34,161 bases of DNA, taken from NCBI GenBank assembly GCA_013697635.1, contig JACCWM010000043.1, forward strand, positions 1 through 34,161, written 5' to 3'. The notes beneath the pieces were generated by a model that saw only the letters and a list, made by a program, of their open reading frames with translations, ran no database searches and had not been told where the DNA came from. The position numbers and the translations under genes are program-made. Positions 1 to 34,161 of this stretch are shown in pieces. The stretch is from Lujinxingiaceae bacterium (GTDB lineage: Bacteria; Myxococcota_A; Bradymonadia; Bradymonadales; Bradymonadaceae). Numbering within the stretch: the stretch's first letter is position 1; each line of letters starts with the position of its first letter.

Positions 1-709
1 TGGCGACGCGGGCGACGACGTCTTCGATGGCGCGGGTGAGGGCTGTCTGGTCGGTGTCGTCGCAAAAGAGGTAGACGGTGTCGCGCATGATCATGGGCGG
101 CTCGGCCGGGTTCAAGATGATGATCGCCTTGCCGTGGGTGGCGCCGCCGACGGCTTCGATTGCGCGCGCGGTGGTGGTGGTGAACTCGTCGATGTTGGCG
201 CGGGTGCCGGGGCCGGCGGAGCGGCTGGCGATCGAGGCGACGATCTCGGCGTGGTGGACCTGGGCTAGTTGGCTGACGGCCCAGACGATCGGGATCGTGG
301 CCTGGCCGCCGCAGGTCACCATATTGATGTTGGGCGCGTCGCGGTGGGCCTCGAGGTTGGCCACGGGCACCACGTAGGGGCCGATGGCGGCCGGGGTGAG
401 GTCGATAATGCGCTTGTTGTGGCCGGCCAGGCGCTCGGCGTGGTGCAGGTGGGCGGCGGCGCTGGTGGCGTCGAAGACGATCGCGACGTCGTTGAAGTGC
501 TCGCTTTGGATCAGGCCTTCGATGCCGTCGTGTGTGGTGGCGATACCCAGCGCGCGGGCGCGGGCGAGGCCCTCGGAGGCGGCGTCGATGCCAACGAGCA
601 TGGCAAGCTCGAGGGTCTGGGAGCGCTGGACGATCTTGACCATTAGATCGGTGCCGATGTTGCCGGAGCCGAGGATGGCGACGCGGGTCTTGGCTAGCTC
701 TGGGCTCAT
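1..709 (-). CDS. Acetaldehyde dehydrogenase (acylating), C-terminus cut by window edge
   Basis: The product converts acetaldehyde, NAD+ and CoA to acetyl-CoA, the last step of aromatic meta-cleavage; family members (DmpF, BphJ, MhpF) normally form a channelling complex with 4-hydroxy-2-oxovalerate aldolase. I translated 236 codons from the ATG at 707-709. A Rossmann motif GSGNIG lies at residues 14-19, and the catalytic cysteine is Cys133 in the motif [11 protein letters not shown], matching the family position near 132. About 70-80 C-terminal residues, which contact the aldolase, lie beyond the left edge. The hydratase gene ends 18 bases upstream on the same strand, so the two are probably co-transcribed. 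There is no strong Shine-Dalgarno site. The family call is firm, but which pathway it serves cannot be settled here because the aldolase and ring-cleavage genes are outside the window. Confidence 0.93.
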
Positions 710-727
710 CGGATACAAAAATCCATT

Positions 728-1537
728 CTAAGAGAAGTGCACGCTGGCGCGGCCGAGGTGGGCGATGTCGACCTCGACCCAGTCGCCGCTCTCGACGGGG
801 GTGACCGGGCCGAGCGCGCCGGAGAGGATGACGTGGCCGGGCTCGAGGGTGACGCCCAGGCGGCCCAGGGTGTTGGCAAGCCAGACCACGGCGTTGATGG
901 GGTGGTTGAGGCAGGCGGCGCCGGCGCCGGTGGCGACCACGGCGCCGTTTTTGCGAAGGGTCATGCCGGCCAGGCGCAGATCGAGGTTGCGAAGGCGCAC
1001 GGGATTGTTTCCGAGCACGAACATGCCGCTCGAGGCGTTGTCGGCGATCGTGTCGGCATAGGTGATCTTCCAGTCGGCGATGCGCGAGTCGATGATCTCG
1101 ATGGCTGGCAAGACGAAGTCGGTGGCGGCCATCACGGCCGCACAGGTGACGCCCGGGCCGCGTAGCGCGCGCTTGAGGACGAAGGCCACCTCGGCCTCGG
1201 CGCGCGGCTGGAGCAGCTTGGCGATGGGCAGGGCAAAGCCTTCGTACACGAGCATTTCGTCGAGCAGGGTGCCAAAGTCCGGTTGATCGACGCCAAGCCA
1301 GCTCTGGATGGCCTTGCTGGTCAGCCCGATCTTGTAGCCGAGCAGGCTGGTCGGGCCGTCGTTGAGATTACCCTCGCGCATGCGTCGCGCGATGTTTTGG
1401 CTTTGAATGGCGTAGGCGTCTTCGACGCTCAATCGCGCGGCCATCGCCGAGGGCTGGGCGCAGGCAATGCGTGCTGCCTGGGCATGCCACAATACGTTGG
1501 CCAACTGGTCAATCATCTCAAGGCTCGTCGAGGTCAT
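728..1537 (-). CDS. 2-oxopent-4-enoate hydratase (MhpD/DmpE/XylJ family)
   Basis: This 269-residue protein has the usual length of the family. It hydrates 2-hydroxypenta-2,4-dienoate to 4-hydroxy-2-oxovalerate in the lower meta-cleavage pathway. The fumarylacetoacetase-like fold is shown by GYKIGLTSKA (about 67-76), by the metal-binding acidic residues Glu114 and Glu116 in PRAEAEVAFV and Glu147 in PAIEIIDSRI, and by the C-terminal GHVILSGALGPVTPV. These acidic residues match the family's divalent-metal ligands. I kept the ATG at 1537; a second in-frame ATG at 1516 is possible and neither has a clear Shine-Dalgarno site. The upstream small membrane-protein gene stops 9 bases before the start and the acetaldehyde dehydrogenase starts 18 bases after the end, so this sits inside one transcription unit. 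Confidence 0.93.
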   Translation of the reverse strand: MTSTSLEMIDQLANVLWHAQAARIACAQPSAMAARLSVEDAYAIQSQNIARRMREGNLNDGPTSLLGYKIGLTSKAIQSWLGVDQPDFGTLLDEMLVYEGFALPIAKLLQPRAEAEVAFVLKRALRGPGVTCAAVMAATDFVLPAIEIIDSRIADWKITYADTIADNASSGMFVLGNNPVRLRNLDLRLAGMTLRKNGAVVATGAGAACLNHPINAVVWLANTLGRLGVTLEPGHVILSGALGPVTPVESGDWVEVDIAHLGRASVHFS

Positions 1538-1546
1538 GTGCTAGTT

Positions 1547-1852
1547 TTATCGGAATACAACGTACAGTGACCAGTATGCGATGCCAAGCAAAAGCGCGGG
1601 CAGGGCGTAGATCATGCGGTGTCGCGCGGTGAGTGCGGCCAAGATCATGGTGGCCACGCCCAGGGGCAGGCTGATGAAGCTGATCTCAAAGGCCATCGCC
1701 CGGGCCATCGACTGCTGGGTGAAGAGCTCGATGAGCATGGTGAAGACGGCGATTGCGCCGGTGCCGGCGGCCAGGGCAGCGAGCGTGCCGTGGGGGAAGG
1801 CGGCAAAGAGGCCTTCCATCGGCTTTTTTTCGACGGGCTGTTCGTCGGTCAT
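1547..1852 (-). CDS. Small three-helix membrane protein of unknown function
   Basis: This 101-residue protein is not one I recognise. It begins with a charged stretch (MTDEQPVEKK) followed by three hydrophobic segments at roughly residues 23-44, 53-75 and 80-101, so it is probably an inner-membrane protein with a cytoplasmic N-terminus. The frame stays open further upstream, but that part overlaps the preceding gene; the ATG at 1850-1852 sits 10 bases after the preceding stop and is the natural choice. It lies between a GT-C-like membrane protein and the meta-cleavage hydratase. It may be a partner of the GT-C-like protein, but this rests on adjacency only. Confidence 0.72.
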   Translation of the reverse strand: MTDEQPVEKKPMEGLFAAFPHGTLAALAAGTGAIAVFTMLIELFTQQSMARAMAFEISFISLPLGVATMILAALTARHRMIYALPALLLGIAYWSLYVVFR

Positions 1853-1862
1853 GGGTGGCTCA

Positions 1863-3524
1863 CTAGACGAAGAAATCGTCGCTGTAGTACTGGCCGAATC
1901 TCTTGAAGGTAATCGCTCCAAAGGCATTGACGACGAGCCCGGCCAGCACGGCCGCCTTGAACACCCAGGAGAGCGGTCGGCGGCCCACGGCCAACAAGAG
2001 GATCAGGTAGGGCGAATAATCGAGGCTGAAGCGGTAGCCAAACTGCTCGTAGCCGGTGTTCTGGTAGAGCAGATGGGGGACGGCGGTGACGGCGACCGTG
2101 ACCCAGAGCAGGGCCCACCAGAACTTGTCGGCGCGCCACTGACGAGCGAGCGGGCGAAACAGGTAGATGTAGGCCGGCGTGGTCAGCAGCAGGCTGATGC
2201 CGTGCTTGCTGATCAAAATGTAGGGGTATTCGGGCTGAAAGCGCGGCAGCAGGGTGAACATCGCGGTGAGGTTCTTGGAGACGAACTGGATGTTGAACAG
2301 CCCGTAGCTCTTGATGCGCCCGATCGTGCCGCCGGCCAGGTAGCGGTGGCCAAACTCCGAGAGCGATTCAAAGCGCAGATAATTCATCCAGAGCAGGCTC
2401 AGCCCGATGATCAGACACGGGATGCAAAAGAGCGCGAGCTTTTTGGCGGCATCTTTCCACTGATCGCGGCGCAGAAAATGGCCGCCGGGAAAAAACAAAA
2501 AGCCCGCGAAGAAGACCACGGTGAACAAGAGCGGCGTTCGGGTGGCAAAGGCCAGGGCCAAAAAGAGGCCGGCCCAAAAGGGGTGGCGCGTGTCGATGGC
2601 GCAGTAGATGTAGAGCAGGCTGAAGGTGACGCCGATGATCAGGGCCGTAAACCACACCTGGCCCAGCACCGCGCTCCAAAAGTGCACCGTGCCAAAGCCA
2701 AAGAGCAGCGTGAGCCACAGGTTGTCCTTGAGGCTTCGCGCGCTTCTGCCGCCGACGCTCAGGCGCCGAAGCAGCAAGAAGACGAGCATGATGTTGAGCG
2801 CGGCAAAGAAGATCGTGAAGGCCACGTCGTTGGCCTCGTAGCCCTGGATGGCCGCGAGCGGCATCATCAAGAAGGCCGGCCCGGGCGGAAAGGAGACGAA
2901 GTAGCGCCGGATGCTGTCGCGCTGGTTGATGCTCGCGCGCTCGACGTAGACGGCCTCGTTGGAGCCGAGCAGGCGAAAGCGGCCCGTGCCCTGCTCGTCC
3001 ATCCACGTGCCCCGCAGCTGCTCCCCATCCTTGAGCGTCAGATCCCAGTAGCTCGCCCAATCATTGCGATGGTGCGGCGTGCGCTCGAGCTCGAAGGCGA
3101 CCTTGCCCTCGCGTCGCTTGGCGGCCTCCTCGCTGACGGGGGCGAGCAGCATGGAGTTGAAGGTGTTGGCCAGGTAGACAAAGTGCGTGTCCTCGGAGTG
3201 CTTGGTGACGCGCTCCCAGGATATCAGGCTCAAGATGAGCGCCGAGACCAAGAAAATCGCCACCGGCAAGACCCACGCTTTGCTAGCGGTTATGCGGGTG
3301 AGGCGAGCTTTGGGGGAGGCGTCTTGTGGGTGTTCGAAGACGAGGGTTTGGCCGGGGGAGAGCTCGCTTTCAGGGAGCTTGTAGGGTGCACCGGGTTCAT
3401 GAAGCATGGGGGGTCCGTCACGGTATCTATAGGGGCTGTAGGCGCTTTTGGGTGACGCGGCGTCGGCCTGAAAATCGGTGGGCCGGTGGCGGGCATCATA
3501 GGCATGGGGGGAGGAGATGTCCAT
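1863..3524 (-). CDS. Polytopic membrane protein, GT-C glycosyltransferase-like
   Basis: This is a 553-residue integral membrane protein. About 80 hydrophilic, proline-rich residues precede the first membrane segment (about 84-102). An acidic residue follows immediately after it (Asp112 in EDTHFVYLAN), then a soluble loop (about 105-210) and roughly eight or more further hydrophobic segments to about residue 540. A first extracytoplasmic loop carrying a conserved Asp, followed by many helices, is the layout of lipid-linked-sugar glycosyltransferases of the GT-C class; the sugar and acceptor cannot be told. It is the first gene of the minus-strand run that continues into the small membrane protein and the meta-cleavage genes. 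The start at 3524 has no Shine-Dalgarno site; an ATG at 3407 is an alternative. A generic polytopic membrane protein of unknown function is the main alternative. Confidence 0.8.
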   Translation of the reverse strand: MDISSPHAYDARHRPTDFQADAASPKSAYSPYRYRDGPPMLHEPGAPYKLPESELSPGQTLVFEHPQDASPKARLTRITASKAWVLPVAIFLVSALILSLISWERVTKHSEDTHFVYLANTFNSMLLAPVSEEAAKRREGKVAFELERTPHHRNDWASYWDLTLKDGEQLRGTWMDEQGTGRFRLLGSNEAVYVERASINQRDSIRRYFVSFPPGPAFLMMPLAAIQGYEANDVAFTIFFAALNIMLVFLLLRRLSVGGRSARSLKDNLWLTLLFGFGTVHFWSAVLGQVWFTALIIGVTFSLLYIYCAIDTRHPFWAGLFLALAFATRTPLLFTVVFFAGFLFFPGGHFLRRDQWKDAAKKLALFCIPCLIIGLSLLWMNYLRFESLSEFGHRYLAGGTIGRIKSYGLFNIQFVSKNLTAMFTLLPRFQPEYPYILISKHGISLLLTTPAYIYLFRPLARQWRADKFWWALLWVTVAVTAVPHLLYQNTGYEQFGYRFSLDYSPYLILLLAVGRRPLSWVFKAAVLAGLVVNAFGAITFKRFGQYYSDDFFV

Positions 3525-3541
3525 GTTGACGTTTTCGTTTT

Positions 3542-3562
3542 CGTTTCAGAAACGCTGAAACG
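3542..3562. promoter_or_regulatory. Perfect 8-bp inverted repeat in a divergent intergenic region
   Basis: The arms CGTTTCAG and CTGAAACG are exact reverse complements separated by five bases. The element sits 17 bases upstream of the minus-strand membrane-protein start (3524) and 68 bases upstream of the plus-strand RCC1 lipoprotein (3631). On its left it merges into a run of repeated CGTTTT units (about 3531-3546). The position suits an operator for a dimeric regulator or a 5' stem-loop in the minus-strand transcript; the sequence does not decide between them. Confidence 0.45.
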
Positions 3563-3630
3563 CGGCGCGTTTTGCTCCCGGGCTACAGGTTGTGATACTT
3601 AGTTTATGCGCGCTTTAGATAACGAAACGA

Positions 3631-5292
3631 ATGACGGTTGGAATCACTGTGCAAAAGCTGGCTTGGATAGGTGTTTTGGGGGCGATGGTCATGGGGCTGA
3701 CGTTGGGATGTGCGACAGGTGAGCTGCCGCTGGAATTGCCCGACGTGGTGAATACGAACAACCAGGTTTATCCGCCCGATGTGTTGGTGCCCGATGTTGC
3801 GGTCGTCGACGTGGTCACCCAGGACGTCGGGCCTGGCGAGGAGGTCGGGCTCGATGTGGTCGAGGACGCCGTCGTTGAGGACGTGGGGCCGGACAGCGTG
3901 GTCGAGGACGCGGGGCCGGAGGTGAGCGGGTGTGTTGGCGGGTGCGGGGCGCGCGAGGTTTGTGAGAACGATGTGTGCGTCGACGCCTGCGGGACGGCCG
4001 TGTGTGGGTCGGTGACGCGGGCCGGGCAGACGGCGATCTGTGGAGCGTGCGCCGGTGGAGCGCCCTGTGAAAGCGGGGTGTGTGTCGACGTCTGTGCGCA
4101 GGTGGGCGCGCAGTGCGGGTCAATGCCTTGGGGTGGCTCGAGTGTTTCGTGTGGCAATTGTTCGGGAGCGACGAATTGTTTCGACAATCGCTGCGCGGAG
4201 CCGGTGGGTTACCGGCAGGTGACGGCGGGCTTCAACCATACGTGTGCGATCCGCGCCCAGGGCGGCGGTGTGCACTGCTGGGGTGCCAACGATATCGGGC
4301 AGCTCGGCAACAACGCGGCCGGTACGGACTCCAACGCGGCGGTCTACGTCTTCAACCTGAGCACGGCGCGCTCGGTGAGCTCGCATACCAATCACACGTG
4401 TGTGTCGCGCGATGACAACCAGGTGCGCTGCTGGGGGCTCAATTCGCGCGGACAGCTTGGAAATGGAAGCGTGGTGAACGCGCCGGTGCCGGTGGAGACG
4501 ACCAATGTGTTTACGGCCGCCAGCATCGCCAACGGAGGAGCGCACACCTGTGCGCGCAACCACAGCGGCGAGATTTTGTGTTGGGGCGCCAACGGGCAGG
4601 GCCAGCTTGGAAACGGGGAGATTTTGGCTGGCGATTTCAATCATGTGAAGTCGATCGTCAAGCTCAACGCCCAGGACAATATGGGCGACAACCTGGCCAT
4701 CGCGCTGGGTAGCGCCCATAGCTGCGCGCTTCGAAGCGATCAAACGGTGTGGTGCTGGGGCTTCAACCAGGTCGGCCAGGTCGGCCAGAGCAACATGGTG
4801 CAGGCTTATCGCTGGCCGACCAAAATCACCCAGATCGAGGGGGCGATCAGCATCGCCTCGGGCTTGAATCATAGCTGCGCGGTCAACCAGGCCGGTCAGG
4901 TCTGGTGTTGGGGCGAGGGTATTCGCGGCCAGTTGGGCAACGGGTTGACGGCGAGAAATCATGTGCCGGTGCGTGCCGAGATGCCCACGCGGGCGGTGCG
5001 CGTGGTGGCCGGCTTCAACCATAGCTGCGCCATCGACGTCAACCGCGACGTCTATTGCTGGGGCGACAACGGGCGCGGCCAGCTTGGCGCCGGTCTGGCG
5101 GCGACGAGCCGGGCGACGCCGATCAAGGTCAGCGGGCTGTCCAATGTCCTGTCGTTGTCGGGCGGCTACCAGCACACCTGCGCCGTGCGCAGCAACGGCA
5201 CGGCCCATTGCTGGGGTGACAACGAATTTGGACAGCTCGGCGATCGCTCCAATACGATGCGAAACGTGCCGGTGGCCGTCTCCGTAAACTAG
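3631..5292 (+). CDS. Secreted lipoprotein with seven RCC1 repeats
   Basis: This 553-residue protein has an N-terminal hydrophobic signal with a candidate lipobox ending at Cys27 (LTLGC). A linker rich in Asp, Val, Glu and Pro follows (about 37-98), then a cysteine-rich region (about 101-190), then seven repeats from about 194 to the end. Each repeat has the pattern H-[TS]-C ... CWG ... GQ[LV]G, the bacterial RCC1/BNR-like form, which would fold as a seven-bladed propeller. The paired cysteines in every blade suggest disulfides and an extracytoplasmic location. The ligand is unknown. The ASH-domain lipoprotein starts 21 bases downstream, so the two are likely co-expressed. The lipobox is slightly off consensus, with Thr at -3. 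The domain call is secure; lipidation is likely but inferred. Confidence 0.9.
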   Translation: MTVGITVQKLAWIGVLGAMVMGLTLGCATGELPLELPDVVNTNNQVYPPDVLVPDVAVVDVVTQDVGPGEEVGLDVVEDAVVEDVGPDSVVEDAGPEVSGCVGGCGAREVCENDVCVDACGTAVCGSVTRAGQTAICGACAGGAPCESGVCVDVCAQVGAQCGSMPWGGSSVSCGNCSGATNCFDNRCAEPVGYRQVTAGFNHTCAIRAQGGGVHCWGANDIGQLGNNAAGTDSNAAVYVFNLSTARSVSSHTNHTCVSRDDNQVRCWGLNSRGQLGNGSVVNAPVPVETTNVFTAASIANGGAHTCARNHSGEILCWGANGQGQLGNGEILAGDFNHVKSIVKLNAQDNMGDNLAIALGSAHSCALRSDQTVWCWGFNQVGQVGQSNMVQAYRWPTKITQIEGAISIASGLNHSCAVNQAGQVWCWGEGIRGQLGNGLTARNHVPVRAEMPTRAVRVVAGFNHSCAIDVNRDVYCWGDNGRGQLGAGLAATSRATPIKVSGLSNVLSLSGGYQHTCAVRSNGTAHCWGDNEFGQLGDRSNTMRNVPVAVSVN

Positions 5293-5313
5293 CCAACTCA
5301 AACTTCAAAGACG

Positions 5314-6519
5314 ATGGCGATGATGTTCAGAATGCTCATGGTATTGACCCTTGTCGGGGCCGTGGTGGGCTGCAACGCGAGCGAAGATCCAACGCCGGTG
5401 CAGCCGGCAGCGGACGCCGGCACAGACACGCTGGCTGGCGTTGATGCTGTCCATGTGGGCGCCGATGTGGTCGATGCGGGCGGCGAGCTTGGCCAGGATG
5501 TCGCGCTCGAGGCGGACGTGGCCGTGTTGGCCGGGCGCCTGGAGGTGCATCCGGGCTCGCTCAGTTTCGAGGGGGTGCGCATCGGTCAGCACAAAGAGAA
5601 GACGCTCACGCTTCGCAACACCGGCGACGGTCCGCTTCGCATCGATGCCGCAAGCGTCACCCAGCTCTATGCGCCGGCCACGGCCGAGCTTGGGCCAGGC
5701 AGCCCCTGGTTGAGCGGCGTGGTGGTGCTCGAACCGCACACTTTTCGCGATATCACGGTGCGCTACGAGCCCTCCGATCACCGGACCGACCAGGGCTTCG
5801 TCTCGATTCAGTCCAACGATTCCGAGCGCCAGCAGCTCAGCATTCGCATTGAGACGATCAATGCCTACCCCGACATGCAAGTGCCCAACTGGGTGCAATT
5901 TGGAAGCGTGGCGCCGGGCAGCATCGAGCGCGAGTCCTTGCTGATCTACAATCGCGGCCAGGAGCCGCTGACGATCTCGGCGATCGCGTATGCCGGCGCG
6001 GGCAAGTTCAGCCTGGAGTTTGCGCCTACCCGCACGCTGCCGGCTCTGCTCGAGCGCAACGGCTTTTTTCCCTTCGAGATCGTCTACGCTCCTGACAGCA
6101 CGGCCCCGGACCGCGGGGCGGTCACGATCACGAGCAACGATCCCGACGACGCCGAGTTCGAGATCCTGTTGCTGGGCAACGGGGCGACGCCCTGCATCCT
6201 GAGCGCAGGCGACGTCGATTTTGGCGACGTGGCGCTTGAGACCGCCACGGTCAAGGCCGTCGCCCTGCTCAATTGCAGTGAGAGCCAGCGCCTGACGATC
6301 TCGGGCATCGAGCTCACCGACGACGGCGCGGGCACGTTCGCGCTGCAGGCGCTGCCGACGCTGCCGCGAAACGTCGAGACTCGCCAGACTGCGCTCTTCG
6401 AGGTCGTCGCCACTCTGGCCAGCGAGCAGGAGGTCGTGGGCACGGTGCGCGTCACCTCCAACGATCCGGACAGCAGCCCGCTCGACATGCGCTTGCGTGT
6501 TCGGGCTGCGCAGCGCTGA
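5314..6519 (+). CDS. Lipoprotein with ASH/choice-of-anchor-D domains
   Basis: This 401-residue protein has a short signal peptide and a lipobox at Cys20 (VVGC), followed by an Asp/Ala/Val-rich linker to about residue 72. Three immunoglobulin-like ASH (ASPM-SPD2-Hydin) modules follow, at roughly 75-185, 188-290 and 293-400. Typical signs are LSFEGVRIGQ and VQFGSVAPGS near the module starts, and V-x-I-x-SNDPD near the ends (SIQSNDSE, TITSNDPDD, RVTSNDPDS). Such domains are usually structural or protein-binding. It follows the RCC1 lipoprotein by 21 bases and shares the lipobox plus acidic-linker layout. Three in-frame ATGs lie at 5314, 5320 and 5323; I kept the first, and the signal peptide holds for all three. 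No enzymatic motif is visible. Confidence 0.87.
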   Translation: MAMMFRMLMVLTLVGAVVGCNASEDPTPVQPAADAGTDTLAGVDAVHVGADVVDAGGELGQDVALEADVAVLAGRLEVHPGSLSFEGVRIGQHKEKTLTLRNTGDGPLRIDAASVTQLYAPATAELGPGSPWLSGVVVLEPHTFRDITVRYEPSDHRTDQGFVSIQSNDSERQQLSIRIETINAYPDMQVPNWVQFGSVAPGSIERESLLIYNRGQEPLTISAIAYAGAGKFSLEFAPTRTLPALLERNGFFPFEIVYAPDSTAPDRGAVTITSNDPDDAEFEILLLGNGATPCILSAGDVDFGDVALETATVKAVALLNCSESQRLTISGIELTDDGAGTFALQALPTLPRNVETRQTALFEVVATLASEQEVVGTVRVTSNDPDSSPLDMRLRVRAAQR

Positions 6520-6565
6520 GCGCTTGGCCGGCAGGCTGGCCGGCTGGCCGCTCGTCGCTCGGCGC

Positions 6566-6594
6566 TTGTGTCAAAGGGCGGGGGTTCTTATACT
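6566..6594 (+). promoter_or_regulatory. Sigma70-type promoter for the outer-membrane barrel gene
   Basis: A TTGTGT box at 6566-6571 and a TATACT box (five of six matches to the -10 consensus) at 6589-6594 are separated by 17 bases. Transcription would start near 6601, about 44 bases before the ATG at 6645. AGGAGA at 6631-6636 is a good ribosome binding site eight bases before that start. The -35 box is only a half match, so this is a prediction. Confidence 0.5.
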
Positions 6595-6644
6595 TCGCGG
6601 CGTAATGGCGAGTTCAGCAGTCAGAGAGCCAGGAGAAGTAGAAT

Positions 6645-7412
6645 ATGAGTGCATACGAGCGATTGGCGGTAGTGGTGTTGGTGTTGTGCAGCCTGGCTAG
6701 CGCGCCGGCCTGGGCGCAATATGTCGATCCCGACGATAGTGTGCGTTTCTCCGGAGAGCTGGAGAACGACGAGTTCATGATTTTGATGCGGGCGCGTGCG
6801 GTCAAGATCCCGGACTTTATGTTGGGGTTGTGGTTTGACCGTCATGCCAGCCACTGGGGTGATGGGCCGAGCAACATGAGCTATGGAGCGGAGTTCGTCT
6901 GGCGCAAGGGCGTGGAGTACGAGTTCAGCCTGGGCATCGACTATGCGGACTTGTCGATGCATTCGGATTTTTGGTTGGAGAGCGGCAAGAGCGCGACCTC
7001 GGCGGAGTTTACCGAGATCGATATGCAGATCGTGTCGGTGGTGTTCTCGACCTACTGGTTTTGGGATGTGCAGCCGTGGTTTTCGCCGTTTGTCGGTGGT
7101 GGAATCGGGCCGGGCATCATCCTTGGCGATATCGTCAAGTATAAGCCGCGCCCTGACTCACCCTGCTACAACCGGCTCAATGGTGCCGACGCCTACAGCT
7201 CGCCGGAGTGTCTCAACGCCAACGGGCAGCCCAACGAGAGCAGCTTTGATGTGGAGAATCCCAAGATCGAGGACAGCTTGCCGCCGGTGGTGCCGATGAT
7301 CAACGTCAGCGGTGGCGCGCGCTTTAATGTCGGCAAGCACGCCGTGCTCAAGCTCGAGACCGGGTTTTATACCTATTTGTTCGCCGGCGTGTCGCTGGGC
7401 GGGCAGTGGTAG
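6645..7412 (+). CDS. Outer-membrane beta-barrel-like protein
   Basis: This 255-residue protein has a clear signal peptide (MSAYERLAVVVLVLCSLASA followed by PAWA), with a likely signal peptidase I site after residue 24. The mature part has alternating hydrophobic and polar strands rich in Tyr, Trp, Phe and Gly, and ends in an aromatic residue (VSLGGQW), which is typical of outer-membrane barrels recognised by the Bam machinery. A soluble loop with two cysteines (around CYNRLNG and SSPEC) lies about two thirds along. The start is supported by AGGAGA eight bases upstream. No specific family is recognised. The CoA-transferase genes follow closely and could be co-transcribed. Confidence 0.8.
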   Translation: MSAYERLAVVVLVLCSLASAPAWAQYVDPDDSVRFSGELENDEFMILMRARAVKIPDFMLGLWFDRHASHWGDGPSNMSYGAEFVWRKGVEYEFSLGIDYADLSMHSDFWLESGKSATSAEFTEIDMQIVSVVFSTYWFWDVQPWFSPFVGGGIGPGIILGDIVKYKPRPDSPCYNRLNGADAYSSPECLNANGQPNESSFDVENPKIEDSLPPVVPMINVSGGARFNVGKHAVLKLETGFYTYLFAGVSLGGQW

Positions 7413-7454
7413 TATGTCTTTGTTGGACGCTGAAATATTTTAATGGAGAGCTCG

Positions 7455-8150
7455 ATGGATAAGGTCTACGAGTCGGCCGAGGCGGCGTTGTTCGATATCG
7501 CTGACGGGGCGACGATCATGAGCGGGGGGTTCGGGTTGTGTGGCAATCCGGAGAACCTGATTCGGGCGTTGCGCGAGAAGGGCGTAAAAGATCTGACGAT
7601 CATCAGCAACAACTGCGGCACGGATTTGTACGGGCTGGGGATCTTGCTGCAGACGCGTCAGATTCGAAAGATGATCTCGAGCTATGTCGGTGAGAATAAG
7701 AATTTCGAGCAACAGTTTTTGGGTGGCGAGCTCGAGGTTGAGCTCAATCCACAGGGCACGCTGGCCGAGCGCATTCGCGCCGGTGGTGCGGGCATTCCGG
7801 CGTTTTACTCGCCCACGGGCTATGGCACGTTGGTCGCCGAGGGCAAGGAGGTGCGCGAGATCGACGGGCGCCATTTCGTGCTCGAGCGTGCGCTGACGGC
7901 GGACTATGCGATCGTCAAGGCCTGGAAGGGTGACACCCACGGCAACCTGATCTACCGGGCGACGGCGCGCAACTTCAATCCGATCATGGCCACGGCCGGG
8001 CGGATCACGATCGCCGAGGTCGAGGAGCTCGTCGAGCCCGGCGAGCTCGATCCCGACCAGATTCACACGCCGGGGATTTATGTGCAGCGCATCTTGCGGG
8101 GCACGGACTACGAGAAGTGGATCGAGCAGCGCACGGTGCGCCCGGCCTGA
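7455..8150 (+). CDS. scoA: 3-oxoacid CoA-transferase, subunit A
   Basis: This is the alpha subunit of a family I CoA-transferase (231 residues), which moves CoA from succinyl-CoA to acetoacetate or a related 3-oxoacid. The family I signature [13 protein letters not shown] lies at about residues 24-36, and the rest fits ScoA/AtoD-type subunits ([24 protein letters not shown]). I chose the ATG at 7455 because GGAGAG lies six bases before it and the protein then begins [11 protein letters not shown] like its relatives; an ATG at 7443 would add four residues and has no ribosome binding site. Subunit B follows 59 bases later. Together with the meta-cleavage genes this suggests aromatic or ketone-body catabolism feeding acetyl-CoA, but 3-oxoadipate transfer cannot be excluded. 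Confidence 0.93.
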
Positions 8151-8209
8151 CGAGGGCAAACGCCCCACCTGCAACGACAATGACGAAGCTGAGCAATGAG
8201 GATGAATAG

Positions 8210-8869
8210 ATGGCTCTGACACGAGATCAGTTGGCCCAAGTGGCGGCGCGGGAATTGCGCGATGGCGCCTACGTTAATCTGGGTATCGGCATTCCGACCC
8301 TGGTGGCGAATTACATTCCCGAGGGCATGGAGGTCGTCTTGCAAAGCGAGAATGGCTTGCTGGGCATCGGGCCGTTTCCGCTCGAAGGTGAAGAAGACCC
8401 TGACCTGATCAATGCCGGCAAGCAGACGATCACGACGCTTCCCGGTTCGGCCTTTTTCAACAGCGCGGAGAGCTTTGCGATGATTCGCGGCGGCCACGTT
8501 GATTTGACGATTTTGGGGGCGATGCAGGTCAGCGAGCGCGGCGATCTGGCCAACTGGATGATCCCGGGCAAGATGGTCAAGGGCATGGGCGGCGCGATGG
8601 ACCTGGTCTCGGGGGCCAAGCGCGTGGTGGTGTTGATGACGCACGCCTCACGCGACGGCGAGCCGAAGCTGCTCCACGCCTGCGACTTGCCGCTCACGGG
8701 CGTGGCGTGCGTCGACCGGGTGATAACCGATCTGGCGGTCTTTGACGTGGCCGACGACCATCTGGTGCTTCGCGAGATCGTCGAGGGCATGAGCGTCGAG
8801 GAGCTGCGCGGGTTGACCGAGGCGCGCTTCGAGGTCGCCGAGGATTTGAAGACGATCAGTTTTGGGTAA
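8210..8869 (+). CDS. scoB: 3-oxoacid CoA-transferase, subunit B
   Basis: This is the beta subunit (219 residues) of the same heteromeric CoA-transferase. The catalytic glutamate that forms the glutamyl-CoA thioester is Glu47 in QSENGLLG. Other family features are [15 protein letters not shown] (about 23-37), the segment [13 protein letters not shown], and [18 protein letters not shown]. Length is normal for the family. GAGGA at about 8198 precedes the ATG at 8210. It functions only with subunit A encoded just upstream. A hairpin lies 26 bases after the stop. Confidence 0.94.
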
Positions 8870-8895
8870 GAAGGCCCGTAGTCTTTGCAGCGACA

Positions 8896-8921
8896 CCTCC
8901 CCTTGCCTTCGGGTGGGGAGG
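8896..8921 (+). terminator. Hairpin between CoA-transferase and exoribonuclease genes
   Basis: The 7-bp arms CCTCCCC (8896-8902) and GGGGAGG (8915-8921) enclose a 12-base loop. It lies just after the subunit B stop and just before the exoribonuclease start. There is no strong T-run after it (only TCATTT), so intrinsic termination would be weak; it may instead be an mRNA-stabilising hairpin or an interspersed palindromic unit. Confidence 0.35.
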
Positions 8922-8944
8922 GTCATTTAGAGAAAGTTCACTTC

Positions 8945-11020
8945 ATGGAAATGGAAACAGGGACAATCGTCGAGTTTAGCGCGGGTGGCACCTACCGTCT
9001 GGGTATGGTCGCCGGCGAGCTCGGTAAGAAGAAGCTCATTGTGTGGACCGAGCATGGCGACGAGATGCGCCCGGAGCGCGGTGATATCACGCTGGTGATG
9101 GGCAAGAAGCGCGCGGACAATCCGGCCGCAGTGGCCGAGGCGTTGCGGGAGTTGCGTGCGCAGATTGCGGTCTATGGCGAGGAGATCGACTTAGAGGTGC
9201 TCTGGGAGATCGTCGGCGAGATGGGTGAGCCCTTGACGGCCGCCCAGATTGCCGAGCTGATGTTTACGACGAGCGAGTATGCGGCGGTGCTGGCGATATT
9301 GGGCGCGCTTCGCGCGGACAGCGTCTATTTCAAGAGCAAGCGCGACAGCTTTGAGGCGCGGCCACGCGCGCAGGTCGAGACACAGCTTGCCCAGCGCGCG
9401 GCAGAGGGAAAAAAAGCCAGGGAACGCAATGATTTCAGTGAGGCCGTGGCGGCCTTGCTGGCGGCCGAGGCCGAGCAGCGCAAAGTCTTGGCGCTCGAGC
9501 ACGGGCAAAACGATGCGTTTCGAAACTATCTGATCTTGATCAAGGACTATGCCGTCTACGGCGACGAACTCGAGCGCCACAAGTTGGCCGAGGAGCTGCT
9601 CGATGAGCTCGAGGCGAGCGTGGGCCGCAAGTTTCGAAGCCGTGGCCAGCAGCGCGCCTTCGATTTGCTGGTCGATCTGGGGATCTGGGGCGAGCACGAG
9701 AATTTGTGGCTGTACCGCTTCGGTATTTCGCCCCAGGCGTCCAAGGCCGTGCTCGAGGCGGCCCAGGCGTTGGCCGCTGAGCCGTGGGTGCCGGAGCCGG
9801 GGCGCCGCGATTTGAGTGCGCTTTATTGTGTGACGATCGACGACGCGGAGACGCGCGACATCGACGATGCGCTCTCGTGTGAGCCGCTGATCGATGGGGG
9901 CTGGAAGGTGGGCATCCACATCGCCGATCCGGGCGCGCGTGTCGCGGTGGGCAGCCTGCTCGACGAGGAGGCGCGAAGCCGGGGTACGAGCATTTATCTG
10001 CCAACCGGGCCGATCCCGATGTTTCCCAACGCCTTGAGCGAGGCGGCGATGAGCTTGGTCGCCGGGGAGCTGCGCCCGGCGTTGAGCATCGTGGTGACCT
10101 TTGATGCGAATTTCGAGATCGTCGAGCGCGAAATTTTTAGCTCGACGGTGTGCGTCGACCAGCGCCTGACCTACGACGAAGTCGATCGGATGCTCGCAGG
10201 CGAGGAGCGCGGGCGAGTGGCCAACCTGTTGCAAAACCTCAACTATGTCGGCGAGGAATGCATGAGTCAGCGCGACCAGAACGGGGCGCTGAGCATCAAT
10301 TTGCCCGAGGTCAAGGTGCGCGTCGACATGAGCGAGGAGCAGCCGCGGGTGAACTGCGCGCTGCTCGATCAGGAGAGCTCAGCGCGGCTATTGGTCAGCG
10401 AGATGATGATTTTGTGCAACCATGTGTTGGCCGACTTCTGTGACAAGAACAACATCCCGACGCTGTATCGCTGCCAGGACTCGCCGGATAGCGAGTTGCT
10501 CGACGAGGAGACGCTGGCCTTGCCGGAGGGGCTGGTGCGCGAATTCGCGATGCTTCGCAAGATGAAGCGTGGTGACGTGACGACGCAACCCTCGCCGCAT
10601 TTTGGCCTGGGTCTGTCGAAGTACGTGCAGGCCTCGAGCCCGATTCGCCGCTATGGCGATCTGGTATGCCAGCGCCAGATCAAGGCGTTTTTGGCCGGCG
10701 AGGCCTTGCCCTACGACGCCGAGGGTATTTTGGGTTTGCTGGCGGGCGTGGACGGCTCGGCGCGCGAGGGCAGCCGGGCCGAGCGCGAGACCAACCGCTA
10801 CTGGCTGATCTACCATTTGGCGATGCACAAAGAGCCGCTCGAGGCGGTGGTCGTCGAGCTCAAAGATGCTCAAGGCACGCGGGCCTCTGTTTTTGTAAAC
10901 CAGTGTGCTTATAAAACTAATTGTAGTCTTAAAAGGCAAGTGCCACTCGGCGCCACCATTGAGGTGGTCGTCGATCGAGCCGACCCCCGAAAAGACATTC
11001 TTATCTTGCGCGAAGCGTAG
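8945..11020 (+). CDS. RNB-family exoribonuclease (RNase II/R-like)
   Basis: This 691-residue protein is a predicted 3'-to-5' exoribonuclease. The N-terminus (about 1-48) resembles the small SH3-like domain seen in cyanobacterial and plastid RNB enzymes. A helical middle region follows, then the RNB catalytic domain from about residue 280. The metal-binding Asp cluster is complete at Asp299, Asp305, Asp307 and Asp308 in TIDDAETRDIDDA, with the same 6-2-1 spacing as RNase II. The substrate-binding segment HFGLGLSKYVQASSPIRRY is present. Only a short S1-like tail of about 60 residues follows. I chose the ATG at 8945; the frame is open to 8885, but that extension is encoded across the intergenic hairpin. 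A cluster of AT-rich codons lies near the 3' end (10889-10937). Confidence 0.9.
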   Translation: MEMETGTIVEFSAGGTYRLGMVAGELGKKKLIVWTEHGDEMRPERGDITLVMGKKRADNPAAVAEALRELRAQIAVYGEEIDLEVLWEIVGEMGEPLTAAQIAELMFTTSEYAAVLAILGALRADSVYFKSKRDSFEARPRAQVETQLAQRAAEGKKARERNDFSEAVAALLAAEAEQRKVLALEHGQNDAFRNYLILIKDYAVYGDELERHKLAEELLDELEASVGRKFRSRGQQRAFDLLVDLGIWGEHENLWLYRFGISPQASKAVLEAAQALAAEPWVPEPGRRDLSALYCVTIDDAETRDIDDALSCEPLIDGGWKVGIHIADPGARVAVGSLLDEEARSRGTSIYLPTGPIPMFPNALSEAAMSLVAGELRPALSIVVTFDANFEIVEREIFSSTVCVDQRLTYDEVDRMLAGEERGRVANLLQNLNYVGEECMSQRDQNGALSINLPEVKVRVDMSEEQPRVNCALLDQESSARLLVSEMMILCNHVLADFCDKNNIPTLYRCQDSPDSELLDEETLALPEGLVREFAMLRKMKRGDVTTQPSPHFGLGLSKYVQASSPIRRYGDLVCQRQIKAFLAGEALPYDAEGILGLLAGVDGSAREGSRAERETNRYWLIYHLAMHKEPLEAVVVELKDAQGTRASVFVNQCAYKTNCSLKRQVPLGATIEVVVDRADPRKDILILREA

Positions 11021-11278
11021 GCGGGCGTTTGGAGCTTGGCAACGAGGTCATCCAACAGCCAGTTCGAAGGCTGGGTGGTCGATCGTCGCCGCGGACATAA
11101 ATACATACTGGCGGCTTCGGGGAGCGCTTAGCCAGGCTGCGTTTTGGGCCGGCGGGCGAGAAGTTGGGAGAAATCAATTCTTTGTGCGTGAAAATGAGAC
11201 CTCGAGGCGTTAAGCTAGCTCGCAGACACTCCCGTGGTTTGGAACGCTGGTTTTTCCCAAGCAGTTTTCATAGAAGCT
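11021..11278. other. 258-base gap between exoribonuclease and kinase genes
   Basis: I see no gene, clear promoter or terminator here. The only structure is a short inverted repeat (CAGCC, eight-base loop AGTTCGAA, GGCTG at 11056-11073). It resembles a tRNA T-arm, but no acceptor, D or anticodon arms fit around it. An AT-rich patch (ACATAAATACATACT, about 11095-11109) could belong to a promoter for the kinase gene, but I cannot pair it with a -35 box. Confidence 0.4.
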
Positions 11279-14200
11279 ATGTCCGAGATCTTTGAGGGTA
11301 CCATCGTTGCGGGACGCTTCGTAGTTGCCGAGCGCATTGGCGAGGGCGGCATGGGCGCGGTCTACCGGGCCTTGCAGACCTCGCTCGATCGTGAAGTCGC
11401 GCTCAAGGTCTTGCACTCGCAGCAAGCGTTTACCGCGCGTGCGCGCCGGCGTTTTGGCCGCGAAGCGCGCGCCGTTGCCCGGCTCAACCACCCGCATATC
11501 GCCAGCGTGTTCGATTTTGGCACGGACAACGACGACCAGACGTTGTGGTTGGCCATGGAGCTTGTGGCCGGGCGAAGCTTGGGCGGGCTCAAGCGCGAAC
11601 CCCTCGACATCTTGCGCATCATCTCGCTTGCCGATCAGATCCTGAGCGCGCTTGCCGCGGCGCATGCGCGTGGAATCATCCACCGCGATCTCAAGCCCAG
11701 CAACATCTTGCTCACGCGTGACGACGAAGGCCGCGAGGTGATCAAGCTCGTCGATTTCGGGCTTGCGGCCACCCAGGACGGCGAGCTGGATTTGGACAAT
11801 GCGCCGGGCGGTCTCGGAGACGAGCAAAGCGAGGTGACGAGCGCGCGCGTGATCATGGGTACGCCGCGCTACATGGCGCCGGAGCTGTTTCGCCGCCACC
11901 CGATCGATCCGCGCGTCGATCTCTATGCGCTGGGCATCATCCTCTACGAGATCGTTGCGGGCAAAGCCCCCTATCCGGGCGACGATCCGCGCGAGATCAT
12001 GCGCGGCCATCTCAAGGAGCCGATCCCGCAGCTTCGGGCACGCGAGGGCGATGTGCCTCCCGAGCTCGAGCGTTGCATTTACAAGCTGTTGGCCAAGGAA
12101 GCCTCGGAGCGCTATCAGACCGCGGCCGAGGTGCGCGAGGGTTTGCAAGCGATCATCAGCGAGTTCAGCTACGTGCCCTGGATGGTGGGCGGGCCGCGCA
12201 TCGACGGGGAGTGGGGCTCGATGAGCCGTCTGGGCAACCTCTCGGCGCCGGGCTTCTTGAGCGGTCGTGGCGGCCAGACGGTGCCTCCTTCGCTGGCCAT
12301 GGGCAGCGTCTCGAAGATGGGCGGCGGCTCGGCGCCGGCACCGCTGGTCGGTCGCGAGGTAGAGCGGCGCACGATCGAGAAGCACATTCGTGCCACGATC
12401 GCCATTGGCCATGGCAGCATCGTTTTTATTGAAGGTGAGGCCGGCGTGGGTAAGAGCCGGCTGCTCGACTGGATCCGCGTTCGCGTCGAGGAAGCCGGCG
12501 TGATGAAGGTCGCCCAGGGCACCTATTCTCGCAACGTCAGCGGTTTTCAGGGCATTCGCGCGATCCTCGAGGAGGTGCTCGGCGCGCGCGACTCGACCTA
12601 TGAGGACATGCCCTATCTGGTGGAGTCTCGGCTTCGCAAATGGAATTTTTCGCCCGATGAGATCGAGCTTTGCATCAAGTTGATGCAGCCTGGCGGCGAT
12701 GCGGCGATTTTTGAGTCCACGGGGCCGGCCAGTGAGCGCCGACTCTCCGGCCAGGAGCGCGCCTTTGCCGTGGTTGAGCGCGTGCTGCGCCAGGTCTCGC
12801 AGGCCAAGCCCTGGCTTTTGATCCTCGAGGACGTGCACTGCGCCGGGGAGACGACTCTATCGTTTTTGCAGCATCTGGCCGTGGGCATGCACCTCGATCC
12901 GATGGCGATGATGCTCGTGGCCACGGTGCGCACTGAGGAGCTAGGCGAGGTGCCCGAGATGCGCTATGCGCTCGAGCGGCTGGCCCGCTTTGGCTCGGAG
13001 AATTTCGCGCGCCTTCGCCTGGATCGCCTCAGCGTCGATGAGGCGACCAATCTGGTGCTCAAGCTTGCGCCTTTGGACAAGGCATTGGCCACGCGCATCG
13101 CGGTGCGTTCGGCGGGCAATCCTTTGCACGTGGCCCAGATCCTGCGCTACCTGCAGGAGAGCACCAAGCTGGTCTACAACAACGGTCAGTGGCAGTTGAC
13201 CGAGGGCGTCGACATTGCCACCGAGATCCCCGACGAGCTCGGCGAGCTGATGCGCTTTCGCATCCGTCAGGTGGCCAGTCGCCACAGCGATGCCCCGGCG
13301 ATGATGGCGATCCTCGAGCGCGCGGCGATTTTGGGCCAGCGCTTCGATTACCGCCTGCTTCGCCACTTCGTCGGCGTCGAAAGCGGCAGCCCCTGGCGCG
13401 CCACGCTCGACACCAGCCTGGAGAGTTTGGTCAAGGAGGGCTTCTTGCGTGAGGTCGGGCAGAGCGGCGAGGATATCCTGGAGTTCGACCACATCGTGAT
13501 GCGCGACGTGTTGTTGCAGAGCCTGGAAGGCCGGCGCAGTTTGATGGGCTTGCACCGCGTCGCCGCTGAGACCAAGACGGCCTTTTATGGCAAGCGCTCG
13601 AGCGAGATCGCCATGCAGATCGTCGAGCATTATAGACGCGCACGTGATCCCTCCGGCGTCTACGCCTTTACGGTCAAGGCGGCGCGCGCCGCGCTCGACG
13701 TCTCGGACTTCAAGACGGCGATGGAGTTGTACCGCAGCGCCAAGAATCTGGTGGATTCGGGAAACATCACCGCTGAGCTGACCGTGCTTGACGATGTCTC
13801 CGGCGTCCTCAAGGGCGAGGAGGTTGCTCTGGAGCTCGCGCATCTGGAGCGCCGTCTGGGCGAGTACGCTTCGGCGCGCCAGCACTACCGGCGCCTGTTG
13901 AGCGACGGCAACAGCCATATCGCGCTGTGGGCCAAGTGGGGCCTTGGCGATGTCGCCAGCCGCCAGGGCGAGCTCGAAGAGGCGCTGGGCTGGTACGAGG
14001 TCGCCCAGCGCGAGGCGGAGGCCTCGCAGACGCCAGCTTCGAGCGAGCATGATACGCAAGTCTACAGCCTGGTCGCGGCGTTTAGCCTGGCGGGTCTGGG
14101 CGGCGTCGAGCACGCTCGCGGTGACTTTGCGATCGCCGAGCGCCGACTCTCCGAGGCCCTGGCGCGCGCGCAGAAGTTGCAGCATCGCACGCTCGAGGCG

Positions 14201-15049
14201 GAGGTCTTGCGCCTGTTGACCGATGTGGTCTGGCGCCTGGGCGATGCGAACAAGGCCGAGGTTTTCTATCGTCGCGCCTCGATCCTCGAGGAGAGCTTTG
14301 GCGACCAGGAGGCCGTGGCCAGCGGGATGTTGCACTCGGCGGAGTTCTTGCGCGAAGCCGGTCAGACCTCGCGCGCGGAGACGCAGGCCCAGCAGGCCCG
14401 AGCGATCTTCGAGGAGTTGGGCAAGCGCCACAACGAGGCGCACTGTTTGCTGACGCTTGGCCACATTGCCTGGTGTCGGGGCGATTTCAAGACGGCGGCC
14501 AACCACTACCGCCAGGCCCATCGCCACTACGAGGCATTTCAGGACAGGCGCGGCATCACGCACTGCAATTTGCACCTGGCGCGCCTGGCGATGAGCGTGC
14601 AGCGGCTCAAGGAGACGCAAACCCTGGTTCAAGAGGCCCTGGAGGGGTTTCGGGCGATGGGCGATCGGCGCGGCGTGGCCCAGGTTCGCATCATTCACGG
14701 GCGCCTCGAGCACGCCGTGGGCCGCCACGAGCAGGCGCGCGAGACCTTCGAGAGCGCGGCCAAGTCGCTCGAGACGCTGGGCGACCGACGAAGCGCGGTT
14801 TGTGCGCGCGCCTTCGAGACGCTGGTGCTCGAGGAGCTTGGCCAGTATGACGTGGTCGACGCGCGTCTCGATGAGATGCTCGCCACGGTGCCGGCATTCG
14901 CACTGGCCGACGAAGGCTTGGCGACGGCTTTTGACAAACTCTGTGGTCTCATCAATCATAGGCGCCCCGATCTCGCCATGCAGCTCGATGAGATTGCAGA
15001 AGAGACCTGGCAGCGCCTGGGACGTCCATCGCGCGTGGCGAGCGTCTGA
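11279..15049 (+). CDS. Ser/Thr protein kinase fused to AAA-type ATPase and TPR repeats
   Basis: This 1256-residue regulator has three parts. A PknB-type kinase domain spans about 11-290, with glycine loop GEGGMG (21-26), Lys43 in ALKVL, catalytic HRDLKPSN (His135-Arg136-Asp137), DFG at 159-161 and APE at 200-202; all key residues are present, so it should be active. An AAA_16-like ATPase starts near residue 360 (PLVGREVERR), with Walker A GEAGVGKS at 386-393 and Walker B LLILEDVH at 513-520. A long TPR-like helical region then runs from about 780 to 1240. The layout resembles PknK-type or MalT-like signalling ATPases, but no DNA-binding C-terminus is visible. I prefer the ATG at 11279 over an in-frame GTG at 11234, because the shorter form starts like other kinases. 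Its stimulus and targets are unknown. Confidence 0.92.
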   Translation: MSEIFEGTIVAGRFVVAERIGEGGMGAVYRALQTSLDREVALKVLHSQQAFTARARRRFGREARAVARLNHPHIASVFDFGTDNDDQTLWLAMELVAGRSLGGLKREPLDILRIISLADQILSALAAAHARGIIHRDLKPSNILLTRDDEGREVIKLVDFGLAATQDGELDLDNAPGGLGDEQSEVTSARVIMGTPRYMAPELFRRHPIDPRVDLYALGIILYEIVAGKAPYPGDDPREIMRGHLKEPIPQLRAREGDVPPELERCIYKLLAKEASERYQTAAEVREGLQAIISEFSYVPWMVGGPRIDGEWGSMSRLGNLSAPGFLSGRGGQTVPPSLAMGSVSKMGGGSAPAPLVGREVERRTIEKHIRATIAIGHGSIVFIEGEAGVGKSRLLDWIRVRVEEAGVMKVAQGTYSRNVSGFQGIRAILEEVLGARDSTYEDMPYLVESRLRKWNFSPDEIELCIKLMQPGGDAAIFESTGPASERRLSGQERAFAVVERVLRQVSQAKPWLLILEDVHCAGETTLSFLQHLAVGMHLDPMAMMLVATVRTEELGEVPEMRYALERLARFGSENFARLRLDRLSVDEATNLVLKLAPLDKALATRIAVRSAGNPLHVAQILRYLQESTKLVYNNGQWQLTEGVDIATEIPDELGELMRFRIRQVASRHSDAPAMMAILERAAILGQRFDYRLLRHFVGVESGSPWRATLDTSLESLVKEGFLREVGQSGEDILEFDHIVMRDVLLQSLEGRRSLMGLHRVAAETKTAFYGKRSSEIAMQIVEHYRRARDPSGVYAFTVKAARAALDVSDFKTAMELYRSAKNLVDSGNITAELTVLDDVSGVLKGEEVALELAHLERRLGEYASARQHYRRLLSDGNSHIALWAKWGLGDVASRQGELEEALGWYEVAQREAEASQTPASSEHDTQVYSLVAAFSLAGLGGVEHARGDFAIAERRLSEALARAQKLQHRTLEAEVLRLLTDVVWRLGDANKAEVFYRRASILEESFGDQEAVASGMLHSAEFLREAGQTSRAETQAQQARAIFEELGKRHNEAHCLLTLGHIAWCRGDFKTAANHYRQAHRHYEAFQDRRGITHCNLHLARLAMSVQRLKETQTLVQEALEGFRAMGDRRGVAQVRIIHGRLEHAVGRHEQARETFESAAKSLETLGDRRSAVCARAFETLVLEELGQYDVVDARLDEMLATVPAFALADEGLATAFDKLCGLINHRRPDLAMQLDEIAEETWQRLGRPSRVASV

Positions 15050-15079
15050 GCGCTTCTCACCTACCCAACGGCAAATCGT

Positions 15080-15892
15080 ATGAAGCAAGATCTGATCGAC
15101 GCACAACTCGTGCCCTATGTGTTGACCACGGGGGCGAACGCGCGCCATCTGCACCTGGAGGTGGACGTCGGCCGACCGATCGAGCTGTTGCGCGTCGAAG
15201 ACGAGCGCAATGCCGAGTTTTGCAAGATCTTGAATCGCGGCAATCAGCTGGCCTTTGGCGGCGCCGACAGCATGGGAATGCCGCTTTGGGTGATGCTCGA
15301 CTGCGCGATTTTGCCCTCTGCGATGATCGGCTACATGTTGCCGCGCGCCTTTGTCAGCGATACGCTGGCCGCTCAGCTCGAGCTTGACGACTATCAAGGT
15401 TACGTCCCGGTTTCGGAATACTGCGCCTGCCCGACCGTTGAAGACAAGTGCGTCAGCGGCTTTTCTCTGCACAGCCACATGAGCGGGCAGGGCATCGCCA
15501 CGCGCACCAAGGCGATGGCCCTGGCGATCTATGGCGCGCGCCATCAGATCGGTGTCACGCAGTTTTACAACCCGGCGATCCGGGTTCATGTGCGCTTTGG
15601 CGCCATGGAGATCACGATTCACCGACCGACCGTGCACACCTATGCCGAGGACAGCTTCGTCTACCGGCTTGATTTGCCGCCCGAGGAGACGTTGCTCAAC
15701 ATGGCGCGTGGAACCGACGTCTTTGGCTTGAGCGAGATCCCCGAAGGGGTGCGCTGGACCTTTGACCCGGACAACGAAGTCAGCCAGGGCCGGCTCGCCG
15801 CGCACCTGCACGAGGGCGGCCGGGCCTGGATCATTGCGCCGGGATGGCGCGCCACCGAAGAGGGCTGCCAGCTCACTTTGGTGCTAGGATGA
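15080..15892 (+). CDS. Unrecognised 270-residue protein, weakly GNAT-like
   Basis: I do not recognise this protein as a named family. It has no signal peptide or membrane segment and is probably cytoplasmic. The middle (about 125-180) has features reminiscent of GNAT acyltransferases: GQGIATRTKAMALAIYGA resembles the acetyl-CoA pyrophosphate loop and helix, and NPAIRVHVRFGAMEI resembles the later GNAT strand-helix signature. Two cysteines sit together in YCACPTVEDKC. It lies 30 bases after the kinase and 10 bases before the radical SAM gene, so the three are likely one operon. The GNAT idea is an inference from short motifs and needs a profile or structure search. Confidence 0.7.
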   Translation: MKQDLIDAQLVPYVLTTGANARHLHLEVDVGRPIELLRVEDERNAEFCKILNRGNQLAFGGADSMGMPLWVMLDCAILPSAMIGYMLPRAFVSDTLAAQLELDDYQGYVPVSEYCACPTVEDKCVSGFSLHSHMSGQGIATRTKAMALAIYGARHQIGVTQFYNPAIRVHVRFGAMEITIHRPTVHTYAEDSFVYRLDLPPEETLLNMARGTDVFGLSEIPEGVRWTFDPDNEVSQGRLAAHLHEGGRAWIIAPGWRATEEGCQLTLVLG

Positions 15893-15902
15893 CCCCAAAA
15901 GC

Positions 15903-17447
15903 ATGAGTAGTTTCGAGCTTAAACAAAAGGTCGAGGCCCTGCTCGACGACGAGATGGGCACGATCTACAAGGACGCGCCGATGCGCGTCGCGTTGGTTTA
16001 TCCATCGCCGTATCGCGTGGGAATGAGCTCGTTGGGCTATCAGACGATCTATCGGCTGCTCAACGCGCGCGAGGACTTCGTCTGCGAGCGCAGCTTTCTG
16101 CCCGACGAGCCCGAGCGGTATCGCAAGTCGAACACGCCGCTTTTTAGCTACGAGTCGCAGACGCCGGTGGGCGACTTCGACGCGGTGGCCTTCTCGATCG
16201 CCTATGAGCTCGAGGTGCTGGGGCTCTTGGAGTGTCTGGAGCTCTCCGGGATTCCGCTTCGCGCAAGCGATCGCGGCGGCCATTGGCCGCTGATCATCGG
16301 TGGCGGGCCACTGACCTTTTCCAATCCGCTGCCGGCTGCGCCCTTTTGTGACGTGATGGTCATGGGCGAGGGCGAGGAGCTGATTCATGTGTTGCTCGAC
16401 TGGTGGAAGGACAGCGGTGACCGCGAGAAGTTCTTGCAGGACGTGGCGCTCTTGCCCGGCGTCTATGTGCCCTCGATCCATGGTGAGGTGCTGCGCCCCA
16501 TAGCCCAGGTGCGCGATGAGAGCTTGCCGGCCTTTAGCCCGATCATCACGGCGAACACCGAATTTGCGAACATGCACCTGGTGGAGAACGCGCGCGGCTG
16601 CCATCGCGGCTGCTCGTTTTGCGTGATGCGGCGCACGACCAACGGCGGAATGCGCACGGTCTCGCCGGAGCGCGTGCTCTCGACGATCCCCGATTACGCC
16701 AAGCGCGTCGGTCTGGTGGGCGCGGCGACGAGCGATCATCCGCAGATCATCGACATTTTGCGCAGCATCGTGGACTCGGGCCGCGAGGTCGGGCTCTCGA
16801 GCCTTCGCGCAGATAGGCTCGACGACGAGTTCGTCGGCCTGCTCGCCCGAAGCGGCGCGCGCACGTTGACCGTGGCCAGCGACGGCTCCAGCCAGCGCAT
16901 GCGAAACATCGCCCAAAAGGGTATCAAGGAGAAGCACCTGCGCCACTGCGCCGAGCTCGTGCGCAACAACGACATGCGCCTGCTCAAGCTGTACATGGTC
17001 TTTGGCTATCCCGAAGAGACGATGGACGACATCGAGGAGATGATCGAATTTGTCGGCGAGCTCAGCTCGATCTGCAAGGTGGCCCTGGGGATGAGTCCGC
17101 TTGTGGCCAAGAAGAACACGCCGCTCGACGGCGTGGCTTTTGAGGAGCACAAGAGCCTGGAGGCCAAGCTCAAGCGCGTCACCCGCGGCCTGGGAAAGCG
17201 CGTGGACATCCGCTCGACCTCGGTGCGCTGGTCGTGGGTCGAGTACGAGCTCGCTCAGGGTGGCTGGGACATGGCCGAGGCCTGCTTGCAGGCTTATCGC
17301 GACGGCGCGAGCTACGCCGCCTGGAAGCGCGCGATCGTCGAGAACCGCAAGAAACCCGCCGAGCTGCGCCGCCCCGTCGACAACAAACTTCGACTGGGTG
17401 CGATGCTGCCTGACGATGTGCTGATCAACAGCGTTGACCCGCGCTAG
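15903..17447 (+). CDS. B12-binding-type radical SAM protein
   Basis: This is a 514-residue radical SAM protein. The [4Fe-4S] cluster motif is Cys233-x3-Cys237-x2-Cys240 in CHRGCSFCVM. The N-terminal half resembles the cobalamin-binding-like domain of TIGR03960-type proteins (VALVYPSPYRVGMSSLGYQT, then FSIAYELEVLGLLECLELSGIP and IIGGGPLTFSNP). The cobalamin-ligating histidine motif is not obvious, so B12 binding is uncertain. Downstream radical SAM features include SLRADRLDDE and YMVFGYPEET. The reaction is unknown; relatives are annotated only by fold. The preceding gene ends 10 bases before the ATG, which suggests translational coupling. The convergent ArsR gene ends 26 bases downstream with no visible terminator between them. 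Confidence 0.88.
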   Translation: MSSFELKQKVEALLDDEMGTIYKDAPMRVALVYPSPYRVGMSSLGYQTIYRLLNAREDFVCERSFLPDEPERYRKSNTPLFSYESQTPVGDFDAVAFSIAYELEVLGLLECLELSGIPLRASDRGGHWPLIIGGGPLTFSNPLPAAPFCDVMVMGEGEELIHVLLDWWKDSGDREKFLQDVALLPGVYVPSIHGEVLRPIAQVRDESLPAFSPIITANTEFANMHLVENARGCHRGCSFCVMRRTTNGGMRTVSPERVLSTIPDYAKRVGLVGAATSDHPQIIDILRSIVDSGREVGLSSLRADRLDDEFVGLLARSGARTLTVASDGSSQRMRNIAQKGIKEKHLRHCAELVRNNDMRLLKLYMVFGYPEETMDDIEEMIEFVGELSSICKVALGMSPLVAKKNTPLDGVAFEEHKSLEAKLKRVTRGLGKRVDIRSTSVRWSWVEYELAQGGWDMAEACLQAYRDGASYAAWKRAIVENRKKPAELRRPVDNKLRLGAMLPDDVLINSVDPR

Positions 17448-17473
17448 CGGCGCTTGCAGTCAAAGCTTCTCAC

Positions 17474-17812
17474 TTAGTGTTTGGGAGGGTGCAAGATGGC
17501 GTTTCGGCTCTTGGCTTCGGCCTCGAGGCGCCCGCACATGATATCGCAAAGCGCGAAGATGTCCTCGCCGCCGAGGCTGTAGATGACGTAGAGTCCCTCT
17601 TTTCGCCGCTCGACAAAGCCCAGGCTGTGCAGCAGCGCGAGGTGCTTGGAGACGTTGGCCTGACCAAGCTCGGTGGCCTCCATGAGCTCGGTGACGCTCT
17701 TCTCGCCGTCGCGAAGCGCGTTGAGGATGCGCAGGCGGGCCGGCTCGGAGAGCGCCTTGAAGCGCTCGGCGATGAGCTCGAGGAGTTCGGGGGTCAGCGG
17801 ATAATCGGCCAT
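17474..17812 (-). CDS. ArsR/SmtB-family transcriptional regulator
   Basis: This 112-residue winged-helix regulator starts with ELLELIAERFKALSEPARLR and has the recognition-helix region VTELMEATELGQANVSKHLALLHSLGFVERR, which is typical of ArsR/SmtB. The classic metal box ELCVCDL is absent; the only cysteines are Cys89 and Cys93 in ALCDIMCG, four residues apart in the predicted last helix. I chose the ATG at 17812; the frame is open further upstream, but that part extends into the end of the exporter gene. It is the third gene after the rhodanese and TauE genes (88 bases between), so it likely represses its own operon in response to a sulfur or thiol signal. The signal is inferred from neighbours only. 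Confidence 0.9.
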   Translation of the reverse strand: MADYPLTPELLELIAERFKALSEPARLRILNALRDGEKSVTELMEATELGQANVSKHLALLHSLGFVERRKEGLYVIYSLGGEDIFALCDIMCGRLEAEAKSRNAILHPPKH

Positions 17813-17900
17813 GCTCGTCTCAACTCTGCTGTAGGGGCTTGTTCGCCTGTGGACTATAGCGAAGGGTTCAAGCTCAGGCCAGCACCTCGCGCTCGGCTTT

Positions 17901-18665
17901 TCATGAGTTGAACAGCACATCGTAGTTTTGGTAGAGAATCCACGTGCCCATCACGGCCAAGAAGATGGCAAAGCCTCGTTTCAGGGCGGCGCTTGGGATA
18001 AAGCGTGCGATGTAGCTGCCGGCCAAGATGCCAACAATAGCCACGCTGGTGAACAGCGCCATAAAAGCCCAGGGGACCTCGATCTGGCCGAGGTAGCCCA
18101 AGAATCCGGCCGCCGATTTCATCGCGATGACGAGCAAGCTGGTGCCTACGGCCTCTTTGATCGGGACTTTTCCCAAGATGACCAGTGCCGGAACGATCAA
18201 AAAGCCGCCGCCCACACCGACCAGACCGGTCAACACGCCCACGGCGAGCCCTTCGATGATGATGAGCCACAGGCGCATCGGGGCGGCCTGCGGGCTTTGA
18301 GCCGCAGTCGGGCTTGGGCTGCGAAACATGAAGACCGCCGCAGCGAGCATGACCGTGGCAAAGAGCACGAGCTGAAACGTGCCGCTGACGAGCGTGGCCA
18401 GGCGTGCGCCGAGGAAAGTTCCGACCATGGCTACTGCGCCAAAGCTCAGCGCGACGCGCAAATTAACGTTGCCCGCTCGCCAGTGTCCCGCGACGCCAAA
18501 GAGGCTGACCACGCCGACGACGGCCAGGCTCATGGCGATGGCCTGCTTTGGGTCGTAGCCCAAGACGTAGACGAAGATCGGCACGGTGAGGATTGAGCCC
18601 CCGCCTCCGAGCAGTCCGAGCGCGATGCCGACAAGCGCGGCAAGTGCCAGGCCAAGAGCAATCAT
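17901..18665 (-). CDS. TauE/SafE-family sulfite/anion exporter
   Basis: This 254-residue inner-membrane protein has about eight hydrophobic segments in two halves that repeat the family pattern. The first half begins [20 protein letters not shown] followed by GGGS and contains [18 protein letters not shown]. The second half has [19 protein letters not shown] and [20 protein letters not shown]. The family moves sulfite, sulfoacetate or related anions out of the cell. The ATG at 18665 is preceded by TGAGGAGAACGC; this Shine-Dalgarno site overlaps the stop of the rhodanese gene (18676-18678), so translation is coupled. An upstream in-frame start at 18698 lies inside the previous gene and is unlikely. 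Confidence 0.92.
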
Positions 18666-18675
18666 TGCGTTCTCC

Positions 18676-19320
18676 TCAGCGCTGGACAGTGGTGGCAAAT
18701 GGGTTCTCGGGCAGCGGGCCGTCTTTTAGCGAGCGCACCATCGCTTCCACGTTGCAGCCGACCGGCCGATTGTAGGGCAGACGCGCGAGGATCATGGCCA
18801 TCGCACACGTGTTGGTCACGCCGGCCACGACGAGCCCGCTTCCGACAAACGCTGGCAACAGCGCAAAGAGCGGATGAGCGAGCAGCGCCAGCAAGGCGCC
18901 CGTGGCCGCGAGCGCGCCCGCCGCAATGCGCACCTGGCGCTCCAAGGAGAGTCGCTCGCGCCCGGTATTGACGGGCAAACCGGCCCGGGCCCAATGGCTG
19001 ACGCCTCCGTCGAGCAAGTGGATGTTCTTCATGCCCAGCGCGCTCAGCGCATCGTGGGCTTTTTGAGCTCGTTGTCCAGATTGGCACACCAGGACGACCG
19101 GATCGTCGACGCAGTCACAGAGCTCACTGGCGTAGCGGCCCAGGCTGTCCAAGGGCACGTTGTAGGAGCCTGGAATGTGCATTGATTCGTATTCGCCGGC
19201 GGTTCGCACATCGAGCAGACGAATCGGCCGAGCCATGCTGAGCAAGGCCTCGAGTTTGTGAACGTCGATCATCAATTCGAGTGCGTCAGGACTGGACCAA
19301 CTCTTTGTTTCAATCGCCAT
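18676..19320 (-). CDS. Rhodanese domain fused to DUF2892 membrane domain (YgaP-like)
   Basis: This 214-residue protein has a rhodanese domain (about 15-118) with RLLDVRTAGEYESMHIPGSY and the active-site loop CQSGQRA, where Cys79 would carry the persulfide. A hydrophobic DUF2892 domain follows (about 127-190: ERQVRIAAGALAATG to CAMAMILARLPYNR). This is the layout of the membrane-bound sulfurtransferase YgaP. It likely handles sulfane sulfur at the inner membrane and passes sulfite or thiosulfate chemistry to the neighbouring exporter. The ATG at 19320 has AGGAG seven bases upstream; the longer frame runs through the operator and is not plausible. It is the first gene of the operon. Confidence 0.93.
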   Translation of the reverse strand: MAIETKSWSSPDALELMIDVHKLEALLSMARPIRLLDVRTAGEYESMHIPGSYNVPLDSLGRYASELCDCVDDPVVLVCQSGQRAQKAHDALSALGMKNIHLLDGGVSHWARAGLPVNTGRERLSLERQVRIAAGALAATGALLALLAHPLFALLPAFVGSGLVVAGVTNTCAMAMILARLPYNRPVGCNVEAMVRSLKDGPLPENPFATTVQR

Positions 19321-19362
19321 CTCTACTCCTGCTGTTTGAGGATATTTGACCGCTGGTGGTAA

Positions 19363-19379
19363 CCCCGACGAGTCCGGGG
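19363..19379 (-). other. Short GC hairpin in the leader of the sulfur operon
   Basis: CCCCG (19363-19367) and CGGGG (19375-19379) form a 5-bp stem around seven bases, directly next to the operator on the transcript side. It would sit at or near the 5' end of the mRNA. It has no terminator tail and may only stabilise the leader; the role is unknown. Confidence 0.3.
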
Positions 19380-19423
19380 AATGTATTATATTACCATATA
19401 GTAATACAATACATTCCATGCAA
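19378..19423 (-). promoter_or_regulatory. Operator-promoter of the sulfur operon (near-perfect 17-bp inverted repeat)
   Basis: The left arm GGAATGTATTATATTAC (19378-19394) and the right arm GTAATACAATACATTCC (19401-19417) match as reverse complements at 16 of 17 positions around the six-base centre CATATA. On the minus strand a TTGCAT box (19418-19423) and a TATATG box (19395-19400) are separated by exactly 17 bases. A perfect TATAAT lies at 19385-19390. The repeat therefore covers the spacer and -10 region, which is where an ArsR dimer would block RNA polymerase. It lies 57 bases before the rhodanese start. The AT-rich element stands out from its GC-rich surroundings. Confidence 0.75.
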
Positions 19424-19469
19424 GTGTCGTCTGGTAAAAATATCCCTTTTGGGGCCATTTTCGGCCGTG

Positions 19470-20492
19470 TCAGGTTTCGGTGTTTGCTGGCGAGAAGAGC
19501 GAGAGGGCTTGAATGAGATGGATGAGCTCGATGCGTTTGGTGACGCCAAGCTTGGTCATCGCGCGGTGCAGGTGGGTGGCGACCGTTGAGGGTGCGAGGC
19601 CGAGCGCGTAGCCAGCGAGCTTGTTGCCGTAGCCCAGCGCGACGAGTTGGACGACCTCGTGTTCACGGCGCGAGAGCGTCTCGAGGGTAGGCACCTCGTG
19701 ACAATTCTGGCGAGCGACATAGTAGCGGCGCCCGTCGGCGTCAAAGCTGTCGAGCAATGACCAGCGCGCGGTGACCAGCGCCTTCCAAATGTCGACGGCC
19801 TCCATCGGAGCGCTGGTGCGCAGTTGGCCGCGGGCATGGTCGATGGCCACGGCGGCCATGCGAAGCGCCTTCATGGCCGAGGGTGTCGGCGCGACGGCGC
19901 CACTTCGCACCAGCTGGCCATCAGCCGAGAGGACGATGTCGCTCTGGGTGAGGTTGAGCGCCTCGTGAGCCGTGGCGTAGCGCAAGCGGTATGCGGCCGC
20001 GACATGCACGCCCAGCTGGAGCCACAACGCTCGACGCGGTGCATCGACCGCGCGCACGGCGGCCTGGCAGGCGCCAATGACGACAACTGAACCCGTGGGA
20101 TCGGGCGCGCTCAGGCCCAAAAAGTCGTAAATACCATGGGGATGGGCGTGATGTCGAAAGGTCGGATCCTGGTGAAAGTCGCTGAGCAGCGAGTGCTCGC
20201 TGGCCAAGCTAAAGGCCAGGCGGCCAAAGAGCTTCTTGGCCTGCTCGTCTCGAAGCTCAGGGACCATGCGCTCGAGCAAGCTCAGATGTAGATCGAGGTC
20301 GCCACCGATGACCACGGCCGTAACGGGATTGTTGGTCTGCTCTTTGAAACAGAGACTGTAGGCGAGCACACCGAAGCCGTCGTCCAGGCAATTGAGGGCG
20401 GCCGTGGCCAGGCCATTAAGCCAGGCCTGCTCAGAGCTGCTCAGGTCGTAGACGGCTTCGAGAAAGCCAACCGGATCGAAATTCTTGGCCAT
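19470..20492 (-). CDS. LuxR-family transcriptional regulator with unknown sensor domain
   Basis: This 340-residue protein has a C-terminal LuxR/GerE helix-turn-helix (about 272-333: LSRREHEVVQLVALGYGNKLA, then STVATHLHRAMTKLGVTKR). The first 260 residues form an unrecognised region that may be a PAS- or GAF-like sensor; I see no receiver domain and no ATPase motif. It starts 15 bases after the stop of the small LuxR-type gene, with no clear ribosome binding site, so the two are probably translated from one mRNA. Its stop lies 149 bases upstream of the sulfur operon on the same strand; whether it controls that operon is not shown. Confidence 0.88.
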   Translation of the reverse strand: MAKNFDPVGFLEAVYDLSSSEQAWLNGLATAALNCLDDGFGVLAYSLCFKEQTNNPVTAVVIGGDLDLHLSLLERMVPELRDEQAKKLFGRLAFSLASEHSLLSDFHQDPTFRHHAHPHGIYDFLGLSAPDPTGSVVVIGACQAAVRAVDAPRRALWLQLGVHVAAAYRLRYATAHEALNLTQSDIVLSADGQLVRSGAVAPTPSAMKALRMAAVAIDHARGQLRTSAPMEAVDIWKALVTARWSLLDSFDADGRRYYVARQNCHEVPTLETLSRREHEVVQLVALGYGNKLAGYALGLAPSTVATHLHRAMTKLGVTKRIELIHLIQALSLFSPANTET

Positions 20493-20507
20493 GGGTTCAG
20501 CGACTCG

Positions 20508-20843
20508 CTACGTCTCGCGATTGATGATCACCCAGGCGGCCAACTCGGAGCGCGAGGCGATGCCCAGTTTTCGAAAGACCGACGCGACCTGATTACCGAC
20601 CGTGCGCTCGGAGCTGCCACGGGTGGTGGCGATCGCGCTGTTTGATTGGCCTTTGAGCAGGGCACGGGCGACCGCCCTCTCGGCGGGCGTCAATGAGGAG
20701 AAGTCGTAGCTTGCATCAACGGGCAAGCTGATGATCGCCAGGCGTTCGCCGCCGACTTGCAGTTCACTAAAAAATACCCCACCGGCGCTGGACTCAGGCC
20801 GCTCTTTCTTTGCCACGGCTAACTCCCCGAGCATCATTCTCAT
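20508..20843 (-). CDS. Small LuxR-type helix-turn-helix protein
   Basis: This 111-residue protein is mostly a LuxR/GerE DNA-binding domain (about 48-108: LTPAERAVARALLKGQSNSA, then ERTVGNQVASVFRKLGIASR). About 45 residues precede it, which is too short for a receiver or ligand domain. It may work as a partner or antagonist of the larger LuxR protein encoded immediately downstream. The ATG at 20843 is the first of three close ATGs (residues 1, 3 and 4) and none has a good Shine-Dalgarno site, so the start may be off by a few residues. Confidence 0.85.
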   Translation of the reverse strand: MRMMLGELAVAKKERPESSAGGVFFSELQVGGERLAIISLPVDASYDFSSLTPAERAVARALLKGQSNSAIATTRGSSERTVGNQVASVFRKLGIASRSELAAWVIINRET

Positions 20844-20870
20844 TTCGATGGCCCACGATGCGTAATCTCT

Positions 20871-20959
20871 ACAGGAATGGCTATAGGTAATTCATTGACG
20901 CCAGCAGCCAGGGGGCATCTCTACGTATCTGGGAACAGTGCCGTTATACACAGGAATGG
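20871..20959 (-). repeat. 10-bp direct repeat upstream of the LuxR gene pair
   Basis: ACAGGAATGG occurs at 20871-20880 and again at 20950-20959, 79 bases apart start to start. On the minus strand both read CCATTCCTGT and lie upstream of the small LuxR gene (start 20843). The distal copy is followed by GTATAAC, a -10-like string. Paired identical sites could be activator or self-regulation sites; this is positional inference. Confidence 0.4.
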
Positions 20960-21020
20960 ATGCGCTGACAAGGCGTCGGGCGGTGAGCCTCGAGCTGGCT
21001 TCAACAACCCCCAACGCAAA

Positions 21021-21052
21021 GCGGCGAGGCCCTTTTTAGGGGGGCTCGCCGC
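21021..21052 (-). terminator. Terminator hairpin after the collagen-like lipoprotein
   Basis: GCGGCGAG (21021-21028) and CTCGCCGC (21045-21052) form an 8-bp GC stem, with an inner CCC/GGG pairing. It begins 37 bases after the stop of the minus-strand collagen-like gene. Only a short T-run (TTTGCG) follows on that strand, so it is a moderate intrinsic terminator. Confidence 0.55.
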
Positions 21053-21089
21053 GCGATTGCATTACAAGTTCAGGCTATTGAGCTGGGGT

Positions 21090-23051
21090 TCAGGGAATCG
21101 GAAAGCCGGAGAAGATCACATCGTCGATGCGCCAGGTACCCGTGGTTGCGCTGGCACCCCAGGCGTAAAGGCGTACGCGAATGTTGGATTTGTCAGTGAG
21201 TGCTGCGATGCCGGAGAACTCATAAGTCGAGAAAGTAGTGCCGCTGAGAGTTACTTCGTTAACGATGACGAAACTACCGCCGTCGATCGAGTAAGCCACG
21301 GCCAGGTTTGTCGGACCCGTTGAAGAACGCTGATGCCTGAAATTGAGGGCAATGTCGTTAAAGTCGGTCGTCGCAAAGCTCATCTGGAAGTAAGGTGAGG
21401 TGGCCAAATCCAATGCCGTCCCGTTCCAATTGTTCGAAGACCACGCCGGATTGGAGCCTGGAAAGGACGTGGTGCCAATGCCTGAATAGGTGATTTCTCC
21501 CGTGCCTACGTTGGGCACCAATGTTTGGCCTGTGAAATCCCATCCGACGATCGTCTGGGCCTGCGGGCTGAAGGTCACGACCAGCTTGCCGGCATCGGCC
21601 GGTGAGTAGCCGTTGTCCGAGCCGGAGGTGTCACACAGCTTCCAGGTGTCGCCGCCGTCTCCTGAGAAACGGTAGGCGTAGTCGTAGCTGCCGGCGGGCA
21701 GACCGCCGATGACGCCCTTGTACTCGTCGTTGTTCGCGTCGACGTAATCGAGGTTGCGCGCGGCAGCCTTCCACGTCCAGGAGGAGCTGGGAGCGGTGTT
21801 GGCCGGACCATAACCCAACTGGGCGACGAGCAGTCCGGAGCGCCCGAGAGACTGCGAGCCGGTGACGCCGGCGATGAAAAGGCGGCCGTAAACGTCGCCC
21901 TGCTCGGCGTCGACCAGCGCAAGGCTGGCCGGGTGCTGAAGATTGCACCAGCCGATCACGAGCGGGGCAACCGGCTCGGTCACTTTGCAAAGCAGAACCT
22001 CTTCGACGATCGGCGTGCCGTTGGCGTCGAGGCCGGTGGTGAAGTTGATGCGGTATCCGCCATCCTCGCAGACAAGGCCTGGAGTGATCGTGGACACCGT
22101 GATCGACGGGCTGAAGCCATCCTCGCCATTGCAAATCGTGAACGGAGCCTGCTCGCCAAGGGTGACAACTTTGCCGCCGCCCGGGCACTGCTCGGCGGTC
22201 GCATCGCCGATCGAGACGGGCGGTGTTTCGCCCTGCTCACCCTGCTCGCCGTGGCAGACGTAGTGGGAGGTGCTGACATTGCTGAGGTCGGTCAACGTGA
22301 TCTGAAGTCCGCCAGCCGGACACTCGGCGTGAACGTTGGGTCCAAAAGAGGAGATAGCGATTGTGTTGAGGCCGTTGCTGCCGTTGGTTCCATTTGTCCC
22401 GTTGCAGACGAAGGTGGTGGTGGGCTCGCTGCCATCCTGTGCATCGACGGTGATCTTGAGACCGCCAACCACACCGCATGGATGTGTATCAGCACCGGTG
22501 ATCGGAGCGACGGTGACGGTGGGAGCAATGGCGTTGTCGCCCTTGTCGCCGTTGTCGCCCTTGTCACCGTCGTCGCCCTTATCGCCATCGGCGCCGTTGC
22601 AGAGGTATTCGACGATTGCATCGCTGCCGTCGTTTTGATCGACGGTGACCTTGAGGCCGCCGGCCTCGCCGCAGTCGTGATCGTCGTCTTCGTCGTCGAT
22701 AGGCTCGACGCTGATCGAGGGCGAGATGCCGTCAGGACCTTGCGGGCCATCTTGACCGATCGGGCCTTGCGGGCCATCTTGACCGATTGGGCCGCTATCG
22801 CCCGAGTCACCTTTGGTGCCACCAGATCCGACGGTGCCGTCGGCGCCGTTACAAACGTAGAGCGGTGCGGCGTCACCGATGGTGACCTTGACGCCGCCGT
22901 CGGCGCAGTTGGCGCCTGCTGCTTCATTTTCAACAACGACTTCGGGCGCAGGACCAACAGGCCCCTGCGCTCCACGTTCGCCATCGCCACCACAACCGAT
23001 CAATGCGACCAGACAGAAGCCCATCAGTATGACCAAACGATTACTTCGCAT
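21090..23051 (-). CDS. Collagen-like secreted lipoprotein with six Cys-bounded cassettes
   Basis: This 653-residue protein has a signal peptide and lipobox at Cys20 (ALIGC). From about 21 to 355 it alternates Gly-X-X collagen-like segments (for example GPIGQDGPQGPIGQDGPQG and GDKGDDGDKGDNGDKGD) with six cassettes. Each cassette is a conserved GG-x-(K/R/Q)-(V/I) motif flanked by a Cys pair, mostly ending CNG-x-(D/N)G: Cys49/67, 127/151, 192/216, 244/266, 289/307, 328/355. They resemble DUF7151-like repeats. A carbohydrate-module-like domain follows (about 364-500), then a jelly-roll-like C-terminal domain ending WRIDDVIFSG. It is probably a surface or outer-membrane-anchored adhesive or structural protein. 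The ATG at 23051 has GGAGG nine bases upstream; the frame is open to a TTG at 23129, but that extension has no signal peptide. Confidence 0.87.
   Translation of the reverse strand: MRSNRLVILMGFCLVALIGCGGDGERGAQGPVGPAPEVVVENEAAGANCADGGVKVTIGDAAPLYVCNGADGTVGSGGTKGDSGDSGPIGQDGPQGPIGQDGPQGPDGISPSISVEPIDDEDDDHDCGEAGGLKVTVDQNDGSDAIVEYLCNGADGDKGDDGDKGDNGDKGDNAIAPTVTVAPITGADTHPCGVVGGLKITVDAQDGSEPTTTFVCNGTNGTNGSNGLNTIAISSFGPNVHAECPAGGLQITLTDLSNVSTSHYVCHGEQGEQGETPPVSIGDATAEQCPGGGKVVTLGEQAPFTICNGEDGFSPSITVSTITPGLVCEDGGYRINFTTGLDANGTPIVEEVLLCKVTEPVAPLVIGWCNLQHPASLALVDAEQGDVYGRLFIAGVTGSQSLGRSGLLVAQLGYGPANTAPSSSWTWKAAARNLDYVDANNDEYKGVIGGLPAGSYDYAYRFSGDGGDTWKLCDTSGSDNGYSPADAGKLVVTFSPQAQTIVGWDFTGQTLVPNVGTGEITYSGIGTTSFPGSNPAWSSNNWNGTALDLATSPYFQMSFATTDFNDIALNFRHQRSSTGPTNLAVAYSIDGGSFVIVNEVTLSGTTFSTYEFSGIAALTDKSNIRVRLYAWGASATTGTWRIDDVIFSGFPIP
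22533..22586 (-). repeat. Three tandem 18-bp units encoding Gly-Asp-Lys repeats
   Basis: Units at 22533-22550, 22551-22568 and 22569-22586 are near-identical (consensus GTTGTCGCCCTTGTCGCC on the plus strand) and encode the GDKGDN collagen-like run of the lipoprotein. Such units can expand or contract by slippage without breaking the frame. Confidence 0.85.
22734..22787 (-). repeat. Two tandem 27-bp units encoding a Gly-Pro-Gln collagen run
   Basis: The 27-base units at 22734-22760 and 22761-22787 differ at about two positions and encode GPIGQDGPQ-type triplets. This is a recent in-frame duplication within the collagen-like gene. Confidence 0.85.
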
Positions 23052-23304
23052 GTCCACGTTCCTCCAGTGTATCAAATAACGGCGTGCCCGAGGTGGGCAC
23101 CCAAGAATTGTCACGATTGGTAGCCGCAAGTGGCTGATATGTCAACCACACCCCAGGTGTCAATTGCGTGACACAGGGCGCAAGGACGCACCAACACTGG
23201 CCGAGAAAGGAAGGACTTTAGCGCGGTAAGAGACAGATTATTTCGCTGAGTGGAGAAGGTCGCGCAGCGTTTTACTCAACAGATCGGCCGGCTCGCCAGA
23301 AACC

Positions 23305-24435
23305 TCAAACTGCCTGTTCGTTGAGCCTTTGACCGACGATGCCGACCTGCACGGCGCGCATCAGGTCGGTTTTGGTCAAGATGCCGACCACGCGCGTCTG
23401 TTCATCGACGACGATCAGGCGGCCGAAGTTGTTGCGCGTCATCAGTTCGAAGGCATCAAAGACCTTGGCCGTACGCGCGATCGTTGCGAAATCGCGGGTC
23501 ATGACCGCGCCTACAGGAGCACGCGGTGGGGCGAGTCGCAGCTCGTTGAGGGTGATCATGCCGATCAGTTGGCCGGTATCAGCGAGCACGGGATAGCCCA
23601 GGTGTCCTTCGCGAAACATCTTGTCTTTGAGCTCACCGCAGCTCATTTCGGGGCTGACCCATGCGACGCGCTGGGTCATCAATTCCTCAACCTGAACGCC
23701 TTCAAAGATCTGGCCCATGATGGTGTGCTGGGTTTCGGCGGCGACGGCGACGTAGATGAAAAAGGCGATGAACATCAAGAAAATGTTGAACGACAACAGG
23801 CCGAACAGTCCCAGGGCTACGGCCAGCACGCGGCTGATGCGCGCTGCGACACGCGTGGCCTGGAGGCGATCCATGCGCAGGGCAAGCAGCGAGCGCAGCA
23901 CGCGACCGCCGTCGAGCGGCAGGGCCGGCAGCATGTTAAAGACCGCCAGCGCGACGTTCATGTAAGTGACGTATGCGACCACGAAGTAGGCCGCAGCCCA
24001 GCCTGGCGGAATCAGCTGCAGCAGCCCCCAGCCGAGCAGGGCCAATGCGAAGCTCGTGATCGGCCCGGCGATACCGACGACGGCCTCGGCACCGCGCTGG
24101 CGCGGCATATCGGTGAGCTGGGCGACGCCGCCGAGCAGCCACAGGGTGATGCGCTCGGTTTCGACGTTGTAGCGCCTTGCCGTGACGGCGTGGCCGAGCT
24201 CGTGGATCACCACGCTGACGAACAAGCCCAAGGCTGCGGCCAGGCCCAACAGATAGGGCACCGCGCCGACGGTCAACGCCTCGGTGGCAACAGGCAGGTT
24301 GAGGAGCTCGACGAAGGCCGGGATCTGGCCGGCGATGATCCAGGCAAAGAGCGGCAAAATGATCAGGAAGGTGACATCGAGATAGAGTGGGATGCCCAAC
24401 AGGCGAAAGGGCAGTCGAAAGGCGTTCTTGAACAT
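23305..24435 (-). CDS. Site-2-type M50 metalloprotease with two CBS domains
   Basis: This 376-residue intramembrane protease is of the SpoIVFB-like group. The zinc motif HELGH is at 78-82 and the third ligand Asp175 is in NMLPALPLDGGR; both lie in membrane segments. About six hydrophobic helices fill residues 10-235. Two CBS domains follow (about 250-305 and 313-368), which usually sense nucleotides and gate activity. The family cleaves membrane-bound regulators. The gene lies 110 bases after a membrane anti-sigma gene on the same strand, which makes that protein a natural candidate substrate. The ATG at 24435 has GAGAG upstream. The family call is secure; the substrate is inferred from position. 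Confidence 0.92.
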   Translation of the reverse strand: MFKNAFRLPFRLLGIPLYLDVTFLIILPLFAWIIAGQIPAFVELLNLPVATEALTVGAVPYLLGLAAALGLFVSVVIHELGHAVTARRYNVETERITLWLLGGVAQLTDMPRQRGAEAVVGIAGPITSFALALLGWGLLQLIPPGWAAAYFVVAYVTYMNVALAVFNMLPALPLDGGRVLRSLLALRMDRLQATRVAARISRVLAVALGLFGLLSFNIFLMFIAFFIYVAVAAETQHTIMGQIFEGVQVEELMTQRVAWVSPEMSCGELKDKMFREGHLGYPVLADTGQLIGMITLNELRLAPPRAPVGAVMTRDFATIARTAKVFDAFELMTRNNFGRLIVVDEQTRVVGILTKTDLMRAVQVGIVGQRLNEQAV

Positions 24436-24545
24436 CGCGCGCGCTCTCAGGATGCGGAAAAGTGCTTGTTTTAGAGGGTGTTAGGTCTCCCGGTCTGATA
24501 AAATGAGCACGCGGCTAAGCTGTTCAAGTGCCGTCCGCGCGCAGC

Positions 24546-25901
24546 TCAGAGGCTGGGCACGGCTCGAGCAGGCTCGGCGATGTCGCTTGCCGCCGGAGTG
24601 GGCTCGTCGGCCGCGTCGGACTTGCGCTGGGCGGCGCGCGCGCGGCTCACCGAGGCTGCGCGGTAGTCCGGGTAGCTCGCTTGCAGTGAGGCGTAGGCGC
24701 TCTCGGCCTCACCATGGCGGCCCAACGCGCTCAAAGACTGGGCCTTGAGTTCAAGGGCGCGGGCGCGCTGGTTTGCGCCGGCGCCCGCCGCTGCCAGGGT
24801 CGCGTCGGCGGCCTGAATTGTGGCCGTGTAATCCCGGCGTGCGTGGGCCTGTTCGGCTTGGGCCAGGCTCTGGGCCGCAGCGCTCGTGACCGTATTGCCC
24901 TTGAGCGTGTCTTGGCGCTCCTCGGCGCCGGATTCGGCTTGCAAACCAGCTACGGGGCCGGCTTTTTTGTCGGTCGGCTGTTCACTGGCGCCGGCTTGGC
25001 CTGAGCGATCGGTTTCGAACATGTCGAAGCTGTCCGCCTGGGCGGACTTGGGTGAAGCGGTGGGCTTTTGCTGTTGCGCACTGGGCGCACTGGGCCGTGC
25101 TGCTGTGCTGCTTTGGCTGGGCGAGGGGGTGCTGTCTTTCATGGCGAGCGCGCGAGCGTCGTCGGCGTCGTAGCTGGGCTCGCGGCGTGCGGGTGCGCTG
25201 CGCGCCACGCGGGTGGCCGGCTGGGGGCGGTAGGCAAGCTCTTCGCGCTCGGCGGCTTGTTGGTCGCGAAGGCTGCTTCGCCCGCGGGTCGAAGCGCTGG
25301 CGATCTCGGTGCCGTCGCCGACCTGTTCCTCTTTGCCTGCCTCCATGGGGGCGGGCTCGGCCTGGGCAAACTCGGCCTCGCCAGAGCCTTCGGACTCGGC
25401 TTCGGCGGCCGGCTCAGCAGGCGCGGCCTGGGCGAGGGCGGTGTCCGCTGGCGCGGCGAAGTCAACCATGGCCAGGTTGGCCTCATTGGCTGTGCTGAAG
25501 CGTGGTTGGTTGGGCTCGTTGAGTTGGCCCAAGAATACGGCGCCGACGATGAGCAAGATCGCCACCGTCGCGATCTGGGCGATCGCGCCCACGCGCAGCC
25601 GTGACCAGACGCTGTCGGAGCCAGCGAGCGAGGTCGGGCGGCGCTCGGCGACAGCCTCGCGGGCTACCTGCAGGCCGGCGTGGGCGCGGGCCTGCTCCAT
25701 GATCGCGTCATGAACGAAGCTGGGCACGTCGCGCGAAGGCCTGGCCTGGCGATACTCGCTCAATACGGCCTGAATCCCCTCGAGTTCGGCCAAGCCCCCA
25801 TCGGCTGCTGCGATTTCCTTTCGTGTCCGGCGTGCTTGCTCGGGCGAAAGTTCATCGTAGAGCAGGTCGATGAGTTTCTCTGTCGATTCTCCTGACGACA
25901 T
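24546..25901 (-). CDS. Anti-sigma-factor-like membrane protein with C-terminal TPR region
   Basis: This is a 451-residue protein. An acidic, helical cytoplasmic domain (about 1-100: LIDLLYDELSPEQARRTRKE) resembles the sigma-binding part of anti-sigma factors but lacks the His-x3-Cys-x2-Cys zinc motif. One membrane segment (about 104-125) follows. A long Ala/Pro/Glu/Gln-rich disordered region (about 130-335) leads to a TPR-like helical tail (about 340-420). It is encoded 138 bases after the ECF sigma gene on the same strand, the usual order for a cognate pair. Low complexity gives the gene an unusual base pattern. It could be only a structural membrane protein, but the position and N-terminus favour sigma control. 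Confidence 0.78.
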   Translation of the reverse strand: MSSGESTEKLIDLLYDELSPEQARRTRKEIAAADGGLAELEGIQAVLSEYRQARPSRDVPSFVHDAIMEQARAHAGLQVAREAVAERRPTSLAGSDSVWSRLRVGAIAQIATVAILLIVGAVFLGQLNEPNQPRFSTANEANLAMVDFAAPADTALAQAAPAEPAAEAESEGSGEAEFAQAEPAPMEAGKEEQVGDGTEIASASTRGRSSLRDQQAAEREELAYRPQPATRVARSAPARREPSYDADDARALAMKDSTPSPSQSSTAARPSAPSAQQQKPTASPKSAQADSFDMFETDRSGQAGASEQPTDKKAGPVAGLQAESGAEERQDTLKGNTVTSAAAQSLAQAEQAHARRDYTATIQAADATLAAAGAGANQRARALELKAQSLSALGRHGEAESAYASLQASYPDYRAASVSRARAAQRKSDAADEPTPAASDIAEPARAVPSL

Positions 25902-25940
25902 GACGGTCTCTAAAGTAGAGGTCGTTCTTGCTTCGTTTTA

Positions 25941-25964
25941 GCGAGCGCGACAGAGCGCACTCGC
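25941..25964 (-). other. Stem-loop between sigma and anti-sigma genes
   Basis: GCGAG-CGC pairs with GCG-(CA)-CTCGC around the loop GACAGA (outer 5 bp, inner 3 bp, two-base bulge). It lies in the 138-base gap between the two genes. Without a T-run it is more likely an attenuating or mRNA-processing hairpin than a full terminator, and it could lower the anti-sigma to sigma ratio. This is inference. Confidence 0.35.
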
Positions 25965-26039
25965 TGCTAGCATCCTACAACGTTTGGCCGCATCATTCGA
26001 TCTTCGAAAGTTTTGCGGCTCGGTTACTTTGTTTGTAGC

Positions 26040-26738
26040 TCAAGGTGCCACCTCGAGTTTCTCCTCTTCATCAAAGCTGTGATCGCGGTAGGCGGCCAGC
26101 GCCCCGCGAAGGTATTCGAGCGCATAGCGCATGCGACTCTTCACCGTGGGCAGCGGGCATCCCAAAATTTCGGCAATTTCTTGAAACTTCAAGCCGGTGA
26201 CCTCGCGCATGATGAAGACCTCGCGCTGTTCCTCGGGCAGCGCTGCGAGCGCGTCGGCTAGCCGGTCACGAAACTCGTTGCGCTCGTGATCGACGCCGGC
26301 CGATCGCACGTTGAGATCGGCCAGGCTGTCGAGCATCGAGCGGCCTTCGCCGTCGTCGCCGTCGCCCAAAGGCTGGTCGAGCGAGACCTCCACGCGCCGG
26401 TTTTGCTTGCGCGCGGTGTCGATGCACAGGTTTCGCGCGATCGTGTAGACCCAGGTCGTGAACTTGGCGGTCTTTTGGTACTGATCGGCGCTCTTGATCA
26501 CGCGCATGAAGACCTCTTGGAGGAGCTCCTCGGCGCGATCGGGCCGACCGCAGCTTCGCAAGATGTAGTTGAAAAGCGCGCGTTCGTGGCGCTTGACCAG
26601 CACGGAGAAGGCCGCAAGATCTCCCTTGCTGTAGGCGATCATCAGATCTTCGTCACAGAGATCTTCTGGCTTGACGGAGGCCACTGCTGCAGCCGCCGTC
26701 TTTGTGCCAAAGAAGTTCTTGACGATCGCCAGGAGCAT
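26040..26738 (-). CDS. ECF (sigma-70 family group IV) RNA polymerase sigma factor
   Basis: This 232-residue sigma factor has region 2 at about 35-105 (DLMIAYSKGDLAAF, AEELLQEVFMRVIK, FTTWVYTIARNLCIDTAR) and region 4 at about 165-215 (LPEEQREVFIMREVTGLKFQ, EIAEILGCPLPTVKSRM). An acidic linker with DGDDGEG separates them. I chose the ATG at 26738 (MLLAIVKNFFG); a TTG at 26783 would add 15 residues with no better ribosome binding site. The HEAT-like lipoprotein gene ends 76 bases upstream and the anti-sigma gene follows. It probably directs an envelope or stress regulon that may include these neighbours. Confidence 0.94.
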   Translation of the reverse strand: MLLAIVKNFFGTKTAAAAVASVKPEDLCDEDLMIAYSKGDLAAFSVLVKRHERALFNYILRSCGRPDRAEELLQEVFMRVIKSADQYQKTAKFTTWVYTIARNLCIDTARKQNRRVEVSLDQPLGDGDDGEGRSMLDSLADLNVRSAGVDHERNEFRDRLADALAALPEEQREVFIMREVTGLKFQEIAEILGCPLPTVKSRMRYALEYLRGALAAYRDHSFDEEEKLEVAP

Positions 26739-26814
26739 GAACGGCCTTTGAGGCTTCGGGGACGAGGGATCAATTCCAACCAATCCGCAAGGATGGATGA
26801 GAATTTACTCCAGC

Positions 26815-28122
26815 TTACTGGCCGGCGGCAAGCGTCAAAGCCGCATGTACTTGCGTGGCGAGCTGGCCGACGGTCATCGGCTCGCCCCAGCCGGGGATGG
26901 CCAGCTTGCTCTTTCGAAGGGCGTCCACGGAGTCGGCGACGTCGCTGGCGCGGGTGGTCTCGGCGCACTTGAGTGCCATGACCTGGGCCGGCCAACGGTT
27001 GGTCTCCAGGGCGCGCTTGAGCACATCAGAGACCGATGTGACGCCTTCTTTGACCATCTCGGTGGAGAAGAGGTTGCAGATCTGGACCAGATCCTTTTTG
27101 AAGCTATCGGCGGCCGGCACCGCGTAGGATTGGGTTTCGAGGGGCAGGGCGTTGCTGATGCTCAAGAAGCCGGCTTTGCCGCGAAGCTCGATGACCCTGT
27201 TTGCGGCAACCCAGCGCAAAAGGCCTTCTTTCTCGGTGATCACGCGGCCTAGATAGGCTGCCGCGCGCTCGCCCTGGATTTTGACGAGCAAGGTCATGGC
27301 GCCATCGATCAGCCCGAGCTCGGTGGCGTCGTCGCTGATCGCACGCTGCAAGTAGGGCACGATCGTCTCGTGCTCGGTCTCGAGAACGGCGACCTCGAGC
27401 TCTTTGTTGAGATCGGGATGGGCCTCCTCGGCGCGCGCGCGGATGATCTCGGCCATCTTGGCCTTGAGCGCGTCGTCGGCCTGCTCGCGGATGGCGCGTG
27501 CGACGGTGCCCGGCGTCTTGGTCTCCTTGAGCCAGCCCATCGCGCTCTGCATTCCGGTCGGGCCGACGCGCGGCAAGATTTGGGCGAGCGTAGCCGTACC
27601 AAGCTGGTCGCGAAGCTCGTGCTCGGTCTCGATCCAGCTTGCGAGGATCGCCTCGAGGCGCCCCTTCTCGCTTGGGCTTGCATAGGGTTGCAAGATGTAT
27701 GCGGCATCCTTTGCACGCACGGACTTTGAGTCGCCCACTTCGATCTGGCCGCCGCCGGCCTTCATCTCGTCGGTGAGCCTGGGCATGTCCTGGGCCGACC
27801 ACATCGACTCGACGGTGACCACCAGACCGGAGACAATTTGCGTGCGGGCCTGCTCGTCGGCGATGCGGTCGAGCACCAGCGGCAGGCGCTGCTGGTGGCC
27901 ATCCTCGAGCAAGATTTGCACGGCGCGCGTGCGCACCTCCATCGACTCCTCGGGGCTGGCGGCCCACTCGCCGAGCTTCTCGAGGCCGCCCTTTGCGTTG
28001 CGCCAGACCTCCAGATCTTCAGCTTTACGCTTGCAGCCCACGCAGAGCGCGAGGATCAAGAGCAGCACCAAGGCGACGAGAGAGCTGTGGCGAAGCGTGC
28101 GACGCTTGGGAGCTGGTATCAT
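26815..28122 (-). CDS. Lipoprotein with HEAT-like helical repeats
   Basis: This 435-residue protein has a long signal sequence ending in a candidate lipobox at Cys30 (LALCVGC). The rest is almost entirely helical, with repeat-like blocks of about 35-45 residues (for example VRTRAVQILLEDGHQQRLPL and RAAAYLGRVITEKEGLLRWV), consistent with HEAT/ARM-like repeats used for protein binding. No enzymatic motif is seen. I chose the ATG at 28122, since the longer frame starts with TTG at 28161 and weakens the signal peptide. It is followed by the ECF sigma gene on the same strand, so it may be a periplasmic sensor or a target of that system. Confidence 0.8.
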   Translation of the reverse strand: MIPAPKRRTLRHSSLVALVLLLILALCVGCKRKAEDLEVWRNAKGGLEKLGEWAASPEESMEVRTRAVQILLEDGHQQRLPLVLDRIADEQARTQIVSGLVVTVESMWSAQDMPRLTDEMKAGGGQIEVGDSKSVRAKDAAYILQPYASPSEKGRLEAILASWIETEHELRDQLGTATLAQILPRVGPTGMQSAMGWLKETKTPGTVARAIREQADDALKAKMAEIIRARAEEAHPDLNKELEVAVLETEHETIVPYLQRAISDDATELGLIDGAMTLLVKIQGERAAAYLGRVITEKEGLLRWVAANRVIELRGKAGFLSISNALPLETQSYAVPAADSFKKDLVQICNLFSTEMVKEGVTSVSDVLKRALETNRWPAQVMALKCAETTRASDVADSVDALRKSKLAIPGWGEPMTVGQLATQVHAALTLAAGQ

Positions 28123-28469
28123 GGTATGTGTCACCGGGTGATCGTTGAGATATTGGTCCAAGACAACCTGAAAGTGGCCGCGAACATAGGCGATTTGAAG
28201 GCGATTGTCGATACTTTAGCGATGGCAAGCGTCAATAGATTGGCAGATCGAAATCGGTCAAGCTCCCATGAACATGGGATTTCGCTGAGCGTGCAGATCA
28301 GGTTATGGTGCACGCTGCAACCTACCTCACCGTAGCCGGACTCTTTCAGGGAGCTTCAGTTCACTCGCAATCGCGAGGAACTTGGGCTATTTCCAAAACC
28401 TTGGGATGGCCCGCGGGCCTTGCCGTGTTTGAGCAAGGGCGTGGTCACCTTTTGCCTACGGAGAATGCA
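28123..28469. promoter_or_regulatory. Divergent intergenic region with two inverted repeats
   Basis: This 347-base gap separates the minus-strand HEAT lipoprotein from the plus-strand FrnE-like gene. It contains TCCCATG-AA-CATGGGA (28264-28279, 7-bp arms, two-base centre). It also contains AGCGTGCA ... TGCACGCT (28288-28295 and 28309-28316, 8-bp arms, 13-base loop). Both lie about 145-195 bases before each gene and may be operators. I see no convincing -10/-35 pair and no gene. Confidence 0.45.
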
Positions 28470-28856
28470 ATGAAGGTCGAAATCTGGTCGGACGTGGTCT
28501 GTCCCTGGTGTTATATTGGCAAACGCCGTTTCGAGGCGGCGCTTGGTGAGTTTTCACAGCGCGAGGCGGTCGAGGTGACCTGGCGCAGCTTCGAACTCGA
28601 TCCGGGCGCGCCCAAACGACTCGAGATTTCGCTCGACGAGATGCTTGCCAAAAAGTACGCCATGCCGCTGGTCAAAGCTGCTGCCATGCGCGAGCAGGTC
28701 ACCTCCGTTGCCGCCGAAGACGGCCTCGAGTTCCATCTCGATCGCGCTCAAAGCGGCAATACATTTGATGCCCACCGGCTCATCCACCTGGCCAGCGAGC
28801 GGGGCCTGGGTGCGCCCGGCGAAGGCTGTGACGCGAGCGGCTGTGGCGTGCCCTGA
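28470..28856 (+). pseudogene. FrnE/DsbA-like oxidoreductase with an apparent internal deletion
   Basis: The product is 128 residues, whereas FrnE-like DsbA proteins are usually about 210-240. The N-terminal thioredoxin half is intact: MKVEIWSDVVCPWCYIGKRR with the CPWC redox motif at 11-14, WRSFELDPGAP and the family segment FDAHRLIHLASERGLG (about 99-114). It then jumps directly to GEGCDASGCGVP, which resembles the natural C-terminal tail of FrnE relatives (often a G-x-x-C-G-P-D-G-C type end). About 90-100 middle residues, including the later strands of the fold, are missing with the frame kept. GGAG lies six bases before the ATG at 28470. It is likely non-functional as a typical oxidoreductase, though the frame is intact and a mini-protein is possible. 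Confidence 0.7.
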
Positions 28857-28882
28857 CCGCGGTTTTTAAAGGAGTACCAACC

Positions 28883-29200
28883 ATGTTCACCACTGCGCTT
28901 GGGCGCTTTCGCATCGTCGCGCTCGCAGAAGGCGCCTCTTACTTGCTGCTGCTTGGGGTGGCCATGCCGCTCAAATACGTCTGGGGTTGGCCGCTGATGG
29001 TCAGCTGGGTGGGCGCGGCGCATGGCGCGTTGTTCATCTTGTATATGCTAGCCGGTGCCCATGCTGCCTATGAGCGCCGCTGGTCGTTGACCTTGATGGC
29101 CGCCGCAATCGTTGCTTCGTTGTTGCCCTTGGCCACCTTCTATCTGGACTACTGGCTTCGCCGCCAGCAAGCGCGCGAGCTGGCCCTTCAGCAGGGATGA
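28883..29200 (+). CDS. DUF3817 family small membrane protein
   Basis: This 105-residue protein has three hydrophobic segments. It shows the DUF3817 pattern: RFRIVALAEGASYLLLLGVA, MPLKYVWGWPLMVSWVGAAH and GALFILYMLAG. The role is unknown. AGGAG lies nine bases before the ATG, a strong site. It follows the FrnE-like gene by 26 bases and converges with the PH-domain gene, whose stop lies 18 bases after its own. No terminator is visible between them. Confidence 0.88.
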   Translation: MFTTALGRFRIVALAEGASYLLLLGVAMPLKYVWGWPLMVSWVGAAHGALFILYMLAGAHAAYERRWSLTLMAAAIVASLLPLATFYLDYWLRRQQARELALQQG

Positions 29201-29218
29201 AATGGCCGAGAGTGGGCT

Positions 29219-31645
29219 TCAAAGATCTTTGGGCAGGTGCTCCTCGACGATGCTGTAGAATCCCTGGTGGTCTTTGATCTCAGCGAGCACCATATCGGTC
29301 ACGTTGCTGCCGACCGTGGCCACACCGACGTTGCCGTTGCCAAACATCTTGTTGAGCAATCCGCGCGATGTCGTCAGATGGTCGATGCGGTTGTACAAGA
29401 TGGTCTTTCGGCTTCGATAGATCAGGCCCCAGGTCGCGACGACGCGCCGGCTCTGGGCGACATAGCGCGTGCGGCGTGCGCGCGCGACGCTCAGCGCAAC
29501 GGTAAAAGGGAGCAGCGCGACCAGTGGCAGCAAGATGAACGACGTCACCACCAGTCTCACGAGCGCGTTGGAGACGGCCCGTTGGGCGGTGCGAAGCGTC
29601 GTGGTGTCGAACTCGCTTGGCTGGCGCACGGGCTTGATCGGGTGGGCGTAAAGCGTCGCGTCGAGTCGTTCGTGGAGCATGTCGACCCGGCTCAGGTAGT
29701 CGAGCCCGGCACCGGCGCCGCCTCCAACCACCCAGCTCAGCCGGCCGGTCTCCGAGCCGATGTAGCGCATCGATTGCAAATGTTTGATGTGGTGCAGGGC
29801 GGCGTGGTGGTGGTGGATGGTGAAGATGCCCTGGCGCAGGTGCAGGCGGTCCGCGAACAGATCGAGGCGGCAGCGTTGGTAGAAGACCACATGGTGAGCA
29901 AACCGGAGGACCATGGCAAAGACAAAGAAGGCTACCAGTAACCAGAACATGGGCGCGAAGATTGCCACCACGACGTTGATCGCGATCAACGTCGTCCATA
30001 CCGCCACGCTGAGCGCGCGCGCCCTGACGAACTGGCCCATGGAGAAGTCCGAGCGCAGCACGCTCTGCGCTTGGCCGCCGCTCAGGCCGATGCGCTCGAG
30101 GATCTCGGCGGCCGTGGCGCGCCCGTTTGGCACATGCTCGAAGACGACGGTCTCGGATGAGCCGATCGAGTTGAACGTCAGGCTGGCCGTCTTGAAGAGC
30201 CGATCGAAGATGCCGTGGCTGACGCTGACTGCGGTCACCTTGTCGAGCGTAAACTCGACCTGGCGCTTGTTGAACAGCGAGAAGTGCAGCCCAAGCTTGT
30301 GATCGTCGATGCGGTAGCGCGTGGCATAGTGGTTGACGCCATGGGTAACGCCGACGCGCACCACCACGGCGGCAACCACGACGAGCAAAACGAGCGTGGC
30401 GATGCCACTTGCCGCGACGACCTCCTCGATCCCATCGATATCCAGGCCGACGACGATGCTGATCGCCACCGCGCCAAGTGCGATGGCGGCCGCGACAAAT
30501 ATGCCATGCGAGATCAGCGTGCCGCCGATCGCTCGCGCCAGGCTGATGCGCAGCTCAAGCTCGGGGCGATTGAGCGTCGGGCGTCGCACCGGAGCGACCG
30601 CAACGCCGTGATCGTCGGGTGCGCCCAAGACGTCGAGGCCAGCATTTGTTGACGCCATGGGCCGGGGTGCACGCGCGCGGATGAGCCGCTCGAGGTTGGC
30701 TTTGAACTGCTCGGCGCGAGGCATGACCTTGAACTTGATGTTCGTATCGGCTCCCTGACAGCTGACGACCAGATCGGCGATGTTGAGCATGCGCCGCGGC
30801 AACGACTGGGAAAGCGTGACGTCCGCGAGGTTCTCGATCGGGATGAACCGGTGGCGCTGGGTCATGAAGCCGTCATGATAGTCGATGACGTCATCGTACA
30901 AAATGTAGGTTCGCTGCAGCAGATCGATGAAGTGTAAAGCGGACCAGGCCACGCCCAAAAGGGCAACAAAGCCCGTGGTCGCAAGAAACGCATAGAAACC
31001 GAGCGAATCGGAAGCAATCTTGTCGTCGCTAAGCACGTTGGCCACGGCAACGCTGAACTGTGCGAGCAAGATGGCCAAAGAGAACAAAGCCCACACCGCT
31101 TTCTCGCCCATCTCCAGGGAGGTGCCGACCAGGCCGGGCCGCTCGCGTTGGATCTCCTGGGTGCGCTTGATCGAGAAGCCGTTGGCGCGCATGCGTTTGG
31201 CGAGCTCGTCATAAAAGAACATCGGATCGGCGACCGACTCCATCGTGATTTCGGCACCGGCGCTGCCGGCGGCCTGGATGGTGACGTTGCCACTCTTGTA
31301 GAGTCTGTTCTCGATGAACGGCAATGTCGCGCCGATTTGCGTGATGTTCTTGAGCTGAAGATCGACGCTTCGCTCCCCGATCAGCCCGCCGGTGTGCAAG
31401 ATCACGCGCTCCGGGTAGAAGCTGTAGGTGGTCTTTTGAAAGCGCACCACACGCGCGCCGAGCTTCAGGCCGACCAGCACGACAAACAAAAAGGCCAGCC
31501 CCACGCCCAGGATCGGCGGTGCATCAACGATGACTCCGATAGCGAAGCCGGTGCCCAGGAGCACCATCAGGGCCGCTGCGAGTTGGAGCGTTGGGCGGAT
31601 CACGAACGGCTTGAATTGGGGTTTGATCGTCAGATCGGCATTCAT
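29219..31645 (-). CDS. Membrane protein with five bacterial PH domains (YdbS/YdbT-like)
   Basis: This 808-residue protein alternates pairs of membrane helices with bPH2-type domains. PH-like units lie at about 72-155, 245-325, 440-518, 587-668 and 727-803. Recurring features are a first strand such as Y-x-[FL]-Y-x-[DE], a turn G[LF][IM]-x-[RQ][RE], and I-x-N-[IL]-x-[DHQ] or I-x-H-[LI] in the middle. Membrane segments are near 18-62, 184-240, 368-432, 545-585 and 695-720. The YdbT group normally carries about three such domains in about 490 residues, so this looks like an expanded form. The family's role is unclear (bacterial PH domains are linked to membrane stress and resistance to antimicrobials). 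GGAG lies eight bases before the ATG. The beta-helix lipoprotein gene lies 78 bases upstream on the same strand. Confidence 0.87.
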   Translation of the reverse strand: MNADLTIKPQFKPFVIRPTLQLAAALMVLLGTGFAIGVIVDAPPILGVGLAFLFVVLVGLKLGARVVRFQKTTYSFYPERVILHTGGLIGERSVDLQLKNITQIGATLPFIENRLYKSGNVTIQAAGSAGAEITMESVADPMFFYDELAKRMRANGFSIKRTQEIQRERPGLVGTSLEMGEKAVWALFSLAILLAQFSVAVANVLSDDKIASDSLGFYAFLATTGFVALLGVAWSALHFIDLLQRTYILYDDVIDYHDGFMTQRHRFIPIENLADVTLSQSLPRRMLNIADLVVSCQGADTNIKFKVMPRAEQFKANLERLIRARAPRPMASTNAGLDVLGAPDDHGVAVAPVRRPTLNRPELELRISLARAIGGTLISHGIFVAAAIALGAVAISIVVGLDIDGIEEVVAASGIATLVLLVVVAAVVVRVGVTHGVNHYATRYRIDDHKLGLHFSLFNKRQVEFTLDKVTAVSVSHGIFDRLFKTASLTFNSIGSSETVVFEHVPNGRATAAEILERIGLSGGQAQSVLRSDFSMGQFVRARALSVAVWTTLIAINVVVAIFAPMFWLLVAFFVFAMVLRFAHHVVFYQRCRLDLFADRLHLRQGIFTIHHHHAALHHIKHLQSMRYIGSETGRLSWVVGGGAGAGLDYLSRVDMLHERLDATLYAHPIKPVRQPSEFDTTTLRTAQRAVSNALVRLVVTSFILLPLVALLPFTVALSVARARRTRYVAQSRRVVATWGLIYRSRKTILYNRIDHLTTSRGLLNKMFGNGNVGVATVGSNVTDMVLAEIKDHQGFYSIVEEHLPKDL

Positions 31646-31723
31646 GGACTAACTCCAGGTCAAGCTTGTCAAAATCGCGCAGCGCTTGGAGTCTGTATAT
31701 AGCGATGCAGGCCGTGTGGCGGC

Positions 31724-32938
31724 TCAGTTGCAGACCACGGCGTTGGCTTGAGCCTTGAAGTCATCCTCGTTGTTGGCGCTGACCTCGAGGCCTTGGCAGT
31801 CAGAGAGCACCGCCTCGTTTTCTACGGAGATGCCGTACTTGCCGCTTCCGGTGACCTCAGTGTTTCGCACGGTGAGCATGGCTTTGTCGCTGCCGCCACG
31901 CAAAAAGATGTTGGCCTGGGACTGCTCACCGCCGTGCCACTTGGCGGCGCCGGCGTGCTGGACGGTGGTGTTGGCGAGCACGTTCTCGGAGCTGAACGAC
32001 TTGTAGAAATACAGGCCCCTCCAAAAGCCGTTAATGTCCTCGGCACCCTTGAAAACGATCTTGTCTGCGCCATCGGCATTGGCGATCAGCCGGCCGGTGG
32101 CCTCGATCTGAAGCCCCGTGTTCTGGCGAAACTCGAGCACCGTGCCGGGCTCGATGGTCACGGGCTGCTCAATGACGGCAACATGGGCAAACTGGTAGGG
32201 CACAGCGAGAGCGTGCCAGGTTTGGGCGCGCTCGACCTTGCGACTCAGGCTGAAGCCGTCGACGAGCACGAACTGACCGTCGTTACCCTCGAAGGTTTGC
32301 GCGCTGGTCAGGCTTCCCACGTGGTTGGGTGCGATGCGAAGCGGCAGCACGTTGTCCTCATAGCGGTTGTTGTCGAGCACGAGGTCGGCCTGGGGGCCGT
32401 CGATCGTGACCGCGGCGACCAGGTTGGCGCGCAAGGTGGTATTTCGCAACGTCAACTGGACGCCGTTGCCGTAGACGAAGAGGCCGGCCTGGGATTGTTC
32501 GCCGCCGTGCCACTTGGAGCTGCCGGCGAACTCGATCACGGCATGCTCGAGGCGGTTGTCATCGGAGCGCGTGTCGAGAAACTGCAATCCGCGCCAGAAA
32601 CCGCGCCGGCTCTCGAGGCCTGTGAAGACGACGGGTTTTTCGGCGGTTCCAACAGCGCGCAGACGCCCGTCATCGCGGACCGCGATGCCCGCGTCCTGTG
32701 CAAAGGTCAAGCGCACGCCCGGCTCGATGCGCAGCACACCGCTCGACAGGGTGAGGCGATGGTCCACCTGGTAGCAGGTGCCCGCGCCAAGCGTGACGCC
32801 GCCATTGATCGCGCTCTCCACCAAGAGCTGGCAGTCCAACAGGGGGTTATCGTCGTCGGCTGGCCCGCATCCAACAGCAAGCGCGGTCAACCCCGCCAAT
32901 CCCAAAATCGCCCAGTCTGATTTCGATAGTGTTTTCAT
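31724..32938 (-). CDS. Lipoprotein with duplicated right-handed beta-helix domain
   Basis: This 404-residue protein has a signal peptide with lipobox at Cys24 (ALAVGC). Two homologous halves of about 165 residues follow. Each runs from I-E-P-G-[VT]-x-L-x-F through GFWRGL and KWHGGEQSQA to a short turn-rich end (about 45-210 and 212-400). The parallel beta-helix pattern suggests a surface or periplasmic scaffold, carbohydrate or adhesive role. I chose the ATG at 32938, since the longer frame begins with TTG at 32971. GGAG lies about 12 bases upstream, which is a loose spacing. Active-site residues of polysaccharide lyases are not evident. Confidence 0.82.
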   Translation of the reverse strand: MKTLSKSDWAILGLAGLTALAVGCGPADDDNPLLDCQLLVESAINGGVTLGAGTCYQVDHRLTLSSGVLRIEPGVRLTFAQDAGIAVRDDGRLRAVGTAEKPVVFTGLESRRGFWRGLQFLDTRSDDNRLEHAVIEFAGSSKWHGGEQSQAGLFVYGNGVQLTLRNTTLRANLVAAVTIDGPQADLVLDNNRYEDNVLPLRIAPNHVGSLTSAQTFEGNDGQFVLVDGFSLSRKVERAQTWHALAVPYQFAHVAVIEQPVTIEPGTVLEFRQNTGLQIEATGRLIANADGADKIVFKGAEDINGFWRGLYFYKSFSSENVLANTTVQHAGAAKWHGGEQSQANIFLRGGSDKAMLTVRNTEVTGSGKYGISVENEAVLSDCQGLEVSANNEDDFKAQANAVVCN

Positions 32939-33131
32939 TACTAAAGTATTCTCCGTGACTAAGAAATTCAAAGTGGGGCGCCTTCAAGCTCCTGGAGTTG
33001 CAGGATTTTTGTTCAGCCGCCTCATCGGTTCGAGCGCACAGCCTAAGGAAAGGCCCAAAACGTGTCAATGGCCGGTCCCGATCCTGTAAGGCACTGTTTT
33101 AGGGAATGAGCCCTGAACGACTCGAGGCAAT

Positions 33132-33168
33132 AAAAAAGCCCCGGCCTTTTTTGGCCGGGGCTTTTTTT
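33132..33168. terminator. Strong bidirectional intrinsic terminator
   Basis: A perfect 9-bp stem (GCCCCGGCC at 33138-33146 and GGCCGGGGC at 33153-33161) with loop TTTTTT has seven T after it on the plus strand and six on the minus strand. On the minus strand it ends transcription 33 bases after the stop of the right-edge lipoprotein gene and isolates the beta-helix lipoprotein downstream. It is the clearest intrinsic terminator in the window. Confidence 0.93.
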
Positions 33169-33201
33169 CATGACGAGCAGTTCTTAGAGAGCTGCCAGAA
33201 C

Positions 33202-34161
33202 TTACTCAGCGTCGATACCGGTGATGACAGCGCCGGAAGCCTCGAAGGTGGCGCCGATGCTGAAGGCGTCTCCCTGGGTGGGGTTCTTGCCGGTGGTGTC
33301 GATGTCCGCAAAGATGCCTACGAAGGAAACGGCACCGCAGTTGTCGGCGATCGTCGCGCAGGAGCTGCCGGCGGTGCAGGTGTTGATCTTGTTGCCTTCA
33401 CAGTCGTCGAGTATCTTGGCCGGGCTCCCCATGCACTCGCAGGTGCTGGCGAAGTTGTTAACGGCGTCGTAGATCTCCTCGAGCATGATGATGCCGCCAA
33501 TCTTGCCGTTGGTCAGCGCAACACCGGTCTCCAGGTCGCTGCGAGCCGGAACGGGCGTCGCCGCGATGAGGGCTTCGCGGATGTTCAGGCGAAGCGTGGT
33601 GCCGAGCAGATCGATCTCAAGAAAGATGTTGCCCGGGCCGGCGGCGATCTTGTTGCCGGCAAGGGTGGCGCCAGGCAGGATGGCTGCCGGATAGGTGCCA
33701 TCGTCGATGCTGGCCGGATCGATCTTGACCGTGTTGTTGCCAGCGGCGTCGATCTCGGTGATCCCGTCGTACTTGGCCAGAAAGAAGTTGATCGAGAACT
33801 CACCGGCCTGCAGGTTGTCGAGACCGGCATGCTCGAGTACGAGCACCAGGCTGCCACTTGCGATGCTCTCGGCGATCGTATCGTTGATGCTGTCAAGCTG
33901 GCCTGCAAGCGACAGCGCGCCGCCCAGGCCGTTGTCGAACGGGTCACCAATCGCGTCGTAGGGGAACTTGAAGCAGCACTCATCGTCGCCCGCGATCACG
34001 AACGAGGTGATGACTGAAGCCGTGCCCCACTCGAAGGTGTCGGGATCGGCCGTGCAGCGCTCCGGAGCCGGCGTGTCGCTGCACTTGGGCTGCGAAGGCA
34101 CCGGGTCAATGTTGTTGGTGTTGTTGGTGTTGTTCGTGTTGTTGGTGTTGTTGGTGTTGTT
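33202..34161 (-). CDS. Secreted cysteine-rich lipoprotein-like protein, N-terminus cut by window edge
   Basis: The visible 319 residues are the C-terminal part of a gene that starts beyond the right edge. It opens with an Asn-Asn-Thr repeat linker (coded at about 34111-34161), typical of the stretch after a lipobox in such proteins. A domain of unknown family follows, with many cysteines: SDTPAPERC, GDDECCFKF and a Cys-rich block around TCECMGSPAKILDDCEGNKI and CTAGSSCATIADNC. The middle has beta-rich stretches such as NIFLEIDLLGTTLRLNIREA. It is probably a surface-exposed, disulfide-containing lipoprotein, but the signal peptide is not visible here. I do not recognise the family. Confidence 0.78.
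   Translation of the reverse strand, partial: NNTNNTNNTNNTNNTNNIDPVPSQPKCSDTPAPERCTADPDTFEWGTASVITSFVIAGDDECCFKFPYDAIGDPFDNGLGGALSLAGQLDSINDTIAESIASGSLVLVLEHAGLDNLQAGEFSINFFLAKYDGITEIDAAGNNTVKIDPASIDDGTYPAAILPGATLAGNKIAAGPGNIFLEIDLLGTTLRLNIREALIAATPVPARSDLETGVALTNGKIGGIIMLEEIYDAVNNFASTCECMGSPAKILDDCEGNKINTCTAGSSCATIADNCGAVSFVGIFADIDTTGKNPTQGDAFSIGATFEASGAVITGIDAE
34111..34161 (-). repeat. 9-bp tandem repeat coding for Asn-Asn-Thr
   Basis: GTTGTTGGT-type units (GGT sometimes CGT) run to the edge of the window and encode (Asn-Asn-Thr)n on the minus strand, the linker of the right-edge lipoprotein. The total number of units is unknown because the repeat is cut by the edge. Confidence 0.9.

Follow-up and report, generated by a model that had tools for sequence, protein, structure and literature searches.

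The window, a stretch of 34,161 nucleotides that forms one whole contig (JACCWM010000043.1, assembly GCA_013697635.1) of a Lujinxingiaceae bacterium, carries on its forward strand an open reading frame that begins like frnE, ends like frnE and lacks the middle, which raises the question of whether it is a decaying gene or a shortened redox protein. The initial annotation had set out these two options. They proved to be the right ones, and the evidence favours the decaying gene because the GVPF loop and half of the thioredoxin sheet went with the lost part, and because frnE is dispensable in the family. Our inference is that the organism really has the deletion, that it happened recently and that it inactivated the gene. 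We give a probability of about 0.76 to the reading that a recent in-frame deletion inactivated frnE and left a young pseudogene, in a family that is often without frnE; most likely the locus is a dispensable gene that broke recently, and not a novel small enzyme.

The frame runs on the + strand from an ATG at 28470 to a TGA at 28856 (window numbering; 128 codons plus TGA, 28470..28856) and was assigned to frnE with an internal in-frame deletion from the open reading frame, Pfam and alignment to relatives. A GGAG (28460..28463, +), read from the sequence 6 bases 5' of the ATG, is the probable ribosome-binding site, which we take it to be from its consensus. G+C at the three codon positions of the frame is 0.68/0.47/0.72, which is gene-like. 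The active-site motif CPWC (residues 11-14; 28500..28511, +), of which C11, P12 and C14 are invariant in 17 of 17 sequences, is located after the first strand, as in the FrnE subfamily of DsbA. Pfam DSBA covers residues 3-112 (E 2.3e-20), matching only positions 2-99 of the 191 in the profile; NCBIfam gave no family for the 128-aa product at E ≤ 0.01, and the complete DsbA domain, a thioredoxin fold with a helical insert, is not present in it.

The break was mapped by aligning ten full-length copies of the family and class (222-238 aa), the alignment with relatives that had been proposed for locating the deletion. These copies align over window residues 1-114, after which the window gene skips to APGEGCDASGCGVP; the break falls after GLG (residues 112-114), and the sequence on either side of it aligns cleanly with relatives. 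Homologous ends with an internal loss, set against full-length relatives, bear out the in-frame deletion of the initial annotation. The retained N-terminal part (residues 1-114; 28470..28811, +) was delimited by this alignment and by the conservation count below, the junction (28811..28812, +) by alignment with an accuracy of a few codons, and the retained C-terminal tail (residues 115-128; 28812..28853, +) by alignment and a tail-profile score. Relative to the 232-aa FrnE copy of G011, a genome of the same family, 104 aa (about 104 codons) are missing; the shortening of the product was thus rightly called, while its size is slightly more than the 90-100 residues first estimated.

The first 114 residues or so had been described as FrnE-like, and residues 1-112 are indeed 63% identical to the G011 copy, without a frameshift, none of the relatives searched matching better. 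Conservation was counted over 88 sequences, leaving out L039 and L079, which are apparently frameshifted, and L083, which judging by length and position lies on the same contig as L010. At the 45 positions conserved at 80% the retained half has a single deviation (median 3; 82 of the 88 sequences deviate at least as often), and it has none at the 25 conserved at 95%. Its terminal branch of 0.35 is the 10th longest of 88 (median 0.19) and does not discriminate, since family copies span 0.03-0.43 and longer branches occur among relatives, in two of the eight copies (0.40 and 0.41) and a third (0.43). The N-terminal half thus has no excess of changes against a comparison set that contains no genome of the same genus, and a half-gene without visible decay means that the deletion is young or that selection is still acting.

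The tail had been likened to the normal end of the family, with the CPWC and a C-terminal cysteine pair both kept, and the profile score agrees. A tail profile was built from the CX4C tails of 58 relatives; the motif is carried by 58 of 87 relatives, that is, by many FrnE members and not by all. When the bases of the tail were shuffled 100,000 times, 118 shuffles equalled or beat the score of the window tail, and among 12,441 stop-free 16-aa pieces from the six frames of the window, 6 reach it, the tail itself being one of them. These scores rule out a chance resemblance to the FrnE end, and judged by them the tail of the window gene reads as a real FrnE tail. Its CX4C motif, C120-C125 (28827..28844, +), was identified from the sequence, and the D. 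radiodurans FrnE chain 5cnw has APAEGCEDGQCAVP at the matching position. In the review PMC8945050 (section 2.4), CX4C is the second redox motif of FrnE, and its proposed role is the regeneration of the CXXC active site.

The course of events that we propose would begin with a normal frnE encoding a cytoplasmic DsbA-family disulfide oxidoreductase with CPWC and a C-terminal CX4C. Recently, about 312 bases would have dropped out from between codon 114 and the tail with the frame preserved, leaving a product that retains both cysteine motifs but lacks the GVPF loop, the C-terminal strands, the last helix and what remained of the helical domain; the gene would thereby have been inactivated and become a young pseudogene. 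The homologous ends, the internal loss and the intact relatives by which a pseudogene is recognised are all found here. Counting against it, an open frame with both redox motifs surviving is also what a selected short protein would show; the odds of the frame staying open by chance are one in three. The lack of visible decay in the retained part counts against it as well.

Absence of the short form from relatives bears directly on this reading, since close relatives all sharing it at the same length had been named as the case that would speak against a deletion. A search of 282 genomes of the phylum found 42 with a match at E ≤ 1e-15 and 43 matches in all, the window's included; the other 42 all have open frames of at least 217 codons. 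Among the best 80 of at least 562 confirmed relatives in genome_contigs, 78 are 209-249 aa. The other two of these 80 frnE homologues, L079 and L039, are read as 10-aa and 1010-aa frames, likely through frameshifts in draft genomes. A short form common to relatives is rejected, with none among the 42 other phylum matches and none among the 8 intact family copies.

Within the family, 21 genomes were surveyed, the window's being the one representative of its genus. FrnE is intact from end to end in 8 (G003, G004, G007, G010, G011, G013, G016 and G018), and in 10 no FrnE-type copy was found, with distant DsbA-like matches only. The remaining 3 are G006, whose copy is cut by a contig end, G008, with a differently broken copy, and the window's genome (G000) with its 128-aa form. 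The G006 copy (G006:C100), a C-terminal FrnE part at the contig end, is uninformative on fragmentation. It is because of this patchy presence, with 8 of 21 intact, 10 of 21 without an FrnE-type match and the rest cut or broken, that we regard frnE as dispensable in the family. G011, which has an intact frnE, also has two extra pieces of the C-terminal part of FrnE, which share 65% and 56% identity with that intact gene: G011:C238 (L135:437-631, -) has short repeated segments before the piece, and G011:C8 (G011:C8:4395-4517, the end of L136) stops at the contig end. Both lie in repeat-rich stretches and appear to be genuine remnants or rearranged ends, which supports the view that frnE has been fragmented in this family.

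The gene adjoins, 26 bases 3' of frnE, a gene for a DUF3817 (TIGR03954) membrane protein (28883-29200, +), and an 808-aa protein (29219-31645, -) has three matched stretches of the bacterial PH domain (bPH_2, PF03703). Neither the DUF3817 gene nor the other tested neighbours matched beside FrnE at the loci of 90 relatives (tblastn, E ≤ 1e-3), a search that covered flanks of about 1.5-4 kb per locus. That the frame is kept by operon pressure from the DUF3817 gene is not supported, as the pairing was unseen at these loci.

An assembly or binning error, in which frnE is full length in the organism and its two ends were wrongly joined by the assembler, is an unlikely explanation but the most serious rival. 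The genome is a draft (6.2 Mb in 213 contigs, 99.45% complete, 0.66% contaminated), and the junction region is G+C-rich with a strong predicted hairpin (28808-28853) that also takes in the tail, where amplification or assembly can slip; the RNA fold of 28790-28860 is -32.6 kcal/mol, a value without a null comparison. A deletion mediated by direct repeats finds no support in this sequence, where no such repeat of ≥ 10 bases crosses the junction; in relatives, the two break regions have GC-rich words in common, seen by eye, such as GGCGACGC. The absence of a direct repeat also argues against a wrong join. So does the genome search with the full-length 232-aa query, which returned 13 matches at E ≤ 10, the window gene and 12 others. 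The latter are 27-40% identical, compared with 49-55% for whole FrnE copies of the family, and have open frames of 408-751 codons belonging to other DsbA/thioredoxin-like proteins; the missing FrnE segment was not found on any other contig of the assembly. Frames of about 400-700 codons in G000:C86, C128, C121 and C79 match the C-terminal half of FrnE weakly, at one to several places; loci like these occur in many family genomes, and they are probably multi-domain DsbA/thioredoxin-like proteins. A split gene with its other half elsewhere was likewise rejected, the 232-aa query having given only weak DsbA/thioredoxin-like matches in long open frames. Finally, the 191 bases of junction DNA matched no other place in the genome over more than about 47 bases, which also speaks against the error.

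A shortened working redox protein, with CPWC and CX4C forming a mini thiol-disulfide relay or with the product pairing with another protein and its tail acting in trans, is very improbable. It would account for both motifs being retained in frame and for the well-conserved N-terminal half, and PMC8945050 places CX4C, in FrnE crystals, docked at the active site of a second molecule. The structure models point the other way. Models of the window protein and of a full-length control (L083, 238 aa) were run with the same 17 sequences in AlphaFold, giving pLDDT 91.1 and pTM 0.84 for the control and a poor model, pLDDT 71.1 and pTM 0.50, for the window protein. Control helices 113-125, 134-143, 148-156 and 161-173, strands 181-184 and 188-191 and helix 196-213 all come after the break point; the window model retains only a strand, a helix, a strand and three helices, without the four helices, two strands and final helix of the control. 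The GVPF loop, whose G and P are invariant in 16 full-length rows and which we take to be the cis-proline loop of the fold, sits in the missing segment. By these models half of the thioredoxin core would be gone with it. Foldseek still places the window model with FrnE (TM normalised by query 0.61 to 5coh, rmsd 7.2). A thioredoxin-fold enzyme that has lost its cis-proline loop and C-terminal strands would probably not work. With the GVPF loop, both C-terminal strands, the last helix and the remainder of the helical domain absent, the product most likely fails to form a functional thioredoxin domain. The absence of the short form from the 42 other phylum matches also argues against such a protein, as does the failure to find a second, intact FrnE copy in the window's genome that could serve as partner. 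We give hardly any credence to the specific proposal of a 128-aa miniature FrnE kept by selection, in which a CPWC helix unit and a CX4C resolving tail, lacking the cis-proline half, would serve as a thiol relay, either self-contained or acting in trans. Were the short form active, both FrnE redox motifs would be shown to function in the absence of the cis-proline half of the thioredoxin fold, a surprise to enzymologists. If the locus is a young pseudogene, it matters little: a stress-related oxidoreductase that can be dispensed with would have been lost once again, in a family whose members have frnE or lack it from case to case.

Among the literature matches listed, none has a title that reports a truncated FrnE, which does not prove that no such report exists, and the known systems for comparison are full-length proteins and one broken relative. 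D. radiodurans FrnE (DR_0659; PDB 5cnw, 5co3, 5coh, 5cp1, 5e59 and 5xwh) has the same N-terminal CPWC and CX4C tail and is homologous to window residues 2-114 (phmmer E 5.7e-40; Foldseek E 4e-10, 54% identity over 113 columns), but its 260-residue chain has the helical domain, GVPF loop and C-terminal strands that the window gene is without. SCO1869, a putative DsbA oxidoreductase of Streptomyces coelicolor (PDB 3gl5), belongs to the same subfamily and aligns in its N-terminal half (E 1.9e-30), with the tail AEACGPDGCAVP; it differs in being full length, at 239 residues. The broken frnE of G008 (G008:C716, L138:2294-2548) is like the window gene in having a normal FrnE start (69% identity over residues 1-29) and an internal piece lost in frame. 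Its deletion is a different one, in the region of window residues 38-91, where EVEI is joined to KSGNTFDAHRL, and its product, in which the C-terminal half is absent, totals 84 aa.
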